A stretch of DNA of 64,000 nucleotides, taken from positions 27,508-91,507 of the IMG/VR virus record IMGVR_UViG_3300043425_001634. One strand, given 5' to 3'. Positions within the stretch are counted from its first letter, which is position 1, and the number at the start of each line of letters is the position of its first letter. This DNA is from a virus. The position numbers and the translations under genes are program-made. Positions 1-64,000 of this stretch are shown here, piece after piece. The notes under the pieces are model-generated. The model was not told the DNA's origin. It made no database searches and was given only the letters and a program-made list of their open reading frames with translations.

Positions 1-310
1 TCGTTACGTCCCATCCGCAAACGGTAGTTATGATTTCCTCAGAGTCCGGTGAATCAAGGGATTCTAGGTTAGGCTCAAAACCTAACTCAATCAGCTTTCT
101 GGTTTCTTGGTTGTAAGGAAGTGGCATGATGGCACTATAGTAATAATCCAAAACTTTAATGATTTGAGCCTTAGTTAACCGTGACCAATCGCGCTTGTCA
201 AAACCGAGTGACCGGAAAAACCGCCGCGTGATTTTGAAGGCAGTTCGACTAAGGTGAGAGATTTTGGCCTTAAGTTGCCGGATGGTTAGCGTTGAGTAAA
301 GTCGTTTCAT
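1..310 (-). CDS. hypothetical protein, truncated by the left edge
   Basis: An ATG at 310 opens a frame that stays open to the window edge (at least 103 residues), preceded by a GAGG ribosome-binding site. The visible N-terminus is basic (MKRLYSTLTIRQLKAKI) and the later part acidic (SPDSEE). I recognise no family. It follows 602-940 and 371-602 in the same direction and probably shares their promoter near 1112, although a hairpin at 337-360 lies between. Confidence 0.6.
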   Translation of the reverse strand, partial: MKRLYSTLTIRQLKAKISHLSRTAFKITRRFFRSLGFDKRDWSRLTKAQIIKVLDYYYSAIMPLPYNQETRKLIELGFEPNLESLDSPDSEEIITTVCGWDVT

Positions 311-336
311 AGGTTCCTCACTGATAAATGAAGTAC

Positions 337-360
337 CCCCATAGCCCGAAAGCTATGGGG
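337..360. terminator. intergenic hairpin after the 371-602 gene
   Basis: Nine-base arms CCCCATAGC and GCTATGGGG around a 6-base loop. It lies just beyond the stop of the minus-strand frame ending at 371. There is no strong T-run on the minus side and a short TTTT on the plus side, so it could be a weak terminator or a processing hairpin. Confidence 0.4.
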
Positions 361-370
361 CGTAGGGGTT

Positions 371-602
371 TTACGCTAGTTCTTTGGCTGCGATTGCAGC
401 CACCGTGCTGATAACTTGTTGGTCAGATTCAGACCGTGAGAATTCGGTGAAAGATTGCTTTAAGGTCAGAATTAGCGCCGCCGTTTCCGCGTCCCGTGGG
501 GTGCGCTTCAAACTTGGTAAAGAAGTGCTTACGGGCTTCAAAAACGAGAGCCTGAGAGCGGTCTAACCGATAGGTGATGCTGTCATGGGTAAAGGTTCTC
601 AT
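371..602 (-). CDS. hypothetical protein, apparently frameshifted
   Basis: A start ATG overlaps the TAA of the upstream gene (TAATG at 600-604). The first frame gives MRTFTHDSITYRLDRSQA and onward to about 495, then turns into low-complexity GRGNGG and stops at 429. The neighbouring frame becomes coding-like at the same place (DAETAALILTLKQSFTEF) and ends with TAA at 371. One missing base in the CCCC/GGG stretch near 486-496 would join both into a protein of about 76 residues. Family unknown. The shift may be a sequence error, decay or a real recoding site. Confidence 0.5.
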
Positions 603-940
603 TATTTCCACCCCCGCATCAATTCATCTGCCAGTTGTTGTTCGTCAGTCGGATCAATGTCGTCACCGGCGATGATGTCGTAAGCTTCTTGTAGAGCCAC
701 GTCCGCGTCATCGTCATCCGCGTCGTCGTCATCTAGAGATTCTTGAATTAAACCCAAAATTTCGTAAACCGTATCGCTTGCGCCTACCAATTCACGAATT
801 GTATTTTGGTCATGGCGCGATAACAGGTCTAGCGCTACCCGCAAGTAGTGGTCAGCATCCGAAAGCGCCTCTAAGAAGTCCGGGGCATCATCCTTTAATC
901 GGCGGATGATGCAATCGACATCAAACTGTGTTATATTCAT
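602..940 (-). CDS. acidic hypothetical protein
   Basis: 112 residues with an AGAAGG ribosome-binding site before the ATG at 940. The middle holds a very acidic run (LDDDDADDDDADV), and the rest is predicted helical. Such acidic small proteins occur in phages as DNA mimics or inhibitors of DNA-binding proteins, but nothing here proves that role. It is first in the minus-strand unit transcribed from the promoter at 1112-1139, divergent from the regulator at 1246. Confidence 0.65.
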   Translation of the reverse strand: MNITQFDVDCIIRRLKDDAPDFLEALSDADHYLRVALDLLSRHDQNTIRELVGASDTVYEILGLIQESLDDDDADDDDADVALQEAYDIIAGDDIDPTDEQQLADELMRGWK

Positions 941-1111
941 AGGTAATGAACCTTCTAGGTACAGGTATGCCCGTGTCAGCGAAACCGTCGAAAGTTTTTG
1001 CGCTGATGCGGGTTTTAACGTTTTTGGGGTTTATGGGGTTGCATCAACGTGACCATAAGGGTCAGTCTCAACCATTCTTGGTGAGGCTTGTTTTTGCTTG
1101 CCATGCTTTGT

Positions 1112-1139
1112 ATTATAGCACGGCATTGACTTGATGCAA
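1112..1139 (-). promoter_or_regulatory. minus-strand promoter
   Basis: On the minus strand TTGCAT (1134-1139), 16 bases, then TATAAT (1112-1117), a near-consensus sigma-70 promoter pointing at the acidic protein gene. Its -35 overlaps the repeat at 1128-1143. Confidence 0.65.
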
Positions 1140-1214
1140 CCTATTTTGAAGAATAAATAAAATGACTTGATTTGGATAAAACTTAATGCAATCTATCATA
1201 AGATAGAGTACAAT
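1128..1214. promoter_or_regulatory. divergent operator/promoter region
   Basis: Two direct repeats match at 14 of 16 positions (ACTTGATGCAACCTAT at 1128-1143 and ACTTAATGCAATCTAT at 1181-1196). The first covers the -35 of the minus promoter. Next comes a palindrome TCTATC-ATAA-GATAGA (1192-1207), which abuts a TACAAT -10 (1209-1214) for the regulator at 1246. This is the layout expected of an autoregulated Cro/CI-type switch. The whole 941-1245 gap holds no convincing gene. Confidence 0.55.
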
Positions 1215-1245
1215 AGACATGATAAACTGATACTGAGGTTACGCT

Positions 1246-1521
1246 ATGGCACAAATTATAAGTATGGGTAAGGTACGGTGGCGTTTAAATGAGATCATGG
1301 CTAGATACTTTATCAGGGTTGATTACTTGGCGGAAAAGGTAGGCATTTCCGCTCAGTCACTATCAAATATGAAAAATCGTGACGATATGCCACGGATCGA
1401 CGGTGACAGACTTGGGGCGCTATGCAGACACTTAACCCTGATGGCAAGGGAGCGTGATCCGTCGGTTCTGATAACCCCTAATGATTTGATCGAATACATC
1501 CCAGACCGTGACGCGGCATGA
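1246..1521 (+). CDS. small Cro/C1-type HTH regulator
   Basis: 91 residues. An HTH occupies about residues 27-65 (YLAEKVGISAQSLSNMKN, then DRLGALCRHL), the pattern of short Cro/C1-like (HTH_26-type) repressors. It has close structural paralogs at 46750, 51498 and 58519 with the same WRL..(I/V)MA start. The gene is divergent from a minus-strand unit across an operator-like palindrome, so autoregulation and control of the left unit are likely. An in-frame ATG at 1264 (MGKVRWRLNEIM) would align better with the paralogs. Confidence 0.8.
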   Translation: MAQIISMGKVRWRLNEIMARYFIRVDYLAEKVGISAQSLSNMKNRDDMPRIDGDRLGALCRHLTLMARERDPSVLITPNDLIEYIPDRDAA

Positions 1522-1579
1522 CCCCACTTTTCGCAAAGTGGAGTTAACGCTAGAATAATAAATCTTCAATAAAAATATA

Positions 1580-1610
1580 AAGGGCGAGGATTTTTCCTCA
1601 CCCTTTTTTT
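1580..1610 (+). terminator. rho-independent terminator
   Basis: Stem AGGGCGAGGA/TCCTCACCCT with one mismatch and a short T loop, followed by a T-run (1603-1610). It ends the regulator transcript. Confidence 0.75.
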
Positions 1611-1706
1611 ACTCCTCAATCTCAACACCACCGTAAGCTAAAAACTTTAGACGATTTACCTCAAACTTAAAATGGCGGTGTTATTGGCGTTAACAAGCCT
1701 ATCTAT

Positions 1707-2639
1707 TTAAAACAAACTGAGTTGCTGTTGATCATTTGAAACATAGGTTGCGCTAAATAATTGCTTCCTGATCAACAGCAACTCAGTTTTCTTTGACCTG
1801 GTTTGCTTTTTGTCTTTTTTCCTAATTCCTGTTGATATGGTCGAATACTTAACGTGGTACTCCCAAGAACTTTCATTATATAAACTTCGCACAAAAGGAT
1901 GATCATAGTAACTTACTACTGGTTGCCCCTTGCATTCGTGAAGCAACTCCGCCAGCCTTATATGATCTTTTTCACCAAAAGTATGGCTGTAATATTGCTC
2001 TTTCTCGACATACGGCGGGTCACAATAAAATAAAGTATGTGGCGTGTCCCATCGCGTAATACAGCGCTCAAAACAGTCATTTTCAATGTAAGCTGACTTA
2101 AAATATTTTAATGCAACTTGCAATCTTTTTGGTATGCCGCTCCAATCGGTAATTGAATTTTGAGAGCCCCATTCTTTTGCCGTCTGAAATCCCCAAGTTT
2201 CATTTTGTTTAGCAAAAGATTGCCAGTTCTTGACTAAATATTTTCTGGCTTTTTCTATCGGATCTTCGCAATTAGGCGAATTTTTAGCGTTGTTAAATTC
2301 TATCCTAGAATAAGGCGTTAGAGCAATTGCAGCTTGCAATTGCTCTGGAAAATCCCGGCAAACTTTAAATAGGTTAATGATTTCATCATCAATATCGTTT
2401 AATATAGCCCTAGGAGAGTTTTCTTGCTTTTTGATTTCGCCAAAAACTCCTTCTTGGATTAATTTAAAATAGACAGCAGCCGACCCGCAAAATGGTTCGC
2501 AATACATACTCCAATTAAACTTTTTCAAATGACTGCATATCCAAGAAGACATTTGAACCTTTCCACCTGGTCTGCCGATAATTGGGCGTGGAACTTCGGA
2601 TAAGTAACTCATGACTGTTGTGTAATTGCTGTGTGACAA
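1707..2639 (-). CDS. dam: D12-class DNA adenine-N6 methyltransferase (Dam-like)
   Basis: Methylates adenine N6 in DNA using SAM. Seen: the glycine-lysine start segment (GRPGGKVQM, residues 23-31), SAM-binding motif I FCGSAAVYF (about 49-57) and catalytic DPPYV (about 208-212, in LFYCDPPYV), in the order expected of the D12/Dam class and near its usual length. The protein ends in QLSLF, the beta-clamp-binding pentapeptide. The longest frame starts with TTG at 2639; an ATG 9 codons in (MSYLSEVPRP) is possible, but neither has a strong ribosome-binding site. It follows the tail genes on the same strand after a hairpin and may protect phage DNA from host restriction. Confidence 0.9.
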   Translation of the reverse strand: MSHSNYTTVMSYLSEVPRPIIGRPGGKVQMSSWICSHLKKFNWSMYCEPFCGSAAVYFKLIQEGVFGEIKKQENSPRAILNDIDDEIINLFKVCRDFPEQLQAAIALTPYSRIEFNNAKNSPNCEDPIEKARKYLVKNWQSFAKQNETWGFQTAKEWGSQNSITDWSGIPKRLQVALKYFKSAYIENDCFERCITRWDTPHTLFYCDPPYVEKEQYYSHTFGEKDHIRLAELLHECKGQPVVSYYDHPFVRSLYNESSWEYHVKYSTISTGIRKKDKKQTRSKKTELLLIRKQLFSATYVSNDQQQLSLF

Positions 2640-2730
2640 GGAATTTCCATTGATCTCTAATGACTTAGATGCAGCATTAGAGTAAAATATTTATCTTGAA
2701 CAAGGCAATCAAGTAACGTCAAATCATAAA

Positions 2731-2765
2731 CAATAAAAGCCTGAAAATAATTTAGGCTTTTATTG
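2731..2765. terminator. terminator hairpin at the end of the tail operon
   Basis: Perfect 12-base arms (CAATAAAAGCCT / AGGCTTTTATTG) around an 11-base loop, overlapping the stop of the gpT-type frame. It probably ends the head-tail transcript before dam. Confidence 0.65.
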
Positions 2766-3374
2766 TAAGGGGATAGATTCATCAATCAATTCCCATTGCA
2801 CATCTCGATTAATTAAATTAGTGCTGGACGGCAATTTGATCGTATAGAGTCGGTCGGAATCTAAATCGTAGACTTTAGAGAACTGAGCCTTTTTGTCGTC
2901 AATAAATACCAATGGGGCATTCAGCCAATTTTCTTCAGTGATCGCAGGACAAAGTACATAAATCCAAGCATTTGCCAAAACGCGGGGTTTGTGTACCGAG
3001 AATCCGCGATCTCGATAACCTAGCTGATCTACCGGCAGGTAACTAGCCGCCCAATCTGGAAACAAATTATCCTCGATCAAGGAAATAATCGTCTGACAGA
3101 CAGCAAAACTGTAGTGTTCGTCTTTAGGCCAAAAATGGCAAAATTCCTTTGTAGTTGAATATGGAGGTTTGGTTTTCTGGGAATTTACATAGACCGCAGT
3201 AAGTTGGGCGATCGCGATTTCCTGAAGATGCAATTTTTGAGATTGAATTCTTTCGCCACTTGCCAGTGCATCCAGGATCAGCCATACGGGTTGACTTGAA
3301 AAATTTTCTTCATTAAATCGCGAATCATGCGGCCATAAGTCCCTTAATCGCCAGAAGATTTCGTTCCAATCTGT
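2760..3374 (-). CDS. tail assembly chaperone, gpT-type frameshift extension
   Basis: This frame is open without a stop from the A6 tract at 3374 to 2760, about 204 codons. It has no credible start codon or ribosome-binding site; the first candidate is a TTG at 3233, deep inside coding sequence (WNEIFWRLRDLWPHDSRFNE precedes it). It is in the -1 frame relative to the upstream 254-residue gene and overlaps its last 10 codons. In siphoviruses the gene after the tail tube makes gpG and, by -1 slippage, gpGT, which coats the tape measure during tail assembly. Position, overlap and slippery site fit that role. Sequence similarity to lambda G/T is not evident, as is usual for this group. Confidence 0.75.
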   Translation of the reverse strand, partial: TDWNEIFWRLRDLWPHDSRFNEENFSSQPVWLILDALASGERIQSQKLHLQEIAIAQLTAVYVNSQKTKPPYSTTKEFCHFWPKDEHYSFAVCQTIISLIEDNLFPDWAASYLPVDQLGYRDRGFSVHKPRVLANAWIYVLCPAITEENWLNAPLVFIDDKKAQFSKVYDLDSDRLYTIKLPSSTNLINRDVQWELIDESIPLQ

Positions 3375-4108
3375 TTTTTGCTGGGCTTTCCCTCTTCAGC
3401 GGCTTTTCGAGTTTCCTCCTCAGAAGGAATTTGTTTTTCAGATTCAGTCGAGTCCTCTTCTAAGTTTTCTTCCTTACGGAAAAACTTGTAAAATTCATTG
3501 ATCAATTCAACCGGCAATTCCCCAACTTCTTCTTCAGTGATAATTTCATAATCTTCAAGGATCTTTGATTCTAACCCTTTAAGGAATTTAGTAATCTCGC
3601 TTGCTGGCACCATTCCGTTAGATTTGGCCATCCATTCTTTAATCTGAGGATGCAATACCAACATGATCTGACTAACAACTGACTTGATAGCTGAAGTCGA
3701 AACGGCTAAGTTTTCAGAATGCTGTGTCTTGTTGAGTAATCGACACTGCAAAATCGCTTGAGTTGCAACAACGGAAGATCGTGCTTCGTTGTTATTAAAC
3801 AATGACCAAATCTGTTTTAGGTCTGCTAAATATTTTTGACGAATATCCTCAAGCCCTTCAAATCCAGGATTTGTGACGAGCGCGTAGGCGTCTTTGTAAG
3901 AGATGCCTTCGTCGTCTGTAATTTTAATAATTAATTTGCTCAAACTAGAATGAACGTCTGGCAGAATAGATCGCAATTCATCCATCATTGCTTTTTCTGC
4001 TTGCAGTAACCCAGTCTTGGGGACAGCAATAATCCCAATATTTTCATTGCCAATTTCAACTTCAGTGGTTTTTGGCAATACCTTAAAAACAGACTTAAGA
4101 CGAGACAT
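3344..4108 (-). CDS. tail assembly chaperone, gpG-type
   Basis: 254 residues, mostly helical and acidic, ending in a charged Glu/Lys tail (EETRKAAEEGKPSKK). It follows the probable tail tube gene, exactly where gpG sits in lambda-like phages. Near its 3' end the frame reads AGC AAA AAA CAG, a -1 slippery site leading into the long open frame at 2760-3374. No catalytic motifs. Function is inferred from gene order and the frameshift architecture. Confidence 0.7.
   Translation of the reverse strand: MSRLKSVFKVLPKTTEVEIGNENIGIIAVPKTGLLQAEKAMMDELRSILPDVHSSLSKLIIKITDDEGISYKDAYALVTNPGFEGLEDIRQKYLADLKQIWSLFNNNEARSSVVATQAILQCRLLNKTQHSENLAVSTSAIKSVVSQIMLVLHPQIKEWMAKSNGMVPASEITKFLKGLESKILEDYEIITEEEVGELPVELINEFYKFFRKEENLEEDSTESEKQIPSEEETRKAAEEGKPSKKQIGTKSSGD
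3374..3380 (-). promoter_or_regulatory. programmed -1 ribosomal frameshift site
   Basis: On the minus strand the heptamer is C AAA AAA, in frame with gpG (AGC AAA AAA CAG). Slipping back one base gives AAA-AAA-ACA-GAT-TGG and enters the gpT-type frame after Lys-Lys. This is a classical X XXY YYZ arrangement for tail chaperones. Confidence 0.75.
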
Positions 4109-4126
4109 ATTAACTCCTAAACGAAT

Positions 4127-4150
4127 AAGGGATATTCAACAATATCCCTT
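4127..4150. terminator. hairpin between tail tube and chaperone genes
   Basis: AAGGGATATT-CAAC-AATATCCCTT, perfect 10-base arms in the 48-base gap. It probably attenuates transcription after the abundant tail tube message or stabilises its 3' end. Confidence 0.5.
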
Positions 4151-4156
4151 TTAAAA

Positions 4157-4870
4157 TTACGCAGCCGGGGTGTAGCTTACTGGTCCAGTAAAGCTAAATT
4201 CAATGTTTCCTGAAATCAGTCCTTTTGGAGTTGCTTCGATCGGCATGGATGTAATGACGGCAAAGCCCTCGTAGGTATCGCCAGCGGTAAATACATCTCC
4301 GCAGCCTGGTTTGGGAAAAACGATTTTTAAATACACTTTTCCGCTGCCACCATCCGCAAAAGCGTATCGAGTGTAATGGCAGGTTTGCCAGCCTGGATCT
4401 GTGGGCAAATAGTTGCCATTAGCGGATAAGTTATAACCTAATGCTGTAAACTCAAAAGCCTTCCAGCCATCATTGTCAAAGTCTTCCGATTCAACGTTTT
4501 CATCTTGAGTGGAAAGGTTGGCTGAATTTCTGCCGCCTAATCGACAAGGGTATTCGGCATCAGATCCAGAAGGAATTAAAAATTTAACAGGAGCAACAGT
4601 AAGAGCCGTTGAACCGGGTGCAATATCTGAAGTTACTTTTACTGTACTTGCTTTTCCAGTTACACTATCAACAAACTTTATCCAGATCGGGGCAAGAATC
4701 GTTTTAGTGTTAGTGGATGCAGTGATTGCGATCGACGTAGCATTAACCGCGATATCAGCAGTCGCGTTAAAGGAAACTTCTTCTGGGGCGACATAACTAC
4801 AATCGTGTGCAGGAGCGCAGTAAATTCGCGTGCCACGACCTACTTCGTAATCGATAATCTCTTTAGCCAT
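4157..4870 (-). CDS. probable major tail (tube) protein
   Basis: 237 residues, rich in Thr/Ser/Ala and predicted beta structure, starting MAKEIIDYEVGRGTRIYCAP. The C-terminal segment (GDTYEGFAVITSMPIEATPKG, then SFTGPVSYTPAA) resembles the end of phage tail tube proteins, which often finish with a substitution-type motif and a beta strand. It directly precedes the frameshifted chaperone pair, the conserved neighbour of the tube gene. An alternative would be another virion structural protein. Confidence 0.7.
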   Translation of the reverse strand: MAKEIIDYEVGRGTRIYCAPAHDCSYVAPEEVSFNATADIAVNATSIAITASTNTKTILAPIWIKFVDSVTGKASTVKVTSDIAPGSTALTVAPVKFLIPSGSDAEYPCRLGGRNSANLSTQDENVESEDFDNDGWKAFEFTALGYNLSANGNYLPTDPGWQTCHYTRYAFADGGSGKVYLKIVFPKPGCGDVFTAGDTYEGFAVITSMPIEATPKGLISGNIEFSFTGPVSYTPAA

Positions 4871-4896
4871 TTTTGTATTTTCTCCGAGTTAAAAAA

Positions 4897-5325
4897 TTAA
4901 TTCAAGGTATAGTCTTCTTCGATCAAAAACTGTCCTTTGATCGTGTAAACTAATGGCGGCGTTGTAGTTGTTTTGAATTCAATATCAAAAACAAAGTGCT
5001 GACCAGGTTCAAAGCCCGATGTATCAGCAGATTCAATAAAAGCTTTAACAGAACTAACCGCCGGGTTAATTTGAGCTAAAGTAATTCCGCCTGCCGCACC
5101 AGAAGTTTTTGTAATCACTGCTGGGCCGACAGACCCATCTGGCATAATCATTCTGCCTGTCAAAGAAGCGCTTAATCCTGTCAAGCTATCCCCTGTAATT
5201 TTTCCAACGAGAATGATCGTGTCGCTCCTAGGAAAAACTGGTGCATAGTTAAAATTAACTGGTTTGCCATTACGTTCGTAGAACAAAGACGCATCAATAC
5301 TTTTTGGCACTTTTGAACCCCTCAA
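4897..5325 (-). CDS. virion-associated hypothetical protein
   Basis: 142 residues, beta-rich, no signal peptide. It contains MPDGSVGPAVI and a C-terminal YTIKGQFLIEEDYTL segment, somewhat like small beta-sandwich baseplate or connector proteins, but no family is recognised. It lies between capsid and tail tube genes, where head completion, tail terminator or similar proteins are expected. Confidence 0.6.
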   Translation of the reverse strand: MRGSKVPKSIDASLFYERNGKPVNFNYAPVFPRSDTIILVGKITGDSLTGLSASLTGRMIMPDGSVGPAVITKTSGAAGGITLAQINPAVSSVKAFIESADTSGFEPGQHFVFDIEFKTTTTPPLVYTIKGQFLIEEDYTLN

Positions 5326-5331
5326 TGAACA

Positions 5332-5718
5332 CTAAACAGCAACATCAGGCACTAGAGCAAAAACACCTTGTTCAAGAGTGGTGATGTCAGACCCAATCGT
5401 TCGCTCTAGGTCATAAATTAATTGAATTTTTTCTTGGAAGTGGCTGGTATCGCTAGACAATAATTTCATTTCAGCCAATAAAACGTTGCCCGATCCATTA
5501 ATACTGATCGTAAAATCAAGACTTGATTTAATAACTTGAGGACTACCATTCGGGTGATCTGCAAATAGCCTAGCGACAAAACGCAGTGTTGCACCAGTTT
5601 GTTCTGGCTCTACAACTTTAATTCGTACAGTTTCTTGATCGCCTCGAAATATAGTTGATCCATTCAAAGGCTGCATTGCCTTTGCCAAGATTACGCTTAC
5701 CAGTCTGGGTGATTTCAT
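5332..5718 (-). CDS. virion-associated hypothetical protein
   Basis: 128 residues, start ATG at 5718 overlapping the upstream stop by 4 bases. Beta-rich, with segments (DQETVRIKVVEPEQTGATLRF, SSLDFTISINGSGN) that look like an immunoglobulin- or jelly-roll-type fold similar in style to its downstream neighbour. Family not recognised. Operon position suggests a neck, baseplate or fibre-adaptor role. Confidence 0.6.
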   Translation of the reverse strand: MKSPRLVSVILAKAMQPLNGSTIFRGDQETVRIKVVEPEQTGATLRFVARLFADHPNGSPQVIKSSLDFTISINGSGNVLLAEMKLLSSDTSHFQEKIQLIYDLERTIGSDITTLEQGVFALVPDVAV

Positions 5719-6383
5719 AATCCTCTAAAAATTAAAGTTCCTTCTTCCAGAAAATATTTTTTAGTTGTGCTATTTTTTAACTCCAATAAAAATTTAGTCT
5801 CATAATTTTTGTAGTTCCGAACGAAATCGGTGTCCTGTGGCAGCAAAATCACATATCCGGTGATTGTTTCATTGCCATCAAGATCAACGCTATAATCGTC
5901 AATTGCTACCCCGCCCGGATCCAACTTAATTTGCTTAGAGAGCAATAATTCTCCTGCCAGATTCTTTAAAGTAAAAGCAATATCTAGCCCAACCATTTTG
6001 CGGCCAAACAAATTAAATCCAAAAGAGTACGATCCGTTTTTTAACAAGGTCATATCCTTGATAGAGTGACCATCGAAAAATAACTGACCAACAGGATGCC
6101 TAACAGCAGGAATTGTCGTTAGTTTCCGGCAAGTAGCTTGAGATTTGGGATAAATTAACAAAATGCCATGCCGCACTCTTAGATATTGAGGAGCGCCAAA
6201 GCAAATATCTGATAAACCAAAAGAAATAAATCCGGCGCGATCTCTACCCGTTAAGGTGGGCGCAATTTGTGATATAGCCCCAGACAAAACTTCTGCTCCA
6301 CGAATTCTTGCCAGAAAATTAACAGGAATATCGAGAGACTGAGACTGCACCAAAATTTCAGAAAAACCATATAAAATAGGCAT
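5715..6383 (-). CDS. virion-associated hypothetical protein
   Basis: 222 residues, translationally coupled to the next gene by a 4-base overlap and starting 2 bases after the upstream stop. Mainly beta strands, with a central IKDMTLLKNGSYSFGFNLFG segment and a DLDGNETITGYVI motif. Family not recognised. It belongs to the co-transcribed head-tail block. Confidence 0.6.
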   Translation of the reverse strand: MPILYGFSEILVQSQSLDIPVNFLARIRGAEVLSGAISQIAPTLTGRDRAGFISFGLSDICFGAPQYLRVRHGILLIYPKSQATCRKLTTIPAVRHPVGQLFFDGHSIKDMTLLKNGSYSFGFNLFGRKMVGLDIAFTLKNLAGELLLSKQIKLDPGGVAIDDYSVDLDGNETITGYVILLPQDTDFVRNYKNYETKFLLELKNSTTKKYFLEEGTLIFRGL

Positions 6384-6385
6384 AA

Positions 6386-7180
6386 TTAATCAAGAGAGAC
6401 TTTGATGTCGCCAGCCAAAAACTTAAGCTGATCATTTGTAAGTAAAGCCTTTGCAGGATTGAGCATCCCATAAGCTAAATGCTGCCCACCCGACGCAGCG
6501 TTATAAATAGAAAAGTGAGAAATATTTCCAATATCGGCAGTAGCAATGGGAAACTCAATTTCTACTGCATTTTGCTTAATCCCCCCAGATGTTGCGGGGA
6601 AGTTGGTCGCATTATTGGCGATCGGCTGACGAATATATCCGCCAATTGTCGGTTCAGTTCCAGGGGTTTGATCTGTCGGCGCTGCTGTATTTAAGCCACT
6701 ATAAACAGTGGGAAACAGCGGCATTGGCACACCACGGTAAATATGATTAAAAATTAAATTCTTTAAGTATTCAGAAAAGCCACCCGCCAAAAAAGAGTGA
6801 CTTAATCCGCCCGACAAAATCACCAAAGAATCACGATTTTCAATTAACTCAGTATCGGTTGAGTTGTAGTAAACGTAGCAGTTCCCTCCTACCGCTGAAT
6901 CAAATAATCCGATCGCCACAACCGTTCCTTGATTTGCGGTCGCACGAGGACAAATAATATCTTGAACATTTTGGGTTTGTGCCACCGTGGAAGTAAGCCA
7001 AATATTACTCGCTGTAGCTACCCGATTGTATCCACCGCCTGCCGGTTCCGAACCTGGCCCTGACTCCCCAGGAGAAGTCAGGAAATAGCCAATATAAGGC
7101 GTGAATTGTGGCAGCGAAATGCCTCCGAGAATAGCATCTAAAATCTTGGCTTCTGCGTAATCTGTAAAACTTCCCGTCAT
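6386..7180 (-). CDS. structural protein with an internal duplication
   Basis: The ATG at 7180 is preferred over an upstream GTG at 7198: it has AGGAG six bases upstream and forms an ATGA overlap with the preceding gene. About 264 residues. The two halves resemble each other: residues 9-60 (AKILDAILGG, GYFLTSPGESGPGSEPAGGGY) and about 137-190 (LKNLIFNHIYRG, VYSGLNTAAPTDQTPGTEP then GGY). Each half has a helix, a P-rich strand and a TP/SP..GSEP..GGY motif. This type of repeated domain occurs in phage head-fibre or tail-fibre proteins. The exact role is inferred from position after the capsid genes. Confidence 0.65.
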   Translation of the reverse strand: MTGSFTDYAEAKILDAILGGISLPQFTPYIGYFLTSPGESGPGSEPAGGGYNRVATASNIWLTSTVAQTQNVQDIICPRATANQGTVVAIGLFDSAVGGNCYVYYNSTDTELIENRDSLVILSGGLSHSFLAGGFSEYLKNLIFNHIYRGVPMPLFPTVYSGLNTAAPTDQTPGTEPTIGGYIRQPIANNATNFPATSGGIKQNAVEIEFPIATADIGNISHFSIYNAASGGQHLAYGMLNPAKALLTNDQLKFLAGDIKVSLD

Positions 7181-7434
7181 AAAGTGCTCCTGTTGCACAG
7201 TGAATGGTGAACAAGTTGAACTGGTGCGGTATAAGGCTGTCTTTCGTGCAATAAAATCAAAGCAATTTTTTCTTCATTTGATGGATTATGGGGCAGTCGA
7301 AGTTGATACGCTTTTGCAACAATATCAACTTCGTCCGCAGTCATCCTACAAAGCTGATCGTGGCGAGTCATTCCACCGGATACAAGAGGATCAATAACCG
7401 TGTAAAAATTCTTCCAAGGGTGAGAGTCTACCAT
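7177..7434 (-). CDS. hypothetical protein in head-tail operon
   Basis: 85 residues starting MVDSHPWKNFYTVID. The start overlaps the upstream stop and its own TGA overlaps the next ATG, so it is translationally coupled at both ends. No recognised domain. Helical segment TADEVDIVAKAYQLRL. Confidence 0.6.
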   Translation of the reverse strand: MVDSHPWKNFYTVIDPLVSGGMTRHDQLCRMTADEVDIVAKAYQLRLPHNPSNEEKIALILLHERQPYTAPVQLVHHSLCNRSTL

Positions 7435-7760
7435 AAGATTTTTACTGAGTAAGAGTACCCGATAGCACGAGATAATTTTGCCTTCAAATCATCCTGATAC
7501 CGCCGCAATTGACAATCTCGGTTTTTGTTAAATTCAATCACGTCAACTTTAGTCACTCCGGTTTCTTTGACTGAAATTTCATGCAATCGCTTCGACGTTT
7601 CCTTGAGTTGCTCTAACAACTCAATAACCTGTCTAACTAAATAGTCAGAAGTTTTTTCTGCATTAGCCAAGCATTGTTCAATTTCCTGAAATTTGTCTTG
7701 AGTCAACTCAAGTTCAGTTATAATTTGCCATTTTTGCTCTAAACTAAAAGCACCGCTCAT
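7428..7760 (-). CDS. coiled-coil hypothetical protein in head-tail operon
   Basis: The start at 7760 (MSGAFSLEQKW) is chosen because it makes an ATGA overlap with the preceding stop; the longer frame begins four codons earlier. About 110 residues, almost wholly helical with heptads (residues 18-60, then the C-terminal LRRYQDDLKAKLSRA). No family recognised. Size and location fit a head-tail joining or scaffold-associated protein. Confidence 0.6.
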   Translation of the reverse strand: MSGAFSLEQKWQIITELELTQDKFQEIEQCLANAEKTSDYLVRQVIELLEQLKETSKRLHEISVKETGVTKVDVIEFNKNRDCQLRRYQDDLKAKLSRAIGYSYSVKILW

Positions 7761-8152
7761 TTGTTTGGACAATCAGATTTTGCGATTGGGCAAATTTGCT
7801 TCCCGGCAAAAAAACGTTTTTTTTCTCCACAGTAAGAGCAAGTTTCTACGCCGATCGCCTGATAAAAACCAGTAGAAAATCTTGAGCGCATTTCTTGTTC
7901 TTGACTAGATTTTGGTAACGTTTCTTCTTGATCGACTGAATTGCTCTTGTCTTCGCCAATTGACTCAGGCAATTGAATCAATCCGGATCCAGATTCAGAT
8001 TGAAATAACAAATTTTGATTGCTTGATTGTTTCTCCAGGATTAAAGGAATTGCTTCAGTCCATCCATTTTCGGGTTTTGGAATTTGCAAGGATTCAGCGA
8101 TTTCCTTAATTTCTCTCCAATCAAGCTGAGATAGCTCAGTATTGGACCACAT
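7757..8152 (-). CDS. small protein with C-terminal zinc ribbon
   Basis: The ATG at 8152 has an AGGTGG ribosome-binding site; a GTG nine bases earlier is less likely. About 131 residues. The N-terminal 40 residues (LSQLDWREIKEIAESLQIPK) look like a small helix-turn SAP/HeH-type module, found in many phage connector-region proteins. The middle is Ser/Glu-rich and probably disordered. The C-terminus has CSYCGEKKRFF with CPIAKSDC, a probable four-cysteine zinc site. Immediately downstream of the capsid gene. Confidence 0.6.
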   Translation of the reverse strand: MWSNTELSQLDWREIKEIAESLQIPKPENGWTEAIPLILEKQSSNQNLLFQSESGSGLIQLPESIGEDKSNSVDQEETLPKSSQEQEMRSRFSTGFYQAIGVETCSYCGEKKRFFAGKQICPIAKSDCPNK

Positions 8153-8161
8153 TTTAGCCAC

Positions 8162-10012
8162 CTACACTGGAGAATCAGCTAGACGAATCTCGACAACTCT
8201 TAATTGTTCGTTGCCCGATCCACCCGCGCGAGCGGGATCAATATCTAGCGCCCCGCAGCCTTCGTGAGATAACCAAATATAGCGGTTCAATCGGCCAAAG
8301 TCGTCATTGTTATCGCGCCGCAACATCATTGGCATTGATGTCGCCCATCCAATAGAATCGGGACCAAAGGCAAAGCCTGATCTCATTACTTTTGATGCGC
8401 CGCCGCCAACTGCTTCTTGTGCAACTCCAGTCGTTCCCACCGCACCTGTACTAAAGCTGCTGCCCTGGAAAATATGAAATCCAGCGATCTTGCCGACATA
8501 TCCAGAGATTCGATTGATTTCATTATTTTGAGTTGCGTTCACGAACATATTCGTCACGCTTTCAACATTTTCTTTTGAAATATATTGATGGTGTGAATAT
8601 GTGTCAGATTGCAATTGCCCAACATGATTTGGGGGGCAAGCAATTCCATAGCAACCGTCTTCGTAAGTGGGAATATTTTGTGAGGCTAAATAAGCGTACA
8701 ACTGACCCAAAAATGGAACGGTCATTTGTCCACCAGAGGTCACCTGTGCCGCTGTGGAAACTACTCCACCGCCAGAACTGTAGACAACATTTGTTGTCGT
8801 AAACCAAATCTCCTGGTGGGCCAAATCCTCCCACTGAGCATAGTTATAAGCAATACGACGGCGCAGGACCATCTCTAAATCAACAAGCGAGTAAGCGGTA
8901 ATAAATTCGGGAATTGCCACCGCAGGATTTGATGCAGTTTTTCCCATCCCGTTTTCGAGAATTACTACTGATTCTGCCGTGCTAGTTAAAGGCTGACTTG
9001 CGATATTAGTTGGAGTACCCGGAGTTAACGTCCAGTCGGCTGCTACCGTACCACCTTGAACGTGAGGAATACGAGGTACTAAAATCGTCTGTCCCGGAGG
9101 AATCCCTGTTTGAATTCGGCGATTACTGAATTGCCACAAAACGTGAGCGGGGGTATGCTCCAATCGCATCGACTCAGAAAGATAATCCAGAAAAAGAGGA
9201 GGCACGTCCGCTAAAGTAGTTGGGGCGTCAATACCAGCGCCGGATCCCCCGCCACCTCGCAAAAAACCGTGTTTTTTGGCATAACATTCCATGCCATCTC
9301 TAAGTGCACCACGATTTTTCTTGACGAATTTCACTAAAGGCCGGTTATCAACCTGAAGACTGACCTTTCCCGTGGCATGATCGGTTACGTGGATACCAGA
9401 TTTTTTCACTCCATCAGAAATTCTTTGAAATTCGCGAAATGCGGCGTCGCCGTCTAAGGCTTGTTTTGCAGCGGTGGCAATATATGGACCGGTTACAGCG
9501 GTAGAAGAAGGCGATCGCAGATCAAGACCTGGTACGGGAGAATAGCCAAAATCATTCACCACGCTGGCTATTAAATTTTTTTCGTCAACCGCTTTTTTTA
9601 GCTTTGCTTCGTATTCTTGCTTAAGCTGCTCTTTGGCGTCTCTTTCTTTGGTGATCTGTTCGACCAATGATTGATTTTGGTCTTCTGCCTTTGCAAGTCG
9701 CTCTGAAATGTCCTTAGTTACATCTGCGGCTTTTCTCTCAAACATTTTTTGCAGCATATCCTTGCTAAGAGAAATGTTGCCATTATCTTCAAAGCTAATC
9801 TGAGGAGTAATTGCCTGAATCGCCCGATCCAAAGACTGAGAAGGCTTGTCTTCTTCTGCGGCAGAATCACTGCCTTTAATGCTACTGGGAAAAACCTGTA
9901 CAGGAACAGAGTCACCTGAATCAGTTGTAGCTGGTTGAGTTTTTTTCAAATTATCTTTGCCTGACTTTGCCCGATTGATGGCATCGATAATACCTTGTTC
10001 GTTTGTGGCCAT
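8162..10012 (-). CDS. major capsid protein with N-terminal scaffold-like region
   Basis: 616 residues. The first 150 are charged and disordered to coiled coil (about 85-140, KAEDQNQSLVEQITKERDAK), resembling a fused delta or scaffolding domain. The remainder looks like a coat protein: a long beta/alpha region with TILVPRIPHVQGGTVAADWT, a long helix region (EMVLRRRIAYNYAQWEDLAHQ), and GIACPPNHVGQL, which resembles the loading segment of many coat proteins. Downstream of the probable protease and upstream of connector genes, the normal order. Cleavage by the protease may release the N-terminal region, as in HK97. Confidence 0.75.
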   Translation of the reverse strand: MATNEQGIIDAINRAKSGKDNLKKTQPATTDSGDSVPVQVFPSSIKGSDSAAEEDKPSQSLDRAIQAITPQISFEDNGNISLSKDMLQKMFERKAADVTKDISERLAKAEDQNQSLVEQITKERDAKEQLKQEYEAKLKKAVDEKNLIASVVNDFGYSPVPGLDLRSPSSTAVTGPYIATAAKQALDGDAAFREFQRISDGVKKSGIHVTDHATGKVSLQVDNRPLVKFVKKNRGALRDGMECYAKKHGFLRGGGGSGAGIDAPTTLADVPPLFLDYLSESMRLEHTPAHVLWQFSNRRIQTGIPPGQTILVPRIPHVQGGTVAADWTLTPGTPTNIASQPLTSTAESVVILENGMGKTASNPAVAIPEFITAYSLVDLEMVLRRRIAYNYAQWEDLAHQEIWFTTTNVVYSSGGGVVSTAAQVTSGGQMTVPFLGQLYAYLASQNIPTYEDGCYGIACPPNHVGQLQSDTYSHHQYISKENVESVTNMFVNATQNNEINRISGYVGKIAGFHIFQGSSFSTGAVGTTGVAQEAVGGGASKVMRSGFAFGPDSIGWATSMPMMLRRDNNDDFGRLNRYIWLSHEGCGALDIDPARAGGSGNEQLRVVEIRLADSPV

Positions 10013-10079
10013 GATTTATTTTATTGCTGTCTTTATGGCCAATGCTAATAAAAAATAGTATGATCTTCAAGTAAATAGA

Positions 10080-10107
10080 CATATAGCAACTAAATAGACG
10101 CTATATG
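10080..10107. promoter_or_regulatory. operator-like inverted repeat
   Basis: Perfect 8-base arms CATATAGC (10080-10087) and GCTATATG (10100-10107), 12 bases apart, in the divergent gap between the capsid gene and the HTH gene at 10136. The flanks also repeat AAATAGAC. A likely repressor site for the HTH protein, which could control capsid expression. Confidence 0.5.
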
Positions 10108-10135
10108 AATCAAGCTAATTGTATTTTGCCGTAAA

Positions 10136-10438
10136 ATGACAAATAATTTAAATGAACAACTTGGCTCTAGATTAAGAGAAGCAAGAAGGCTTTCTGGCAT
10201 GACCCAAAAAGAAATGGCAAAAAAAATAAACTCTGAGCCATTATATTTGGAAATGGCTCAGAGAACAGTAACTCAGAAAATGGTAAGTCGAGTAGAAACG
10301 GGACAGTGTCCGGCCAGTTTTCTATACGTCCAGGTGATAGCACTCTTAACCGGGCAGCACACTAATTTCTTTACTATATTTTTGCATTCTGCGCTGAATA
10401 AGACCAGCGGCAGGCAAGTTCGGAATCAACACAAATGA
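10136..10438 (+). CDS. XRE-family HTH regulator inside the head operon
   Basis: 100 residues. Residues 7-60 form an XRE/Cro HTH: LGSRLREARRLSGMTQKEMA, a 13-residue insertion, then QKMVSRVETGQCPAS. The insertion between the second and third helices (EPLYLEMAQRTVT) is longer than usual. Transcribed opposite to the capsid operon, with its 3' end overlapping the protease gene by 93 bases, so it is convergent with protease transcription and could interfere with it. The inverted repeat at 10080 is a candidate operator. Confidence 0.7.
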   Translation: MTNNLNEQLGSRLREARRLSGMTQKEMAKKINSEPLYLEMAQRTVTQKMVSRVETGQCPASFLYVQVIALLTGQHTNFFTIFLHSALNKTSGRQVRNQHK

Positions 10439-11458
10439 CACTTCTCCCAAGTCAATAATTCCAATTCGCTCATAATAAGGAGCAACGTTCTCTTTCCCTT
10501 TATTAAGTTCCGTAGGAACAGAGTGAGGACATTTTTTGTCCATAAAAGAACATTTGCAAATTGGGCAAAAAATGTCCTTAAACTCAAATCCTCCCAAGCT
10601 GACGGAGTTCAACAAGGAAAATCTAATTTTTTGAGCAATTGGCGAGGTTATCGGAATAGCAGCGATCGCGATAACTGAAATATATCCTTCTTCTTTAACT
10701 ATTTTTTGATTAATATCTAATTGATCCTTGACTCCCATTTTTTGAACTAGCCACGAATGCTGATAAATTTCATCAGGAGAAATTATCTCGATCTTAAAAT
10801 CTATCAACAAAGAATGGCTTTTATTTACTGAATCCCAGTCGTGATCCAGTGTGACGGGAATACCGCAAATCATGTTAGCCATTTTTTGCAAATCCGGAAA
10901 AGTCCACCGACTAAAGCTTCGGTTTACTATATTGTCGGCAATGCGGATCGGGTACACTACAAACTCTTCTGCTTGAACCGAAGGAAAACCCAAAGGAATA
11001 TAAGAATTGTATTTCTCTAAATATTTTTCTGACGGAATAATATTGGATTGATAGGTTTCAGCATACTCGGCGACTTGCCCGTCATCAGTGCAGTATCTTA
11101 AAGTGATTTTTTCGGGCTGAATCCGGTGATCTTTGTTAATCAACGCATCCGAAGAATAGTGTAGAATTAAAGATTTTGTGCTTGGGCTTAACCCTGCGGA
11201 CTCTAATCGTTCAACCAAAGGAGAAGAAGCTATTTCTAGGTGAATATTTCCATCAGCCGAAACAGAAAGTGAAGCATCCCAAGAAATGATACTAGATTGA
11301 AGCGATTCAATGATTTTTTCAACCTGATCCACGGAAACATTTTGAGTCTCGACCAACGTAAACTTAGGAGAATACAAAAAACGAGCGCTTCCTCTGGCGT
11401 CAGAGCGAATATCAAGAGGAAATGGTAAAATTTGACAAGTAAGAGTGAGTAGAGACAT
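10346..11458 (-). CDS. probable prohead maturation protease
   Basis: The ATG at 11458 (MSLLTLTCQILPF) is preferred over a TTG at 11488 that would run into the divergent gene. About 370 residues. Gene order (just before the capsid gene) and two motifs support a prohead protease: GIPVTLDHDWD, like the conserved His segment of U35/S78-type proteases, and NSVSLGGFEF, like the catalytic Ser segment. Odd: a Cys/His cluster (CPICKCSFMDKKCPHS) after the Ser motif suggests a bound zinc, not usual in this family. It would cleave capsid and scaffold during head maturation. Confidence 0.6.
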   Translation of the reverse strand: MSLLTLTCQILPFPLDIRSDARGSARFLYSPKFTLVETQNVSVDQVEKIIESLQSSIISWDASLSVSADGNIHLEIASSPLVERLESAGLSPSTKSLILHYSSDALINKDHRIQPEKITLRYCTDDGQVAEYAETYQSNIIPSEKYLEKYNSYIPLGFPSVQAEEFVVYPIRIADNIVNRSFSRWTFPDLQKMANMICGIPVTLDHDWDSVNKSHSLLIDFKIEIISPDEIYQHSWLVQKMGVKDQLDINQKIVKEEGYISVIAIAAIPITSPIAQKIRFSLLNSVSLGGFEFKDIFCPICKCSFMDKKCPHSVPTELNKGKENVAPYYERIGIIDLGEVSFVLIPNLPAAGLIQRRMQKYSKEISVLPG

Positions 11459-11459
11459 A

Positions 11460-11948
11460 ATGGCTTCTTTGTTGCTAAGTTTAAACAATTTGTCAGTTGA
11501 AATTGGTTGCGCTTGTAGTCCTTTTTTAGCAGGAGGATATAAGCGTACTATGCTTGATTTTGCTCAAGTAGAGCGAACTATAGTTGGCACCCCAATGATG
11601 GGTTCTCCATTCTATATTAATCCTTTTTTTTGGGAAATACAGTCAATTCTTAAAGAAACTGAAATGACAATGTTACAATTAATTTATAAAACATCGGACA
11701 ACTTAAGGAGACAGCATAAACCTTACGCAATAAATTGCCAAGATACAATTGAATTCATTGTAGAAGAAAGCACAAATTCTCGTCAAATTGCCACAGGATT
11801 TTCTTTGCAAACGATTGAAAACACCGTAGGTATTAAGTATTATGGGGCATTTCCAGTATGGATCGGCAACTTAGAAATTCAGCGAATAAAAACATCTCAC
11901 CTGTGGCAAGCTTCATTTCAACTGACAGAACTAGATCCTTTAAGTTAA
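11460..11948 (+). CDS. hypothetical tail-associated protein
   Basis: The ATG at 11460 gives about 162 residues; a GTG at 11445 is the alternative. The N-terminal 30 residues are weakly convincing and a later ATG at 11550 (MLDFAQVERTIVGTP) may be the true start. No known family. It sits 6 bases before the tail fibre gene on the same strand and ends with a beta-rich segment (HLWQASFQLTELDPLS), suggesting a fibre connector or baseplate protein. Confidence 0.55.
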   Translation: MASLLLSLNNLSVEIGCACSPFLAGGYKRTMLDFAQVERTIVGTPMMGSPFYINPFFWEIQSILKETEMTMLQLIYKTSDNLRRQHKPYAINCQDTIEFIVEESTNSRQIATGFSLQTIENTVGIKYYGAFPVWIGNLEIQRIKTSHLWQASFQLTELDPLS

Positions 11949-11954
11949 AAAAAT

Positions 11955-13304
11955 ATGGGTACTTTATTAGTTTATAACGGCGCAAAATGGGTTTCGATAG
12001 AACCACACGCATTTAGTCACGCAACTGGCGGCAAGGATGAACTAATGGCGTCTCTAATTGGTGCCGCAACTGAAGATTACGTTGATAGCGTGATTGCTCA
12101 TGTTGCTGATAGCGTGATTGCTCATGTTGCTGATACTGATCCACACCCAGATTATTTGCTCCAATCCGAATCAGATACATTATACGATTCAATCGGTACA
12201 GCTAACGCAGCAATTTTAAGCCATGTTCAATCACCAGATCCCCATCCTAATTATTTGAATCAGTTGCAAGCCGACAGTTTGTATGATTCTTATGGAGCCG
12301 CCGCAAGTGAAATCGGCGATCATCTAACAGCAAATAATCCACACCCTGGTTACTTGACTCAATCGACGGCTAATGCTTTATATGATTTTTTTGGTACGGC
12401 AGACACAAAACTCGCTGATCATATTAGCTTAGAAAATCCGCATCCCATTTACTTAACTCAAGCAGAAGGCGATACAGTTTATTCTGCCTTAAATCATAAT
12501 CATCCTTATGCCTCAATTAATCATAAAACACAGCATGAACCCCTCGGCAATGACTCTTTGGGTGGATATGCTCTTACCGTCCATGCCCATACTGGATCTA
12601 ATATTTCGGGAAATATTTCTGGTAATGCGGCAAATATCACTGGAATCGCAGCGATCGCCAATGGTGGCACCGGAGCAAGTACCGCAGCCCAGGCACTTAC
12701 CAATTTAGGTGCCGCCGCTGCCAGCCACAACCACGCCGCCAGCGCCATCAACTCTGGTACGGTGGCGATCACCAATGGCGGCACTGGGGCATCAACTGCC
12801 GCTGGCGCTCTTACGAATCTTGGTGCAGCACCGGCAACTCATACTCATGCCGCAAGCGCTATTACCAGTGGCACGATCGCGATCGCAAACGGTGGCACCG
12901 GAGCAAGTACCGCAGCCGCCGCTCGTACAAAATTAGGTGCAGCAGCAGCATCGCACACTCATGCTGCATCTTATATAGAGGCAGCAACTTTCCCTTTTGC
13001 AGCAGGGTGGAGTGAATATAGCCCTACTTATAGGTGTTTGATCGAAAAATATGAAGCCATAATGTTTCTTGCTGGCTTGGTAGAAAGATCAGCCACAAAT
13101 CAACCGTTAATTCTTGTTTTACCCACTGAATATATACCTTTCAGCAGAAAACTATTTATGTGTTGGGGTATGATTGGTTCCACTTATACACCTTGTCGTG
13201 TTGATGTTGAGGTCAACGGCAACGTTTCATTAATCTACCCAATAACAAGTGCAGCAATAAGCTGGCTATCACTGGATTCAATTATTTTCAATCAAAGGCA
13301 ATAG
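11955..13304 (+). CDS. tail fibre protein with two repeat families
   Basis: 449 residues. After a short N-terminus (LVYNGAKWVSIEPHAFSHATGGKD) come four units of HPxYLtq...D.LYD (about residues 58-165) and three units of IANGGTGASTAAxALTNLG followed by AA.sHtHAAS (about 233-345), both typical of trimeric phage tail fibres and collagen-like adhesins. The C-terminal 110 residues are unique and probably form the receptor-binding tip (FFPAAGW-like start, then SPTYRCLIEKYEAIMF). An exact direct duplication of GATAGCGTGATTGCTCATGT occurs at about 12084-12130 (DSVIAHVA twice), the raw material for fibre-length variation. Role: host recognition. Confidence 0.85.
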   Translation: MGTLLVYNGAKWVSIEPHAFSHATGGKDELMASLIGAATEDYVDSVIAHVADSVIAHVADTDPHPDYLLQSESDTLYDSIGTANAAILSHVQSPDPHPNYLNQLQADSLYDSYGAAASEIGDHLTANNPHPGYLTQSTANALYDFFGTADTKLADHISLENPHPIYLTQAEGDTVYSALNHNHPYASINHKTQHEPLGNDSLGGYALTVHAHTGSNISGNISGNAANITGIAAIANGGTGASTAAQALTNLGAAAASHNHAASAINSGTVAITNGGTGASTAAGALTNLGAAPATHTHAASAITSGTIAIANGGTGASTAAAARTKLGAAAASHTHAASYIEAATFPFAAGWSEYSPTYRCLIEKYEAIMFLAGLVERSATNQPLILVLPTEYIPFSRKLFMCWGMIGSTYTPCRVDVEVNGNVSLIYPITSAAISWLSLDSIIFNQRQ

Positions 13305-13305
13305 A

Positions 13306-13349
13306 CTCATAAGCCCTTGGTCTCGTGTTCAAATCACGCTTGAGCCATA
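13306..13349 (+). repeat. tRNA 3'-half copy 1 (candidate attachment site)
   Basis: 44 bp matching 20400-20443 at 42 positions. It corresponds to a tRNA from anticodon loop CTCATAA (CAU anticodon) through the T-arm to the acceptor strand. In this copy the T-stem reads TCGTG...CACGC and the acceptor begins TTGAG, so both mismatches weaken pairing. It follows the tail fibre stop by one base, and no 5' tRNA half precedes it. Confidence 0.6.
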
Positions 13350-13351
13350 GA

Positions 13352-13397
13352 CACCGCATCAGGGTACACTGCTGTAGGCTCAATGCGGTGTTTTTTT
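13352..13397 (+). terminator. terminator of the tail fibre unit
   Basis: Perfect 8-base arms CACCGCAT / ATGCGGTG with a 23-base loop, followed by seven T (13391-13397). Directly after the tRNA half. Confidence 0.75.
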
Positions 13398-13461
13398 CAC
13401 ACCATGCTACAACTTTGCTACATTTTTTGTACTTTGTTTTGTAGTTAATCAAAATATTAAT

Positions 13462-14898
13462 TCAAGGAGCCAACTTAGCTTTTTTCGCTCTTTTTTTAGA
13501 ATACCATTCAGCAATTTCAGGCACCCATGCTTGGAAATGCGGCCAAATTAAATCGCAGAGTTTCTGACATTCTAACTGGGCATCTTTTTTCCAGCGCATA
13601 TCTAATAAATGCATCAGCGATCGCACATTTAAAGACATGACCCAATGTTGTCGCACATCAAAGGGAATAATCCCTCTAGCGTGTTCTTCCGCTGCCCCTT
13701 CAGAGATCAGTTGTTGATAGCGTTTTGCTGCTTCTAAACACCAAGCTAAATCGCGATCGCGCTGTGCTTGAGTATAGTCATAACGCTTTCCTTGGCGATC
13801 GGTGTAACTGCCCACGGGACGCAGATAAAATACTTCTTCGAGATCGCGTTTTCCTGTCGCCGCATCAACGATCCGATTTCCCGTATAGCGGTTAGAGTTA
13901 TGCACCACCATACCATTGGCGACAAAATTATGCCAAGGACCTTCTACTTCTAGGTCATAAGTCATTTCAAATCCCAGGAATTCAACGCTTTTTACCTTAA
14001 TTGGATGCGATCGGAGTTTATTCCCTGGTGATTTCGGTTTAGGTTGCCAATTTTTTGCTTCGAGAATCGGTTGATAATTTTTGGCAAACTCCGCCTCTTT
14101 GTTATTTTTCTGTTCTAGAAACTCTTTATTCCGATAAAGTCCATTGCCTGCCACTGCCATGCCATTACATAAGACCCAGCAATTTTTAATCATGTTAATT
14201 ACCTGACCATTTTCGGCTGTCATTAAACCGACCGCTTCCCCCATTGTTTGCCAGCCGAATGTGGTAAATAAGCGGTGATTGGTCGTACAATCTAAGGCTT
14301 TACCATCTTCTAAAGTTAGGCGATAAACAGGTTGAATCCCTTTAGCCATCACATCCTTAATATGTCCGAACTCAAAAAAGCCAGTGGTTTCATTCAGAAC
14401 CCTTAGCCGCATTTTTTTGATTCGGGTTTTGCCATCACGACGATATTCTCCAGTGGGTTCTCCGTTTCGACCTTGTTTTAATCGTTGGCGAATCGCTTTT
14501 TTGCCATTCGTCCATAACTCGTAAAGTTCCGCAATTTTGATTTTGCGTAAACTGCCACTAGCATGAACAAATGTCACCTCAGTATTTCCCGCCAGACACT
14601 GCACGTCGAAAGAAATTCCTACGCGGTGAGTTCTAATTTGCTGCATCACACTATGAGGAAAATATCCACAATTAAAAACAATGGCAGGGTGTTCGCAGCT
14701 ACCAAAGTGTCCGCGATCGCCTGCCAATAATCTTTTTACAGCAATTTCTCCGCACTTGCTTTCTGATGGCCATTTGTCCAACTTAGATAACCACTCATCT
14801 ATTACATATTCTTCGCTGTAATCCTGGTGCATTGCTGCATAAATAATTTGCTGAGGATTCGCAGCTTTAGATAGCACTTCTACTCGAAATTTTTCCAT
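13462..14898 (-). CDS. thyX: flavin-dependent thymidylate synthase interrupted by an intein
   Basis: Converts dUMP to dTMP using FAD and methylene-tetrahydrofolate. The 478-residue frame is a 244-residue ThyX host (1-100 and 335-478) plus a 234-residue intein. The ThyX signature is split: RTHRVGISFDVQ at 89-100, then after the intein SNRYTG, together giving the RHR..S.N..S.RY-type motif that binds FAD and dUMP. The rest is typical (MSLNVRSLMHLLDMR near the C-terminus). It joins tmk, nrdJ and mazG-like genes of this window in dNTP supply. It is divergent from the gene at 14947 over 48 bases. Confidence 0.92.
   Translation of the reverse strand: MEKFRVEVLSKAANPQQIIYAAMHQDYSEEYVIDEWLSKLDKWPSESKCGEIAVKRLLAGDRGHFGSCEHPAIVFNCGYFPHSVMQQIRTHRVGISFDVQCLAGNTEVTFVHASGSLRKIKIAELYELWTNGKKAIRQRLKQGRNGEPTGEYRRDGKTRIKKMRLRVLNETTGFFEFGHIKDVMAKGIQPVYRLTLEDGKALDCTTNHRLFTTFGWQTMGEAVGLMTAENGQVINMIKNCWVLCNGMAVAGNGLYRNKEFLEQKNNKEAEFAKNYQPILEAKNWQPKPKSPGNKLRSHPIKVKSVEFLGFEMTYDLEVEGPWHNFVANGMVVHNSNRYTGNRIVDAATGKRDLEEVFYLRPVGSYTDRQGKRYDYTQAQRDRDLAWCLEAAKRYQQLISEGAAEEHARGIIPFDVRQHWVMSLNVRSLMHLLDMRWKKDAQLECQKLCDLIWPHFQAWVPEIAEWYSKKRAKKAKLAP
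13897..14598 (-). other. intein coding region within thyX
   Basis: Residues 101-334 of the ThyX frame. It starts with Cys (CLAGNTEVTF, splicing block A), has block B around DCTTNHRLFTTFGW with the conserved T..H, and ends with block F/G YDLEVEGPWHNFVANGMVVHN, followed by extein Ser. The linker holds CWVLCNGMAVAGNGLYRNKEFL, like the helix-bearing segment found in cyanobacterial inteins, but no LAGLIDADG or full HNH motif. The homing nuclease therefore seems lost or degenerate. Confidence 0.88.
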
Positions 14899-14946
14899 AA
14901 ATTAGATATAATAAAACAAGAAGTTAAAGTTATTTTAGTACGAATC

Positions 14947-15432
14947 ATGGATAAAGCACAAGAGATTTTACACAGTTTAGAAAAATTAATTAAATGGCGA
15001 CGCGGGCAATCAAGATGCAAGCACTCTAAAAGCATTAGAGAAGGTAGTGTATTGTGCGAAGAATGCGGATTTCTTCGCTTGCCTGTGGTCACAACATACC
15101 CGTCACAATGCAAAAAATGCGAACAACAACTTTCTAAGGTTGATGCAAGGGGTATATACTGTCCAGTTTGCAATTCTTACGAAAACTGGTTCTGCGCTCC
15201 AGAATTGCTCGTAGAAAAACACAGAGAATCAATTAAAGATTTTGTTGTCAGATGTCTGGATAACTATCCAGAACAAGAAGACTTTGCAAAAAGAATGGGA
15301 TGGCCTAATTGCAGCGATCGCCAATTGGTTTGGTTGGCAAGCTTTCTCAACGAACAAACGATCGTTGAGTCAATCTTAACTTCTCACAATAACGAAATCA
15401 CTTCGCCGATTCCCCGAAAAAAAATCAGTTAA
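14947..15432 (+). CDS. cysteine-rich, zinc-ribbon-type hypothetical protein
   Basis: 161 residues with pairs CKH, LCEECGF, CKKCEQQL and YCPVCNSYENWFC, enough for two zinc sites in residues 24-92. The C-terminal half (EDFAKRMGWPNCSDRQLVWLASFL) is helical. No family recognised. No strong ribosome-binding site before the ATG at 14947. It is divergent from thyX and ends before a long perfect hairpin shared with the convergent gene at 15558. Confidence 0.65.
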   Translation: MDKAQEILHSLEKLIKWRRGQSRCKHSKSIREGSVLCEECGFLRLPVVTTYPSQCKKCEQQLSKVDARGIYCPVCNSYENWFCAPELLVEKHRESIKDFVVRCLDNYPEQEDFAKRMGWPNCSDRQLVWLASFLNEQTIVESILTSHNNEITSPIPRKKIS

Positions 15433-15485
15433 TTTTAGCAATTTTTATTTACCATGCAAGCAACTCAATATTTTACAAATACAAC

Positions 15486-15531
15486 CCTGTCAGCACCCAA
15501 GGTAATGCGACTCACCTTGGGTGCTGACAGG
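15486..15531. terminator. long perfect bidirectional hairpin
   Basis: 18-base perfect arms (15486-15503 and 15514-15531) with a 10-base loop, between two convergent genes. Flanking A/T runs allow termination in both directions. Confidence 0.75.
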
Positions 15532-15557
15532 ATTTTGTCAAAATTTATATTTTTATA

Positions 15558-16311
15558 TTAATCCATAAAACATCCACATCCGCCCAAGTCAAACAAATCT
15601 AGCTGAATTTCAGAATTATTCACCTGCTCACGCAAATTCGCTAAAGAAATATCTTTTAAAATGGTAACTGGTTTTTGCAATAAATTTTGCATTTCTTTTT
15701 CGTGATCTTCCCATTCAAGAAACCTTTCTGGAAAGTATTTTAGTAGTTTTCGCCATTGTGCTTTTCCGCCTCGAACACACGCTCCTCCGCAGTTATTGTG
15801 CGGAAATCCTTTGCTATAAAGTAAAGGCAAGCAAATTCCTAGTTTGCTAATTTCATGCTGGCACTGGAGTTTATCCCAGTAAGGCGGATCGCAAAGTGGA
15901 GCAAGCACATCCCAGGGCTCCCAGGACGATTTAATCTTAGACAGTCTGTGAATCTCACTCCAGTCAATTCCTACAATTAATTTAACTGAAGTATCACAAT
16001 TATTCTGTACCCAATTAAGGCAAGTTTCCTGTTTTAGGACGTGGCTACATGGAGCAATTCGACTATTTCCAAGCCATCGCTTATCTTTAAAAACTTGTTG
16101 CGGAGTTCTTCCGTCCGAAACAAAACAAAGAGGAATTAATGTTTTTTTTGCTGAACTCATCGATAAAACGATATAAATCTGGATCTTCTATTTTTGTGTC
16201 AGCAAACAATAAAGTGATTTGAGTCGTTTTTGCTGTTTCTAGCAATTTTAATACAGAAGCGGCAGACCCTACTCCTCCGCTAAAAAAAACTACATATTTT
16301 TGTTCTATCAT
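15558..16311 (-). CDS. PP-loop (PAPS reductase-like) protein, split by a frameshift
   Basis: Two frames form one protein. The first (16311 to about 16145) carries the ATP PP-loop VVFFSGGVGSAA and the LLFADTK..DPDLYRF segment. The second (15558-16160) carries SDGRTPQQVF, GNSRIAPCSHVLK, GIDW, APLCDPPY and GFPHNNCGGACVRGGKAQW, in the order seen in phage PAPS reductase/sulfotransferase-like proteins. They switch at an A8 tract (16142-16149); seven A would restore one frame. Near its C-terminus is QLDLF, a beta-clamp-binding motif, then a GCGC cysteine pair. Likely adenylates and thiolates a nucleic acid or small substrate; the substrate is unknown. Confidence 0.75.
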
Positions 16312-16407
16312 GTTTTCTCGTTTAAACTTTATCAAATATTTTAGCACATAAAATCCCACCATTCCATTAATAACAGAAAGGTTTAATGGAATTTTATCAG
16401 CGGCCAA

Positions 16408-19400
16408 CTATACCGATTCAAAAATTTTCGGAGTCAGTCCAAAAGATTGGCAAATTTCTGTCAAAAATTCTTGAATAAATGAGACAAAACCAGAGGGATC
16501 TAGCCATTTTGCCGCCACCAGCATCTCCTTAAGTCTATCAATTCCATATTTTTTGATAGCAGAGGCAACAAATTTAGTGGTACAAAGCACATCTTCTTCT
16601 ATTGTTTGATGAGCCAGATGCTCCCAATGTTCGCCATAAAATTCCAAAGCCAGGTTGGTCAAGGCTTCAGTTGTATCTTCTGTTTGTTTAATTTCGCTAT
16701 ATATACTGTCTAATAGCGAAATTAAACAATTTTTCAACGCCTTAAATCCACCAAAAGCTTGGGCAATTTGACTGATCCGCCCTTTCGTCACTCCCACAAA
16801 ATCTGCTACCTGCTGACAGGTTTCTGCACCCGCCTTAATCGCCTCCCCAATTTTCCGCTTGAAACGATCAACTATTCCTAGGCATTCAGGACTGAGTGAT
16901 TCCAGATCAACAACCTCGACTTTGTAACCAAGGGGAGATAAGTCAACATCAGTAATTACCCATATAGTTATATTTTCCTCGCGCAAATTCGCTCTTGGGC
17001 GGCCAATAGCCTGTTCGTATTCAATGTAAATTTTTTCAAGCAAATACTGATTTAGCTCATCTTCAGAAGGAAGATGAACAAAAAGAAGGTGAAACTCGCT
17101 TTCTACTGATGCGAGATTTTGTGCTGGCGTCAAAGTCAAGATAAGATCCGTCACGCCTTGCTCGTAGAAATAATTTGTTCCGCGACTGTGACTGCTAAAA
17201 AAGTATCGATCGTCGCCTAATTTTTTGCTGCCGATAATCGCAGCCTTGGGGCATTGCTGTAAAATTGCTTCCTTAGCCGCTTCGATCCGGCGCGATTGAT
17301 CTGCCCCCCGGTGCAGATAGGATTTGAGAGGAATTTGCTTAATTATTAAATTTTTTGATTTTTCTGTTTCCTGGCAAATAACAAAAATTTCGTCTGGGCC
17401 GCATCGTAAGATGGCCGCCAAGCGATCACGTGAAAGCGTAGCATCAGAGAAAATATTTTTTTCAGCCTCTCTTGCTATTACAGGGATGCGATCATTGAAT
17501 AGATCGATCATTAGACTTCGACGGCTAACATGAAAATGCCCTATTTTTTGCCCTGTGAGAATCGCAAAAAAGTGATGCAACCATTGTTTTGTGAGTTTTT
17601 CCGCTTGGGATAACTTTTCTTGGGTAAAGGCGTGTCTTAATGAGATCGCCTCTTTTCCTGTTAATTCACTGCCGTCGAAAGAATCGTTCAGAAAATCTAG
17701 CTTTGGAGAAATCGCCTCATAAACTTCCTTGAGTTCTTCATGTGTAAATTTTCCCATTAAATCTTTGACATTGAATGATTCAATGATCTTGGAGTGAGGC
17801 ATCCCAAAGCGGGAGTTGTCTTCGGAAATTATTTTTCTGAGAATCTTGACTAACTTCCCGATTTCAAATGCTCTTGACACTGATTGAAACGATTGCAGGA
17901 TTTCAGTAAAAAAATTGTCCAACAGATCCAAGTATCCAGCAGAATCTACTTGTTTTACGGATGCAATTAACTCAGTAAAGTGATAAAAGCCATGCTTTTG
18001 ATAAATATCAGCAATAAAGCTACATACTGGTAAAGGCGTCTGAGATGATTGAGCTAAATAATTCCACAATTTCTCGAAAAACTTTACTCCCATTTCCTTT
18101 GCAGTCACCGACAAGTCATGCGCTTGGCGCAGATTTGATACCATTAACTTCATGCAAGATTTGAGCGTGTTAAAATCACCAAACTTGCCAATAATTTGAT
18201 TGCTGATATCGCTTGAAGTTGCCGCATCAAATCTTAGCGAGTCTATTACATTGAAGTTAATATCGCAAAAAGTTTTTTCTAAATCTTCCAGCGATACACC
18301 AATAGAATGGACTATCGGGACTGAACCAAATTCCTCCCAATAAAGCAAGCTACCCAGGTCTTTTCCTTGTTGCGATTTTGCATAAGGGAAAGATTCACCG
18401 TCAAAAGCCAATTCTTTGGGCTGGGGCAAGGATTGAGGGTGGATAATTATAGCGGACTTACCCAGACCTTCTCTCCGCTGATAAATGTAATTGGGATAGT
18501 CGCCAGCAGATCCCTTAATTTGAGGTGATTTGCAAACATTAAAATAAGGGCACGATACACAGCCAATTCTCGAACTATCCGCATTCTCGATCCCCGCAAT
18601 CCTTAATGCCGTGAAAATTTCAGGAACGAAGCAACTGGGGGGTGCCGCCAATTGATCCCCTTGCTTCGCAACGCGGTATTCTCCGGTGGCTGTCTTTGTT
18701 ACTCCTTTGTGTCGGGAGTCGATCCGTGTGACACTTTTCAATCCTTCTACTGTTACGTTCCGTGGATCTTGAGTGACAAAAATGATTCGACTGGCACCAA
18801 AATACTCTCCGCCAAGTTCAATCATTTCCGCTGCGGTGTAGCTTTTTCCTGTCCCGGTCGGGGAAATATCTAAAATATATTTTTTTTCAGAAGCTAAAGC
18901 CGCTTCAATTGCTGCGATTCTTCCGCCCTTTGGAAAATAAAGATCGACAAAAGATGGCTTGCGAATAAATGCTTTCCGTTCGTTTTTTGCTGCAACAACA
19001 ACTTCTTCTGTCGGGTATAATTTTTTCAGAGATTTGGCTAGTTGTCTCTGATATTTTTCTTCTTCTTCTAGTAATTTTTCGACCTTTAACCCACACTTAA
19101 CTGCGGCATCTTTGAATTCGCCGACAGATAACCAGCGCACTTTTTGTTCCCAAGTTGCTGTTTCTTCGCCAAGATCAACTAACCAGTCATCTGGAGATGG
19201 AATTAGGTTGCCGTTTAACTGGCCGTAATCGGCAATCACAATCTCCAAGAAATTGTTTTCTGAGTTTCCGATCGCCTGAAGCTTTTGGATTTGCCCCCAG
19301 GTTCTTTGAGCCACTTGGGGATTCCCTAGGCTGTTCGCGTCAGCAAAAATCCCAAGTTTTTTGGGATGATACTTGCGAATATAGCTTCTAATTTGCGCCT

Positions 19401-20277
19401 CTCCGCTCGTCCAATTACCACCGGCTGCACCAATTAAGGTTCGCTCTGTTTTTAAAAATACAATATCAGTTTTTAAAAACCCTTCAGTGAGCAACGGAAA
19501 ATCTGGCTGGTCTCCGACCATGATCGCCAGGGGTGACTCCACTGCACCTTCGGTAGAGACTTTAAGTTTGTATTTTCCGCCACCAGATAACCACTTGTAT
19601 TTGCCGATCTTGTTTTCGGTGCGGATTTGTGCCGCGACAACTTGCCCGTATTGCCGAACCGGGCAAAGAAAACCGGGATCTGCTATTCTAAATTCCCCGC
19701 CAAAAATTCCTGGGAATTCTGTCCCCGATACGCGATCGCCGGGGTTGATCGAGACATAACCAAATTCTTTGATCTGAGATTCGCTCAGACCTCTCTTGGT
19801 TAAATCATTAAAATGAATATCCGATAATCCAAGCTGTTGTTGAATTTTTTTATAATTTCTATCGCGATCATGGGTGTTTTGAATCTTAATTTTGGTCGGA
19901 TCTAGCTGGACGTATGTTTTAATTTTTGGCTTGGGAATAAGATCACCACTGTTTTTGGGGCGCTCATATCCTCCATCCTTCAACGGTAACGGCAATCCAA
20001 GTAAATCATGGGCTCTTTCAATTTGCTCTTTCCATTCCGAAATACCACACAGCAATCCCACTAATTGAGAAGGAAACCACGCCTCTTCGCAAGTATGGCA
20101 ATAGATGTGAGGCGAATCATTGCTTGCATAAAGATAAGCACTGTAATGCCTATCTTCGTGTTGCGGACTCGGACATCGACAAGAGCGACCTCTTGTTTCC
20201 ACTCCTAAAATATCTAGGAGCCGGGGAAACATTGTATTGAGGTTTTCATTGCATCTATCAAAATCAAGTAACGGCAT
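16408..20277 (-). CDS. primase-helicase fusion replication protein
   Basis: The ATG at 20277 (MPLLDFDRCNEN) is preferred to a TTG 17 codons earlier. About 1289 residues. Visible in order: a CHC2-like zinc finger (CRCPSPQHEDRHY, then HIYCHTCEE, about 33-65); a TOPRIM-like region (LLTEGFLKTDIVF, then KLGIFADANS); Walker A SPTGTGKSYTA near 470; a possible Fe-S or zinc cluster CVSCPYFNVC; an acidic Walker B-like LLYWEEFG; a helicase motif VI-like EQAIGRPRANL; and a C-terminal HTH (QVADFVGVTKGRISQIAQAFGG). This layout matches primase-helicase proteins of cyanobacterial plasmids and phages. It probably primes and unwinds at the phage origin. Confidence 0.8.
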   Translation of the reverse strand: MPLLDFDRCNENLNTMFPRLLDILGVETRGRSCRCPSPQHEDRHYSAYLYASNDSPHIYCHTCEEAWFPSQLVGLLCGISEWKEQIERAHDLLGLPLPLKDGGYERPKNSGDLIPKPKIKTYVQLDPTKIKIQNTHDRDRNYKKIQQQLGLSDIHFNDLTKRGLSESQIKEFGYVSINPGDRVSGTEFPGIFGGEFRIADPGFLCPVRQYGQVVAAQIRTENKIGKYKWLSGGGKYKLKVSTEGAVESPLAIMVGDQPDFPLLTEGFLKTDIVFLKTERTLIGAAGGNWTSGEAQIRSYIRKYHPKKLGIFADANSLGNPQVAQRTWGQIQKLQAIGNSENNFLEIVIADYGQLNGNLIPSPDDWLVDLGEETATWEQKVRWLSVGEFKDAAVKCGLKVEKLLEEEEKYQRQLAKSLKKLYPTEEVVVAAKNERKAFIRKPSFVDLYFPKGGRIAAIEAALASEKKYILDISPTGTGKSYTAAEMIELGGEYFGASRIIFVTQDPRNVTVEGLKSVTRIDSRHKGVTKTATGEYRVAKQGDQLAAPPSCFVPEIFTALRIAGIENADSSRIGCVSCPYFNVCKSPQIKGSAGDYPNYIYQRREGLGKSAIIIHPQSLPQPKELAFDGESFPYAKSQQGKDLGSLLYWEEFGSVPIVHSIGVSLEDLEKTFCDINFNVIDSLRFDAATSSDISNQIIGKFGDFNTLKSCMKLMVSNLRQAHDLSVTAKEMGVKFFEKLWNYLAQSSQTPLPVCSFIADIYQKHGFYHFTELIASVKQVDSAGYLDLLDNFFTEILQSFQSVSRAFEIGKLVKILRKIISEDNSRFGMPHSKIIESFNVKDLMGKFTHEELKEVYEAISPKLDFLNDSFDGSELTGKEAISLRHAFTQEKLSQAEKLTKQWLHHFFAILTGQKIGHFHVSRRSLMIDLFNDRIPVIAREAEKNIFSDATLSRDRLAAILRCGPDEIFVICQETEKSKNLIIKQIPLKSYLHRGADQSRRIEAAKEAILQQCPKAAIIGSKKLGDDRYFFSSHSRGTNYFYEQGVTDLILTLTPAQNLASVESEFHLLFVHLPSEDELNQYLLEKIYIEYEQAIGRPRANLREENITIWVITDVDLSPLGYKVEVVDLESLSPECLGIVDRFKRKIGEAIKAGAETCQQVADFVGVTKGRISQIAQAFGGFKALKNCLISLLDSIYSEIKQTEDTTEALTNLALEFYGEHWEHLAHQTIEEDVLCTTKFVASAIKKYGIDRLKEMLVAAKWLDPSGFVSFIQEFLTEICQSFGLTPKIFESV

Positions 20278-20399
20278 ATTGTAATTTACCTGTAATGTGT
20301 TGACAACAAGATAAACGGGACAAGGCAAAGATTAAGCAGTGATAATTTTAGTGAAAAATTTTATTGTTCCCACAAGAGATTCCTTAGACTTCTTTAGTC

Positions 20400-20443
20400 C
20401 TCATAAGCCCTTGGTCGCGTGTTCAAATCACGCCTGAGCCATA
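20400..20443 (+). repeat. tRNA 3'-half copy 2 (candidate attP/attL)
   Basis: 44 bp from anticodon loop CTCATAA through T-arm GCGTG-TTCAAAT-CACGC to acceptor CTGAGCC, then A. The T-stem pairs perfectly here. It lies 124 bp before the integrase gene, the usual place for a tRNA-directed attachment site. A 5' tRNA half is absent, so it is not a functional tRNA. The matching copy is at 13306. Confidence 0.65.
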
Positions 20444-20451
20444 TATACTGC

Positions 20452-20483
20452 AAGCGATCTGAGGAATTTAGATCGCTTTTTTT
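20452..20483 (+). terminator. rho-independent terminator
   Basis: Perfect arms AAGCGATCT / AGATCGCTT, 9-base loop, then a T-run (20477-20483). It follows the tRNA half, as at copy 1, but the sequence differs. Confidence 0.75.
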
Positions 20484-20566
20484 GTGAGAATAAATATATC
20501 CATAGGTAGGCATTTGGTTTCTTTTGTATTTAAAATTTTAAGCAGGAGTTAAGCGGGAGCAAAACT

Positions 20567-21658
20567 ATGTCTAACAACAAGCTTACGATTGAAAGTATCA
20601 ATCAAGACCTCAAGGCGGCCAAGATCCGCATCCGCATCTGTACGGTAAAAGAAGGAAATACTTTGTTCTTAAGGGGGACTTTGCCTCCTAAGCCGGGTAG
20701 TGGAAAAGTTGGGGCTTACCAGCAAAGAGTCTCCCTTGGAGTTTTTGCCTCAGAAGTGGGGCTTCAATTTGCAAAAGGAGAAGCAATTAGATTGGCTGGC
20801 CTATTGGATACATATAGATTCTCATGGGAATCTTATCTCCCCGACATTTTCAATGATAGCACAAGTCAACTCAAAAAATGTGGGGAATGGATCAAATTAT
20901 TTGAGGAAGATTTTTGGCAAACGGGGACAAGATGCCGAGTTACCTGGAAGGATTACCGCAAGGTTTTCAAGAAGCTTCCTACTAATGAATTATTGGTTTA
21001 CGATCTTGCAAAAAAAATTATTTTAGAGACAAAGCCAAACACGAAAAGCAGAGAACGTACCACGGATAAAATTGCATCACTTTGTGAATTTGCCGAAATA
21101 CCCGATGCCTCAAATTTGCGCCGTTACCGGGGTTGCTATTCTCAGAGGGGTAAAAATACGCCTATAGTTGTCCCTGCATATCAAGAAATTCTTGATTGCG
21201 TGGATCATTTCCATAATGACTGGTGGCGAAATGCCTTTTGTTTGCAGGCAGCTTATGGACTCAGAAATCACGAAATTTACCACCTGAATTTTGACAAGAT
21301 GCACCAGGGTCTTCTGATTGTCAACAAAAATACAAAAACTGGCTGGCGGGTAGTCCCCAGTTGCCACCCTGAATGGGTGGAAAAATGGGGACTCAAAAAA
21401 TTAACACCGGCGGATATGCCCCAGTCTACCTTGACCGATAATGACTTACTTGGTCGCCAGGTTTGGAAGGCTTACAAGCGATCAAAAGTACCATTTTCCC
21501 CCTATGCTTTGCGCCACCGATTTGCCTGTGACTGTGCCTTACAAAATAAGCCTGTGGCCTTGGCCGCAAAAGTCATGGGGCACAGCTTAGAAACGCATAC
21601 AAAAATTTACCATGCTTTTCTCAGTCAGGATGACTTGCTGAGTGCATGGTATAAGTAA
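20567..21658 (+). CDS. int: tyrosine recombinase / integrase
   Basis: 363 residues. Catalytic set visible: Arg233 (AYGLRNHE), Lys257 (NTKTGW), Arg316 (YALRHRF), His339 (MGHSLE) and nucleophile Tyr348 (KIYHAF). The first His of the usual HxxR is replaced by Tyr313, an accepted variant. The N-terminal part fits an arm/core-binding domain. The gene sits next to a tRNA-3' attachment site and a small excisionase-like gene, so it should mediate integration into and excision from a tRNA gene. AGCAGGAG-type purine runs precede the ATG. Confidence 0.9.
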   Translation: MSNNKLTIESINQDLKAAKIRIRICTVKEGNTLFLRGTLPPKPGSGKVGAYQQRVSLGVFASEVGLQFAKGEAIRLAGLLDTYRFSWESYLPDIFNDSTSQLKKCGEWIKLFEEDFWQTGTRCRVTWKDYRKVFKKLPTNELLVYDLAKKIILETKPNTKSRERTTDKIASLCEFAEIPDASNLRRYRGCYSQRGKNTPIVVPAYQEILDCVDHFHNDWWRNAFCLQAAYGLRNHEIYHLNFDKMHQGLLIVNKNTKTGWRVVPSCHPEWVEKWGLKKLTPADMPQSTLTDNDLLGRQVWKAYKRSKVPFSPYALRHRFACDCALQNKPVALAAKVMGHSLETHTKIYHAFLSQDDLLSAWYK

Positions 21659-21662
21659 ATTT

Positions 21663-21851
21663 TCAAGACTTTCTTTTAGCCATTATTGTGTTCATGTATT
21701 TTTCTATGGCGGGTAAGTTATACTCATACTGACCAGAAGGTGTTCGCCGATAATGGATGCCTTCAATCCAGTAATTAATTCGCCATCTCCTGATCGTTGA
21801 TTTATGTTTTCTGAGTTTTGCTGTAATTTCTTTAATTTTCAAGTAATTCAC
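21663..21851 (-). CDS. excisionase-like small HTH protein
   Basis: 62 residues: LKIKEITAKLRKHKSTIRRWRINYWIEGIHYRRTP, a MerR/AlpA-type winged-helix start of the kind found in recombination directionality factors, then YNLPAIEKYM. Convergent with the integrase, 4 bases apart. Role inferred from fold and position. Confidence 0.7.
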   Translation of the reverse strand: MNYLKIKEITAKLRKHKSTIRRWRINYWIEGIHYRRTPSGQYEYNLPAIEKYMNTIMAKRKS

Positions 21852-21876
21852 TTTGTTTCCCCTTGATTACAATGAT

Positions 21877-21903
21877 ACCCCGACTAAAGTTTAGTCGGGG
21901 TAT
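21877..21903. terminator. hairpin upstream of the excisionase-like gene
   Basis: Perfect 13-base arms (TACCCCGACTAAA and its complement) centred on base 21890, followed on the plus strand by TATTTTATTT. It separates int/xis from the minus-strand operon ending at 21909. Confidence 0.65.
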
Positions 21904-21908
21904 TTTAT

Positions 21909-22472
21909 TTATCGACCAAAAAGTAGCACTTCTGAGGATTTAAATAACCGCTCATTGGTTGGCAGTTGCCAACTTCTTAGGAGGTCAAAAATGGCGATTT
22001 TTGCAATCTCATATCGCTGTTCGTCCATCACATAACATTTAATGTGATAATCATTTAATTGCTCTTGTGGGTTTAATTTTTTCCGACCTCCTCTTGGTCC
22101 AGTTTTTATGATTGGTTCAATAAAGCAGCAAGACCCAATGTAATAGGATGGCGAATCATTGATCGCCAATCCATTCGCTACAAAAACATCCAATAGTGCG
22201 CCTATAGCATTGTCTATATCCGCCCTCAAGGATCCGTGAAAGCAAAAGATTAAGCCAAATCTCTCAGGAAATGCTTGAACCTGCTGTTGATTTAGGTAAG
22301 AAATTACCTTATTCTGCCACTCCCTGTATTCAGAAGCCATATATGCCCCGTTGGTTCCGAACCGAGGCCGCTCTTTGGCGGCGCAGAGTTTCGGTTTGTT
22401 ATTGATCACTACAGCAGGAATTTCAAAATATTGACTGCTGCTGTTTATGCCGAAAATTTGACTGGCTGCCAT
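21909..22472 (-). CDS. RusA-like Holliday junction resolvase
   Basis: The ATG at 22472 (MAASQIFGINSSSQ) overlaps the methylase gene by 28 bases; a longer frame from 22538 is less likely. The conserved RusA core is visible: RPRFGTNGAYMASEYREWQ, FGLIFCFHGS, RADIDNAIGALLDVFVANG and INDSPSYY, with acidic residues in the RADIDN..LLD and NDS positions that bind magnesium. About 187 residues, longer than E. coli RusA because of extra N- and C-terminal parts. It probably resolves recombination or replication junctions before packaging. Confidence 0.75.
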   Translation of the reverse strand: MAASQIFGINSSSQYFEIPAVVINNKPKLCAAKERPRFGTNGAYMASEYREWQNKVISYLNQQQVQAFPERFGLIFCFHGSLRADIDNAIGALLDVFVANGLAINDSPSYYIGSCCFIEPIIKTGPRGGRKKLNPQEQLNDYHIKCYVMDEQRYEIAKIAIFDLLRSWQLPTNERLFKSSEVLLFGR

Positions 22473-23104
22473 AGCGTGTACGTTTCTCCAAATACTTTGA
22501 CAAAGTTTTCTGGGTGGTGTCCAAAATAATAAAGACAAGTGTCGTATCGATTGCTTTCGCCAATTGGTTGGCGATCAAGATCCACGAATTGTATTCGTGG
22601 GCATACCATTGCTCCTACCTTGCAGTGGCTACCCAGCAGCTTGCTTGTACCTGCATTTTGCATAGTCCCTGCCAGCATTAGCGCGATCGCTTCCGCTACA
22701 TTCCCAATTTCCATTTCTTGAATCAATTTTTCCAAGAAAAGAGATTGGTTCCCCTTATTTCCCACTTTGCTGTAAGGAGGATTCATAAACAAACAGGCAT
22801 TAGGGATACGACCTGGATTCCAGGTTAGTTGTTCTAGAGCATTATCTTTTTTGGTGAAAAAAGTTTTTGCTCCTATTAAATTTGTTCCGTCTTCCTTTTT
22901 TCTTGTACAGGGATCTATGTCTATGTCGCTAAAGTCAGGTCTGGACATCTTGAATACTTTTCTGATCTGGCCTAAATGCCATTCAGGGGTGTAGGCTTCA
23001 TCTGAGCCTTTTTCTTCTTGTCTTTTCGTCTGGTTGACTGACTGAAAGGTAGAAAGTTTATTATTAGCAGATGCTTCAAATAGCGAAAGTTGATTTGGCG
23101 TCAT
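22445..23104 (-). CDS. phage DNA N6-adenine methyltransferase
   Basis: 219 residues. Motifs of the phage Dam family: EAYTPEWHL near 37-45, DIDPCT near 61-66 and catalytic NPPYSKVG near 108-115, followed by an LMLAGTMQNA segment. This is a different methylase class from 1707-2639. The N-terminus reads MTPNQLSLFE, which includes a beta-clamp-binding peptide. Start ATG at 23104. Confidence 0.88.
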   Translation of the reverse strand: MTPNQLSLFEASANNKLSTFQSVNQTKRQEEKGSDEAYTPEWHLGQIRKVFKMSRPDFSDIDIDPCTRKKEDGTNLIGAKTFFTKKDNALEQLTWNPGRIPNACLFMNPPYSKVGNKGNQSLFLEKLIQEMEIGNVAEAIALMLAGTMQNAGTSKLLGSHCKVGAMVCPRIQFVDLDRQPIGESNRYDTCLYYFGHHPENFVKVFGETYTLWQPVKFSA

Positions 23105-23151
23105 ATAGCTAGTTCTACCCGGTTTTAGTGACCTTTGAATTCCGATTGTCT

Positions 23152-23385
23152 TTAGTAATTCTGCCGTTTTTGTTCGTAAATTGATTCGAGACTTGCGACT
23201 ACAAATTCAGCCGCTAACGGAGGAATGATCGCGTTTCCGTAGCCCCGTAAATCTCTGGAAATTTTCAATCGCTCCACTCTATCCCGTACCCCCATCAGCC
23301 ACCGGACAAACTCCGGGTTTAATGGGGCGCGATTGCCCTTCTGAATCTTGAATGAGGTCATTGTGACCTGCTTCCTGCTTTTCAT
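23152..23385 (-). CDS. C-terminal fragment of a cytosine-C5 methylase-like protein
   Basis: 77 residues; an ATG at 23361 with AGGTCACA before it is an alternative start. The sequence LNPEFVRWLMGVRDRVERL with GYGNAIIPPLAAEFV resembles only the last segment of C5 DNA methylases (the WLMG and GNAI.P motifs IX-X). No SAM site or catalytic PCQ is present, so it cannot methylate by itself. Either a relic of a larger gene or a small conserved phage protein derived from it. Confidence 0.6.
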   Translation of the reverse strand: MKSRKQVTMTSFKIQKGNRAPLNPEFVRWLMGVRDRVERLKISRDLRGYGNAIIPPLAAEFVVASLESIYEQKRQNY

Positions 23386-23423
23386 CTCCGATCATTAACC
23401 CGATCAGAGATGAAAAAAATATG

Positions 23424-24191
23424 CTAAAATAAATTTAACTGCATTGGTTGATTTGTTGGCTCCAGCTTTGCTTGCTGGGGCTTATTTTTTAGGTTCTGTT
23501 CGGGAAATTCTTTAATCTCTTCTCCTTCCAATAAGCAACCACCTGCTTTTGGGGTTCTGCCGCCCCATTGCTTGAAGAAAAAAGGCACTCCCGCTACATA
23601 GCACTGATCTCGAATACTTATTGCCCATTGATATGCCATATCGCGAGAACCCGCCCCCGATTCCCCACCCACAATTACCCAGTGAATGCCATACAGGGGT
23701 AGGTAAAGGGGGCCTAGCAGTGGCTCACAAGAAAGGAATCGGATTTTTGCAGGAACCGTAACCAAATCAGCAATTCGATTAACGTAATCCTGAGTCTCTA
23801 CTGATACGCCCATCCAGATATTTTCATGCCAGATTAATTTAGGGGCAAGTTCTTTCAGGCGATCGCTTCTTTTTGTCAAAATTTGATAAGTGTGCCAAGG
23901 GGTTTTTTCTATAACGCTAAATACCTCTTGAATAAATTCTAGCGGCACATCTTTGTGAAACAAGTCACTCATTGAGTTAACGAATACTCGACTAGGTTTG
24001 CGCCACTTTAAGGGGTCGGTTAATCGGTCTGAATGTAATGTTAAGTTAAAGCCGTTTGGCCACCCGTTTGGAAAGCGCCTTGTTAGTTCTTCTGCATAAC
24101 ACCGGAGGCAACCTGGGCTAATTTTTGTGCAGCCCGTGGTGGGGTTCCATGTGCGGTCTGTCCATTCAATACCAGTTTTTGTGTTTGACAT
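23424..24191 (-). CDS. DUF5131 / phage Gp37-Gp68 family protein
   Basis: 255 residues. It begins with the family hallmark IEWTDRTWNPTTGCTKISPGCLRCYAE (a three-cysteine cluster C..C..C that suggests a radical-SAM-like metal site), then FVNSMSDLFH, ILTKRSDRL, NIWMGVSVE, FLSCEPLLGP, WVIVGGESGAGSR and PFFFKQWGG. The biochemical reaction of this family is not established. It ends in QLNLF, a beta-clamp-binding-type peptide. Two bases after the PP-loop gene, so probably functionally linked to it. Confidence 0.85.
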   Translation of the reverse strand: MSNTKTGIEWTDRTWNPTTGCTKISPGCLRCYAEELTRRFPNGWPNGFNLTLHSDRLTDPLKWRKPSRVFVNSMSDLFHKDVPLEFIQEVFSVIEKTPWHTYQILTKRSDRLKELAPKLIWHENIWMGVSVETQDYVNRIADLVTVPAKIRFLSCEPLLGPLYLPLYGIHWVIVGGESGAGSRDMAYQWAISIRDQCYVAGVPFFFKQWGGRTPKAGGCLLEGEEIKEFPEQNLKNKPQQAKLEPTNQPMQLNLF

Positions 24192-24193
24192 TT

Positions 24194-25213
24194 TTACTCC
24201 TCAGTTCCGTCTGTGCACGAACACATGATCAAATTTTTAATACTATCGATTTCCAATTGCTCGCTTTCAGTCAATTCATTGCAATTAGACCATCCGAAAG
24301 AACGACCTAAACCAATAACTTTGCTTCCCTGGGGGGTGTGTTGTAGCGCCTGTTTTTCCAGAAATACCCCGATCTCGTAGAAGTCCGGGTGTTTTTCTTT
24401 CAATGCTAATACTTCGCTGATTTTTGCATTCGAGCAAAACCAGCACGATGATTTTGCTGGTTGTTTCTCCAGTAATCTACACAAGTCTAGGCAGTTTTGC
24501 TGGTTTTGGTTGAATCTGCTGACTAATGGATAGTCGATCAAACCATAGCTTGTTTCAAGCGACTTGGCTTCACCTTGTTTTGTAAACAATCTTTGGGTTT
24601 CGCCCGAATGGATTCCGATCCATTGAGTAATTGGCAATAAAAGGTAATTGTTTTTTATGTAAGCTTCAATTACAGCGATCTTCCATTCTTTTGAGCAAGC
24701 ACCATATCCATAGGCTTTAGAGGGAAGGGTTTCGCTTAACAGGCAACGGTCACCCAGCGTCTCTGCTACGCCGTAAATCTTGGTATGAAACTCAACAACA
24801 ATCCAAGGGAGAATGGCCATAAAAATTTTAGTATTTACCCTTGACTTGAGATTTTCTACCCGTGCTTTTAGATGGGATTCTAACGTGGTTCTTTTTCCTG
24901 GATTACCGGGATTCTTTCTCAGAACAGTTATGCCGACCATAGGCGGATAGCCTTGCCAATCATTTGTCAACCAAGTGCTGAACCATTCGATAAATTCATA
25001 AGTCCGGGGATGCTCATTTCCTGTATCTGCAAATAATATTGCATCCACCTTGATGCCCTTTAATCTTGCTATTATTAGCATGGCGGTAGAATTTACTCCG
25101 CCACCATAGGAAACTACGATTGGCCAATCAGGAAGCACTCTATTTTTTATTGCCTCCACTGGATTAATCGGCAATTCTTTTTCCATCTCCTTGAAAAGAC
25201 TTAATTGTCTCAT
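24194..25213 (-). CDS. PP-loop phosphoadenosine-phosphosulfate reductase-like protein
   Basis: 339 residues. PP-loop SYGGGVNSTAML near 34-45, then ILFADTGNEHPRTYEFI; cysteines GACSKEWK and SSCWFCSNAKISE later, as in phage PAPS-reductase-family proteins. It begins MRQLSLFKEMEKE, with a beta-clamp-binding peptide at residues 3-7. Not closely similar to the PP-loop gene at 15558, so two independent members exist. Substrate unknown; DNA or RNA thiolation or other base editing is an inference. Confidence 0.82.
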   Translation of the reverse strand: MRQLSLFKEMEKELPINPVEAIKNRVLPDWPIVVSYGGGVNSTAMLIIARLKGIKVDAILFADTGNEHPRTYEFIEWFSTWLTNDWQGYPPMVGITVLRKNPGNPGKRTTLESHLKARVENLKSRVNTKIFMAILPWIVVEFHTKIYGVAETLGDRCLLSETLPSKAYGYGACSKEWKIAVIEAYIKNNYLLLPITQWIGIHSGETQRLFTKQGEAKSLETSYGLIDYPLVSRFNQNQQNCLDLCRLLEKQPAKSSCWFCSNAKISEVLALKEKHPDFYEIGVFLEKQALQHTPQGSKVIGLGRSFGWSNCNELTESEQLEIDSIKNLIMCSCTDGTEE

Positions 25214-25217
25214 TTTT

Positions 25218-25688
25218 TTATCGTCTCCTTTGATTTATTCTTGACTGAGCAAGAATTTCCTTCCACTCTTTTAGCGATTCCCAATGTGCATTGACCCATG
25301 AGTAAAGTTCTGTCCATTGCTTGTTGTTTGCTACTTTTTGCCCAATTTTTTTGTTCAAAAAGTCAATAAAATTTTCGGCGCTTGAAGAGTCTGCATTTAA
25401 AATTTGCAGTAATCTTTCTAAGCATTGAACTTTTTCACTAAATTTCGATCTCGGAATCAAGAATACAGCTATTCGTCCTTTCGTTTTTTGTAAGTTCTCC
25501 TTGTTCATTTTTTTTACTAACACTATTGTTAGTCTCTGAGGTATCGATTGGTTTGTGTACGCTGTTATTTTTGACTGCGAAATTGAATAGCATCCACAGA
25601 AAAAATAATAATCGTCCTGATTTTTTCCGTGGAGTCGAAAATTTTCAATTAATTTATTCCAGGATGGAATCATTCTTTGATGTCCCAC
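25218..25688 (-). CDS. hypothetical protein, paralog of the next gene
   Basis: 156 residues, family not recognised. It aligns with 25670-26200: PSWNKLIENFR, YYFFCGCYSI, QRLTIVLVKKMNKENLQKTKGRI, CLERLLQILN, then a closing W..L..W pattern. The two genes overlap by 19 bases and likely arose by tandem duplication. Confidence 0.6.
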   Translation of the reverse strand: MGHQRMIPSWNKLIENFRLHGKNQDDYYFFCGCYSISQSKITAYTNQSIPQRLTIVLVKKMNKENLQKTKGRIAVFLIPRSKFSEKVQCLERLLQILNADSSSAENFIDFLNKKIGQKVANNKQWTELYSWVNAHWESLKEWKEILAQSRINQRRR

Positions 25689-26200
25689 TTGCTTTTTAGA
25701 TCAATCCATTCACTCAGTTGGATCCATTTGGTAAGGGAAGTTATTTTCTTGGGAAACAGAAAAGTGAATTCTTCCTCTAGGGATGGATTACTGTTTAGTA
25801 AGTTTAGTAGTTTTTCTAAACAACAGAGTTGATCCCATGACTCAAAATAGGCATAGGGAGTACATTGATTAATCATAAAAGAACCGATCTTGCCTTTTGA
25901 CATTTTTAGCTCCCCCTTATCACCTTTCTTTATCAAGGTAATAGTTATCGTTTCTTGCCTGGAATAAGGACATTCCAGCCATTTATCTTTACTTATGTAC
26001 TCTTCTATTTTCCACAATTTGAAGAACAAATAGTATTGCTGAACAGGATCGAGTCCAGTGATACATTTTTCATCATTTAATTTTCGGTTTAGTAACTCCC
26101 AACTGGGGACAGTAAAAACATTCGTGATCATTGCTGTGTGCTGTGTATTCAAAAGTATGTATTGTTGTTTACCAATATCATGGTAGTTTACAGCTACCAT
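25670..26200 (-). CDS. hypothetical protein, paralog of 25218-25688
   Basis: 176 residues from an ATG at 26200; a second ATG (MITNVFTVPSWELLN) is a better match to the paralog start and escapes the hairpin at 26174-26206. Shared features: PSWELLN, QYYLFFKLWKIEEYI, ETITITLIKKGDKGELKMSKGKI, CCLEKLLNLLN, KWIQLSEW. Function unknown. Confidence 0.6.
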   Translation of the reverse strand: MVAVNYHDIGKQQYILLNTQHTAMITNVFTVPSWELLNRKLNDEKCITGLDPVQQYYLFFKLWKIEEYISKDKWLECPYSRQETITITLIKKGDKGELKMSKGKIGSFMINQCTPYAYFESWDQLCCLEKLLNLLNSNPSLEEEFTFLFPKKITSLTKWIQLSEWIDLKSKWDIKE

Positions 26201-26206
26201 GATATT
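26174..26206. repeat. 13-bp inverted repeat over a start codon
   Basis: Arms 26174-26186 and 26194-26206 are perfect complements with a 7-base loop. On the minus strand the first ATG (26200) of the paralog gene lies inside the stem, so the hairpin could hide that start. Confidence 0.5.
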
Positions 26207-26215
26207 TTCTTGAGG

Positions 26216-26656
26216 TTAAGGAATGAAGGATTGTTTTCTGCCCGCTTCAGCTAAAAGATTGACTAAATCTGCTGGGTCGTTTACCCATCCTTCAACGGAG
26301 TTGTCGCTACTGTCGAATTGCGACCAAATGGTCACATACCATTCATAATAATCAGCGAATTCATCTGATTTCGACCATCGGAATTCAAAAATCACTAAAA
26401 CCGGATAAGTGACATCATTTTTTCCTTTTAGTGTACTGATTGATTCTTTTTCTATATCTACTTTGACTTTTCTGCCTGTCACCAAGAACTGATAAAGGTC
26501 TTGACCTATAACACCAGTTAGCATTTGAACCAGCACTTGAGATTCAGCTACTTTCTGACGTTTTTGTCGTTTTTGCTCTAGAATTTCTTGTTCTGTTGCT
26601 CGTTGTGCAGCGGTTTCTATTAACTGTCGAATTGATGAAAATTTTTGGTTTTTCAT
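26216..26656 (-). CDS. hypothetical protein
   Basis: 146 residues. Helical basic N-terminus (QLIETAAQRATEQEILEQKR), then a beta-rich half with EWYVTIWSQF and a closing GRKQSFIP. No family recognised. Same operon as its neighbours. Confidence 0.6.
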   Translation of the reverse strand: MKNQKFSSIRQLIETAAQRATEQEILEQKRQKRQKVAESQVLVQMLTGVIGQDLYQFLVTGRKVKVDIEKESISTLKGKNDVTYPVLVIFEFRWSKSDEFADYYEWYVTIWSQFDSSDNSVEGWVNDPADLVNLLAEAGRKQSFIP

Positions 26657-26685
26657 GGTATAATTTCCTTAATTGTGACCTCTTT

Positions 26686-26731
26686 ATCTCCAAGCAACTA
26701 ATTGCTACAAAAATTGCTTGGAGATTTTTTT
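26686..26731. terminator. intergenic hairpin
   Basis: 12-base perfect arms (ATCTCCAAGCAA / TTGCTTGGAGAT) with a 16-base loop; a T-run follows on the plus strand. Between two minus-strand genes. Confidence 0.5.
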
Positions 26732-26733
26732 AC

Positions 26734-27690
26734 TTAATAAAGCATTTCGTATCCTTGTGACTCGAAATCGTCAAGACCTGCCGAATCTGCTGCTATCGCT
26801 TGGGATCGGCGAACGTAGTCGATTCCTTCTTCTGTCGCTTCAGATTCTTCTGACTTTTCCGCTTTACTCCAGTTGAGATCCCAGCTAGAAACTTGTTCCA
26901 GCATTTCATTTATCTTCACGCGAGACTCTGGGGGCAGTAAAAGGGATTCAAAAGATCCTGCATGATAGCCAGTCATGCAGTAAAGTTTTTTTGAGGCGCT
27001 ACCCGATCCTCGTACCTCAATTTTGTATTGCGGAGCGAATGAAAACTTCGAGAAAAAACCGGTGCTGGTAACGCTTATTTTCCGCTCCGTAGCGTACCCG
27101 CGAAGCAAATCACAGAAGGCAATCTGTTGATCCTTTTTCTTTTCAATCTTTCGTGCAAAAGATCCGAAGTATGCTCCCATTTGGGCGCACAATACGCCCT
27201 TAAAGGTCAGCATTAAAGGGGTATCCTGACAGATGTTATTTTTCGCATCTAAAAATGCGATCGCGTATCGTTGGAGTAGCTGGTGGCTATCTTTATTTTC
27301 TTGATAGTATTTCCACTTTGCTTGATTCATTTTTTCTGGAAATGAATCTTTTTGGTTCCGCGCCTTCATGTGGATATCTCCTATCTTGAGGATACACAGG
27401 CGGGGTGACGCTGATACAAACAGGGGCAAGGTATCTCCACCCTGGAACCGATATTCGATGAGTTCCCACGACTCATCGGCGGCGGTGAATCCGCATTTTT
27501 CAGCATTCTCGGCAGTGATAGCCATCCCTACCACCCGACGAAATTCACCATTCACTTCCACTGGATCGGCTACGACCATAGTCTGCCCATACGGGCGAAT
27601 CCGAACGGACTCAATAAAATCACCGCCAGAGTTGAGATCGTCATAATTGGCTGTAATAGACTTTGTTGTATTGGGCATTGTATTAGGCAT
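26734..27690 (-). CDS. cyanobacterial DUF5895-like protein
   Basis: The start at 27690 (MPNTMPNTTKSITANYDD) has a GAGAAA ribosome-binding site; the longer frame from 27765 is unlikely. About 318 residues: beta-rich N-terminal half (ESVRIRPYGQTMVVADP, WELIEYRFQGGDTLPLF), then helical DSHQLLQRYAIAFLDAKN and TPLMLTFKGVLCAQMGAYFG. From memory this resembles proteins called DUF5895 on cyanobacterial plasmids; that assignment is not checked. Function unknown. Confidence 0.65.
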   Translation of the reverse strand: MPNTMPNTTKSITANYDDLNSGGDFIESVRIRPYGQTMVVADPVEVNGEFRRVVGMAITAENAEKCGFTAADESWELIEYRFQGGDTLPLFVSASPRLCILKIGDIHMKARNQKDSFPEKMNQAKWKYYQENKDSHQLLQRYAIAFLDAKNNICQDTPLMLTFKGVLCAQMGAYFGSFARKIEKKKDQQIAFCDLLRGYATERKISVTSTGFFSKFSFAPQYKIEVRGSGSASKKLYCMTGYHAGSFESLLLPPESRVKINEMLEQVSSWDLNWSKAEKSEESEATEEGIDYVRRSQAIAADSAGLDDFESQGYEMLY

Positions 27691-27761
27691 GGTATTTTTT
27701 CTCAGTAAGTGTAAGTTTTTAGTATGTTTTAGGGACTTTACCACCTGTCCAGCAGATGAGA

Positions 27762-27959
27762 TCATCTAGCGATCGCAATGAGCATTCGCAAAGTAGTCAC
27801 CAAATAAATCTTTTTTCTGGATTCCAAATTCCTAAGACAAACTTCAACATCTTTTTTGTTGAGATGAGTTTTTTCTGCGATTTGTTCGAGATTCATCGCG
27901 CAATCACCGCTTTTGATTAATTGCATGATTCTATTTTCTTCTTGATAATAATTTGACAT
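27762..27959 (-). CDS. small winged-helix-like protein
   Basis: Start MSNYYQEENRIMQLI at 27959. About 65 residues with NLEQIAEKTHLNKKDVEVCLRNL, an HTH/winged-helix arrangement of small DNA-binding proteins. It overlaps the preceding gene by 29 bases. Confidence 0.6.
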   Translation of the reverse strand: MSNYYQEENRIMQLIKSGDCAMNLEQIAEKTHLNKKDVEVCLRNLESRKKIYLVTTLRMLIAIAR

Positions 27960-28218
27960 GGCTATCCATTTCAAATGATAAAGAGAGTAACTCGTTTAAT
28001 GTCCGCTGTAAAGTTTCCGTTGGTGCAGTTTCCAGCCTTACGTTTAATCTAGGGATTATTATGGCTACGGCAAACAATTCAAAAATTAAATCACTTTTTT
28101 GCTGATTTAATTGTTGCACTGTCTCAATGTAGTCGATTAAAGTCCGCCTATCTTCGACTCGATAAATCTCTCTGCGGTATTTTTCCGCAGCGAATAACTG
28201 CTCGATCGTCAATTCCAT
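27931..28218 (-). CDS. helical hypothetical protein
   Basis: 95 residues, wholly helical, with AAEKYRREIYRVEDRRTLIDYIE and a hydrophobic middle FELFAVAIIIPRL. ATG at 28218 after a GAGGAGGT-type ribosome-binding site. Family not recognised. Confidence 0.6.
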   Translation of the reverse strand: MELTIEQLFAAEKYRREIYRVEDRRTLIDYIETVQQLNQQKSDLIFELFAVAIIIPRLNVRLETAPTETLQRTLNELLSLSFEMDSHVKLLSRRK

Positions 28219-28234
28219 TTTACTAACCTCCTCT

Positions 28235-29152
28235 TTAGGTGAAATCTAGGCTGAGTTGAACGTGACCAAGGGTAGCCAGTCTTGTTTCAATTTCGCTCTT
28301 GATATTCCCCGTCAATTTGCTGCTGGATTGCAATAAATCTTCGCCGACTCGTTTTGTCTTGGTCAGCAGAACATTAAATTTCTGGAGAGACTGTAACGCC
28401 TTGCCGCCAGGTTCAACGGATTTATTTTTAATTGCTTCTCTGACAACTTCTACCTCGATCTGATTGGCAAGCATTTCCTCTGCCGCCATTAATTTTTCGG
28501 TAAAAGATTGGACACTTTCAGTGTCATCCACATTGACGGACTCCTCTAAGTCAGAGGCGATCGACAACAAGATTTCTTGCGTTTCTTCGTTTTGTTTGTC
28601 GATCGTTTCAACCACTTTCGCCAAGTGTTTACAGACGATTGCCCCTTGTCTTCCATCCATTCCTACTGCTACTTTTGCGATCGCTCCCAGTTGAGATGTC
28701 CCAACTGTTGCAATATTTTGGAGTTTTTTCAGCAACTTGGTCGTTAGGATGCCTTCTGCTTGTTGCTGAAATAGTTCAACAACTTGAGATTTTATTCTGT
28801 CTTTGAGCTTCAATAATTTCAACAAAGCTTCGTGAGTAATGCTTGCTAAGTTTAAATCTTCATTGTTTTTAAGCCAAAAGTACGACTGGCACATCGTGTC
28901 AATTTTCTTTTGTGTCAGTTCTGCAAACCAACCGCCCCTCGCCCGCAGTTCTTTAAGCAATTGCTTTTCTTCCACCCGTAGAAGTAGAGAATTAACAGCT
29001 TCCACTAAAAGCTTGCATTTTTGATAGTAAGCTAGGTTCATTTTCGACTCAGGGTTATTGATTTCATCGTTTTGATGATTTTGATGATTTCTTGCCACGC
29101 TACCACCGTTAAATTGACGATCGTACTCTTGGTTGATTACTTGAGCCAGCAT
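28235..29152 (-). CDS. coiled-coil hypothetical protein with clamp-motif tail
   Basis: 305 residues, mostly helical; polar Asn/His-rich start, then SLLLRVEEKQLLKELRARGGW and long helices. It ends HVQLSLDFT, close to the six-residue type of beta-clamp-binding motif. No enzymatic motif. It may be a partner of replication or of the SAP/SWIM protein upstream. Confidence 0.6.
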   Translation of the reverse strand: MLAQVINQEYDRQFNGGSVARNHQNHQNDEINNPESKMNLAYYQKCKLLVEAVNSLLLRVEEKQLLKELRARGGWFAELTQKKIDTMCQSYFWLKNNEDLNLASITHEALLKLLKLKDRIKSQVVELFQQQAEGILTTKLLKKLQNIATVGTSQLGAIAKVAVGMDGRQGAIVCKHLAKVVETIDKQNEETQEILLSIASDLEESVNVDDTESVQSFTEKLMAAEEMLANQIEVEVVREAIKNKSVEPGGKALQSLQKFNVLLTKTKRVGEDLLQSSSKLTGNIKSEIETRLATLGHVQLSLDFT

Positions 29153-29187
29153 GATTGTTTCCCTTTGTTTGATTTACTGTTTTAGGC

Positions 29188-29208
29188 AGTCCCGGAAAAA
29201 CCGGGACT
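29188..29208. terminator. GC-rich hairpin after the SAP/SWIM gene
   Basis: AGTCCCGG-AAAAA-CCGGGACT, perfect 8-base arms, followed on the plus strand by a T-run. Between two minus-strand genes. Confidence 0.5.
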
Positions 29209-29216
29209 TTGTTTTT

Positions 29217-30569
29217 TTACGAACCTTTTTTGATTTCTTCGAGTTTTTCGAGTTTTTTGATTAAAGCCTCATTGCCTTTCTTGAGTTCGGCGTACCCGAT
29301 TTTGAGGGTTGTTCCAAACTCCTCGTCAACCAGGAGCCTTAGCAACCCATTCTTACGGCAAAATTGGATTAACTGAGCGCGTACCTGGCATTCTTTAAGT
29401 GTGGGCTTTAATAGTTTTTCGTATGCCTTGACATGGGCGCACTTTTTCCCGTACTTATAAGCAGCGCAGTCGCACTCTGTCTTGATGTCACCTGCAATTA
29501 TTTCGTGAAAAGATACCTGATTATTGGCTTTTTCTCGAATCACCGAATACAAAACGTGATGCATTTTGTATTCGGTGGGGAATACCCAGAAGTATTCCCC
29601 ATCAATTACGGCGTCGGGTTCTCGGCTAGGCGCTTGAACAACAAGAGAAGACAGCATTACAACGTAATGACCGGAATAACCTTCTGTTAAGGTGGGAACG
29701 TAACGACAGTCCCACTCATGCACCTGATGTTCTACTGCGTTTATGTGATGAACCCATCCCGGCTCATCCTCTGTGCGCGGTTCTTTTCGCACGACTTTGA
29801 TCTTTGGGGAGACGTGGTGATAAATGTGATCCGTTTGGGTAAATTTCCCCAGCAAATCACCCTTTTTTCCCTGCAAAGACTCAAGTCCCATCTCTTTGGC
29901 TTCATGCTCTGGCGCAAATACAAACACTAGCGTCTCTGACTGAAGACCATTGTCTAAATCCCGATAATACTGATTTTCTACAGGCTTGTAATTGCTCCGT
30001 ATGTAACTGGCGACTTCTTTCCAGCCATTAAATCGGTAAACCATCTCGGATATAATGACCTGATAGCTGTCTCCGCTCTTGTAGAGTGAAATCTCCGCAA
30101 AACGGACTTTATGAGGATTGATATGCAGTATTTCCCCAAAATGAGGAAACTTAATAAATTTTGCCAAAAAAGCAGGAATGTAGCTGACTTCGTAGAGGGA
30201 TGCCACAACTTTTTTGTGTCCCCAGTTTTTCTCCACCCATACTTTCTTGGGACAAAGATTTTCTTTGATCCAGAACTTATAATCTTGCCACTCGGTCAGC
30301 CCTTCGGGGGGATACGCAGCAGGCAAGTTAAATTTTTTGTCCTCAAAATCGTATGTGTCTGTAGCTGCTGTGGCTGTGTCAATCTTCTTCTTCAGTGCAT
30401 CCAATATTGAGGCTCTAGTTCCTGATGCGGATACGCCTGCCGCTTTTGCGTAGGCTCTCAATTGATTCCAACCTAGAGACTGGATTTCTTCCCAGTCAGG
30501 TGCGGTAAACCCACCGTCGCTTGATTGAGATATGTTAGAATTGACTTGATGAGAAAATTCAGATAACAT
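29217..30569 (-). CDS. SAP-domain and SWIM zinc-finger protein
   Basis: 450 residues. Residues 25-65 form a SAP/HeH DNA-binding module (DWEEIQSLGWNQLRAYAKAAG, then TRASILDALKKK). Near residue 370 is a SWIM finger, CDCAAYKYGKKCAH (CxC..CxH), a zinc fold that binds DNA or proteins. The region between is beta-rich with several WH/YH motifs. A second SWIM protein occurs at 52758. Role not known; DNA binding is likely. Confidence 0.75.
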   Translation of the reverse strand: MLSEFSHQVNSNISQSSDGGFTAPDWEEIQSLGWNQLRAYAKAAGVSASGTRASILDALKKKIDTATAATDTYDFEDKKFNLPAAYPPEGLTEWQDYKFWIKENLCPKKVWVEKNWGHKKVVASLYEVSYIPAFLAKFIKFPHFGEILHINPHKVRFAEISLYKSGDSYQVIISEMVYRFNGWKEVASYIRSNYKPVENQYYRDLDNGLQSETLVFVFAPEHEAKEMGLESLQGKKGDLLGKFTQTDHIYHHVSPKIKVVRKEPRTEDEPGWVHHINAVEHQVHEWDCRYVPTLTEGYSGHYVVMLSSLVVQAPSREPDAVIDGEYFWVFPTEYKMHHVLYSVIREKANNQVSFHEIIAGDIKTECDCAAYKYGKKCAHVKAYEKLLKPTLKECQVRAQLIQFCRKNGLLRLLVDEEFGTTLKIGYAELKKGNEALIKKLEKLEEIKKGS

Positions 30570-30672
30570 AATTTAGTTAGCTTCTCTGTTTTTAAGTTTG
30601 CAGATTCCTGAGATTTAGCGAAGGAAACGGATTGGAATCCGCTTGCAGGCTTAACCACAGGTTGTTTTGAAC

Positions 30673-30716
30673 ACCCATCCCGGTTCGGTCGCCAAACTTT
30701 TCCGGGATGGGTTTTT
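30673..30716 (+). terminator. hairpin with T-run in a leader region
   Basis: Arms ACCCATCCCGG / CCGGGATGGGT (30673-30683, 30702-30712) followed by TTTTT on the plus strand. On the minus strand it lies upstream of the SAP/SWIM gene and may shape its leader. Confidence 0.5.
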
Positions 30717-30764
30717 AATTCATGTTTTTTATGATACACGGTCTACCGTACATCGTCAACTCCT

Positions 30765-31388
30765 TTAGGCGACAATTTTAATTTTTTTTATCCGCTGACT
30801 CAGATCCTTCTCCCCACAAGGCTTTTGTCGCTTATTAACTCTTTGAGAATTTTGGATCGCTGCAATCCATTCCATATCACCACCAGTCCCATCTTCATTC
30901 AATAGGTTGAGCAGTTTACGCGCCCGGTAGTTCGTCTCTGCTGTTAGGTGCGGTTCGGAAAGCCCAGCACACCAATCTTGTACTGTTCGGTAAGAGACGC
31001 CTAATAGATGCCCAAACCCTACCTGAGTCAATCCTGCTTTTTTTATCAGATACCGCAAATCATAGTCTGGATCGCTGATTGGCTTTTTTGCCATCACTTT
31101 TTCGATCTCCTTAATTCCATATTTTTTACAACCAGATCGCCCAGAGAGCAAAATTTTTAGGTCGTAAACCGATAACCCTAGGATTTCCCCTAGGGATTGC
31201 CACTGGTCAAGAGTTAACCTCCATTCGACCTTTCCCCCTATCCAGTTAAAAACAGTCTGGTTAGACGGTGGCTTGCCCAATTTTTTGTCCTCCCACACCT
31301 CAAATATGTATAGGTGTAAATGGCTAGGTAGTATCTGCCGCTTTTGCAAGTATAACTCAAAATGATTTGAATTGGAATCGATGTTCAT
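30765..31388 (-). CDS. HTH transcriptional regulator
   Basis: The ATG at 31388 has AAGGA seven bases upstream. About 207 residues. The C-terminal part has an XRE HTH: LRYLIKKAGLTQVGFGHLLG followed by VSYRTVQDWCAGL. The N-terminal part also contains an HTH-like segment (NQTVFNWIGGKVEWRLTLDQW). The tail is basic. Likely the regulator of the 21.9-31.4 kb operon. Confidence 0.7.
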   Translation of the reverse strand: MNIDSNSNHFELYLQKRQILPSHLHLYIFEVWEDKKLGKPPSNQTVFNWIGGKVEWRLTLDQWQSLGEILGLSVYDLKILLSGRSGCKKYGIKEIEKVMAKKPISDPDYDLRYLIKKAGLTQVGFGHLLGVSYRTVQDWCAGLSEPHLTAETNYRARKLLNLLNEDGTGGDMEWIAAIQNSQRVNKRQKPCGEKDLSQRIKKIKIVA

Positions 31389-31775
31389 GGTATGATCCTT
31401 CTTGTGCAAAACCGAGAGGGATGAGGCGACTATGCCGCCCCATTCCTCTCGCTCCTATCAAAGCAGGGGATTATGAAAATCCCATGAATGAGCAAAGATC
31501 AGTAGTTTTTCGGATGTCCCCTGCTTTATTTCTAGAATAAAGAATAATTTAAGATTCGTAATAAAGATTTGTGTAGCTTAAACTGAAGTCATTCCGACTT
31601 TGAGTGCTTTATCGCAAACCTGAAATAATTGAAGCGGATACAGAAAATGTCGATTTTACGTTACAAAAGTGCTTAAAAGCAAAATGATCTTAAGGAAGCG
31701 GCTACGGGTCATTTTGCTTTTATCTAGCGGGCTTATTTCCTTATCTAGCGTGTAAGCCTCAAGAATAACCCATAT
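31389..31775. other. intergenic region with hairpins and short repeats
   Basis: No gene. Contains an 11-base inverted repeat (31460-31470 with 31517-31527), a terminator-like hairpin AGCAAAATGA/TCATTTTGCT with T-run (31678-31721, plus strand), and three copies of ATCTAG(C/T)G (near 31722, 31743 and 31771). The spaced repeats could be binding sites; nothing ties them to an origin. Confidence 0.45.
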
Positions 31776-32217
31776 CTAGTGGGTAATCTCTAAAGATAAG
31801 GATAATTGAGTGAAGTTTGGTAGCGAGATCGCTCGTTCAACTGCTTGGGTCTTTTTCTCGGAAATCCCCCAGTAGGCAGAAGCTTGGCTTGAGTTCCACT
31901 CCAGGCATCGAAAGTCAGCTTCGGGTAATTGGCGAATATCTAGCGCTTTTGTCTCGCAACCGAGGCACTTAATAATTTCATCGCCCAAACACTTGGACAG
32001 CATAGGGATTATGGCATTACCGATTTCTCTAAATCCATGCCAGATTGTCCGGTGGAAATGAAACCAATCTGGGGAAGTGTGCAATCTTGCGGCTTCACGA
32101 ATTGTAATACATCTCGGTTCCCGGTAGTGAATTGGCCGGGGGCGGTGTGCGATCCTTTTCTGCTCCAGTACCCGCTCCACAGCCTGAGAATAAATCGATC
32201 GCGATCGGTCGTTGCAT
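31776..32217 (-). pseudogene. internally deleted DNA cytosine-C5 methyltransferase
   Basis: From an ATG at 32217 the frame reads MQRPIAIDLFSGCGAGTGAE, the motif I start of a C5 methylase, then continues for about 20 codons and stops. The overlapping frame (31776-32180) encodes the C-terminal end: EPRCITIREAARLHTSPDWF and GFREIGNAIIP (motifs IX-X). Everything between, including the catalytic PCQ and target recognition domain, is missing, and the two parts are in different frames. This is a deletion relic, not an active enzyme. Confidence 0.8.
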
Positions 32218-32320
32218 TTTTTACTCTATTTATTTATTGTCAATACTTGCATATTGTACATTAAAGTTTAACAAACTTGTTTTTTTGATTTTAAACAATT
32301 AGACAAAAGTATAATCAATA

Positions 32321-32349
32321 TTGACAGTGTATTTATTTTTTCTTATTAT
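32321..32349 (+). promoter_or_regulatory. strong promoter for tmk-dnaN
   Basis: TTGACA (32321-32326), 17 bases, TATTAT (32344-32349), near-consensus, 43 bases before the tmk ATG. Confidence 0.75.
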
Positions 32350-32391
32350 TGAAAATAAATTATAGCTTTAGCAGCATTTTTGCTCAACACA

Positions 32392-33006
32392 ATGAAAGGA
32401 AAGTTAATTGTTTTTGAAGGCATTGAAGGCAGCGGTAAAACCACTCAAATCAAACTAACTCAATCATGGCTACAAAGTCAAGGGTATTCGGTTGAATGTA
32501 CACGCGAACCAGGTGGCACCGAGTTAGGTCAGCAAATAAGGCAAATATTATTAGATTCCAATCAGGCGGTTTCTAATAAAACTGAATTATTACTTTACAT
32601 GGCAGATCGCGCACATCACATAGAAACCAAGATCATCCCACTCTTAAATGAAGGCAAGATTGTTTTATGCGATCGCTTCATATACTCGACTCTTGCTTAT
32701 CAAGGATTTGGCCGGAGGATTCCTGTAGGCTTGATCGATCGACTTAACTATTTTACTTGTGCTGATGTTTCTCTTGATTTAATTTTCTGGCTAGACATAT
32801 CACCAGAAAAAGGTATTCAGCGAGCAAAGTCAAGAAGTAAGCTAGATCGGATGGAATCTGAAAGCTTATCCTTTCATCAAAAAGTTTGCAGCGGATATGG
32901 CAAGATATTTGACAATTTAGACATAGTTCATAAGATAGATGCGGAAATGCCCGCCGAAGATGTCAACATAAAAATACAAGCAATTTTAGCTCAATACTTA
33001 ATATGA
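32392..33006 (+). CDS. tmk: thymidylate kinase
   Basis: Phosphorylates dTMP to dTDP with ATP. About 204 residues from the ATG at 32392 (a TTG at 32380 is an alternative). P-loop FEGIEGSGKTTQ, CTREPGGTELG, and the DR(Y/F) substrate motif CDRFIYSTLAYQG, all in normal spacing. First gene after a strong promoter, coupled to the next gene by an ATGA overlap. With ThyX and NrdJ it feeds phage DNA synthesis. Confidence 0.92.
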   Translation: MKGKLIVFEGIEGSGKTTQIKLTQSWLQSQGYSVECTREPGGTELGQQIRQILLDSNQAVSNKTELLLYMADRAHHIETKIIPLLNEGKIVLCDRFIYSTLAYQGFGRRIPVGLIDRLNYFTCADVSLDLIFWLDISPEKGIQRAKSRSKLDRMESESLSFHQKVCSGYGKIFDNLDIVHKIDAEMPAEDVNIKIQAILAQYLI

Positions 33007-33221
33007 AGAAAGAGAAATCAGGATACTGGCTTTTTCGGGAAACTTTATACATTGTGGGTGACTTTAGTTACGAAGATTTTACAAATAATCGTCCATTTTG
33101 TAAATTTTCAGGTTATTGTTTTTTAAGTCATCCTAGATGGAGAAAAAGCGATTTACAGTGGCGGCAAGTCATAAAAAACGGCAAACAAATATCTTGTTTT
33201 TTGTCGCCACACAAGAACTGA
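33003..33221 (+). CDS. small hypothetical protein between tmk and dnaN
   Basis: 72 residues, ATG overlapping the tmk stop (ATGA). Aromatic and basic (MKKEKSGYWLFRETLY, SHPRWRKSDLQWRQVIKNG). No family recognised. Translational coupling supports that it is real. Confidence 0.6.
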   Translation: MKKEKSGYWLFRETLYIVGDFSYEDFTNNRPFCKFSGYCFLSHPRWRKSDLQWRQVIKNGKQISCFLSPHKN

Positions 33222-33273
33222 TCGCAAAACTTTGTTAAAATTACAGTTATCACCTACCACTCTGGAGTTACCT

Positions 33274-34410
33274 ATGAAATTTACTTGCAAACAATCTGAT
33301 TTTAATGTAGCGCTATCTGCCGTCAGCCGCGCTATTCCTTCTCAGCCAAGTCATCCGATATTGGCTAATATTTTGATTAAAATAAAAGAAAAACAGTCGA
33401 TTCAAGTGATGGCTTATGACTTGAGTCTGGGTATTTTTGCGACTTTTCTTGCTGAAGTAGAAGACGATGATCGAAGCTGCATTACTTTACCAGCTAAATT
33501 ATTGACTAGCATAGTGTCTCACTTATCTGATGAAGATATTACCTTAGAATCTTTGCCAGGAACAAATATAGTGGAGATTACTAGCTCTACAGGAAAATAT
33601 CAAATTCAAGGTCTGGATGCCGAAGAATACCCCGCCTTACCTGATGTCAACAATCAAAATTCTTTGACGTTACCAGTTGAATTTTTTAATCAGGGATTAA
33701 ATGCTGCATTATTCGCTGTTAGTCCGGATGAAACAAAGCGGGTATTGACAGGATTGCATTTAATTGTTTCTCTCGAAAGATTAGAATTTGCTGCCACTGA
33801 CGGCCATCGACTCGCAATGATTGAGATACCTAGAGATGTCGATTCAATTGAAATGGAAGACGCAGATTTTTTTGAGGCTACAATTCCAGGTCGAGCATTA
33901 AAAGAATTGGCAAAGATAATTGGCTCAAGTAATGCCGAATCTTTGTCCATAGCATTTGAATCAAATCAAATCGCTTTTGGCATTGGAGAACAAAAAATGA
34001 TCAGCCGAATTCTTAAGGGCAAATACCCAGATTATAAGCAATTGATACCCACTCAATTCAATAAAACAGTGACAATTAATCGAAAAAAAATTATTGGCGC
34101 ATTAGAGCGAATTTCGATTTTGACTGCAACTTGTGCTCTTTTGCGTATCAGCGAATCGGATCAGTGTGTTTATGTTACCTCTGAAGCTAAAGATATCGGC
34201 ATTGGAGAAGAAATCGTTTTTGCCCAAGTAACAGGAGGCGAACTAAGTTTAAGCCTTGCCCCTAAATACGCCATTGAATCTTTAAAGCACTTAGAGGCAG
34301 AAGAAGTGCAAATTCATATTAACTCTGCTAAATCTCCAGTTGTTTTTACCCATCTAACTGGAGCAAGTGTAGTTCATCTGTTAATGCCTATCCAATCGCG
34401 ATCGCTATAA
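33274..34410 (+). CDS. dnaN: DNA polymerase III beta sliding clamp
   Basis: The ATG at 33274 (MKFTCKQSDFNVALSAVSRAI) has TGGAG six bases upstream; the frame upstream is not DnaN. About 378 residues with all three clamp domains: PILANILIKI, ATDGHRLAMIEIP (about 173-185), RILKGKYPDYKQLIP and the C-terminal LLMPIQSR. A phage- or plasmid-carried clamp is uncommon and suggests its own clamp-tethered machinery; several neighbours carry clamp-binding QLxLF peptides. Confidence 0.93.
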   Translation: MKFTCKQSDFNVALSAVSRAIPSQPSHPILANILIKIKEKQSIQVMAYDLSLGIFATFLAEVEDDDRSCITLPAKLLTSIVSHLSDEDITLESLPGTNIVEITSSTGKYQIQGLDAEEYPALPDVNNQNSLTLPVEFFNQGLNAALFAVSPDETKRVLTGLHLIVSLERLEFAATDGHRLAMIEIPRDVDSIEMEDADFFEATIPGRALKELAKIIGSSNAESLSIAFESNQIAFGIGEQKMISRILKGKYPDYKQLIPTQFNKTVTINRKKIIGALERISILTATCALLRISESDQCVYVTSEAKDIGIGEEIVFAQVTGGELSLSLAPKYAIESLKHLEAEEVQIHINSAKSPVVFTHLTGASVVHLLMPIQSRSL

Positions 34411-34453
34411 TTCTATAATTTACGCTATATCCAAAACTAATCAGCCTTTCAAT

Positions 34454-34484
34454 CCTGCCCTAAGCAAAACAGGCAGGTTTTTTT
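34454..34484 (+). terminator. terminator after dnaN
   Basis: CCTGCC / GGCAGG stem with a 12-base loop and a T-run of seven. Confidence 0.7.
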
Positions 34485-34526
34485 GTGCTAAACTTAATTT
34501 ATTGGGAAATAGTTTTAGGTGTCAAC

Positions 34527-35738
34527 ATGGATCCTATTGCCACAGAAAAAATACTGAATAGCGCTTTTAATCAAATAAATAAATTAAAATTTCTCGAAGA
34601 AAACCCATCGATGGCTTGCATCATAACCGATTCGCATAACAATATACTTTGGGCAAATACCGCTTTTCTTAATTTTGTTAAGTTTTCAATAGAAGAACTT
34701 TTGGACAAGCCTTTTGATTCTTTAAGAACAAGGGGCTCTGACTTTGTTGAACATAAATTAAAAGAAACTTTAAAGACAGATTATACTGCAAGTTTAGGCT
34801 TAACATTACGGACAAAAACAGACAGAGAATTTACGGTATTTGCCACAATTGTTCCTCTCAATTCTGACAATAATCGATACTTTCTGTATGTTTTTAGTTT
34901 TTATAGCGACAGAGTTAAAAATTTACTCAATTCGATGCATGAAAGTTTCAAGCAGTTAACCGGCAGTCCTTGCGTTGTTTTCATAACTTTGTCATCTTTT
35001 TACCCGTACACTGTGGAACTAATTACCAATAATTGCTTTTTGGAATTAGGGCAAGACTACCAACTAATTCAAAGCAAATCGATTCTAGAGTTCACCGAAA
35101 GTCAGGATAAAAATATACTGATTGAATCTTTTGAATCTTTAATCTTAGGACACAGTAAACTAGAAACATTAACTATTGGGTGGTACTATTCAGCAGGGAA
35201 CAAGAAAGTGCTCGATTTACTTATTCAGTTAGACGAAGAAGATAAAAAACATTTCTATGTGTTGGCCGCGCCTTCAACGAATGATTATGCGAGAGAGGAA
35301 CAGGCTCTATCCGAACTAAAAGAAATAAGCTATTTACCCCAGTCGGCACTAAGTAAAATCGAGATCATTGAAGAATGCTTAAATCATCAAAGAAAAGTGG
35401 AAGAATTTCAGGATAGACAGGCAAGATATCTTCAAGATTCTTTGGATCAACTAAGACAAGAATTAGATGACACTAAAGATCATTTGTCTGGCATATATCT
35501 CGATGTAATCGCCGTGATAGAAGATTGGAAATCAAGAAATAAGCGTCAAGAAAAAAGAATAGAAAAAATCAAGGATTTTTTGATAAAAATCCTTGAATCT
35601 CCTACTAATATTGTTGCAATAGTTACTCTTCTCACTATTTTGTTTGTCGAGGGATTACTGTTTTTTGCTCCAGAAGGTTCACGGCTTAAAAACGCACAAA
35701 AAGAAATGACAGATTTTTTAGAGAAAATTCTAAAGTGA
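34527..35738 (+). CDS. membrane-anchored PAS-domain protein
   Basis: The ATG at 34527 has TAGGTG upstream. About 403 residues. Residues 25-120 are a PAS domain (PSMACIITDSHNNILWANTAF, then GFKS-like VKFSIEELLDKPF); 130-260 resemble a second PAS (VELITNNCFLELGQDYQLI). Residues 270-345 form coiled coil, 358-380 one membrane helix (PTNIVAIVTLLTILFVEGLL), then a 24-residue tail. There is no kinase, GGDEF or methyl-acceptor domain. A sensor or scaffold with cytosolic PAS and C-terminal anchor is inferred. Adjacent to a convergent membrane-protein cluster. Confidence 0.75.
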   Translation: MDPIATEKILNSAFNQINKLKFLEENPSMACIITDSHNNILWANTAFLNFVKFSIEELLDKPFDSLRTRGSDFVEHKLKETLKTDYTASLGLTLRTKTDREFTVFATIVPLNSDNNRYFLYVFSFYSDRVKNLLNSMHESFKQLTGSPCVVFITLSSFYPYTVELITNNCFLELGQDYQLIQSKSILEFTESQDKNILIESFESLILGHSKLETLTIGWYYSAGNKKVLDLLIQLDEEDKKHFYVLAAPSTNDYAREEQALSELKEISYLPQSALSKIEIIEECLNHQRKVEEFQDRQARYLQDSLDQLRQELDDTKDHLSGIYLDVIAVIEDWKSRNKRQEKRIEKIKDFLIKILESPTNIVAIVTLLTILFVEGLLFFAPEGSRLKNAQKEMTDFLEKILK

Positions 35739-35903
35739 ATTTTTACCTTGTTTTGCTGGATATCTGTTTCCGTAGGTGCCACCGGGTAGCTCTATAATAT
35801 CTGGCACGGTAATAGCATTGCCGTGAGAACCTAAGCTTAAACCTCCGCCATTCAAAAAGAATAAGATCGAAGCAAGTAAACCTAGCAAACTAAGTAATTT
35901 CAT
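35730..35903 (-). CDS. small secreted or membrane peptide
   Basis: 57 residues. Starts MKLLSLLGLLASILFFLNGG, a signal peptide or membrane helix, followed by a hydrophilic GSHGNAITVPDIIELPGGTY segment. The ATG lies inside the end of the preceding gene (14-base overlap), and the stop overlaps the convergent PAS gene. Last gene of the membrane module. Confidence 0.5.
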   Translation of the reverse strand: MKLLSLLGLLASILFFLNGGGLSLGSHGNAITVPDIIELPGGTYGNRYPAKQGKNSL

Positions 35904-36129
35904 ATATCAATGCCTCAATCAATCTTATACTATCCTCGGCCCCTCTTTTGGCGCTTTTGCTGTCTAATGCAATCTTAAATACTTTTGATCCATAAATAGC
36001 TGCTATGTCGCTATTTTGTGCATAAAATTCAATCCTATGCCACCAACCGTCAGGATGAATATATTTGTAGTTAGATGGCTGATCGAATGTTTCCTTGAAT
36101 CCAATCTTTTTTAGTATTTTTTCTTCCAT
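35890..36129 (-). CDS. hypothetical protein in membrane module
   Basis: Start ATG at 36129 with AGGTGG three bases upstream (the longer frame to 36174 lacks this). 79 residues: EEKILKKIGFKETFDQPSNY, HPDGWWHRIEFYAQN, then a helical tail. No family recognised. Confidence 0.65.
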   Translation of the reverse strand: MEEKILKKIGFKETFDQPSNYKYIHPDGWWHRIEFYAQNSDIAAIYGSKVFKIALDSKSAKRGAEDSIRLIEALIYEIT

Positions 36130-36139
36130 GAACCACCTT

Positions 36140-37402
36140 TTATTCGTATGTTTTTTTTCTTTCCTGGTAAACATTAAGCAATTTTTTTAAAGACAATTGC
36201 CTTTGCCCGTAATTATTGTGAGGAAAACTTGCCCATGTTGACCCGGATTTTTGAATAGCAAGAGCAATATTTCCTTTTTCGATTAAAGGTAAGATGCCCT
36301 TGGCTTTTAGTAGTGCGATCGCCGCTCTATCTTGAGATTCTGACGTGAAATCTGGTTGAGCGTACTCGTTCCAGGTTGTCGTCAGGAATTGATAGCGTCC
36401 CGCTGCACTGCTACAAAGATCCCTTCCGTTGTATTTTCGGCAAATTACCCGGTCGGGGTGTTTGTCGAAATTTGTAATTTGTTCGTACCCGTAAGTTATT
36501 TCGTACCCATCAGGTCGCAGAGTTCCCTCTGCATAGGCGATCGTGTCCAGGAAAGCTGCAATATTGGGGCTTAATCCTTTAAGAGCAACTTTTGTGCCGT
36601 CATATTTTGCAGATGATTGTTGTCCAGGCGTAGCAGAAAATGGTTTCAGAGAAAATTGAATTAACTTCCTTGAAGGATCTCTTGATTCCCAATCCCCATT
36701 TACGAGAATTTGTGACTCGATATGCAGATGTGGGCCAGTTGAGCCGCCTGTATTGCCTGTCTCTGCAATTTTTTGTCCAACCTTGTAATTACCAGTATTA
36801 CAATTATTCAAGTGAAAATGCCTTACTCTATATTTACCTCTATCAAAAGTGAAAACTGAGTATATTCCAGCCAAACCGGGCTGATTAAAACACTCGTTTT
36901 TCCCATCGGCTACGGCATAAATTGGAGTTCCAATTGGAGTTGCAAGGTCAGAACCGTTGTGAAATTTTTGCGCCTTTGTGATTGGATGAATTCGCCAACC
37001 TCTAGGGCTTGTTACTTCGTATCCTGCCACATAACTACCTTTTGGCGGTTGTTCTCCGTTGATATTTAAGTGGCTTAAAGATTGCTTGTTTTTCTGTTTC
37101 GTTTTTTTTGTTTTGTCGCCAATAATGTCAAAAAAAACTCGAAACTCAAATTCCCTAATATCTTTAAGCACATCTTCAACTGCTTCGATTTTTTCTATAA
37201 TTGGTTTAATTTTTTGTCGATGAAAGTTATATCCATTATAACCAACCAATCCGATCAATCCAACTACTATCAGCGTCTTAATAGAAAGTTTTTTCTTTTT
37301 GGCAGCAGAAACAGGGGAAAATTGCTGTATTTGTTCGTTTTGGGTATAACGATTTTTTTTAGCGTCTTCCCCCGCTTTCAACTTAAATTCGATCTCCATC
37401 AT
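36140..37402 (-). CDS. membrane-anchored M23 peptidase plus muramidase
   Basis: 420 residues with an AGGAG ribosome-binding site before the ATG pair. Residues 41-60 are a membrane helix (type II orientation). Residues 130-245 form an M23/LytM domain with His148 and Asp152 (FHNGSDLATP) and His225/His227 (GPHLHIE). Residues 283-400 form a lysozyme-like domain with likely catalytic Glu292 (IAYAEGT) and AAGRYQFL at 334-341. It should cut both peptide and glycan parts of peptidoglycan from the periplasm. Such two-headed enzymes clear the wall for conjugation or virion passage. Best placed with the ATPase at 38017. Confidence 0.85.
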   Translation of the reverse strand: MMEIEFKLKAGEDAKKNRYTQNEQIQQFSPVSAAKKKKLSIKTLIVVGLIGLVGYNGYNFHRQKIKPIIEKIEAVEDVLKDIREFEFRVFFDIIGDKTKKTKQKNKQSLSHLNINGEQPPKGSYVAGYEVTSPRGWRIHPITKAQKFHNGSDLATPIGTPIYAVADGKNECFNQPGLAGIYSVFTFDRGKYRVRHFHLNNCNTGNYKVGQKIAETGNTGGSTGPHLHIESQILVNGDWESRDPSRKLIQFSLKPFSATPGQQSSAKYDGTKVALKGLSPNIAAFLDTIAYAEGTLRPDGYEITYGYEQITNFDKHPDRVICRKYNGRDLCSSAAGRYQFLTTTWNEYAQPDFTSESQDRAAIALLKAKGILPLIEKGNIALAIQKSGSTWASFPHNNYGQRQLSLKKLLNVYQERKKTYE

Positions 37403-37417
37403 TATTATCTCCTGATA

Positions 37418-37726
37418 CTATCTCCTGGGGCGGGGGATTTCTTTGATCGGTTTAACCTCTTGAATTGTTTCCACCTTGACCCGATCAAGCCCTATTCCGT
37501 AACCATCACGAAATATCATTAGGGAACAACCATTCAGTATGAATAATAATCCGCCAATCATTAATCCGTATCTTCCTAGAAGCTTTCCAAAGTTAAAATA
37601 AACCTGAGTATGCTCTTGTCCGGCTCTGTCTAGCTTCACCGAAAGCTTTCCTCCAGGTGCAGATTGTTGAGGCATTGGGTATGTCGGATAAAATGGAGCG
37701 TCTCTTTCTTCTGTTGGTCTAGCCAT
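37418..37726 (-). CDS. small membrane protein
   Basis: 102 residues, Pro-rich start (ERDAPFYPTYPMPQQ), one membrane helix near 52-72 (GLMIGGLLFILNGCSLMIF), basic Pro/Lys/Arg C-terminus (PIKEIPRPRR). GGAG ribosome-binding site. No family recognised; part of the membrane module. Confidence 0.65.
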   Translation of the reverse strand: MARPTEERDAPFYPTYPMPQQSAPGGKLSVKLDRAGQEHTQVYFNFGKLLGRYGLMIGGLLFILNGCSLMIFRDGYGIGLDRVKVETIQEVKPIKEIPRPRR

Positions 37727-37743
37727 TTATTTTTCTCCTTTAA

Positions 37744-38001
37744 TTATTTTCTGCATTCAGGATGAATGGACCTTTCTTCGGGTGGAATGGAGGGACAATT
37801 GTATTGAGGCTGCGCTTCTTTAATGTCGATAAGTTCAAAATATTGAAATTCATCAATATTTCCTTCTACGCAAGCAATTGTTCTTTCTGTTATTTGATTG
37901 CTAGATATTTTTGACACCATGTACAACAAGTATCCCGACTGTCCTGTGTTGGTAAGGCAAGGTATTGGTGCATAAAGCGAAAGTATTAACATGGGCAGCA
38001 T
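37744..38001 (-). CDS. small exported protein
   Basis: 85 residues with a short hydrophobic start (MLPMLILSLYAPIPC) and three further cysteines, suggesting export and disulfides. AGGAGG five bases before the ATG. No family recognised. Confidence 0.65.
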   Translation of the reverse strand: MLPMLILSLYAPIPCLTNTGQSGYLLYMVSKISSNQITERTIACVEGNIDEFQYFELIDIKEAQPQYNCPSIPPEERSIHPECRK

Positions 38002-38016
38002 TGTGTCCTCCTTTAA

Positions 38017-39345
38017 TCAAGCTATTGGTTCTTGCGACTGCAAAAGCTTATTTAATTCTTGTCTTTTCACAGTTTCTTCCTGGTGATATTTGGAAAAAGG
38101 AATGGATTTGTACCTGGAAAAGTCGTAAGTGGCTTTTTTCGACTGACTTCCATCGGGTAATTGATAAGATGTGATTTTTACGCAATCATTTGATGGCAAA
38201 ATCGTAGGTATTTTTACAAGGCGATTAACGTCTTCTCCATTGTGAGAATAAGTAATCAAACATTCGCCCGCACATCTTAGTCCACCATCAATCTTTTTGT
38301 CCTGTTTGGCTTTAGTTTGAATTCTAGTAAATTGACGATTAAAAACGTCTTTTTTGCCCGCCAAAGCCTTGCCCAACAAACAGGCAACAGTGTTACCGTG
38401 TCCGCCGAAATAAACTCGACAATTCGTTTGTCTTAAGTTTTGAGTAATTACTTTTACTAGCCTCCTTGAGACTACCTCTAGTTCAGGGTTGTCGCCCCAA
38501 GAGGTGATTTCGTCGCATATCAGAATAACTGTAGGCAAGTCTTCCGGAAAATAAGCTTGTCCATTGGGGTAAAATCTTCTGTACTTTAATCGTTCGTCAC
38601 TCTCATTGCAAAATTTGTTAAGAGCTTGGTTTATGGACAAATAATCGTGATTGATTCCCGCTATTTCAATCCCATTTACCCATCCAGAGTAGGCGAATGG
38701 AGAGACAATCAATACAATATTTCCTTTCTTAAGGTGTTCTTCTGCAAGCCATAGAAGCTTAGAAGTTTTTCCGCCACCTTGCTGACCGTATAGCAAAATA
38801 GCTAATTCGTCGGACCATTTTCTGTAATCCAATGCCGGGTGTTCTAATTCTTCTTCTGCTGAAAAAATCCAATTTTGTGGATCATCAAATGATCGATTTT
38901 CTTCCCAGGGATCCGCATTTAAATTGTCTGGATCGGGATAGTTATACCCAATATTTTCAAAATCAGCACTGGGAGAAATGTATTCAGGGTTCTGTTGCTG
39001 TTCCTGACTGGAGATTGGGCGATTCACGGGCGGTGCAGCCATACTATGTCGAGCAGAAGCCGATCTCTCCGATCCTTGTTTGACCAACCCATCTACTCCA
39101 ACCCATCCCAAGCCTACTGAAGCAATTCCAGTTACTCCAGCAATGAATTGCAGTAAGCTTTTGTTTGGATTGAGGACATATTTTATTGTTGGCTGATTTA
39201 ATACATTATCAGCGATCGATGGGATAGCCATCAAAGAGTTCGCCTTATTTAATAATGCAAACATTACCACAATCAAGGAGAGAGAACTTGATAGCAGCAA
39301 CAAGCTAATTGTCTTCGTTGACAACGGAGCCGTCCGGACTAACAT
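38017..39345 (-). CDS. membrane-tethered P-loop ATPase
   Basis: 442 residues. Two membrane helices (about 12-31 and 64-84), a linker, then an ATPase: Walker A GQQGGGKTS (187-195), Walker B VILICDEITSWGD (about 273-285), and a sensor-like RVYFGGHGNTVACLL. The layout recalls FtsK/VirD4/TraD-type or filamentous-phage pI/Zot-type motors, but no diagnostic FtsK gamma or relaxosome domain is visible. It overlaps the upstream gene by 41 bases. Probably moves DNA or protein across the inner membrane with its neighbours. Confidence 0.75.
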   Translation of the reverse strand: MLVRTAPLSTKTISLLLLSSSLSLIVVMFALLNKANSLMAIPSIADNVLNQPTIKYVLNPNKSLLQFIAGVTGIASVGLGWVGVDGLVKQGSERSASARHSMAAPPVNRPISSQEQQQNPEYISPSADFENIGYNYPDPDNLNADPWEENRSFDDPQNWIFSAEEELEHPALDYRKWSDELAILLYGQQGGGKTSKLLWLAEEHLKKGNIVLIVSPFAYSGWVNGIEIAGINHDYLSINQALNKFCNESDERLKYRRFYPNGQAYFPEDLPTVILICDEITSWGDNPELEVVSRRLVKVITQNLRQTNCRVYFGGHGNTVACLLGKALAGKKDVFNRQFTRIQTKAKQDKKIDGGLRCAGECLITYSHNGEDVNRLVKIPTILPSNDCVKITSYQLPDGSQSKKATYDFSRYKSIPFSKYHQEETVKRQELNKLLQSQEPIA

Positions 39346-40096
39346 ACATCATTGCCTCCTGTTTTATTTGCTGTTTTAAGTCGTGCAATTGCGCCGTTGT
39401 TTCCTCTTTACCCAGTTCAGCTTGTACAACTAGATTAGAGTCGGCAAAATTATTTATATTCTGGATTAACTTTTGCGTCTCGATAGCCGTTTCTTGCTCG
39501 ACTACTTGCCCGATCTGAGCCTGCGATACCAGCGCTTCTGTATATGACAAAGCAATGATTTGCAGCATAGATTCTGGTAGTACAAGAGATTTTTGCTTGT
39601 TTTCCTCTGTGGAAAAATAACTAACAACGATGCCCTTTTCCCCACCTTTCTTGGTAGTAATATCGTCCACTTCTGCTGCTAAAGCTAATTGAGTAGCGTT
39701 GGTTAGCAGTGATCGCATAAGCGCGGTTTGGACATCTTGACGATAGTTTGGGTGAGAAGGATCTTTGATTTGTTCCTCCACCTTTTCTCGGATTTCAATT
39801 CCCGCGTTTACGGTCGCCAACTGTTCCAGACCCCCGCCTTCAGTTGTGACAGGGCTTAAATTTGTTGTATTTAGCGATTCCAGGATCTCTCGATACTTAG
39901 CGGCCATTTCTTCCCTGGCTTGTTCGACAGCGGCTTCTTGCGGATCTGTTTCCGTTATTGGCAAGGATGGCGGCGGCTGCATTTGAGAGGCAAACCCTAT
40001 TGCCGCCAATCCCGCGAATCCTGCTTTCCACCACCATTCAGTTTCTTTGGTGAATGCCAAAGATAAAGGGTTTTCGGTAATTATTACAGCAGCCAT
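39305..40096 (-). CDS. membrane-anchored helical protein
   Basis: 263 residues. A hydrophobic segment at 27-41 (AGFAGLAAIGFASQ), then a long helical Gln/Glu-rich region with probable coiled coil (PQEAAVEQAREEMAAKYREI). AGAGGAA ribosome-binding site. Function unknown; expected to be a structural partner of the ATPase. Confidence 0.65.
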   Translation of the reverse strand: MAAVIITENPLSLAFTKETEWWWKAGFAGLAAIGFASQMQPPPSLPITETDPQEAAVEQAREEMAAKYREILESLNTTNLSPVTTEGGGLEQLATVNAGIEIREKVEEQIKDPSHPNYRQDVQTALMRSLLTNATQLALAAEVDDITTKKGGEKGIVVSYFSTEENKQKSLVLPESMLQIIALSYTEALVSQAQIGQVVEQETAIETQKLIQNINNFADSNLVVQAELGKEETTAQLHDLKQQIKQEAMMYVSPDGSVVNEDN

Positions 40097-40107
40097 ATTT
40101 TCCTCTC

Positions 40108-40350
40108 TTAAAATAAGTATGGATAAACAATTTCTGCTTCTACGGTTTGTTCCGACTCATAAGGATAAGTCCGGAACTTAGCCCGAATCTCACCTAAAAA
40201 GAAAAAGCCAAAGCTATTCACGACAGCGGCTATTTCAAAAAAGGATAGCCAAGGAATTAAAGATTTTAATCCCAGTGAAATGAATGTGAGCAAGCATAAA
40301 TCAATTGCTCGGTCTATGTTAGGATAGGTCAGTTTTTTTAAGAGTTTCAT
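40108..40350 (-). CDS. small membrane protein
   Basis: 80 residues from the ATG at 40350 (MKLLKKLTYPNIDRA). Two hydrophobic stretches (LCLLTFISLGLKSLIPWL and FFEIAAVVNSFGFFFLG) and an acidic tail. No family recognised. Confidence 0.6.
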   Translation of the reverse strand: MKLLKKLTYPNIDRAIDLCLLTFISLGLKSLIPWLSFFEIAAVVNSFGFFFLGEIRAKFRTYPYESEQTVEAEIVYPYLF

Positions 40351-40492
40351 TGGTGACAAACGCTCCTGAAGACAGTAAAGATAATGCTACTGGGAGTAGT
40401 GATTTAATCGAATTATTATTAATGTTTTGAGTCACTACTCCCAGCATTGCGGCAAAAGCAGAGATAATAGACAGTTGAATCAATTTATTCAC
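40319..40492 (-). CDS. 57-residue membrane peptide
   Basis: A GTG at 40492 opens MNKLIQLSIISAFAAMLGVV, with a second hydrophobic run SLLPVALSLLSSGAF, ending at TAA 40319. It overlaps the next gene in another frame by 32 bases. A 13-base inverted repeat (CTGGGAGTAGTGA and its complement) lies within. Small inner-membrane or coat-like peptide; the role is inferred only from context. Confidence 0.4.
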   Translation of the reverse strand: MNKLIQLSIISAFAAMLGVVTQNINNNSIKSLLPVALSLLSSGAFVTNETLKKTDLS

Positions 40493-40512
40493 TGTGTATC
40501 GCTTGCTTACTA

Positions 40513-41055
40513 TTAAAATAGTGTTGATTGTGGCAGCGATTTCGTCGCTAAGTTCTCCTGACCTTGAAGTAAGTGTTCGGTCGATTGTGTTTGGATTGGC
40601 ATCAGTTGACTCAACTTGGTGCTGAAGAACTTGTCCGTTCGCGACTTGGATTGATTGCTGAACTCCCCCATTGTTCTGGCCCAGACTTCGGTGGCAGTGA
40701 TTTGTGCTGCCACTGCTTGTATTTGCCCAAGGCGTGTGCCGAAATTTACTCCTTCTTGCACTGCGGCTTGAAGACTTCTTTCATAAAGCTGATCTGATAA
40801 GACTTTATTTTGTGCAGCAACTTGCTGTAGCTCCTCAAACGGATCTGCCGTTGCCTGTCCGATTTGATGGGACTTTTGGTGCTGAGATTGCTGGGATTGT
40901 TCCTGATGAGATTTTCTTGCATCAATCAATCCTTGAGCGATATCGTTAGGGATTTCCTCGGCATTAGGATCAATCCCAGAAAGTTGAGAGAGAATTTGAG
41001 TTAGAACTCGATCTGATTGCAGTCCTAGATTTTGCAGTAGTTCTTTTCTTTTCAT
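40513..41055 (-). CDS. Gln-rich helical hypothetical protein
   Basis: Start ATG at 41055 (MKRKELLQNLGLQ) after AGGAG. About 180 residues; Gln/His-rich middle (HQEQSQQSQHQKSHQIGQ), then helical AAVQEGVNFGTRLGQIQAVAAQI. No known domain. The first 86 bases overlap the upstream gene. Confidence 0.6.
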   Translation of the reverse strand: MKRKELLQNLGLQSDRVLTQILSQLSGIDPNAEEIPNDIAQGLIDARKSHQEQSQQSQHQKSHQIGQATADPFEELQQVAAQNKVLSDQLYERSLQAAVQEGVNFGTRLGQIQAVAAQITATEVWARTMGEFSNQSKSRTDKFFSTKLSQLMPIQTQSTEHLLQGQENLATKSLPQSTLF

Positions 41056-41650
41056 TACCCTTGATCTCCTGTAGATAATCAAATTCGTTGATGATTTGTG
41101 ATTCGGTGTATCGGAGAACTCCGACATTTTTTAATATGTCTTCTTCGCTGGGCAGTTTCCTGTCTTTGTCACATTTAAACATTTCCCAGGAAAATGCTGG
41201 CTTGCTCAATAAAATTGATGTTTTTAACTTTTTGTGATTGATTTTATTGGTTCCAGGAAACCGAAAATATCTTCCTAAACATAGGGTTAAAAACCAAGCC
41301 AAATATCCGTCATCGTCCCAAGTATCTATTCTTTGATCTGCATAGATTAAAGAAACTTGTTTTAAGGATAGAACAATCGGGAAGTAATCATCGATTATTC
41401 GAGCAATCGCCCGAAAGTCTGTTTGATAAATTTTCGTTAACTGGCTTTTTGTTGGGACCGCCTCTTTTGTCGGAACCTGAATAAAGCCATCGCAAAAATC
41501 TACATAGCTAATATTTGAGTTCAATGTGCAATTTTTTATTTCCTCTTGCGCTTTACACAAACAACCATATTTCACGCACCAAAGGAATCGCAAGGGTTTT
41601 TCTACAAATGTCAAAAAATTTTGGTCGTAACGGGGATTAAGATTGCTCAA
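40970..41650 (-). CDS. hypothetical protein, first gene of the membrane module
   Basis: 226 residues from a TTG at 41650 (SNLNPRYDQNFLTFVEKPL). Cysteines in WCVKYGCLCK; acidic WDDDGYLAWFLTL; Ser/Arg-rich C-terminus. No family recognised. The perfect palindrome at 41673-41694 lies just upstream. Confidence 0.6.
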   Translation of the reverse strand: MSNLNPRYDQNFLTFVEKPLRFLWCVKYGCLCKAQEEIKNCTLNSNISYVDFCDGFIQVPTKEAVPTKSQLTKIYQTDFRAIARIIDDYFPIVLSLKQVSLIYADQRIDTWDDDGYLAWFLTLCLGRYFRFPGTNKINHKKLKTSILLSKPAFSWEMFKCDKDRKLPSEEDILKNVGVLRYTESQIINEFDYLQEIKGNEKKRTTAKSRTAIRSSSNSNSLSTFWD

Positions 41651-41672
41651 AGTATTGAAACTTCATAAAACC

Positions 41673-41694
41673 CATTTAGACAAATGTCTAAATG
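41673..41694. promoter_or_regulatory. operator-like palindrome upstream of the membrane module
   Basis: CATTTAGACA-AA-TGTCTAAATG: perfect 10-base arms with a 2-base spacer, 23 bases before the first gene of the 35.7-41.7 kb module. A strong candidate repressor site. Confidence 0.55.
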
Positions 41695-41723
41695 CCCTTG
41701 ATCTTTTGGTTTGATTGGCTAAA

Positions 41724-41771
41724 ATAAAAAAAGAGTCCCCGGCTAGGAAATTGGGACCCAAGCCGGGGACT
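41724..41771 (-). terminator. minus-strand terminator or attenuator
   Basis: Perfect 11-base arms (41734-41744 and 41761-41771), followed on the minus strand by a T-run (41724-41732). It precedes the membrane module and so may act as a leader attenuator. Confidence 0.6.
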
Positions 41772-41795
41772 AGACCTATTACAGTCTTGATCGCC

Positions 41796-42299
41796 ATGAT
41801 AACACAAAGATCGCATCTGGATATCTGGATGAAAAAAATATTCACTTTTGAATCTCAATTTCAGAACAGGGTCGTTGACCTTATGAGGGGCTACTGGCAA
41901 AGAGATAGTCGAGGGTTGCGTAAGGCCCTCAAGTCATCCGCTACGCTGCCACCTTGGTACAAAACCCTAAGCAAAAAAGTCTTGCCACCTTCTGAATTTA
42001 CTTTGCAGCAATTTATCGCTTGCTGGCCAGAGGATGGATGGAGCGAGGAAAATACCCAAAACAATCTAAGGATTTTGGCTGAATTGCTAGAATTAAAAGA
42101 GAGAGATGGTACTCCAAAAGATATTAAAACAGTGGTTGGCTCTTTGCAGCAAGACCTTAATCGCAATGGCAAGACTTTTGAGAATTGGCAAATTCCCTAT
42201 GAGAGGTTGTGTATATTGTGGGGAATCCACCGCGAACGAATTCTTCAAAAGTGGAGAGATGAAGAGGTCATCAACAAATTTGACGGACGAGTGGCTTAA
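41796..42299 (+). CDS. hypothetical protein
   Basis: Start uncertain; the ATG at 41796 (MITQRSHLDIWMKKIF) is used, with 41715 and 41883 as alternatives. About 167 residues, helical, with WPEDGWSEENTQNNLRILAELL and a C-terminal WGIHRERILQKWRDEEV. No family recognised. Its stop is one base before the next ATG. Confidence 0.5.
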   Translation: MITQRSHLDIWMKKIFTFESQFQNRVVDLMRGYWQRDSRGLRKALKSSATLPPWYKTLSKKVLPPSEFTLQQFIACWPEDGWSEENTQNNLRILAELLELKERDGTPKDIKTVVGSLQQDLNRNGKTFENWQIPYERLCILWGIHRERILQKWRDEEVINKFDGRVA

Positions 42300-42300
42300 G

Positions 42301-42767
42301 ATGAATCTAAGAACTAAAGAAATCAACGATATTTTTGAATTGATCAATACTGGCAACAATGTTTCTCTTATTGGAGCAAGCGGACATGGCAAAACATGGC
42401 TTCTTCGTCAAATCCATCAACTAGCAATCACTGGACTGATACTAGAACAAAGAACACCAATTTATTTGACCCTTCAAGCTGTTGAGAACGATCAAGAATT
42501 CTTTTCTTATTTGTGTAAGGATATCAACTGTTTCGACAACTACGGACAAAGCGTTTGTTGCTCTTAATAGATGAAGTTGATAAATTTTTGGAGGGCAATT
42601 TTTCAACAGAAATAGAAGACAAGCTTCGCTGCTTATCCGAAGAGCAAAACGCTCCAATTAAATTGATTTTAGCGTCAAGAAATTCTTTGGATTTGGTATT
42701 TGCACAAAGACAGGTTTCACCTCTTGTTAATATTTGTTTTCAGGTTGCCATTTCTCATTGGAGGTAA
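42301..42767 (+). CDS. AAA-type ATPase, frameshifted
   Basis: Frame 1 from the ATG at 42301 carries a Walker A, SLIGASGHGKTWLLRQI, and ends at 42567. The neighbouring frame continues with RLLLLIDEVDKFL (Walker B) and LILASRNSLDLVF (sensor 1) to 42767. A base is missing near 42520-42535. The whole is only about 155 residues, so a C-terminal lid is also absent or in another frame. Probably a decaying or miscalled STAND/ORC-type ATPase gene. Confidence 0.6.
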
Positions 42768-42770
42768 AAG

Positions 42771-42968
42771 ATGTTGAACTTTGTCAAAATTAAGTCAGAA
42801 AATGGTAAAATCAAAAACATTGAACAGATCGGTATTGATCAATTCAGATTGACTTACGATAACGGAAGTCAAGAAATGATCAGACACCCTTTTTCTGTTG
42901 GTGTCGAGAAAGGGGTTAACGGATGGTACTGGAGAGTCGATACCCCGTTTATTGTTTATTTTCCTTAA
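42771..42968 (+). CDS. small hypothetical protein
   Basis: 65 residues with an ideal GGAGG ribosome-binding site six bases before the ATG. Beta-rich (IEQIGIDQFRLTYDNGSQEM, GVNGWYWRVDTPFIVYF). No family recognised. Nine bases before nrdJ. Confidence 0.6.
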   Translation: MLNFVKIKSENGKIKNIEQIGIDQFRLTYDNGSQEMIRHPFSVGVEKGVNGWYWRVDTPFIVYFP

Positions 42969-42977
42969 CTTAAAGCC

Positions 42978-45278
42978 ATGAAATTTCCCTCATTGACTGG
43001 AGCGCCAGTTTTTTTTCGCACTTACTCAAGAAAGCTGAATGGAACCTTGGAATTAGAAACACCAGAAGAAACGATCGCACGTTCTCTGACGGGGACGGAT
43101 AGCGAAATTCTTACAGAGGAAGAAAGGCAACTTTCTTTGGAGTACGGGTTGAAATTGTATAGCCTGCCTTCGGGTCGCCGGTTGTGGTTTGGCGGCACGG
43201 AGAATAGCAAAAAACCAGAAAATGTTCCTGGGCTATATAACTGTAATTCCCTAGACCCAAGAACTCTAGGTTTAGATGTTTTTCGCCTATGCTTTGATCA
43301 CCTCATGCTGGGATGCGGTGTAGGAGTTGTGGTAGAGCGGGAAGCGATCGCGGCACTGCCCGCAATCAATAATTTGATTGAAGTTCAAATCGCCCGTCCC
43401 ATTCCTCAGAGAAAAGAATGGGAGTCTGCAATAAAAAAAGAGAATACTTTCATTTTATCAATTTCTGGGAGTCATTATCAAATAATTATTGGTGACTCTC
43501 GAAAAGGCTGGATTGATGCGTATATGGGATTGCTGGAAATTGCTATAAAACCAAAGCAGTCTCACCCAATTACTGTTGAATTTTTCTTTAATTTTGTGCG
43601 GCCTAAAGGAACTCCGATCAAGGGGTTTGGTGGCACTGCCAACCCATCTATGTTGCCTCAGCTATTTATTAAAATTGCAAAAATCCTTAATAAAGCATTT
43701 TTGCGAAAGCTGACATCAGTAGAGGTTTGTTTGCTTTTGGATGAACCGGCATCTGTGGTTGTGAGCGGCAATGTTCGTCGATCTGCGGGTATTCGGCAGG
43801 GAAGCGCCGAGGATTCGGGATTTGGCCAAGCAAAGCTGTATTTATGGCGTGAGGATGAGAATGGTAATTGGTCGATTGATCCAGAGAGAGACGCCCTCAG
43901 AATGGCAAATCACACACGAGTATTTCATCACAAACCCATGGAAGCAGAATGTATTGAAGCCGTTCAGCAACAATATTATTCGGGAGAAGGGGCGATTCAA
44001 TATGCTCCAGAGGCGATCGCCCGTGCGAATGCTGATATCCTGACCGATAACCAACTTAAGCATAATTTTTTAAGATACCTGGACGTTTACGGAGCCGAAG
44101 GATGCCGTAATTGGCTAAAATCTCGCCACCCAGAAATGAGCGATCAGGAAATAAATCACCGATTAAATCGGTATGCGCTGAATCCCTGCGCGGAAATAAT
44201 AGGATCGAATTTTTTTTGCAATTTGTCGGAGATTCATCTGAACCGACTGGCATTAGAATCAGAGGCAGTAATAGAAGAAGCTTTTCGGGTCGGCGCTATT
44301 AATGCCTGTCGGCAATTGACCCAAAAATTCCAACACCCCCAGCTACAGTACAGTCGGGAAATCGACCCTATTGTGGGCATAAGCTTTACCGGATTATTCG
44401 ACTTTTTTGTTGTCAAGTTTGGCGCAGACTATTTGCGATGGTGGAGCAAGGATCGGTGTTCTTCTTTCATATCCAACAACCCCGATGCACCTCAGTACAA
44501 TCTGGCGGTTTTTTTTCGTGATCAAGAGCGAATTTGGCTTACCAAATTTCGGCTGTGGGCGCAAAAGTACGTCTGGGATTTTTGCGATCGCCACGGGTTA
44601 AAACGTCCCAACCGTTACACCACCGTTCAACCCAGTGGCACTAAATCTCTTTTGACTGGAGCTTCTCCCGGTTGGCACCCCCCGAAAGCCACTCGTTATA
44701 TTAGGAGGATCACCTTCCGCAAAAACGATCCGGTAGCCTTAGCCTGCATTGACTATGGCTACAACGTCATCCCCTCCCAGTCCGATAAAGATGAAAACGG
44801 TCATCTACTTGACGATCCTTACGATTTTCGTTGCAACGAATGGTTGATTGAGATTCCTGTTAAAGTTGCCTGGGCAGAATTGGCAGATGAGGTGAATTTT
44901 TGTCCCAGCAAAATCAGTGCCTTGGCTCAATTTGATTTTGCTATGGGTGTGCAAAATTATTATAGTACGCACAATACCAGTGCGACGATTGAGCTAAGAG
45001 AGACAGAAATTAAGCCATTGGGAAAAAGAATTTTTCAGGCAATTAAAAAAGATGAGGGGTATGTATCTTTTGCTCTCCTTTCCCGCTTTGATGATCATCA
45101 AGCGTTTCCCCGATTGCCGTTTGAACCAATCTCAGAAGATACATATCGCGATCGCCTGAATCGAATTACTGCTACCGAAGAATATTTTGATCAACGAGTA
45201 CAATACCATCTAAGGACACAAGAGTTTGATTATCATGGACCTGCGCCATGTGATTCTGATAAGTGTCTGATTGGATAA
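42978..45278 (+). CDS. nrdJ: adenosylcobalamin-dependent ribonucleoside-triphosphate reductase
   Basis: Class II reductase making dNTPs from NTPs with a cobalamin radical. 766 residues, the usual length of monomeric RTPR. Visible: NCNSLDP, FGGTANPS, SGNVRRSAGIR, active-site NPCAEI (about 402-407, Cys404), PSGTKSLLTGASPG (about 551-564), and the redox pair Cys758/Cys763 in CDSDKC at the C-terminus. Cyanobacteria commonly use this class. It lies in a plus-strand unit with a MazG-like gene that overlaps its end. Confidence 0.94.
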   Translation: MKFPSLTGAPVFFRTYSRKLNGTLELETPEETIARSLTGTDSEILTEEERQLSLEYGLKLYSLPSGRRLWFGGTENSKKPENVPGLYNCNSLDPRTLGLDVFRLCFDHLMLGCGVGVVVEREAIAALPAINNLIEVQIARPIPQRKEWESAIKKENTFILSISGSHYQIIIGDSRKGWIDAYMGLLEIAIKPKQSHPITVEFFFNFVRPKGTPIKGFGGTANPSMLPQLFIKIAKILNKAFLRKLTSVEVCLLLDEPASVVVSGNVRRSAGIRQGSAEDSGFGQAKLYLWREDENGNWSIDPERDALRMANHTRVFHHKPMEAECIEAVQQQYYSGEGAIQYAPEAIARANADILTDNQLKHNFLRYLDVYGAEGCRNWLKSRHPEMSDQEINHRLNRYALNPCAEIIGSNFFCNLSEIHLNRLALESEAVIEEAFRVGAINACRQLTQKFQHPQLQYSREIDPIVGISFTGLFDFFVVKFGADYLRWWSKDRCSSFISNNPDAPQYNLAVFFRDQERIWLTKFRLWAQKYVWDFCDRHGLKRPNRYTTVQPSGTKSLLTGASPGWHPPKATRYIRRITFRKNDPVALACIDYGYNVIPSQSDKDENGHLLDDPYDFRCNEWLIEIPVKVAWAELADEVNFCPSKISALAQFDFAMGVQNYYSTHNTSATIELRETEIKPLGKRIFQAIKKDEGYVSFALLSRFDDHQAFPRLPFEPISEDTYRDRLNRITATEEYFDQRVQYHLRTQEFDYHGPAPCDSDKCLIG

Positions 45279-45300
45279 ATTATTGTTTTTCTTGAGAAAT

Positions 45301-45609
45301 ATGAATTTTGACACTTATCAGTCAATGGCGATTAAGACCGCTTTTTACCCGCACGGAGTCAATTATCCTGCTCTTGGTTTGGCAGGCGAAGTTGGGGAAG
45401 TAAGTGAATTGATTAAAAAATCAATTCGAGACAACGCGCCTCTTGATATTCAAAAGCTAAAGTTAGAACTGGGAGATGTTTTGTGGTACTTAGCTATTAT
45501 TGCCTCAGAGCATGGAATTTCGTTGTCTGATATAGCCATTGCCAACATTGAAAAGCTAAGAAACAGGCAAAAAAATAACACTTTATCTGGCAGCGGAGAT
45601 TATCGATAA
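45301..45609 (+). CDS. MazG-like nucleotide pyrophosphohydrolase
   Basis: About 102 residues from the ATG at 45301 (MNFDTYQSMAIKTAFYP). Metal-binding helices AGEVGEVSELIKK and LELGDVLWYLA supply the ExxE and ExxD acidic sets. It hydrolyses (d)NTPs to monophosphates, adjusting pools during infection. Directly after nrdJ. Confidence 0.85.
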   Translation: MNFDTYQSMAIKTAFYPHGVNYPALGLAGEVGEVSELIKKSIRDNAPLDIQKLKLELGDVLWYLAIIASEHGISLSDIAIANIEKLRNRQKNNTLSGSGDYR

Positions 45610-45613
45610 AGTG

Positions 45614-45643
45614 TTGACTTTGTGCTTTTGATTGGGTTACAAT
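45614..45643 (+). promoter_or_regulatory. orphan promoter
   Basis: TTGACT (45614-45619), 18 bases, TACAAT (45638-45643), immediately after the MazG-like stop, with no gene downstream on this strand. Confidence 0.65.
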
Positions 45644-45649
45644 ATAAAG

Positions 45650-45721
45650 GTTGTTTACCGAGAAAGAAGGTGACAGCAACCGGAGAATCAACCGACTACA
45701 AAAGAGTAGTCGGTTTTTTTT
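45650..45721 (+). ncRNA. candidate small RNA of about 72 nt
   Basis: It begins about 7 bases after the orphan -10 and ends in a terminator, ACCGACTAC-AAAAGA-GTAGTCGGT plus eight T (45691-45721). The body can form GGTTG/CAACC (45649-45653 with 45677-45681) around an A/G-rich loop. No open reading frame of note. It could also be a leader of a lost gene. Confidence 0.5.
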
Positions 45722-45734
45722 GCTTAAATAAGCA

Positions 45735-46220
45735 TTAATCCTTAATAGATTCATTTATCAAGATAACAATTTGTTTCATTAAGGATGCGCTAACAATACT
45801 TATTTTGATGTTGTTCCTTAACAACTCACAAATAACACTAATAAGTGTTCCGAAATCATCTCCGCACAGCAAGTCAAAATTGTGGCAATATTTTTCAACA
45901 ATAACTGTTAAAAGCGGCGCGAACCAATAGGTCGATGAGGTTATTTCTACCTCAATGTCGCCAAATTCTTCGGATGGTGATTCATAAGTCCATTCACAGC
46001 AGTCCAAGTCAAGAGAGTTGATTTTTTGTTCAATGATTCCAGTACCAGGCGAAACAAGCCTGTCACCGGGATCGGTGACAACGGAATAGCCGACGACTAA
46101 GGTGAATTCTAGGATTCGTCTGAGAAACGAATCGTTTGTATCCCAAGTATTTATCGACAGAGCCTTTAGGACTGGAGTCCAATATTTTTGATCTTCCGGG
46201 ATGCTGACAATTATTTTCAT
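45735..46220 (-). CDS. hypothetical protein
   Basis: Start MKIIVSIPEDQKYWTPVLKAL at 46220. About 161 residues, mixed alpha/beta, Cys pair DLDCCEW. No family recognised. Confidence 0.6.
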   Translation of the reverse strand: MKIIVSIPEDQKYWTPVLKALSINTWDTNDSFLRRILEFTLVVGYSVVTDPGDRLVSPGTGIIEQKINSLDLDCCEWTYESPSEEFGDIEVEITSSTYWFAPLLTVIVEKYCHNFDLLCGDDFGTLISVICELLRNNIKISIVSASLMKQIVILINESIKD

Positions 46221-46282
46221 TTTTTTACCCACAAATCCTTGAACATTCGTAATATACTTTTTCTTGTGAAATCAGACTGGAA

Positions 46283-46654
46283 TTAGACAAACTTTTCTAC
46301 TTCAATTCGTGGGGAATTGTCCACCCTGCGGGGATTGGTTTCATCGGATTTCAGTCTTTTCACTTTCATTCCTACTTCTTCTAATCGTGTTGCAATGTGT
46401 TCAGCGACATTCTTTGTGTCATAAGCACCAGAAAACATGACCGTAAACCATACTTCTCCGGTAAGTTCAAACACTCTAAATCCAGGAATGGACTCCAATT
46501 CTTGAATTACGCTCATCCCTTCGTAACCGGGATGGTACACGAATTTTATGTCAATGGTATCACTAACATGAGTGATACCCACCGATACTGAATACTTGGG
46601 CTTTAGTAATGAAATGCTCATACAGCGGTTGAATTGCAACGACAACACCATCAT
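46283..46654 (-). CDS. hypothetical protein
   Basis: 123 residues with AGGTGA just before the ATG pair at 46654. Beta-rich: KYSVSVGITHVSDTIDIKFVY, FELTGEVWFTVMFSGAYDT. No family recognised. Confidence 0.6.
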   Translation of the reverse strand: MMVLSLQFNRCMSISLLKPKYSVSVGITHVSDTIDIKFVYHPGYEGMSVIQELESIPGFRVFELTGEVWFTVMFSGAYDTKNVAEHIATRLEEVGMKVKRLKSDETNPRRVDNSPRIEVEKFV

Positions 46655-46749
46655 AGCTCACCTAATTTTAAATGTCAACAGGTAAACGTAAGTTACTTTA
46701 AATTTACTTGTGATATACTCAAGAATGACGCTAAAGGCAAAAGACTAAA

Positions 46750-46956
46750 ATGAAAATACGATGGATGTTGCGGCACGTTATGACAGACCGCAAGATTACC
46801 AGCATAGAACTCAGTAAACAAATCAACCGGCACCCTAACTCAGTTGGTTCTATGAAAAATTCCGACAAAATGCCCCGCATTAGCGGGGAGTTGCTGGAGG
46901 ATCTGTGCCAAGCGCTAAATTGCAAAGTCACGGACTTAATTAAGGAAGAGGAATGA
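46750..46956 (+). CDS. small Cro/C1-type HTH regulator
   Basis: 68 residues: RWMLRHVMTDRKITSIELSK, QINRHPNSVGSMKNS, then LLEDLCQALNCKVTDLI. HTH_26-type repressor, paralogous to the genes at 1246, 51498 and 58519. A GTTACT/TATACT promoter with 16-base spacing precedes it. Upstream of the terminase genes on the opposite strand. Confidence 0.8.
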   Translation: MKIRWMLRHVMTDRKITSIELSKQINRHPNSVGSMKNSDKMPRISGELLEDLCQALNCKVTDLIKEEE

Positions 46957-47019
46957 TGTCTCTTCACGGAAAAAATGCAATGATTTCATCAATGCACTAT
47001 ACGGATTCATTCCGGGTTA

Positions 47020-48648
47020 TTAGCCAACCAAAAAATCAAAAGCGACTGAGCGACCTGATCGCTTCGCCCATTCTAAAAATTGAGAGGTGCTATCCACTTG
47101 GTCTGCATATTGAGATTTAGGAAACTTGGTAATCTCGTTAAGATACTCGGTCAACCAATTTTCTTCTAGCTTTGGAAGGTGTACTAAGCCAGCCTCGATC
47201 ACCGGAGACTGAGCGGCAAGCCGAACCAGTTTATCCGCTGTTGGCCGAACTGGAATTATCGGGAATTTTAGTATTTCTTTTCTGCGTAAATCTTGAATAG
47301 CTGTTGTCCCGGTGCCCTTGTCCTCAATCAAGATCGCATCGGGATTATATTTTTGCGCCAAAATTTGAATTGCCCGAAGCCCTTCCGGGTATTCCAGAAA
47401 TTTACGGAAAACATTAATCAAGTAATATTCGCCGTTAATTTCACCCCAAGTTGTGCAGACCCAAGGGCAATTAGTTAACTCATTTCCTTTAGAAGCTGTG
47501 TCCCAAGACTGAGTGATTTTTTCAAAGCTTTCTGGTAAATTTTCATAAAAATTAAACCAAGAAGTTTTGATCATTCCACCACCAGCAGGCACAGGATTTT
47601 GTTGTTGTTGTGCCGCATAACCATAGCTGCCAAGTTCTTTTTTAAGTTTTTCGATTACTTCCCTGGTATAGCGATCGCCCCATAGTAATTCACCTGACTC
47701 CTTGCGATGATCCGACCAAATAGAAGTAGAACAATGTCGTGCTGGGTCATATTCGGTCGCCAAGCAAAGGTGCTCAAATTTTTCATTTTCCAGCAAATAT
47801 CCGGCCAAGTCATTTTCGTGCAATCGCTGCATGATAATTACTTTTGCCACTGTGCTTGGGTCATTGCCTCGCGTTGACATTTCTTGGCTCCACCAATCAA
47901 TCACGGCATTTCGCATTGTGTCAGATTCGGCATCCCCCGCTTTGATTGGGTCATCTACCACGATATAGTCCCCACCCTTTCCTGTTGCAGCACCACCAAC
48001 AGAGGTCGCAACCCGGCACCCGGCATTAGTATTTTCAAAAGTTAATTTTTCATTTTGATCTGAGCAAATTCTTACTTCATACCGGGTCTGATACCAATCA
48101 CTTTGAATCAATCTGCGACATTTTATCGAAAAGAGATTCGATAAGCTTTGTGCGTAAGAACTAAACAGCCATTTTGAAGATGGATTGACTTCCCCCCACT
48201 CCCAGCATGGCCACATAACAGAAACCAAGGTACTTTTGCCGTGCCGGGGCGGAATATTAATAATTAAATTTCTAATTTCTCTTTTGCTTACCGCTTCTAA
48301 ATGGTCGCAAATTACGTCGATATGCCAATTTCCTTGATATGGAACTCCTGGCTCTACAATAGGCCAAGCTTCTTGTACAAATTTTTTCAAAGATAATTTT
48401 TTTGCCGCATTGAATTTTTCTTTAAATCGCTGCTTAAAGAAAAATTCAATCATAAATTGATCGTAGGATTCAGCCCTTTTTTGCCAACCAAACCGCCAGT
48501 AAAGATTATTCCAGTATTCAAAGTTGAACGATCGAGCAGATAATTGCCACGCCTTCAGCAGTGTACGATCTAGCCCAAGATCGCGATATTGACAAAAACA
48601 CATATATTCTACTGCTGTTTCATCCCCCAGTTTATCCCATGCCGCCAT
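47020..48648 (-). CDS. terL: terminase large subunit
   Basis: ATPase-nuclease motor that packages DNA into the prohead. About 542 residues from the ATG at 48648 with GGAG upstream. Walker A INIPPRHGKST, Walker B DYIVVDDPI, a coupling-type VIIMQRLHENDLAGYL, and the nuclease domain start TQSWDTASKGNE, with later acidic ILIEDKGTGT and DQVDSTSQFL. Three bases separate it from the small subunit stop. Confidence 0.93.
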   Translation of the reverse strand: MAAWDKLGDETAVEYMCFCQYRDLGLDRTLLKAWQLSARSFNFEYWNNLYWRFGWQKRAESYDQFMIEFFFKQRFKEKFNAAKKLSLKKFVQEAWPIVEPGVPYQGNWHIDVICDHLEAVSKREIRNLIINIPPRHGKSTLVSVMWPCWEWGEVNPSSKWLFSSYAQSLSNLFSIKCRRLIQSDWYQTRYEVRICSDQNEKLTFENTNAGCRVATSVGGAATGKGGDYIVVDDPIKAGDAESDTMRNAVIDWWSQEMSTRGNDPSTVAKVIIMQRLHENDLAGYLLENEKFEHLCLATEYDPARHCSTSIWSDHRKESGELLWGDRYTREVIEKLKKELGSYGYAAQQQQNPVPAGGGMIKTSWFNFYENLPESFEKITQSWDTASKGNELTNCPWVCTTWGEINGEYYLINVFRKFLEYPEGLRAIQILAQKYNPDAILIEDKGTGTTAIQDLRRKEILKFPIIPVRPTADKLVRLAAQSPVIEAGLVHLPKLEENWLTEYLNEITKFPKSQYADQVDSTSQFLEWAKRSGRSVAFDFLVG

Positions 48649-48649
48649 T

Positions 48650-49132
48650 TTATTCCGCTCCCTCATCCATTGAGTCTAGGGGTTGGGCAGACTTTAATTG
48701 AAGATACATTTCCTCCGCTTTCTGCCAGTATCTTTCGGCAATCGCTTCCGTGTTTTGAACGATCGCAATTTGCGGATCTTTTGTCAGCCCCAATAATCGA
48801 TTTTCGTCGGCAACCGTTCGCCGAATTAGGTCTAAAGTTTTACTGGCTTGACTCTGATTATTTTGCATTTGAATGTAATACAGTGACCACGCTTCTCTCT
48901 CGATCGCTTGAAGCTTTATTAACTGATTATTATAGGTTTCCTCAACGCTTCTATTAAGTGCATGAATAGCACTTATTTGGTCATAGCGGCGGATCAGAGT
49001 GTGAATATTTCTGTAGGTAGTTCCCAGAATTTGGGCAACTTCCAGATAACTTTTTTGCTGAACTCGAATTAATTCACCTACTAATCGGCATTCGTCGTCT
49101 AATTCTTCTTGTGGGCGAGATGGGCGGGGCAT
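48650..49132 (-). CDS. terS: probable terminase small subunit
   Basis: 160 residues. N-terminal HTH (VQQKSYLEVAQILGTTYRNIHTLI as two helices at 24-48), then a long helix region suited to ring assembly, and an acidic C-terminus (LDSMDEGAE). Immediately upstream of terL and divergent from the portal gene. The family match is by architecture and position. Confidence 0.8.
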   Translation of the reverse strand: MPRPSRPQEELDDECRLVGELIRVQQKSYLEVAQILGTTYRNIHTLIRRYDQISAIHALNRSVEETYNNQLIKLQAIEREAWSLYYIQMQNNQSQASKTLDLIRRTVADENRLLGLTKDPQIAIVQNTEAIAERYWQKAEEMYLQLKSAQPLDSMDEGAE

Positions 49133-49177
49133 ATTCTATACTAAGAGAATGAGGATCGTTATCATTCTAATTCTAAT

Positions 49178-50632
49178 ATGTATCCATCCAGATCGTCGAG
49201 TCAGCAACAAAACCAACCTAAAAATTACAAGTGGTATAATCAACCGATCGCTTCAGGTTTAAAGCAATTGTGGGATGAAATTAATCCTTTCAATGCCGCT
49301 CCAATACAAGGGAGTCAGCGACCGATTTCTGGGGTAATTTATTCCGGAGACGAGTCAATCTATGATCGGAATTTTGACCTGGAGATCCGCGAACTTCCGG
49401 TGCGTGACGCTCAGGTTGCCAGGGAGTTGATTCACTTTAAAGAAAATTGCTCATTGGCCGCAACCGCGATCGACATTATCGCAGATCGGCTGGACTCATC
49501 TAGCGATGGGGACGACATCGGATTTATTGTGTCAAAATTCTTGGGAGACGGGACGCCAATCGATTCAGAAGTTTACGCAATTCTGAGAAATTTAATTTCC
49601 GAGGTAATTGGCGGCGACGCATTGCAACGCGCCCCCCACCAAATGCTTTATTTCGGCGATGCCTTTGCCTCAATTTCAATCAATTGGTCAAAAAAACAAA
49701 TTGAGCGCCTCATGTTTTTGCCTACATGGGAAATGTTTCGGATTGAAAGCAACGATGGCATTTTGCTTGGATTTGAACAACGGACAAGTGTCGCTGATGC
49801 GGCGGGGATAGTGTTCCATCCGATCCGGTGCGTCCATTGGCGACATCAGCCCGAAAAACTTTACGGTATCTCCCTGTTTTACGAATCACGAAAAGACTGG
49901 TTGCTATTGCTGGAATTGCAACAACAACTTAGGGATGCCACAAAAACTTTAGCCCATAATCCTTTGATTCACAAATTACCTTGCGACTACGGCCAAACGG
50001 CGATCGAGGATTATCGTGCGGCATATCAAGAGAGAATCAAGCGCGGCATTATCACTGATTTTTTTGTGCAAAATGACGCAGAAATTAAACGACTTTCTAA
50101 TTTCAATCCAGACTTAGCAGGGATTTTGCAAGAAATCGACCACGTTCTTTACCAAATTGCCCGTCAATCACAAGTTCCACCTTGGTTGTTAGGGCTGCCA
50201 GCGATCGGCGCAAGAGAAATTAGCTATGCCCCAGAAAGGCATTTTGGCTTATTTCTAAATAAGCGCCGTGCCGAAATCACTAGGGGAATTAGATTTTTAT
50301 GTGACCTAGAATTAGCGCTGCATGGAATTAAGAATGCCCAATATAGAATCGTCTGGCCTCGAATTTATGTTCCCCATACCTTTGGGCAAATGAATCCAGA
50401 ATTTGATGAAATGAACACAGAGGATCAAAATGTTCTGGACTTAGACAAAAAACTTTATCGCAACCAGCAAAAAGAATTTGATGTCGCTCAAAAAACAGGT
50501 AATAAAATATTTATTGGTGAATGTGAAAGATATCAATTTACAGGCCAAGGAACTTACAACCGCAGAAGTATAATCACACCCACTGGATTACAAGAATTAA
50601 AAAACCAATACCGGAGTGAAATATATGCCTAA
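49178..50632 (+). CDS. portal protein
   Basis: 484 residues. Ring-forming head vertex protein. Portal-like features: VARELIHFKENCSLAATAID, DALQRAPHQMLYFGDAFASI, GLFLNKRRAEITRGIRFLCD, and a long C-terminal helical part. Start next to the divergent terminase small subunit gene and followed by a MuF-type gene, the usual portal neighbours. Confidence 0.85.
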   Translation: MYPSRSSSQQQNQPKNYKWYNQPIASGLKQLWDEINPFNAAPIQGSQRPISGVIYSGDESIYDRNFDLEIRELPVRDAQVARELIHFKENCSLAATAIDIIADRLDSSSDGDDIGFIVSKFLGDGTPIDSEVYAILRNLISEVIGGDALQRAPHQMLYFGDAFASISINWSKKQIERLMFLPTWEMFRIESNDGILLGFEQRTSVADAAGIVFHPIRCVHWRHQPEKLYGISLFYESRKDWLLLLELQQQLRDATKTLAHNPLIHKLPCDYGQTAIEDYRAAYQERIKRGIITDFFVQNDAEIKRLSNFNPDLAGILQEIDHVLYQIARQSQVPPWLLGLPAIGAREISYAPERHFGLFLNKRRAEITRGIRFLCDLELALHGIKNAQYRIVWPRIYVPHTFGQMNPEFDEMNTEDQNVLDLDKKLYRNQQKEFDVAQKTGNKIFIGECERYQFTGQGTYNRRSIITPTGLQELKNQYRSEIYA

Positions 50633-50777
50633 TATAGACCCTAGCATCAATACAACGCTAATTCCTTTCGAGGAATTGATCAAGGAAAGTAAATTAACAA
50701 AGGAGAAAGTCTTAGCAATTATTGAAACGCTACCACCTTCGCTGAAAGCATTTTTAACGGCAGAGAATCGGCCATGA
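50625..50777 (+). CDS. 50-residue protein between portal and MuF genes
   Basis: ATG at 50625 within the portal end; frame MPNIDPSINTTLIPFEELIK, then helical ESKLTKEKVLAIIETLPPSL; TGA overlaps the next ATG (ATGA at 50774). Coupling on both sides supports expression. Function unknown. Confidence 0.55.
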   Translation: MPNIDPSINTTLIPFEELIKESKLTKEKVLAIIETLPPSLKAFLTAENRP

Positions 50778-51421
50778 GCGAAGAATATTGTTTTAATCAA
50801 AAAACACAGCGCTATCATCACCGATCTGGTTCTTTGAAAGGAAAAATGGTTTCCGGTGCAACGGTCACTCAATCTCGTGAAAATTTTATCTCCGAAAGCA
50901 CCGATAATCTTTTAGCGCTAACTAAGCAGTTGACCACTGAAAAAAAATCCCTTAAAGAGTGGGAAGAACAAGCAAGTCAAATTTTGACTCGGCAACACGC
51001 GATTAGCTACCTATTGGGTATTGGAGGGGAGAAAAATTTAGAAGATTCAGATATTGAAGCGATCAATAATCGGGTAAAGTCCGAATTGATATATCTGCGT
51101 AGATTAAGTAGCGACTACGAAAAAGGACTTGTTTCTGATTCTCAATTAAACGCCCGAATCAAAATGTTTACGAGATCATCTCGCGGGACTTACGAAGGGG
51201 CTAAACAAACTTCTCACAAAAAAAACGGTTTTCTCTGGGAACAAAGAATTTTGACAAAAACAGAAAATTGCAATCAATGTTACGAATATTCTTTGAGGGG
51301 ATGGCAACGAATCGGTGTACTGCCCCCACCCACAGTCGCCTGTAATTGTCGATCAAATTGTGGTTGCTACAAAATTTATAGCAACCAACTATTCCCGGAA
51401 GATGCAGCGCAGCCGCCATAG
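50774..51421 (+). CDS. MuF-like head morphogenesis protein
   Basis: 215 residues. The C-terminal part has the minor head protein pattern: RILTKTENCNQCYEYSLRGW, then LPPPTVACNCRSNCGC, with paired cysteines and the P...CxCR box of MuF/SPP1 gp7-type proteins. The N-terminal 130 residues are helical. Normally a few copies sit in the head near the portal. Confidence 0.8.
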   Translation: MSEEYCFNQKTQRYHHRSGSLKGKMVSGATVTQSRENFISESTDNLLALTKQLTTEKKSLKEWEEQASQILTRQHAISYLLGIGGEKNLEDSDIEAINNRVKSELIYLRRLSSDYEKGLVSDSQLNARIKMFTRSSRGTYEGAKQTSHKKNGFLWEQRILTKTENCNQCYEYSLRGWQRIGVLPPPTVACNCRSNCGCYKIYSNQLFPEDAAQPP

Positions 51422-51455
51422 AGGGTATAATGTAAATCTCCATTTATTTGGTTTG

Positions 51456-51487
51456 CACCTGGCTAGATTTGGCCGGGTGTTTTTTTG
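51456..51487 (+). terminator. terminator of portal-MuF unit
   Basis: CACCTGGC / GCCGGGTG (one G-T pair), 8-base loop, then a T-run (51480-51486). Confidence 0.7.
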
Positions 51488-51497
51488 TGGAATCTTC

Positions 51498-51718
51498 TTA
51501 GGGTCGCCCGTAAAATTCTCCTTCCCAATCAAGCAACTCTCCAGGGTGGCATCTCAGCGAATGACAGAGACGCTCCAGTGCGTCCCCAGAAAGCTGCTTT
51601 GGCGGTTTCTGCCGCAATCGACAAACGTGCTGGAGAGAAAACCCGGTTTCTCTTGCTAGGTCTGCGTTCGTGACCCCCTTTCTGCCATTACCACTTTCAA
51701 TCTCCAAACTAAGCCCAT
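51498..51718 (-). CDS. small Cro/C1-type HTH regulator, frameshifted
   Basis: The ATG at 51718 opens MGLVWRLKVVMAERG, the exact start style of the paralogs at 1246, 46750 and 58519, but that frame dies after SRTQT. The next frame supplies the rest: VTNADLARETGFSLQHVCRL, then LERLCHSLRCHPGELLDW. The switch is at a G5 tract (51674-51678); six G would give one 72-residue protein. Possibly a silenced repressor, a slippage switch or a sequence error. Confidence 0.65.
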
Positions 51719-51770
51719 ATTGACACAAGTAGTACGGTTGACAATTACAACTTAACTGATCATGGTAATT

Positions 51771-51792
51771 AAATCAACCAATAGGTTGATTT
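51771..51792. promoter_or_regulatory. operator-like palindrome
   Basis: AAATCAACC-AATA-GGTTGATTT, perfect 9-base arms with a 4-base spacer, 53 bases upstream of the frameshifted regulator. The 4-base spacer matches the palindrome at 1192-1207, but the arms differ. Confidence 0.5.
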
Positions 51793-51824
51793 ACTAGCTT
51801 ATTTGTTTATTTTTTTGATATCTC

Positions 51825-51855
51825 TTGACAATAGCGTGTTAGTGCGCTTTTGTGG
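51825..51855 (+). promoter_or_regulatory. promoter-like sequence resembling that at 53648-53678
   Basis: TTGACAATAGCGTGTTAGTG and the following CGCTTTTG closely match, in inverted orientation, the promoter of the SWIM gene at 53618, except that its -10 is TTTTGT rather than TATTAT. Probably a former or repressed promoter sharing the same operator. No clear gene follows before the IS. Confidence 0.45.
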
Positions 51856-52000
51856 ATGAAATGACTCCTAAAAGCAGTGATTGAGTTCATTCTCAAGAAT
51901 TTGGGTGATGATGCCTCGATAAAATCCGAAGCGCTTTCGGATAAGGTTCTTTGACAAAATAACAGACTAATATGTTACTGAACACATAAGCAAAAAAACA

Positions 52001-52789
52001 GGCGTTGCACATCTATGGTAGGATAAGGGGGTAGCCTCTACCCCTAGAGAAGATGATTTGTCCTAAGTGTCAGTCCACCAATATCAGTAAAAATGGCTTG
52101 AAGAGAGGAAAACAGAACCATATATGTAAGGATTGTGGTCGTCAATTTATCGACGTCTATTCTCCAGTCGGTTATCCCGAAGAAGTTAAACAACACTGTG
52201 TACATCTCTATCTTGAAGGGAATGGATTTCGCCGGATAGAAAGATTAACTGGAGTTTGTCATAACACCGTGATTAATTGGGTAAAAGCTGCGGCCAATAA
52301 TTTACCTTATGAACCTGATTATCAAGAGATTCCTGAAGTCTCTCAAGTTGATGAGTTACAGACTTATGTGGGTAAAAAAAACAGAAAGTCTGGGTCTGGA
52401 CTGTTGTAGATAAAAGGTTCCCAGGCATTTTAGCGTTTGTGGTCGGAGATAGGTCGAAAGAAACATTTAAACTGTTATGGAAAATAATTCAAGGTTGGGA
52501 ATGTTTCTTTTATGTCACGGATGGCTATGCAGTTTATCCTCAATTTATTGATGAACTTGACCATATAGTTAGCAAGCCCTTTATGACTCGGGTAGAAGGA
52601 GAAAACACGCGATTAAGACATTATCTAGCCCGCCTCCATAGAAAAACTTTATGTTATTCAAAATCTGTAGAAATGTTAACGATTTCTATCAGATTGCTTC
52701 TGTACTACCTGAAACATCGGACTATACCCCTGCCCAATTGAAGGACGGGATCCCTGTTTAATTCCATCCTACCATAGATGTGCAACGCC
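52001..52789 (+). mobile_element. IS1-family insertion sequence
   Basis: 789 bp bounded by perfect 24-bp terminal inverted repeats (52001-52024 and 52766-52789, beginning GGCGTTGCACATC). Two overlapping transposase frames with an A8 slippage tract. Left flank AAAAAAACA and right flank GTGGTTGCG are not a target duplication, so one flank has been deleted or rearranged. The right end lies in the 3' part of the SWIM-protein gene. Confidence 0.9.
52053..52741 (+). CDS. IS1-type transposase (InsA and InsB' by -1 frameshift)
   Basis: The first frame (52053-52409) has a zinc finger CPKCQSTN..CKDCGRQF and an HTH (FRRIERLTGVCHNTVINWVK), like InsA. At A8 (52374-52381) a -1 slip gives KKKQKVWVWTVVDKRFPG and continues into the catalytic InsB-type frame (VVGDRSKETFKLLW, YVTDGYAVYPQFI, VEGENTRLRHYLARLHRKT) to 52741. 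This fits IS1-family expression, where the fused InsAB' is the transposase. Confidence 0.88.
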
Positions 52790-53618
52790 GTGGTTGCGAT
52801 TTTTGCTTGATGGCGGCACGAATACTGCGATGCGCTGCCGCTATTTTTTCAGGAATTGGTGTAGAAGCGGGGACGGAAACTGGTTGACGGGGTGCCACCT
52901 GGCTAGAGATAGTCTGACGGCGAACTGGCGGCTGAACAATCTTTTTACCCAAAAACACTCCAGCGGGTGTTTCAATGATTTGCAGTCCCCCTAGGTCAAA
53001 GTTTTTCAAGTCATCGTGCTGTAATGCTGAAATTCGTTTGGCGATGTACTCCGCTTGACCGACGCTTACTTTGATCGGAGCCAAGCTTGACTCCCAAATT
53101 TCTTTTGCTACCAACACGGGATCGGGCTTGATCTCTTCTCCCGCTTGAGTTTTAAGAATTTTATTTACCAAATTGTTACTGAAGGCGGCAACCATGTCAG
53201 TGTGCCGACACTGCTTTTTGTCTATAGGGGCAAAGTAATGACTTTTACAATTGCAACTTATACTAACCTTATCCTCCTCTTGGGAAATATAAATATTGGT
53301 TGCGTAATTCTTATTATTTTTTTTCATTTGGTCTGCATTTTTTGTGGCGAACACTTTCCAGTGTATCCACACCTTGTGTTCTTCTGTGGGAATCAACTGA
53401 CAGCACAAAATATAATCAGATTTTTTCAAAAATTGGCTGCGGATCTTACCTTCGGATCGGTAGACGATCCACGGCTGACCTTTTTTGGTTAGCCCAAATT
53501 TGATCACCTCAACGCTATCGTTTTTAGCAATATCGTTAATTATTAAGATATTTGTATTTTGCAGGACATTTTGCCCCGATATATGGTAACGACCATTATT
53601 TTGTGCTAAAATGTACAT
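52758..53618 (-). CDS. SWIM zinc-finger protein, 3' end replaced by IS
   Basis: 286 residues. SWIM finger ISCNCKSHYF..KKQCRHTD near 125-147 (CxC..CxH). The last 12 residues (PRRCTSMVGWN) are encoded by the IS end, so the native C-terminus is lost. The Pro-rich linker before it (APRQPVSVPASTPIP) suggests a missing domain. Driven by the consensus promoter at 53650-53678. A second SWIM protein is at 29217. Confidence 0.7.
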   Translation of the reverse strand: MYILAQNNGRYHISGQNVLQNTNILIINDIAKNDSVEVIKFGLTKKGQPWIVYRSEGKIRSQFLKKSDYILCCQLIPTEEHKVWIHWKVFATKNADQMKKNNKNYATNIYISQEEDKVSISCNCKSHYFAPIDKKQCRHTDMVAAFSNNLVNKILKTQAGEEIKPDPVLVAKEIWESSLAPIKVSVGQAEYIAKRISALQHDDLKNFDLGGLQIIETPAGVFLGKKIVQPPVRRQTISSQVAPRQPVSVPASTPIPEKIAAAHRSIRAAIKQKSQPRRCTSMVGWN

Positions 53619-53645
53619 GGCATTAACCTAATGTGTTGAATATGG

Positions 53646-53700
53646 AGCCATAATAGCGCACTAATATGCTATTGTCAATAGAGGCTACGCTATTATGGCT
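53646..53700 (-). promoter_or_regulatory. consensus promoter inside an inverted repeat
   Basis: On the minus strand TTGACA (53673-53678), 17 bases, TATTAT (53650-53655) drive the SWIM gene. Outer arms AGCCATAATAGCG (53646-53658) and CGCTATTATGGCT (53688-53700) are perfect complements, so the -10 lies in one arm. Looks like a repressor-controlled promoter. Confidence 0.65.
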
Positions 53701-53710
53701 GCTTTTTTTG

Positions 53711-53980
53711 CTATTCTAGGATTGGTTGAGACTCCATGTCTCGGTAGGGTTGAGCTATATCTTCTGGAACTTCAAATCCTTGAGAGACAAGGGATTCGAT
53801 TATAGCTTTTCGGAGTAGGTCTTTGTTGGCTTGGCGAATCAGGTGATAAATAACTTCCTCTACTTGAAGACCGATAACTTTGTTCCGTGGGTAATTGAAC
53901 CCCTTTTTAAGCTTAAAAGAATGCCTACGAATTTCGGGATTGCCCGGTTTACCGGGATTACAATTATTAGAATCTGCCAT
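53711..53980 (-). CDS. small hypothetical protein
   Basis: 89 residues. Polar Asn/Gly/Pro start, basic middle (HSFKLKKGFNYPRNKV), helical EEVIYHLIRQANKDLLRKAI. No family recognised. Confidence 0.55.
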   Translation of the reverse strand: MADSNNCNPGKPGNPEIRRHSFKLKKGFNYPRNKVIGLQVEEVIYHLIRQANKDLLRKAIIESLVSQGFEVPEDIAQPYRDMESQPILE

Positions 53981-54042
53981 ATTTTAAGATATGTTGGGCT
54001 TACACCCAAAAAATAGCACAGTTTCACGCTATTCCCCCCTAG

Positions 54043-54243
54043 CTATTCCCCTAGTGTTTTTTGCAGATCCTCTACCTTTTGCCTGAATTCTTCGGCAGCA
54101 GGATCGGGGGCAAAAAAATTTTCGTACACCCAGAAACAGCCGGTTCCCAGCACTATCAAAAGAAAAACCGCCGATGCTAACTCGTTAATGGTAAAGTCAG
54201 GTTGCAACGGGTTTCGATTATCGTCGTCATCCTCTCGTTTCAT
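54043..54243 (-). CDS. small single-pass membrane protein
   Basis: 66 residues: charged start MKREDDDDNRNP, a helix SAVFLLIVLGTGCFWVYENF at 24-43, then an acidic helical tail. No family recognised; holin-like in size but with only one clear helix. Confidence 0.55.
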   Translation of the reverse strand: MKREDDDDNRNPLQPDFTINELASAVFLLIVLGTGCFWVYENFFAPDPAAEEFRQKVEDLQKTLGE

Positions 54244-54308
54244 GCCTCTTTGCCTTGTTAAGTTTTTAGTATTGTAATCGGTATGGTGCAGGTAAAAACA
54301 TGATCAAC

Positions 54309-54695
54309 CTAATCAGGCAGAATCGACATCATCAGCCACTTCTGGCTGATGTCTTCCACCGGAAAAGCGAAGAACCGCAGGGTGGGTTCTTCGCTATGTG
54401 CAAACAAACCCTTCCATCTCTCCCGGACGATCTTTGCGGAAACAACATCCTGGGCATCCGACGGAAGTACAACCAGGTCAAGCCGCTTGGGGTAATAAAG
54501 CCCCCCGCGAGTTTTTCCCTGGGTAATTCTTAATAAAATTTTTTGATGACTTACCCAAGGATCCGACACGGGGGATACAATCCGAACGGCATCAGTGGCT
54601 TTATCCGCCCACTGAAAGCGACCCGTGTGCCTCGGAGCAATTTGATGATAATGATTTTGACTGGGTAGAATCGCAGAAATTTTTAATACTTGCAT
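54309..54695 (-). CDS. hypothetical protein
   Basis: 128 residues, beta-rich, with HTGRFQWADKATDAVRIVSP and GGLYYPKRLDLVVLPSDAQDV. No family recognised. Confidence 0.55.
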   Translation of the reverse strand: MQVLKISAILPSQNHYHQIAPRHTGRFQWADKATDAVRIVSPVSDPWVSHQKILLRITQGKTRGGLYYPKRLDLVVLPSDAQDVVSAKIVRERWKGLFAHSEEPTLRFFAFPVEDISQKWLMMSILPD

Positions 54696-54714
54696 ATACT
54701 TGTTAATAGATAGA

Positions 54715-54742
54715 AATCGGCGACTTCTAAGTGTCGCCGATT
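54715..54742. terminator. intergenic hairpin
   Basis: AATCGGCGAC-TTCTAAGT-GTCGCCGATT, perfect 10-base arms between two minus-strand genes, seven bases after the stop region of 54750-55622. Confidence 0.5.
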
Positions 54743-54749
54743 CGGTATT

Positions 54750-55622
54750 TTAGTTAATTTCTAAAGAATCAACTAAGTCCGACAAATAATCGAAGAAGTT
54801 GTTTGTCCGTTTTTTCTGTTTTTTCTGTTTTTTCTGTTGTAGCTCATTATATCGCCTAGAGTTTTCGGCATTGAATAGACCAGGATCTATTCCGAGTTCT
54901 TTATCTAAAATGAACTCAATCAACCTGTCTCGACATCGATCGATTAACGGTTTTAAACACAAAATAGCTTCATTTTCATTGCTTTCGTTCACAGACAAGA
55001 CAAATGGAAAGTTTTTCTGGTGAACTTCTCTCAGACCCAGCTTGATATAATCCAAATTGCTATCCATGCAGTAAAGCCACAACGTACTAAATAATACGTT
55101 GTAGTCGGCCAACAACGCATATTTCGTTTTTGCTATGTCCTCCTTTTTTAGCTCCAGGAAGTGTTCCTCCGAGGGAATATACATAGAGGAGTATTTGTAA
55201 AAAATATCGGAATTTTGAACAGCATATTGCTGCTCTGTTAAATACTTCTGCCAAGAAGTAATTCTGCCTTCCTCTCGTTCTTCAAGATAAAGGTGTATTG
55301 CCAATTTACTTCCTGGGAAATCATTAAGACCCGTGGGAAATATGATATTGTCCGCATAAGTGTCCACAAGGTGATATCCCCAAGAACATGGGGGTACTAC
55401 TCCCAAACCATTAATCCATCCGCCTGCGTCAACTTTAAACCAAGCTAACCTTCCGCGAATCTGACCCTTTCTCTTTCCGCGACTGTAGCGACCAACTATC
55501 TCTACAATTTCCTGCTCTGAAAGACCTAGCTTCTTTTGAGCTAGATCAATTCCAAACTCGCTATTTAGATAGGCACTTTTGTCTACTATCTCTGCGCGAA
55601 AAGCGTGTTCTCTTCTTGCCAT
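54750..55622 (-). CDS. hypothetical protein with Lys-rich tandem repeat
   Basis: 290 residues. N-terminus resembles a small HTH (KKLGLSEQEIVEIVGRYSRG). Middle part mixed. Near the C-terminus a repeated codon block gives QQKKQKKQKKR, from tandem TTTTTTCTG units on the plus strand (54813-54840). No family recognised. Confidence 0.6.
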   Translation of the reverse strand: MARREHAFRAEIVDKSAYLNSEFGIDLAQKKLGLSEQEIVEIVGRYSRGKRKGQIRGRLAWFKVDAGGWINGLGVVPPCSWGYHLVDTYADNIIFPTGLNDFPGSKLAIHLYLEEREEGRITSWQKYLTEQQYAVQNSDIFYKYSSMYIPSEEHFLELKKEDIAKTKYALLADYNVLFSTLWLYCMDSNLDYIKLGLREVHQKNFPFVLSVNESNENEAILCLKPLIDRCRDRLIEFILDKELGIDPGLFNAENSRRYNELQQKKQKKQKKRTNNFFDYLSDLVDSLEIN

Positions 55623-55729
55623 TGTCGATCAAGGCTGAAATAGCCTCGGTGAAATACTTTACTCAATAATCGCATAACTTCAGTCTGCTGTCCAGGTCTT
55701 AACGATCCTATTTTAACAACAGGTAACAT
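55586..55729 (-). CDS. small hypothetical protein overlapping the next start
   Basis: 47 residues (MLPVVKIGSLRPGQQTEVMR, then LLSKVFHRGYFSLDRQWQ). It overlaps the downstream start by 37 bases. A longer reading from 55774 adds a hydrophobic run. No strong ribosome-binding site, so weakly supported. Confidence 0.35.
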   Translation of the reverse strand: MLPVVKIGSLRPGQQTEVMRLLSKVFHRGYFSLDRQWQEENTLFAQR

Positions 55730-55767
55730 ATTTGTTACAGGCAACAACAAAATAAATGACAAAGTGC

Positions 55768-55797
55768 TTGCCAAAATCAGGAAAGATATGATAGAAT
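55768..55797 (+). promoter_or_regulatory. promoter of the structured RNA
   Basis: TTGCCA (55768-55773), 18 bases, TAGAAT (55792-55797), giving a start near 55804, at the beginning of the ORF-free structured stretch. Confidence 0.55.
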
Positions 55798-55803
55798 TAA
55801 TTC

Positions 55804-56245
55804 GGGAATAAGGATTTCTTTGTTCCCATCCGAGAGTAGTCCGGGGAATCCGGCTGAACTCTCGTACCTCTACCGGCGGCTATTAAGCCGCAAGCGGATT
55901 ACGGGTATCTGATTAAATTGCCGGGGCAATTCTCCCCCGACCGGGAAACCGGGCTGATATGAAAGCAAGAGATTTAGTCAGGTGGCTAGGGATGGCCGGT
56001 AAGTGCGAGGCGTCGTCTAATGAAAATAAGACAAAAAATACTCGGTTGTGGGGCTCAACACCGGCTATCCACGTAAATAGGCTCCTGTGGTAAATACGCA
56101 GAGAAATCTAAAAGGGAACAGACTCTTGAATGAAATAGTTCAAATAGCCAAGAATAACTGTTCTTGTGTCGTTTAGATCAGAGGAAAAGGGCGGCTCTCT
56201 TAGGGGAATTAATTAGCAAGAATTACTGAACCCGGCTTGTTACTG
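55804..56245 (+). ncRNA. candidate large structured non-coding RNA
   Basis: About 440 nt with no coding frame but dense pairing: GGGAA..TTCCC (55804-55827); GAGAG..CTCTC with an inner AGTA/GAA internal loop like the loop E motif and a CCGG hairpin (55832-55863); GCGGCT-ATTA-AGCCGC (55876-55891); CGGGG..CCCCG (55922-55940); CCGGG-AAA-CCGG; GTCT..AGAC (56015-56031); CCAC..GTGG; ATCTAAA..TTTAGAT (56106-56177) enclosing GAACAG..CTGTTC. GC content is well above the flanks. I cannot assign it to tmRNA, RNase P, 6S, or a group I or II intron. Large ornate phage RNAs (GOLLD, ROOL) or a HEARO-type RNA are possible comparisons, not established. The 3' end may extend to the A/T-rich hairpin near 56385-56402. 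Confidence 0.6.
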
Positions 56246-56655
56246 GACCAAGGATTTAAGTTGAAAAAACTAAATAATTAAACCTTATATTTTTTACTGC
56301 TTTTAAAAGCGGTCAATAAATTTTGACCCTTGATTGGCAGTTACGCAACACTACGTCTTTTAAGATTTAGTGAGATTTGCTGTGTTTAAAAATATTTTTT
56401 TAGTAAGAAATAAGGGTAATGGGGGATAGAATATTGTTTTTGAGTGACGGTTGAAGTGATCGCGGATTAAATTCGCCCCATTTCAGATGTCCAAGGTAAA
56501 AAGACAAGCGATCGCCCCGCATCTTGAGGGATAAAGGTTTTAGGTGAGCCAATCTCCCAAAGGCAATAGGTTTGAGGTGAAAGAGGATTTGTTTAATTTC
56601 CCTATATAAGGCTATATATAGGGAAATTAAACAAATTAAACCTACTCACTCACTC
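56246..56655. other. non-coding region with long inverted repeat
   Basis: No gene seen. A 22-base perfect inverted repeat (56587-56608 and 56615-56636, 6-base loop) lies just beyond the stop of the small minus-strand frame at 56656. A pair of imperfect direct repeats (AGGTTTTAGGTGA / AGGTTTGAGGTGA at about 56538 and 56567) and one HIP1 site precede it. Confidence 0.5.
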
Positions 56656-56868
56656 TTATCCTCTTAATCCTGGGGCGGGTCTTGTCACCCAAACAGGTTT
56701 TTGTTCACCTTGATCCGTAGGGCGGCTGGCGACGATGTGTGGTGGACTAAATGTCTCTAAACAATTCCTTGCCATTGCCTTAAGCCGGAGCGTGATCACG
56801 GTTGGGTTATTTTCAACCTGTGGAGGTGGCTGACATAAGGCGTCAAAATATAAGAAAAATTTATTCAC
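56656..56868 (-). CDS. small hypothetical protein, doubtful
   Basis: 70 residues from a GTG at 56868: NKFFLYFDALCQPPPQVENN, then TRPAPGLRG. It starts inside the terminator region of the upstream gene and has no ribosome-binding site, but the composition is protein-like. Confidence 0.35.
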   Translation of the reverse strand: MNKFFLYFDALCQPPPQVENNPTVITLRLKAMARNCLETFSPPHIVASRPTDQGEQKPVWVTRPAPGLRG

Positions 56869-56900
56869 AAAAAAACAGACCCGGAATAGCCCTGGTCTGT
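56867..56900 (-). terminator. minus-strand terminator
   Basis: ACAGACC / GGTCTGT stem with a 12-base loop; on the minus strand it is followed by at least seven T. It ends the gene at 56938. Confidence 0.7.
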
Positions 56901-56937
56901 GATTGTATGTTTTTTATTTGATTATTGTTTTTTTTGA

Positions 56938-57336
56938 TCATCCTTCGTAGTCAGGATGGTAAAGGTTGCAATATACTTGTTTGTATGCGGAGATTAAGCA
57001 CCTGATATATGGAGAGTCTTGACCAATCCCTTGCCAGAAAGCAGAGTCATCAGCATATTCGCAACTTTCCAGCCATTGAAGACCCCCACGGTCTTCAATG
57101 GCGTCAAACAACTTTATATGTTGCTCAAGCTTTTTCTGTATAAGCAGGGTCATCGTGCGAGTGTCATTTTCACCATCCTTTTGTGCTTGATAGGCTGCTG
57201 CCAAATCTCGATAGCTAATACCACAAGCTTGAACCTGGTATGAATGACGCAACAGGCCATTCAATTGGGCTGCACTCGCAAGAGTAGAAAGTGCAGCACT
57301 AATCCCCGGTCGCTGGCAGGTAATTTTGTAAATCAT
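56938..57336 (-). CDS. hypothetical protein
   Basis: 132 residues, mainly helical (GISAALSTLASAAQLNGLL, TMTLLIQKKLEQHIKLFDAI), ending CNLYHPDYEG. AAGGAGAG-type ribosome-binding site. No family recognised. Followed by a good terminator. Confidence 0.6.
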   Translation of the reverse strand: MIYKITCQRPGISAALSTLASAAQLNGLLRHSYQVQACGISYRDLAAAYQAQKDGENDTRTMTLLIQKKLEQHIKLFDAIEDRGGLQWLESCEYADDSAFWQGIGQDSPYIRCLISAYKQVYCNLYHPDYEG

Positions 57337-57594
57337 TCTTTTCTCTCCTTAACTTAATTTGCTGTCCCTATTCGGGAATGCGATCGCCCGGTTCCGACCC
57401 CGGCTGAGGCATCCAGTATGCGCGATCGCTAAATGTTTGACTTATTTAACAAGACTGACGGGTGATGGTCAGCGGCAACCTGCGATCATAGTGGTGGGGT
57501 TGTTATCCCTGCTCAATCTTCTCGTAAAGAGGCTTGCCGCACTCTGTTACCAGTTGTGACAGATCCTGCAAAGGGAACCACTCAATATTTTGAC
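57337..57594. other. non-coding stretch
   Basis: No convincing gene on either strand. It holds two HIP1-related sites and a few short stems (for example GCGATCGCCCGG near 57379). It separates the gene at 56938 from repeat copy 1. Confidence 0.4.
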
Positions 57595-57678
57595 TTTGTA
57601 AGCCGCGCCCCCGTCAGGGGCTACCGAAATCGCTACATCTTATTTGTTCATCCGGTGTTACGCCGGGTAGTGGTTTCG
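57595..57678 (-). repeat. 84-nt structured repeat, copy 1
   Basis: Identical over 84 bases to the three copies at 58066-58366. Each folds into a closed cruciform: 14-bp stem ACCGAAATCGCTAC with GTAGTGGTTTCGGT (two G-T pairs; the last base pair is absent in copy 1), an adjacent hairpin GCCCC-CGTCA-GGGGC, and an inner hairpin CCGGTG-TTA-CGCCGG. Copy 1 lies four bases beyond the stop of the small gene at 57683, in its 3' untranslated region, and lacks the closing GTGGCT. Confidence 0.8.
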
Positions 57679-57682
57679 AGCG

Positions 57683-58021
57683 TTAGTCGCACTTTTTCCA
57701 TACAACAGGAACCACAGATTTGTCTGCTATTGGATCAAGATAGGGAGACTTGTCCTTTGACACATAAACGTTACCTGTGCTGTTGACAAATAATTCACCA
57801 GAATTAAACGCTGTGTAGCGATCTTGATACCATTGCCCGTTAAACTCACACCCGTTTTCTGAACAATGAGCAATTGCCTCGGCTTCGGAAGCGTAAAAGG
57901 CATTATATCGCCCTGATTCATAAGTCGCATATACAGTAGACTCATTAATCTCAATCTGCTCTTGCGAAGAGCAAGAGCGAAAACGATCGATAGCAGTGGC
58001 AGCAATGCTTTGACTATTCAT
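57683..58021 (-). CDS. small protein flanked by structured repeats
   Basis: The ATG at 58021 (MNSQSIAATAIDRFRSC) has GGAG eight bases upstream. About 112 residues, four cysteines (RSCSSQ, HCSENGCEF, WKKCD), several Tyr-rich segments (YATYESGRYNAFYASE). No family recognised. A consensus promoter at 58392-58420 would make a leader of about 360 nt containing three repeats. The gene plus repeats looks like one cassette. Confidence 0.6.
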   Translation of the reverse strand: MNSQSIAATAIDRFRSCSSQEQIEINESTVYATYESGRYNAFYASEAEAIAHCSENGCEFNGQWYQDRYTAFNSGELFVNSTGNVYVSKDKSPYLDPIADKSVVPVVWKKCD

Positions 58022-58065
58022 AATATTTTCTCCGTTTGTTTCTTTCATGACTGTTGTTTCTTGAT

Positions 58066-58149
58066 TTTGTAAGCCGCGCCCCCGTCAGGGGCTACCGAAA
58101 TCGCTACATCTTATTTGTTCATCCGGTGTTACGCCGGGTAGTGGTTTCG
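58066..58149 (-). repeat. 84-nt structured repeat, copy 2
   Basis: Same sequence as copy 1, with closing GTGGCT pairing to AGCC. Together with copy 3 it shares the flank CTGTTGTTTCTTGAT; copies 2 and 3 are 103 bases apart. Confidence 0.85.
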
Positions 58150-58168
58150 GTGGCTGTTGTTTCTTGAT

Positions 58169-58252
58169 TTTGTAAGCCGCGCCCCCGTCAGGGGCTACCG
58201 AAATCGCTACATCTTATTTGTTCATCCGGTGTTACGCCGGGTAGTGGTTTCG
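58169..58252 (-). repeat. 84-nt structured repeat, copy 3
   Basis: Identical to the other copies. Shares its downstream flank GGTGGCTTTCTTTTTGCCAT with copy 4, 114 bases away. Confidence 0.85.
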
Positions 58253-58282
58253 GTGGCTTTCTTTTTGCCATGTTCTATTGAC

Positions 58283-58366
58283 TTTGTAAGCCGCGCCCCC
58301 GTCAGGGGCTACCGAAATCGCTACATCTTATTTGTTCATCCGGTGTTACGCCGGGTAGTGGTTTCG
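58283..58366 (-). repeat. 84-nt structured repeat, copy 4
   Basis: Identical core. Closest to the minus-strand promoter at 58392, so it would be the first RNA domain transcribed. Confidence 0.85.
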
Positions 58367-58391
58367 GTGGCTTTCTTTTTGCCATGTTCTA

Positions 58392-58420
58392 AATATATTG
58401 CACCCTTTTGGATTTGTCAA
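58392..58420 (-). promoter_or_regulatory. promoter reading through the repeats
   Basis: On the minus strand TTGACA (58415-58420), 17 bases, TATATT (58392-58397). Transcription would pass through repeat copies 4, 3 and 2 and then the gene at 57683. Confidence 0.7.
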
Positions 58421-58518
58421 GCGCTTTTTTATAAAAATCCAGGAAAGGCTGTGAGATATCCCTGAAGGTCTTGTATGACCTGTGTTACAGTGGGGTGGTA
58501 TGGTATTGAGGCTTATTT

Positions 58519-58767
58519 ATGAGTTGGCGTTTAAGTGAGATTATGGCTCGGCATGGGATCAAAGGGATTCAGTTGGCCAAAAAACTGGGGATTTCCGATA
58601 ATACGGTATCGAAACTCCGAACGGCGCAAGAGATGCCCTATTTGTCAGGGCAAAAGCTAAATCAACTTTGCGACGCCTTGAACGATTTGATCTGGGAATC
58701 GGGGCAAAGTAGTAGCATCATTGCCCCATCTGATTTGATTACTTATAGCTACAAGCGAACAAGATAG
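58519..58767 (+). CDS. small Cro/C1-type HTH regulator
   Basis: 82 residues: MSWRLSEIMARHGIKGIQLA, KKLGISDNTVSKLRT, then KLNQLCDALNDLIWE. HTH_26-type, closest to 1246-1521 (both end near APSDLI/TPNDLI then a Tyr segment). A short AGGTC/GACCT repeat at 58467-58482 may be its operator. It diverges from the repeat-flanked gene. Confidence 0.8.
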   Translation: MSWRLSEIMARHGIKGIQLAKKLGISDNTVSKLRTAQEMPYLSGQKLNQLCDALNDLIWESGQSSSIIAPSDLITYSYKRTR

Positions 58768-58775
58768 CTATAAAT

Positions 58776-58808
58776 AAATCCTCTCTTGTCAGGGAGAGGA
58801 TTTATTTT
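58776..58808 (+). terminator. terminator after the regulator
   Basis: AAATCCTCTC / GAGAGGATTT, 8-base loop, then TTTATTTT. Confidence 0.7.
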
Positions 58809-58823
58809 CTTTGGTGGCGGTGA

Positions 58824-59060
58824 TTAGTAATCGCTACCGATCCACTTTCTTTCAATCGCTACAACTTGATTGATTAGATCGCAGACAGCGCGATCTTTGA
58901 AAACCAGGTGGACTGTCCCGACTCCGAACGCTCGGATTTTAAAGAAGGTAGATTCAAATTGCTCCTCTGTACCGAAGCCCTTAATTACATCTGCGGTCTG
59001 CGTAATTTCCGAGAAATTTTTTCCGGTTACGATGCAGCAAATTTTGTCAATATCCGCTAA
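58824..59060 (-). other. C-terminal coding extension of the DUF4942-type methylase (-1 frame)
   Basis: Open frame with no start that continues the methylase after its apparent stop: LADIDKICCIVTGKNFSEIT, then FFKIRAFGVGTVHLVFKDRA and ending at TAA 58824. This looks like the DUF4942 end (D-D-IDKICC, GTVHLVFK). It is reached from the upstream gene by a -1 shift at A7 (59061-59067), reading GAA AAA AAT. Either programmed slippage or one missing A. Confidence 0.65.
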
Positions 59061-61147
59061 TTTTTTTCAGCGTGATAATCGACGAAGTTCATAGAACTCT
59101 TGCAGTAAGGGATGATTACCTTGTAGTTAAGCTTTGATGCTTTGTTGGTTTTCCATCCTTTATAGGCGATCGTATTTTTGGCATGGTAGCGGGTTAATCC
59201 GTCAAAAACTTTAATTACCGAGTCAACGTCGATTTGTTTTTTGTTCTCCCAAAACATCAATAAGAGACTGCGGATATTCTCCTCATTAAATGCCATTAAT
59301 TCCTGTTCTTTTTGGAATTCGTCGAACTTCTCTATAAAGTCGGAGGTGGAAGCATCACGCAACTCGGTACGCCGAAAAACTTCATCCCAGAACCGCGCTT
59401 TTAGATATTTCGCTTCTTTCTCAAAGGAATTATGACGATCGCGTTCGCTTGATTCTGCTTTTGATTGGGTACTCTCCCAATCCCGCAAGCCGATCCCCTG
59501 GAGGGCAAAATCTAACTTAGCTTGCGCCACAAACTTTTCTCGCAGGGCATCGAGTGCAAGTTCGTATTGATGAACCAAGGTAACGATAATATCAGATCGC
59601 CCCAGTCCTGCGGTGGTGGGCTGCGCGATCGCACTTTCAAAGTCCTCTTTAGTAAATGTTTGAGAACGATTCTCATTCTCAAATTTAAATTTGAATTCTT
59701 GGGGGGACTGCTTTGGTTTATCTAGAGTAATCATTTGAATCGGGCAATCCGTGGATCGTCCCGCAAATTCAAAGCAAGATCCAAGGCTTTTGCTTTTGCC
59801 GTGGAGTCGGATTAATTCCGCCAGCCTTACATTCTTTGTAAAGCGTGGAGTTTCTGGCAATAAAGCCACGATCCGTCCCCCTGGTTTGAGTATTTCCCAA
59901 GCGTGGAAAATGTGAGCCAGACCGCTGGAAAATGGCGGATTCATAATGATTGAGGGGCAACACTCCCGCTCATTGAAAGTCAGAAAATCATTGCCTACCA
60001 ATAGGTACTCCTTGCCTTTCAGCGTTGCGGCCAAATCTGGATCGATTTCGATCCCCCGAAGCTGATTTTTGCGATCGCTGCCGTATTTGTCAACATAAAC
60101 AGCGATTGCATCCAATAGATTCCCCTTTCCTGCGCTAGGGTCAAGCACAGGGAAAACTAATTTGATGTCGCGATCGCGCTTTAGTTCCGCCGCCATTTTA
60201 TCGGCGATCTTCTTCGGTGTGGGATAGAATTGGTGAGCGAAGACAAATGCTTTATAGCACTGATCTTTTTCCTCGTCGTTAATACCGGTGTCTACCGTGG
60301 CGGTGGTATCGGTATCGGTATCGGTATCGGTATTGGTATCGGTAACTTCTGCCTTTATTATGGCGTCAGCGCTAGGGGCATCTTCTAGGTTGCGCTCCCC
60401 ATAATAAAAACCAAACTTGTTAAAACGCTCTAGGATACAGATATAGATATCGCTCAATAAACAATCTGCCGTTCCTATTACTGGGTTGGATTCGTAGACA
60501 GATTTAGCAAAAGTGATCGCCTCATCGCTCCATTTGTGCTCGTAGTTAAAGCGATACTCAAAATCTACTGACTCCAGCACACTTATAACATCAGCCTTTC
60601 TTGGACCATCAACCCAGGAAATTGTTATGCTTTCTTCTGTGTACATTGATTTGTACTTTCTAGTCTTAAACTCGCAGAGTTTAAAAACAGTTTTTAAAAT
60701 TTTCTTAATTTTGTTAGCAGATTTTGACTTTTCTCTTTTTTCCTGTGGCGGCAACAAGTGATCCAGCCCGACTCCTCGCGGCGGCTCGACGTTGGCGAAT
60801 TTCTCTTTATTTTCGCTTAAGTAACGAGATAATTGAGCATAATTTTTAACCACCAGTCCATTAGCGTGATCAATTATTATCGATCTGCCTAGCGGTTCAA
60901 GATTATCAGGCTCCAAAGGAAAATCAGAGGAACAAAATTTATTAATCCTTAACGATTTCCATAAGGCCAATAATATCCCCGTGCTGGCTAATGGTGAGTC
61001 AGTTATAAAGTTTAACGTTTTGTTGTCGGCCAATGTATCCATATCTAAATCATCATATTTGATGATTTGATCATCATTCTGTGTCATTGCTGTCATCTCT
61101 GCCATTTCGTTGATCAGAGATTCGATATCTGTAAATAGTTTTAGCAT
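59057..61147 (-). CDS. N6-adenine-type DNA methyltransferase, DUF4942-like
   Basis: The ATG at 61147 has GGAG seven bases upstream (a longer frame begins at 61225). About 696 residues. SAM site LDPSAGKGNLLDAI near 335-348 and catalytic MNPPFSSGLAHIF near 400; downstream LKPGGRIVALLPE. A Thr/Asp dipeptide repeat (TNTDTDTDTDTT) near 275 comes from tandem GGTATC units. An N-terminal domain (YAQLSRYLSEN..EPPRGVGLDHL) resembles part of the protein at 62927. The N-terminus MLKLFTDIE looks like a weak clamp-binding peptide. Confidence 0.8.
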   Translation of the reverse strand: MLKLFTDIESLINEMAEMTAMTQNDDQIIKYDDLDMDTLADNKTLNFITDSPLASTGILLALWKSLRINKFCSSDFPLEPDNLEPLGRSIIIDHANGLVVKNYAQLSRYLSENKEKFANVEPPRGVGLDHLLPPQEKREKSKSANKIKKILKTVFKLCEFKTRKYKSMYTEESITISWVDGPRKADVISVLESVDFEYRFNYEHKWSDEAITFAKSVYESNPVIGTADCLLSDIYICILERFNKFGFYYGERNLEDAPSADAIIKAEVTDTNTDTDTDTDTTATVDTGINDEEKDQCYKAFVFAHQFYPTPKKIADKMAAELKRDRDIKLVFPVLDPSAGKGNLLDAIAVYVDKYGSDRKNQLRGIEIDPDLAATLKGKEYLLVGNDFLTFNERECCPSIIMNPPFSSGLAHIFHAWEILKPGGRIVALLPETPRFTKNVRLAELIRLHGKSKSLGSCFEFAGRSTDCPIQMITLDKPKQSPQEFKFKFENENRSQTFTKEDFESAIAQPTTAGLGRSDIIVTLVHQYELALDALREKFVAQAKLDFALQGIGLRDWESTQSKAESSERDRHNSFEKEAKYLKARFWDEVFRRTELRDASTSDFIEKFDEFQKEQELMAFNEENIRSLLLMFWENKKQIDVDSVIKVFDGLTRYHAKNTIAYKGWKTNKASKLNYKVIIPYCKSSMNFVDYHAEKN

Positions 61148-61221
61148 TGTTTGACTCCATTTATTTGGTGGTGGATAGAGGCGATCGCCAGTTTGATATG
61201 GTGGTGGCGATCGCGTGTCGG

Positions 61222-61755
61222 TCAAAGCTTCTGCAATTCTTTAAAAAGCTTTAATCTGGTTTTTTCGGATCCGTGCGATTTCACATATAGGCAGTAATCA
61301 AAATATGAGAATCCCTTGATCCTCATGTATTCGTTGGGGTGATCCCTTAAAAGGAGATCGTCCTTTTTTGTCTCTATTAAAGCAATCAAATTTTCTAGCC
61401 TTGACTGCTTTTTAGTTTTTTCCAGTCCTTTTATGGCACTGTTTACTTTCGCCGTGATCGGATCTGAAAGGTCAAAAGCCTTTTTAATACAGTCAGATCC
61501 AACCTTAAATACTAATCCGTCGCTAGATTGTAGGCTGAATTCAAACTTCAATCCGTTACCGCAATAATCGCAGCATCCCACGGGAGTTATATGTCCGTTG
61601 GGGTAAGTGTAGATTTTTTCTTTTACCCCTAGATAGGAGTATGGATATTTGCCTAGTCCCTTTTTCTCGAATGGGTGCAATGCCCCTAGCTTTAACTCGT
61701 CTATGATTTTTTCCAGTTCTTTAAAAAACTGGATTTTTCTTAATTCTTTTGTCAT
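61222..61755 (-). CDS. hypothetical protein with one CxxC pair
   Basis: Start MTKELRKIQFFKELEK at 61755, an ATGA overlap with the upstream stop. About 177 residues. CCDYCGNGLKFEF and GSDCIKKAF could form a zinc site; C-terminal helices. Found with similar layout in phages as far as I recall, function unknown. Confidence 0.6.
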   Translation of the reverse strand: MTKELRKIQFFKELEKIIDELKLGALHPFEKKGLGKYPYSYLGVKEKIYTYPNGHITPVGCCDYCGNGLKFEFSLQSSDGLVFKVGSDCIKKAFDLSDPITAKVNSAIKGLEKTKKQSRLENLIALIETKKDDLLLRDHPNEYMRIKGFSYFDYCLYVKSHGSEKTRLKLFKELQKL

Positions 61756-62903
61756 TCTTTTTTTCCACAATTAACAGTTTTGACTACCATTTTATGATCA
61801 GCGACATTAATAGTGGTTACGGATTTATTTTCTTTACTCATAATTTCATGGGTTTCTATTTCCATCTTTATCATTCCTTTATTGATAGAATGATCAACCT
61901 TCATGGAACCCACTTTTCTAATGGCTTCTAATAAATACCTGGGATTTACAGAAACATTAATCTCAGATTCAATGACCGCAAGGTTAGTTATTGACAATTG
62001 CTGATTTAGATCCATATCCCCGTCAATAATTTTTATGGACAGGGTATCACTGCTTAAGGTGATATCAACAGGATTGTGTTTATATGCTTGACTGTTCGTT
62101 TGAGACAATACTTTGGTTAATAAAATTTTATTAACCAAAAATCCTTTAATATTTAGGCAGTTTATCTCAGGGTCGATCATTAAAGATTTAATGACGTTAA
62201 CGACCGATTCGATATTTTTAATTTCGGCATCCGATCTCTCTGTTTTTACAATCCAATTGCCAATACTCAGTAATTGAATAGAGTGATCTGCCGTGGCTTC
62301 AATCCGTAGTGATTTATCACCATCTTTAACAGATTTGATAAATTCAATTATCAGCGGGTTAAAACTCGCAACACAACCATCCGTTAAGGAATCTGGTAAT
62401 TCATATTTAGCAACTCTATGACCATCACAACTGGCAATACAGCTATTGATTATGTAGAGATTTTTTAACTTAGCTGCTTTGTCGGATTTATTATTGGCAC
62501 GAAATGGCTCTATTAATTTTATGCCGTTTAAAAATTCCTCTAAATTTGTACAGTAATTAGAAAAATTATTGTCAGTAGATTTTACTTTGGTGGTGGGAAT
62601 AAATCTAACTAAGATATCTTGTATTTTTGCCAGGTTTCTGGCAAAAATTGATAGCTCAATACAACTAGATTCGCTGTATTCTGTTGATATTCGCTTAAAT
62701 TTTTCAGCTTCAATGAAAATTGAAAAATTTCTATCAGCAGGTGTCACTATATCGATATTAGCGATATAGCTTATGTTTCCATAAGTAACAACTAAATTAG
62801 GGTTATGTTGATCGATGTTTGTATCGATCTGAATGTATTTGCCATGAGAAGCGAAATTTTCCGCCTCTAGAATTTTGAAAAAATTAGCAGTGTTAATTAG
62901 CAT
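61752..62903 (-). CDS. divergent sliding-clamp-like protein
   Basis: 383 residues. The pattern follows DnaN without close identity: domain-II-type SCIASCDGHRVAKYELP (compare ATDGHRLAMIEIP in the dnaN here), LIIEFIKSVKDGDKSLRIEA (compare kal/elak), NWIVKTERSDAEIKNIESV, and domain-III-type INVSVNPRYLLEAIRKVGS. It lacks the C-terminal MPMR-like end. A second processivity clamp or a clamp inhibitor/decoy is inferred. Coupled to 61222 by ATGA. Confidence 0.55.
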   Translation of the reverse strand: MLINTANFFKILEAENFASHGKYIQIDTNIDQHNPNLVVTYGNISYIANIDIVTPADRNFSIFIEAEKFKRISTEYSESSCIELSIFARNLAKIQDILVRFIPTTKVKSTDNNFSNYCTNLEEFLNGIKLIEPFRANNKSDKAAKLKNLYIINSCIASCDGHRVAKYELPDSLTDGCVASFNPLIIEFIKSVKDGDKSLRIEATADHSIQLLSIGNWIVKTERSDAEIKNIESVVNVIKSLMIDPEINCLNIKGFLVNKILLTKVLSQTNSQAYKHNPVDITLSSDTLSIKIIDGDMDLNQQLSITNLAVIESEINVSVNPRYLLEAIRKVGSMKVDHSINKGMIKMEIETHEIMSKENKSVTTINVADHKMVVKTVNCGKKE

Positions 62904-62926
62904 GGTGGTGATTTAGTGGTAGTAAT

Positions 62927-63595
62927 TTAATTGTGGCAACGCAATGCCATCATCAGATAGATGGCATTTTTGATTGTTTTTAGTTTGTAAGTGGCTTTAC
63001 TAGATTCCGCTTTAAAGGTAATGATGATTTCCTTTAAGTCATCGTTATTGTCAGCGATCATCTTTAGCTGACGTTCATTTTTACCGGACAATTTTAGTCC
63101 AGTCTGTCCCTCTATTTGGCTGATTATTTCAGCCTTAATGTCTGCTGATAACATGGTCTTATCAGTCTTGTCATATAGACTAATCACTTTCTGTGACTCA
63201 TATTTTTGTTTATTACCAATCAATCCATCTAGCCCAATCTCCCTCGGTGGCTGTATGTTAATCACTTCAGAAGATTGCAGCAGATAGTTCATTAACTCTA
63301 AGTAAGTGCCTAAAATCTTGTTGTATCCAACTACCAGTTTTTCTGGTAGGGGACAATCATTTTCCTTGTAATACTTAGCTAGATCCCACAATTCATCTTG
63401 GGACAAATTGTGGTAACATAAATTCAATTCTTGCCATAGCGTGATCAACAACTTACCCGGTAACACAACGACCAAGGAATTGTCATTGTATTGTAATTTT
63501 GTGGTTTGAATTGTTAGCGACTTGTATCCGATGGTAATTAAAGCTTCAATCTCTTTAAAAAGAGATTGACTAGATAATATTTTTGCCGCCGTCAT
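62927..63595 (-). CDS. hypothetical protein sharing a domain with the methylase
   Basis: 222 residues. TYLELMNYLLQSSEVINIQP and PREIGLDGL match YAQLSRYLSENKEKFANVEP and PRGVGLDHL of the methylase at 59057. The N-terminus SSQSLFKEIEALI resembles the clamp-type peptides of neighbours. The C-terminal part (KLKTIKNAIYLMMALR) is helical. Function unknown. Confidence 0.6.
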   Translation of the reverse strand: MTAAKILSSQSLFKEIEALITIGYKSLTIQTTKLQYNDNSLVVVLPGKLLITLWQELNLCYHNLSQDELWDLAKYYKENDCPLPEKLVVGYNKILGTYLELMNYLLQSSEVINIQPPREIGLDGLIGNKQKYESQKVISLYDKTDKTMLSADIKAEIISQIEGQTGLKLSGKNERQLKMIADNNDDLKEIIITFKAESSKATYKLKTIKNAIYLMMALRCHN

Positions 63596-63624
63596 TTTGC
63601 TTTCTCCAAAATCAGGGATTAATC

Positions 63625-63661
63625 ATGGTACTTACTCACAATGTTTATGAGTAAGTACCAT
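63625..63661. terminator. intergenic hairpin
   Basis: Perfect 14-base arms (63625-63638 and 63648-63661) with a 9-base loop, between two minus-strand genes. Confidence 0.55.
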
Positions 63662-63672
63662 TACCTTTACCT

Positions 63673-64000
63673 TTACGCTCCGATCAACTCCACAAGTTCA
63701 GTATCAGTTAATCCCCGGCGGAAATCCACGATCGCATCATTTATGATGCTTATCGCTAGGCATTGATGCTCGACGACCCAAAGCATCCCATAGCTATTTA
63801 AAAGCCACTGGGATTTAACGTTGTTTAATTTTTTGATGTCATCTTTGATGGCATTAATATCAAAATTAAAAGTAGTTCGTTTATAAGCGATCGCGGTGGT
63901 GGATTCGGAGGCGATCGCGGTGGTGGATTCGGAGGCGATCGCGGTGGTGGATTCGGAGGCGATCGCGGTGGTGGATTCGGAGGCGATCGCGGTGGTGGAT
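63673..64000 (-). CDS. protein with SESTTAIA repeats, truncated by the right edge
   Basis: Open on the minus strand from the window edge to TAA at 63673, at least 109 codons; the start lies beyond 64000. The visible N-terminal side is at least four SESTTAIA octapeptides, followed by [40 protein letters not shown] and [12 protein letters not shown]. The C-terminal part resembles small helical cyanobacterial proteins; no family recognised. Confidence 0.6.
63887..64000. repeat. 24-bp tandem repeat built on HIP1
   Basis: Unit GCGATCGCGGTGGTGGATTC plus GGAG, four full copies and a partial one to the edge, all identical. Each unit contains one GCGATCGC. On the minus strand it encodes SESTTAIA. Further copies may follow outside the window. 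Confidence 0.9.

Follow-up and report, generated by a model that had tools for sequence, protein, structure and literature searches.

Two copies of a tRNA-Met(CAU) 3' half in the genome of an uncultured tailed phage: a likely attP and an apparent fossil attachment junction

Why does a phage genome carry the 3' half of the same tRNA gene twice, some 7.1 kb apart, with an integrase beside only one of the copies? The question arises from a 64,000-nucleotide stretch of viral DNA (the window; bases 27508-91507 of an IMG/VR record of 91,507 b). A preliminary description, made from the letters alone, had taken the repeats for sites of a tRNA-targeting integrase that enclose either an element inserted in the phage or the fused ends of two tandem elements. 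Our analysis agrees with this reading as far as attachment (att) cores and past integration events are concerned, but not with a separate, recently inserted element.

The terminase, portal, head, tail, endolysin, ribonucleotide reductase and clamp genes of the record identify a tailed phage. Its bases 1-111 recur as 91397-91507, within a 72-bp tandem array, and the contig of a sister strain (IMGVR_UViG_3300043443_000811, 86 kb) reads across the end point of the record; the genome therefore has a circular map of about 91.4 kb. The array (record 1-127 and 91394-91507), where the contig was opened, varies between the sister strains. This one sister strain, found in two contigs, makes up the close relatives of the phage in IMG/VR. 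It is 98.5% identical to the record, carries the same two core copies and differs from the phage at several loci besides the tail-fibre tip described below. Some scans of viral contigs with the integrase, the primase and the tail tips returned the sister alone or nothing, and a 69-kb third contig, considered as a relative lacking the 7.1-kb segment, is actually a sister-strain fragment that ends short of it. No lysogen of the phage was found in the genomes searched. Just left of the window, the phage genome holds a plasmid partition gene; because this actin-type protein is accompanied by a primase/helicase-like protein with plasmid relatives, the phage has, as judged from its genes, phage-plasmid features.

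The two copies (Table 1) are identical at 42 of 44 bases and are the only ones in the record, spaced 7,094 bp apart in the phage and 7,077 bp in the sister; they differ by G/T in the T-stem and C/T in the acceptor. A pattern scan of the genome collection located the 44-bp segment in 39 cyanobacterial stretches. In 37 of them the segment forms the 3' half of a complete elongator tRNA-Met(CAU) gene beginning GGCTCAGTAGCTCAG; it starts with the first nucleotide of the anticodon loop (CTCATAA) and closes with the discriminator base, the extent that had been proposed from the sequence. The host tRNA with a CAU anticodon, which the preliminary description suggested looking for, is accordingly the cyanobacterial elongator tRNA-Met(CAU). 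Agreement over 44 bp with a genuine tRNA gene greatly exceeds what chance would produce, and ARAGORN detected no complete tRNA in the window. A hairpin and T run directly follow each copy, as noted earlier.

Table 1. Coordinates of the att cores and neighbouring features (window positions unless marked as record positions).
Feature	Position	Strand	Basis or remark
Actin-like/actin-type (ALP) partition protein	record 25786-26793 (L043:5786-6793), just left of window		phrog_691, PF21522
Tail-fibre gene	11955-13304	+	phrog_11393, phrog_1591
Copy 1, tRNA-Met(CAU) 3' half (core)	13306-13349	+	match to intact tRNA-Met genes
Hairpin and T run 3' of copy 1 (host-type terminator, diverged)	13350-13396	+	-18.4 kcal/mol, z -3.5
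Copy 1 right flank, homologous to chromosome just 3' of tRNA-Met	13350-13435 (~85 bp)	+	alignments with G003, G002, G402
thyX interrupted by intein	13462-14898	-	90-91% DNA identity to Planktothricoides-clade thyX over 13477-14901
CxxC-rich 161-aa ORF	14947-15432	+	no family
PAPS-reductase/PP-loop-type gene, two ORFs	15558-16407	-	split by 1-bp indel relative to intact 282-aa ORF of sister
1306-aa primase/helicase-like protein	16408-20328	-	weak match to phrog_47; plasmid relatives
Copy 2, tRNA-Met(CAU) 3' half, most likely attP core	20400-20443	+	match to intact tRNA-Met genes
Hairpin and T run 3' of copy 2	20452-20483	+	-14 kcal/mol, z -3.7
Tyrosine integrase	20567-21658	+	PF00589, phrog_1; 64% identical to integrase of G402 tRNA-Met element

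An intact T-stem had been attributed to copy 2 alone. This holds for the phage strain, in which only copy 1 has a broken T-stem pair, but not for the sister, whose copies are both intact. Because of the broken stem in copy 1 of the phage strain, we disfavour a role of the copies as tRNA-like 3' ends of transcripts. With respect to the variable bases, copy 1 has the alleles of the Planktothricoides-clade genome G003 (TTGAGCCATAGACACCGC) and copy 2 of the sister has those of a second genome, G002 (CCTGAGCCATATACACCGCAAG), which suggests, from the few sites compared, that copies 1 and 2 may have been captured separately.

Copy 2 lies 123 bp before the tyrosine integrase, which displays the R..HxxR..GH..Y motifs. 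The nearest integrase that we found belongs to G402, a genome of the same family as Planktothricoides SR001. At that locus, the intact tRNA-Met is on the integrase side, followed by a hairpin owned by the element and then by the integrase gene, and a displaced tRNA 3' fragment lies 10.6 kb off, ahead of the normal chromosomal flank. The integrated DNA (L152:6274-16930) is a plasmid-like element with DUF3987, FtsK/HerA-like, actin-like and XRE genes; its partition protein is 29% identical to that of the phage. Altogether, relatives of the integrase sit directly 3' of a tRNA-Met(CAU) core at four cyanobacterial loci (L152, L153, L155 and L023); host att sites mapped elsewhere, which would have spoken against the preliminary description, were not encountered. 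The integrase family thus goes with tRNA-Met, and copy 2 shares the order and spacing of core, hairpin and integrase with these four other loci, the layout expected of an attP. We conclude from this arrangement that copy 2 is most likely the attP, in line with the original pairing of copy 2 with the integrase. Identity between copy 2 and host genomes extends to about position 20454 (approximately 58 bp shared), beyond which the alignment is no better than with shuffled sequences. Direct repeats that could serve as integrase arms were not clear around copy 2.

Two further resemblances to the G402 element lie near the left end of the window: a 165-bp block (72% DNA identity) common to 957-1120 and L152:15028-15180 and, beside it, an XRE regulator (1246-1521) common to L152:15278-15553. 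A separate 10.2-kb tRNA-Met element in G200 (L155:3400-13690) encodes a TOPRIM/AAA replication-type protein, and its integrase, which belongs to the same family, is frameshifted.

Copy 1 is bordered on its left by the tail-fibre gene, which ends 1 bp before the core, and on its right by DNA of host type. Taken together with the core, the right flank matches G003 at 82% over 136 bp; identity to the tRNA-Met flanks of G002 and G402 is 76-77%. Aligned alone with the host tRNA-Met flank, it scores 73, whereas shuffled sequences reach at most 30; past the hairpin, it agrees with G003 at 34 of 36 bases. Host-type DNA adjoins a hybrid att site here. Since the core is followed by host-clade DNA, namely the tRNA flank and then thyX, the arrangement resembles an old attR-type junction, and copy 1 is apparently a fossil junction that an earlier insertion left behind. 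The host-type flank also holds 11-bp repeats, TTTTGYTACRA, and related sequence is found right of copy 1. With at most one mismatch, this motif, which was picked post hoc, is confined to the tRNA-Met flank locus in the genomes searched. Their resemblance to integrase arm sites means that the host flank, in turn, could be what remains of an element once integrated there. Transfer could have gone in either direction, as host DNA taken into the phage or as element DNA left in the host.

The thyX gene to the right of this flank has 90-91% DNA identity to its counterparts in G002, G003 and G402, confined to the gene (13477-14901), versus 74-76% to those of the rest of the family; between G002 and G003 the difference is 5.5%. 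This difference in identity argues that the phage most likely took its thyX from the Planktothricoides clade of filamentous cyanobacteria, the probable host of this uncultured virus. The ThyX intein and its host-clade counterpart have 93-95% identity, the N-terminal exteins only 77-80% in the alignment, a contrast that may reflect recombination inside thyX. We considered simple specialised transduction of an adjacent host thyX and rejected it: thyX is not near tRNA-Met in G002, G003, G402 or G004, and a single contiguous capture is thus not supported.

The genes of the 7.1-kb segment are broadly those read from the sequence beforehand: thyX with its intein, the CxxC-rich ORF, the PP-loop gene and the protein with a weak primase match. 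The 1-bp indel that splits the PP-loop gene is either a real mutation or an assembly error. The 1306-aa protein has relatives on 94 cyanobacterial plasmid records (tblastn), but it is not a CyRepA1 protein, having no match to NF042913, for which the pSYSA CyRepA1 protein scores 596 bits. It is encoded by the only primase-like gene recognised in the phage, where many ORFs have no family and part of the ORFs were scanned. No integrase gene lies in the segment. The sister holds the segment and both cores at the same 98.5% identity as the flanks. The GC content of the segment is 0.408, against 0.410 elsewhere in the window, and of 85 genome stretches of the same size, 70 are more unusual in their tetranucleotides. 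The segment has no sign of recent independent insertion, because both sisters carry it, its divergence and composition are ordinary and it lacks an integrase; the suggestion of an element recently inserted in the phage is, on the same grounds, not supported as it stands. A relative with an empty site, without the 7.1 kb, was not found in the IMG/VR search. The other earlier suggestion, two fused tandem elements, could still apply if modified, copy 1 then being the old attR-type junction.

A variable tail-fibre tip ends at copy 1. The C-terminal tip (about 12918-13304) is unrelated between phage and sister, and homology resumes at 13306, the first core base; the left join falls among repeated IANGGTGAST stem units. 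Among 388 genomes searched, relatives of the phage tip (37-39%) occur in fibres and fibre remnants of Planktothricoides SR001, with weak matches in two further genomes. We asked whether these homologues stand beside a tRNA core in Planktothricoides; no core is nearby. A tblastn search of the phage collection with the tail fibre gave no match, perhaps owing to low-complexity filtering.

Taking these observations together, we see about an even chance that this is a temperate phage of the Planktothricoides clade with copy 2 as its attP, copy 1 as a fossil junction and the 7.1 kb as a fixed part of its genome. The tyrosine integrase would recombine within the host gene for tRNA-Met(CAU), at the anticodon loop, and, on integration, the 3' half in copy 2 would restore the tRNA, with the hairpin of copy 2 providing the terminator. 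Copy 1 would be a remnant of an earlier history of integration and excision at the same tRNA gene, which could account for its order of tail fibre (phage DNA), core, host-type tRNA-Met flank and clade-derived thyX with intein. Although the 7.1 kb would now be a fixed phage part, the direct cores leave its deletion by the integrase possible in principle. Directly observed are the repeats and their tRNA identity, the link of the integrase family with tRNA-Met, the host-type flank, the affinity of thyX and the conservation in the sister; from these we infer that the integrase acts at copy 2, which core it uses, where crossover takes place and in what order the events occurred. On this account a past integration junction is apparently still readable, from phage gene through tRNA core and host-type flank to a host-clade thyX with intein. 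An att site, the capture of a host gene and a variable tail-fibre tip would thus be tied to one short sequence, and the junction points to the clade in which the probable host of this uncultured virus lies.

Other histories could have produced the two copies. Copy 1, with its arm-like repeats, may instead be the original attP between tail fibre and thyX, with copy 2 and its integrase a newer module common to G402-type elements and the host flank a relic attL of older lysogens. The locus-specific TTTTGYTACRA repeats in the host flank, with related sequence right of copy 1, fit such a replacement, as do the 36 bp past the hairpin, which are better conserved than the hairpin itself, and the integrase, partition gene and XRE block common to phage and G402 element. 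However, the arm motif was selected after the fact, copy 2 offers no clear arm sites to compare and no lysogen through copy 1 was seen, and we regard this history as rather unlikely. We are doubtful that the 7.1 kb represents a CIME-type mobilizable cassette or a tandem-element remnant that entered via a core and could be excised by the phage integrase in trans. Two direct cores bound it, there is no integrase, and the cores carry alleles of two host lineages, suggesting separate captures; but the segment is present in both strains with ordinary divergence and composition, contains the only primase-like gene recognised, has no empty-site relative among those found and is bordered right of copy 1 by host tRNA flank rather than by an element's own end.

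It is improbable, in our estimation, that copy 1 is a live exchange site for tail-fibre tips, at which the integrase or homologous recombination acts on the core and the repeated stem. The unrelated tips of the two strains, the return of homology exactly at the first core base and a left join within the IANGGTGAST units speak for it, yet the tail-fibre gene also ends at this boundary, the strains diverge at several further loci, the comparison covers two tips and the Planktothricoides tip relatives are not beside a core. A long shot of similar standing is that both cores are live, the integrase acting also at copy 1 to excise or exchange the 7.1-kb replication and nucleotide module and to gain tail-fibre tips, with host tRNA sequence as the exchange point; if copy 1 were active, its pair of att sites would give the phage an inherent means to delete or exchange modules. 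Finally, the record is a metagenomic contig and repeats can be misjoined, but the distinct sister strain, on a separate contig, has the same copies with the same surroundings at a spacing of 7,077 bp, and an assembly chimera or chance repeat is hardly credible.

If copy 1 is indeed a fossil junction, it invites comparison with specialised transducing phages such as lambda dgal, in which one side of a hybrid att junction is host DNA. Copy 1 has this form. Unlike lambda dgal, the phage keeps a second, probably functional att, and in the relatives checked thyX, the captured gene, does not neighbour the att site on the chromosome. The G402 element has the same core as the phage and the same core-hairpin-integrase order, together with related forms of the integrase, the ALP-type partition protein and the XRE block; it differs in its length of 10.6 kb, its lack of phage structural genes, its DUF3987 and FtsK/HerA-like genes and a single pair of cores at its ends.

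Fragments of tRNA genes are signatures of genomic islands in Islander, which distinguishes an anticodon-centred class (PMC4383910), and the anticodon loop is used as the 7-bp overlap by tyrosine recombinases (PMC8371274). As in class A of Islander (PMC4383910), the probable attP of the phage is a tRNA 3' fragment that starts at the anticodon loop beside a tyrosine integrase, and integration would restore the tRNA. The phage thus combines what marks anticodon-type tRNA-targeting elements, a host tRNA 3' fragment, an adjoining tyrosine integrase and integrase relatives at the same tRNA, but it has two cores, and copy 1, the additional one, borders on host-clade DNA at its right. CIMEs and tandem accretion have been described at tRNA or ssrA genes (PMC5704250, PMC3146451). 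The 7.1-kb segment is like a CIME in being flanked by direct att cores without an integrase of its own, next to an element with an integrase of that specificity; it differs in lying inside a phage genome, with no empty site found and no evidence of mobilisation.

Two other features of the phage genome deserve mention. A single ORF of 3510 aa (L042:2854-13386) has no Pfam family at gathering score, and there are two sliding-clamp-like proteins, encoded at window 33232-34410 and 61752-62903 (phrog_947).

Follow-up and report, generated by a model that had tools for sequence, protein, structure and literature searches.

A candidate structured noncoding RNA without a described family in a phage that very probably infects cyanobacteria

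Does the open reading frame (ORF)-free DNA at 55,795-56,242 of this viral record encode a structured RNA, and if so, of what kind? The window analysed here, a 64-kb stretch of DNA, belongs to a viral record of 91.5 kb, and a first-pass annotation of its sequence had proposed a large structured RNA with its own promoter. An RNA without a described family is our best reading. We regard it as an even call that the locus specifies a stand-alone phage noncoding RNA of approximately 450-500 nt, carried on the plus strand, with its own promoter, orphan in the collections searched and acting in trans; a DNA-level element or an unconstrained relic, taken together, are almost as likely. The computed basis of this reading is that the locus is ORF-free, has a fold bias towards the plus strand, shows low divergence over promoter and RNA, and matches no known family. 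Its transcription, ends and fold details we infer, and its partner and function are conjecture.

The window contains 36 HIP1 octamers against 0.6 expected, and its portal protein shows distant similarity to the one in Cylindrospermopsis phages (24% identical to the portal of Cr-LKS4); the phage host is therefore very probably a cyanobacterium. Five HIP1 octamers (GCGATCGC) also form a tandem array at exact 24-nt spacing (63,887-63,990). Elsewhere in the window there are two DnaN-like sliding-clamp genes, one clear and the other weak and diverged (33,232-34,410 and 61,752-62,903), and a ThyX-like protein (13,462-14,898) whose translation, read by eye, has an apparent internal intein-like segment, CLAGNTEV...VVHNS. 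The candidate RNA and its neighbours are arranged as follows.

54,750-55,622, minus strand: 290-aa gene, flanking the RNA candidate and divergent from it
55,768-55,797, plus strand: putative sigma-70-type promoter, 10/12 match; -35 TTGCCA (55,768-55,773), 18-nt spacer, extended TG, -10 TAGAAT (55,792-55,797)
55,795-56,242, plus strand: putative structured noncoding RNA body, ORF-free, minimum free energy (MFE) z -3.3, plus strand folding 29 kcal/mol better than minus
56,251-56,330, plus strand: possible 3' end, with a weak AU-rich stem, a U-run (56,288-56,295) and then two AU-rich hairpins
56,938-57,336, minus strand: 132-aa gene, on the other flank of the RNA candidate

The nearest genes on both sides lie on the minus strand, and there is no plus-strand gene of at least 130 aa between the candidate and the window end, so the candidate is not an obvious leader. 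The 290-aa gene was assigned no family in the family search. Genes for a reverse transcriptase, a TnpB-like protein or an HNH protein are absent from the record; thus, this is not a retron RNA or an omega RNA acting in cis. The RNA would most likely work in trans, as a folded scaffold or decoy, and it might bind a host or phage protein, or self-assemble, during infection. Beyond the flanking genes lie IS-like ORFs (52,053-52,741) and a hairpin-rich repeat of 114 nt, present in four copies (80-100% identical) at 57,590-58,391, where every copy found in the record sits; the repeat had zero matches in the phage collection.

The lack of coding capacity described in the first-pass annotation held up. 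Across 55,795-56,242 none of the six frames stayed open for more than 64 codons, a maximum below that of 97.5% of equal-length windows, and the sole ORF of at least 40 aa was 44 aa long (55,959-56,093). The ORF-free island continues to about 56,900, and within it lies a perfect inverted repeat of 22 nt around a 6-nt loop (56,587-56,636), listed as terminator-like on the minus strand. The promoter-like site was likewise present where it had been described, and was the best of four such sites in the 1.45-kb region. Because shuffled sequences yield 2.9 such sites by chance, it is weak evidence. Both hexamers are unchanged in the relative described below, with zero substitutions over 55,746-55,808. 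From this host-type promoter the plus strand would be transcribed divergently from the 290-aa gene. If TAGAAT is the -10 element, the start would lie near 55,803-55,805, leaving the 5' side of the predicted closing helix untranscribed, so the two features appear to clash in part. The transcript might end near the U-run at 56,288-56,295. In 56,251-56,330 no consensus terminator was found on the plus strand; the first AU-rich stem was no better than shuffles, and the later hairpins had a z of -3.6.

We compared the fold energy of the candidate with that of shuffled sequences, of the opposite strand and of the rest of the window. The MFE of 55,796-56,250 was -149.4 kcal/mol, against a shuffle mean of -130.4 (sd 5.8; z -3.3), and 0 of 100 shuffles folded as low. 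Over 55,795-56,242 the plus strand folded to -149.7 kcal/mol versus -120.8 for the minus strand. To this extent the many nested stems reported earlier stand, but their energy is unexceptional for this genome. A window-wide scan of 220-nt pieces gave a mean z of -1.0 (sd 1.5); the 5' half of the RNA region scored -2.8 to -3.2 and the 3' half about +0.5 to -1.9, and the 3' part (56,000-56,250) was no more stable than shuffles. As the genome is full of hairpins, with many pieces below a z of -5, the fold energy is suggestive at most. The RNA is predicted to form a series of stable hairpins plus a multi-branch domain, the whole possibly closed by a long-range helix.

55,795-55,803, plus strand: AAUUAAUUC, 5' side of the long-range closing helix, pairing with 56,206-56,214; mean pair probability 0.91
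55,804-55,827, plus strand: hairpin GGGAAUAAGG-AUUU-CUUUGUUCCC; pair probability 1.00
55,831-55,864, plus strand: hairpin with an AGUA/GAA loop-E-like or bulged-U internal loop; -17.3 kcal/mol, z -3.0
55,873-55,897, plus strand: hairpin CCG-GCGGCU/AGCCGC-CGG; pair probability 0.76-0.98
55,906-55,984, plus strand: multi-branch domain with a 14-bp closing helix; pair probability 0.92-1.00, unchanged in the relative
55,922-55,939, 55,941-55,952 (GAAA tetraloop) and 55,953-55,966, plus strand: the three hairpins of the multi-branch domain
55,990-56,070, plus strand: long-range helix 55,990-56,000/56,060-56,070 (0.99 by MFE), or else a local hairpin, 56,048-56,072
56,206-56,214, plus strand: GAAUUAAUU, 3' side of the long-range closing helix, pairing with 55,795-55,803; mean pair probability 0.91
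56,214-56,242, plus strand: 3' hairpin UAGCAAG..CUUGUUA with loop ACUGAACCCGG; pair probability 0.87

The most certain of these are the hairpins at 55,804-55,827, 55,831-55,864 and 55,876-55,891, the multi-branch domain at 55,906-55,984 and the two long-range helices, which the first reading had also seen and which we recovered at mean pair probabilities of 0.91 (55,795-55,803/56,206-56,214) and 0.99 (55,990-56,000/56,060-56,070). Its loop E-like motif fared less well: AGUA/GAA does sit in the hairpin at 55,831-55,864, but RNAfold favours a bulged-U AG(U)CCGG/CCGGCU stem over loop E there.

The only relatives found were two IMG/VR viral contigs of the same phage (L021 and G001), 98.3% identical to the record over 702 nt. 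Both share one allele over 55,795-56,242, the one other allele in all collections searched. The block spanning promoter and RNA (55,746-56,427, limits chosen post hoc) had 8 changes in 682 positions versus 21 in 441 in the noncoding flanks (p = 3e-4). For the RNA body alone (55,795-56,242), the difference was not significant (7/448 versus 16/516 in flanks, p = 0.14). A recombination tract could be the source of the low-divergence block. In the sister contigs a portion of the 290-aa gene (54,955-55,394) is swapped for a diverged allele (protein 50% identity); lying beside nearly identical DNA, this points to mosaic exchange or to rapid evolution. Two features absent from the record also occur in these contigs: a group II intron with RT/HNH, and a TnpB-like domain within a 644-aa frame.

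Of the seven changes in the RNA body, two fall in loops. One converts U.G to C-G in the hairpin at 55,804-55,827, and two A->G changes in the closing helix (55,795-55,803/56,206-56,214) turn A-U into G-U with pairing kept, which only a plus-strand RNA would tolerate. Pairing is kept by three of the four changes in strongly predicted pairs. The change 56,064 G->C breaks the 11-bp MFE helix 55,990-56,000/56,060-56,070, and jointly with 56,054 C->G it keeps the alternative hairpin 56,048-56,072, for which the two are a possible double compensatory change. Compared with random mutants of matched composition, the sister allele ranked at the 11th percentile for retention of the reference structure, and its MFE was no better than theirs. 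The substitution pattern lends weak support to the modelled structure, short of proof, and a single allele pair is too thin for covariation.

We searched for known families and for homologues. At gathering score nothing in Rfam matched the whole window, and at E ≤ 10 the island kilobase gave only five chance-level matches (13-19 bits), far under the family cut-offs; ARAGORN found neither tRNA nor tmRNA in the window. This agrees with the first-pass annotation, which had recognised no common RNA here. It had offered GOLLD, ROOL, HEARO or a new class as possible identities. Those memberships found no support: covariance models for GOLLD, ROOL, HEARO and introns, run on the region, gave no match at E ≤ 10, and neither an HNH nor a TnpB-like gene occurs in the record, leaving an orphan RNA as the best reading. 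At that sensitivity, the absence of an Rfam match argues against GOLLD, ROOL, OLE, HEARO, tmRNA and introns. A BLAST search with the region in phages and plasmids returned nothing relevant, and one in 386 cyanobacterial genomes only short matches (E 4e-4 to 0.01 per genome) judged to be chance, of which the two examined fell inside protein genes or at their start. A covariance model of the 5' 182 nt (R1) was run against cyanobacterial genomes (386 + 391) and against 19 further phage records; its one full-length match (21.9 bits) fell inside a nuclease-like gene and was judged to be chance, and Cr-LKS4 gave no match. Pattern scans of viral contigs found the two sister contigs and nothing else, and searches with the terminase, capsid, 286-aa and 290-aa proteins found, outside the two sisters, distant terminases alone.

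Could the hairpins reflect something other than RNA structure? A DNA-level element (an origin of replication, a site for packaging or partition, or a regulatory intergenic region) would suit an island that reaches about 56,900 and holds the perfect 22-nt palindrome at 56,587-56,636, in a genome where hairpin-rich segments are common and at a locus where the promoter evidence is weak. However, the 29 kcal/mol asymmetry of plus over minus strand and the G-U-tolerant changes fit an RNA, the GC skew has no sharp switch at 1-kb resolution, and no direct-repeat array of at least 20 nt was found in 55,600-57,500; we consider this explanation rather unlikely. It is also unlikely, and a shade more so, that the locus is a relic, such as a decayed mobile element or intron, or simply intergenic sequence under no constraint. 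Mobile DNA does lie nearby (the IS-like ORFs at 52,053-52,741 and the 114-nt repeats at 57,590-58,391), and relatives carry the group II intron and TnpB-like genes, but intron families were unmatched at E ≤ 10, and a relic fits poorly with low divergence over promoter and RNA and a strong plus-strand fold.

The candidate also resembles class A RNase P RNA (RF00010). Its elements run in the same order (helix, hairpin, AGUCCGGG ... helix, ACnGAACCCGGCUU), in a P2-P3-P4-like layout with AGUCCGGG/GAACCCGGCUU and parts of CR-I and CR-V. The P2-like helix would be 55,795-55,803/56,206-56,214, the P3-like hairpin 55,804-55,827, and the P4-like helix, with a bulged U, AGUCCGGG at 55,838-55,845 with CCCGGCUU at 56,231-56,238, ACnGAA standing just before. 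In genome contigs the spaced P4 pattern found mostly true rnpB genes, all 11 of the 11 loci submitted to Rfam being RNase P; in viral contigs it had five other matches, none with the ACnGAA context (0/5). P2/P4 complementarity and the P3 hairpin are present, but P4 must compete with stable local hairpins (55,831-55,864 and 56,214-56,242), and CCGG is frequent in the candidate, which raises the chance of a P4-like match. RF00010 gave no match to the record at E ≤ 10, whereas the same model matched in 11 of 14 control genomes, and nhmmer with an HMM from 112 rnpB sequences found nothing in the candidate. At ten flanking positions that are at least 95% invariant in 119 loci, all outside the search pattern (GAGGAA, C after GGG, ACA, A after CUU; CR-I/CR-V), the phage agrees at three, about chance. 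The conserved adenines beside and before P4 are missing, CR-II and CR-III of the specificity domain are absent and no P1 helix was seen. On these results we dropped identity with RNase P RNA. That the locus holds an RNase P RNA that has diverged and lost catalysis, or a decoy mimicking the P2-P3-P4 core, is very improbable, and we give still less credence to a new large phage RNA class with an RNase P-like core without the P4 adenines, serving as a decoy for host RNase P protein or tRNA processing.

The orphan noncoding RNA, our preferred reading, rests on one allele pair and therefore stands as a candidate only. Few families of large structured phage RNAs are known, mostly without function. 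If this orphan is restricted to one cyanobacterial phage, many such RNAs may be too lineage-specific for family models. Homo-oligomeric assembly of the RNA is a mark of GOLLD, ROOL and OLE. Among known systems, OLE differs in that the candidate fails its covariance model both at gathering score and at E ≤ 10, and tmRNA in that ARAGORN found neither a tRNA-like domain nor a tag frame. Retron noncoding RNAs differ in having a reverse transcriptase, which is neither adjacent to the candidate nor in the record. Unlike group I and group II introns, the candidate is flanked by intergenic DNA and interrupts no gene, and neither intron model matched. With the HEARO or IscB omega RNAs and the TnpB guide RNAs, known from cyanobacteria, it shares the form of a structured RNA of a few hundred nucleotides, but there was no HEARO match and the record has no HNH/IscB or TnpB-like nuclease. 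GOLLD and ROOL are large, ORF-free, highly structured phage RNAs of unknown function (PMC12286853). The candidate differs from them in having no Rfam match (E ≤ 10), no tRNA in the window and no diverged homologues, but like them it is large, ORF-free and predicted to be highly structured, and is found in a phage.

Follow-up and report, generated by a model that had tools for sequence, protein, structure and literature searches.

A tandem repeat array behind a tRNA-Asp type promoter in three related phages, a candidate structured leader RNA

Results

Four copies of a structured repeat lie around a small ORFan gene

The window, by which we designate the whole stretch of 64,000 nucleotides analysed here, covers the final 64 kb of an IMG/VR virus record of 91.5 kb in which terminase, portal and head-protein genes are present. 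On its minus strand, a gene at 57683-58021 with the Shine-Dalgarno sequence GGAG encodes a protein of 112 amino acids, an ORFan belonging to no family and with homologues confined to three phage records. An 84-nt core occurs around this gene in four same-strand copies, identical to each other, at 57595-57678, 58066-58149, 58169-58252 and 58283-58366 (plus-strand numbering). Three of them are in the leader of the gene and one is past its stop, exactly where the first-pass annotation had placed them. A probe of 42 nt gave four exact matches against none expected in shuffled sequences, and the whole 91.5-kb record holds no further copy.

With its flanks, the common unit measures about 95 nt (TTGAYTTTGTAAGCC...GGTTTCGGTGGC). 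The leader units w4 (58278-58372), w3 (58164-58258) and w2 (58061-58155) form a tandem array at 58061-58391 on the minus strand; its periods are 114 and 103 nt, and the transcript predicted for the 112-aa gene includes it. Cores w3 and w4 are followed on the plus strand by TTTCTTTTT, a U-tract that has decayed in w2. The fourth copy, w1 (57590-57678), lies 4 nt past the stop of the gene; it is truncated at its GGTGGC end, stopping after GGTTTCG with loss of the closing stem, and it abuts the remnant of another gene.

The ORFan protein is 99% identical in the two related phages described below, and its structure model (pLDDT 44) was too poor for a fold search. The ribosome-binding site is mostly unpaired, with a mean pairing of 0.25 compared to 0.53 over the leader, and no attenuator was found in the leader. 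Between the array (58061) and the gene (58021) no minus-strand terminator-like site was called, so that transcription into the gene is plausible. A strong terminator-like hairpin at 56588-56635 (minus strand) is the likely end of the transcription unit. We considered a short reading frame within the unit (MAKRKPPKPL... in the window) as a leader ORF and rejected it, since the frame is lost in the relative (L005).

On the other side of the array, a divergent gene at 58519-58767 (plus strand) encodes a Cro/C1-type HTH regulator (HTH_26) and is the most diverged stretch around the locus between the window and its relative. The regulator and its upstream region (58400-58690) differ by 15-30% between phages that are otherwise 98% identical, suggesting that immunity specificity may have been exchanged; such divergence would be expected of an immunity-type gene.

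The array lies behind a promoter of the tRNA-Asp type

A consensus minus-strand promoter had been noted ahead of the array, and we found it at 58420-58392 as TTGACA, a spacer of 17 nt and TATATT, matching the sigma-70 consensus at 11 of 12 positions. Together with an upstream A-tract, these elements make up a promoter region at 58393-58437 (minus strand) which is conserved in the relative (L005) and from which transcription would be expected to start at about 58385.

Over 45 nt, this region aligns with the tRNA-Asp(GTC) promoter of Laspinema-like genomes with a score of 56, the maximum among shuffled sequences being 25. The identity reaches 79-83%; 16 consecutive nt, TTGACAAATCCAAAAG, are identical, and the A-tract upstream is part of the alignment. 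Among 291 genomes of the order, eight matched the promoter at E <= 0.001, seven of them directly upstream of tRNA-Asp; six of these seven are near-identical orthologues and hence not independent, and the seventh (L103), diverged in its -10 region, has no more than the -35 part in common. The phage version differs from its cyanobacterial counterpart in that it serves the array and the ORFan gene instead of a tRNA, and in a spacer region that is 3 nt shorter, which gives a better -10 element. We regard these data as good evidence that the array sits behind a promoter of the stable-RNA type on the minus strand, which may have originated by capture from a host or by convergence. With such a match, strong minus-strand transcription of the array, yielding a structured leader RNA, is probable. 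The unit itself does not resemble a tRNA: ARAGORN detected none, and its similarity to tRNA-Asp was within chance (32 of 500 shuffles).

The best matches of the promoter being in Laspinema-like genomes, and an IS1-type transposase at 52053 being 88-89% identical to Laspinema and Oscillatoria copies, we conclude that the phage infects filamentous cyanobacteria of this kind or has recently passed through them.

The repeat is specific to three phages and its copy number varies

Searching for the core in phage and cyanobacterial genomes, as had been proposed, returned two related IMG/VR phages only. Scans of 2.9 million viral contigs with exact and degenerate patterns detected the repeat in the window's record, in IMGVR_UViG_3300043443_000811 and in IMGVR_UViG_3300047553_000984, and nowhere else. 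BLAST of isolate phages and plasmids produced short chance matches, and the repeat was found neither in GTDB genomes (exact-pattern scan) nor in 291 order-mate genomes (BLAST and degenerate pattern), where weak matches of 19-29 nt are scattered and lie outside CRISPR arrays. A covariance model gave no match over 194 genomes, and in Rfam 15 nothing exceeded the gathering threshold, the best score being 17.8 bits for a cutoff of 100. The host genome itself may be absent from the genome sets searched. Looking for more distant phages through the neighbouring methyltransferase-like protein led to the same two records; no terminase relative carries the repeat, since the scans of the whole collection give only these two. 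The repeat is genuine and unusual, and is confined to this small group of phages.

Both relatives carry two copies in the leader of the same gene, none past its stop and none elsewhere. In all three phages, at least two intact units are thus located between the promoter and the same gene. As to whether the repeat always flanks this gene, the leader position holds in the three phages, while the copy past the stop is proper to the window. Wrapping of the gene by repeats is therefore neither ancestral nor necessary.

The two leader copies of the relatives, compared to three plus one in the window, agree with the earlier proposal of a recent duplication, as do the two periods: the extra leader copy of the window comes from a 103-nt tandem duplication distinct from an older one of about 114 nt. 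These observations support growth of the array by ordinary, recent tandem duplication, with a variable copy number. The w1 junction has been rearranged. There, about 4 kb of the relative, with small genes and the reverse transcriptase of a group II intron, corresponds in the window to no more than w1 and a gene remnant of 84 nt, the C-terminal end of another gene (NIEWFPLQDLSQLVTECGKPLYEKIEQG*, 57503-57589, minus strand) joined directly to w1; the join would mark a deletion or rearrangement junction. No homologues of the remnant gene were found. The reverse transcriptase/maturase of the missing 4-kb stretch carries an HNH domain and is encoded at 21556-23319 of relative G001 (1556-3319 of L071).

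The first-pass annotation took the identity of the copies as a sign of function, which the comparison with the relative does not bear out. The window and the relative are 98.2% identical over 73 aligned kb, and the relative's copies differ from those of the window at 0 and 3 of 89 bases; at 1.8% divergence, three or more differences per 89 nt are expected with P = 0.22. Since the repeats diverge at the background rate, their identity is no evidence of selection. We also rejected the idea that the gene and array are conserved above the level of the genome, 43% of 370-nt windows being equally conserved.

This background divergence, the two duplications with different breakpoints, the difference of two versus three copies between close relatives and the truncated copy at a rearranged junction are all what would be left by slippage or unequal crossing-over that multiplied one structured leader segment, its copy number having no consequence. 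Such a passive origin is nevertheless rather unlikely in our judgment, because every leader copy in the three phages has kept the full structure and the array stands exactly between promoter and gene.

The predicted fold is more stable on the plus strand

The unit can be folded into a three-way junction, with a 14-bp stem formed by ACCGAAATCGCTAC and GTAGTGGTTTCGGT, two hairpins (GCCCC/GGGGC and CCGG/CCGG) and a closing helix AAGCC/GGCTT. The architecture is thus the one first described, a 14-bp stem with two GC-rich hairpins; perfect pairing of the stem requires that G.T pairs be counted, and is then confined to the plus strand. The folding energy is -40.1 kcal/mol (z -4.7) on the plus strand and -31.9 kcal/mol (z -3.2) on the minus strand. 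Few 95-nt stretches of the window reach a plus-strand energy as low as that of the unit; its z-score is surpassed by many other stretches. The imperfect stem pairs of the intact copies, three in w2 to w4 and in r2 and four in r1 (r1 and r2 being the copies of the relative), are all G.T on the plus strand, which makes them A.C mismatches on the minus strand, and one relative copy has lost another minus-strand stem pair. Covariation had been suggested as a check on homologs. In the copies of these three near-identical phages, no stem pair has changed on both sides, and there is consequently no covariation.

Past the stem, the plus strand carries a U-tract with 8 T out of 9 in w3, w4 and r1 and 7 out of 9 in r2, values reached by 0.3% and 1.2%, respectively, of the GGC sites in the window. 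Furthermore, each of the three leader copies coincides with a terminator-like site called on the plus strand. Because the G.T pairs are all on the plus strand and most copies have the U-tract, each unit can also be read as an intrinsic terminator that points away from the gene, a resemblance that is suggestive only, the strand bias depending on few positions in copies of shared ancestry.

The array could accordingly be viewed as an insulator, in which the plus-strand units keep antisense transcription from running into the promoter and the divergent regulator. A plus-strand fold stronger by 8 kcal/mol, the U-tracts, the called sites and the G.T pairs speak for this role. Rho is absent from cyanobacteria (PMC13289151), where intrinsic stops would accordingly be useful. 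We consider it unlikely all the same. No plus-strand gene other than an IS element is located within about 4 kb upstream, the U-tract is missing in w1 and w2, the fold is a three-way junction and not a simple hairpin, and the strand bias is based on 3-4 positions.

Other repeats and genes in the window

A second structured dispersed repeat of 66 nt was found at 57365-57430, 5′ of the gene 56938-57336. Six further copies are in relative G001 (about 19738-19803, 20125-20186, 20683-20747, 20869-20911, 24040-24104 and 59524-59593), making seven with that of the window; the family stands among small minus-strand genes, and a pattern scan of viral contigs detected it in these phages only. It is unrelated to the 84-nt-core repeat, a common origin having been rejected on comparison. 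Three spacers in two CRISPR arrays of Planktothricoides sp. SR001 match this second repeat, and a locus of genome G066, with a 20-mer repeated 40 times, is a probable further spacer match (90-98%, the G066 match included). Given these matches, hosts target a multi-copy non-coding element. With a view to an RNA anti-CRISPR that would mimic a host CRISPR repeat, the 84-nt-core repeat was compared to the two CRISPR repeats of Planktothricoides SR001, which may not be those of the host, and no similarity was seen.

A 53-nt repeat (91%) at 13306-13358 and 20400-20452 looks like a tRNA 3′ half bearing a CAT anticodon loop, and its second copy is just before a tyrosine integrase gene (20567-21658); the two copies are possible attachment sites or a tRNA remnant. 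At 63887-64000, a perfect tandem repeat of 24 bp, GCGATCGCGGTGGTGGATTCGGAG, runs off the end of the record. Finally, a minus-strand ORF of 478 amino acids at 13462-14898 apparently encodes a ThyX-like thymidylate synthase interrupted in frame by an intein-like insert, an assignment based on its translation only.

Discussion

The reading that we favour, tentatively and at somewhat less than even confidence, is that the array serves as a structured 5′ leader, placed behind a tRNA-Asp type promoter and recently multiplied ahead of an ORFan gene. The host-type promoter would drive a minus-strand phage transcript opening with two to three tandem, self-contained RNA elements of about 95 nt, followed by the small ORFan gene. 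What the sequences show is the copies with their folding potential, the match of the promoter, a position kept in three phages and a copy number that varies; we infer that the array is transcribed on the minus strand, folds in the cell, and regulates or protects the transcript. It would probably act in cis, as a surface for binding of a protein or RNA polymerase or for processing, or by stabilising the transcript, and its multiplication by ordinary tandem duplication would be recent, the number of copies not being fixed. The first-pass annotation had already proposed a structured leader behind a strong minus-strand promoter, a proposal that gains strength from the match to host tRNA-Asp promoters. 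Counted against the leader reading are the imperfect pairs that are G.T on the plus strand only, the lack of covarying pairs and the background level of substitution in the repeats.

Several known systems offer points of comparison. The put RNA (putL/putR) of phage HK022 is a structured RNA of about 70 nt with which early transcripts open behind a strong promoter, and which acts on RNA polymerase (PMC9378689). The position of the array would fit the start of a predicted transcript, which may be an early one, beside an HTH regulator gene. However, put occurs once per transcript with two stem-loops, whereas here there are two to three tandem units of about 95 nt, each predicted to form a three-way junction. 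Tandem riboswitches and structured mRNA leaders have repeated structured units in a 5′ leader, as found here, but our repeat has no Rfam match at gathering score, and the ribosome-binding site is open with no attenuator found. A classical on/off switch is for these last two reasons less likely than an RNA that is stabilising, binds a protein or acts on RNA polymerase. In its boldest form, the leader reading would place the array in a new class of phage RNAs. A captured host tRNA promoter would express structured RNA in tandem units whose effect depends on dose. This RNA would target the host RNA polymerase, or would serve as a decoy that titrates an RNA-binding protein or nuclease of the host, and the adjoining ORFan would be its partner protein. 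This we hold to be quite improbable.

In the type III toxin-antitoxin loci ToxIN, CptIN and TenpIN, too, one strand carries a promoter, then RNA repeats in tandem and then a small ORF (PMC8860590), an order that our locus shares and that would make the repeats an antitoxin and the small protein a toxin. A locus of this kind is very improbable here: the units are larger (103-114 nt), no terminator hairpin separates the repeats from the ORF, and the 112-aa protein is unrelated to known toxins, having no ToxN/CptN/TenpN match and no family match in Pfam, PADLOC, PHROGs, NCBIfam or PDB. Still less probable is a mobile or recombination element (an integron attC, a REP/MITE or, as also put forward at first, the ends of a mobile cassette), for although the window gene has a repeat copy on each side, the structure has two hairpins and w1 is at a rearranged junction, the RYYYAAC and GTTRRRY boxes are absent from all six copies on either strand, no Y1 (TnpA/RAYT) transposase was found in the possibly incomplete records of the three phages, no dispersed copies were found in the genomes searched, the phages have the repeat at this locus only, and the gene of the relatives has no copy past its stop.

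We thus present the array as a candidate leader RNA and not as a demonstrated new system. Structured leader RNAs in phages of filamentous cyanobacteria are hardly charted, and the repeated element, with its tRNA-type promoter, offers a candidate that can be tested for a phage RNA whose action depends on dose or is exerted on RNA polymerase. The match of the promoter further suggests that a host stable-RNA promoter can be employed by phages for a transcript beside a regulator gene.
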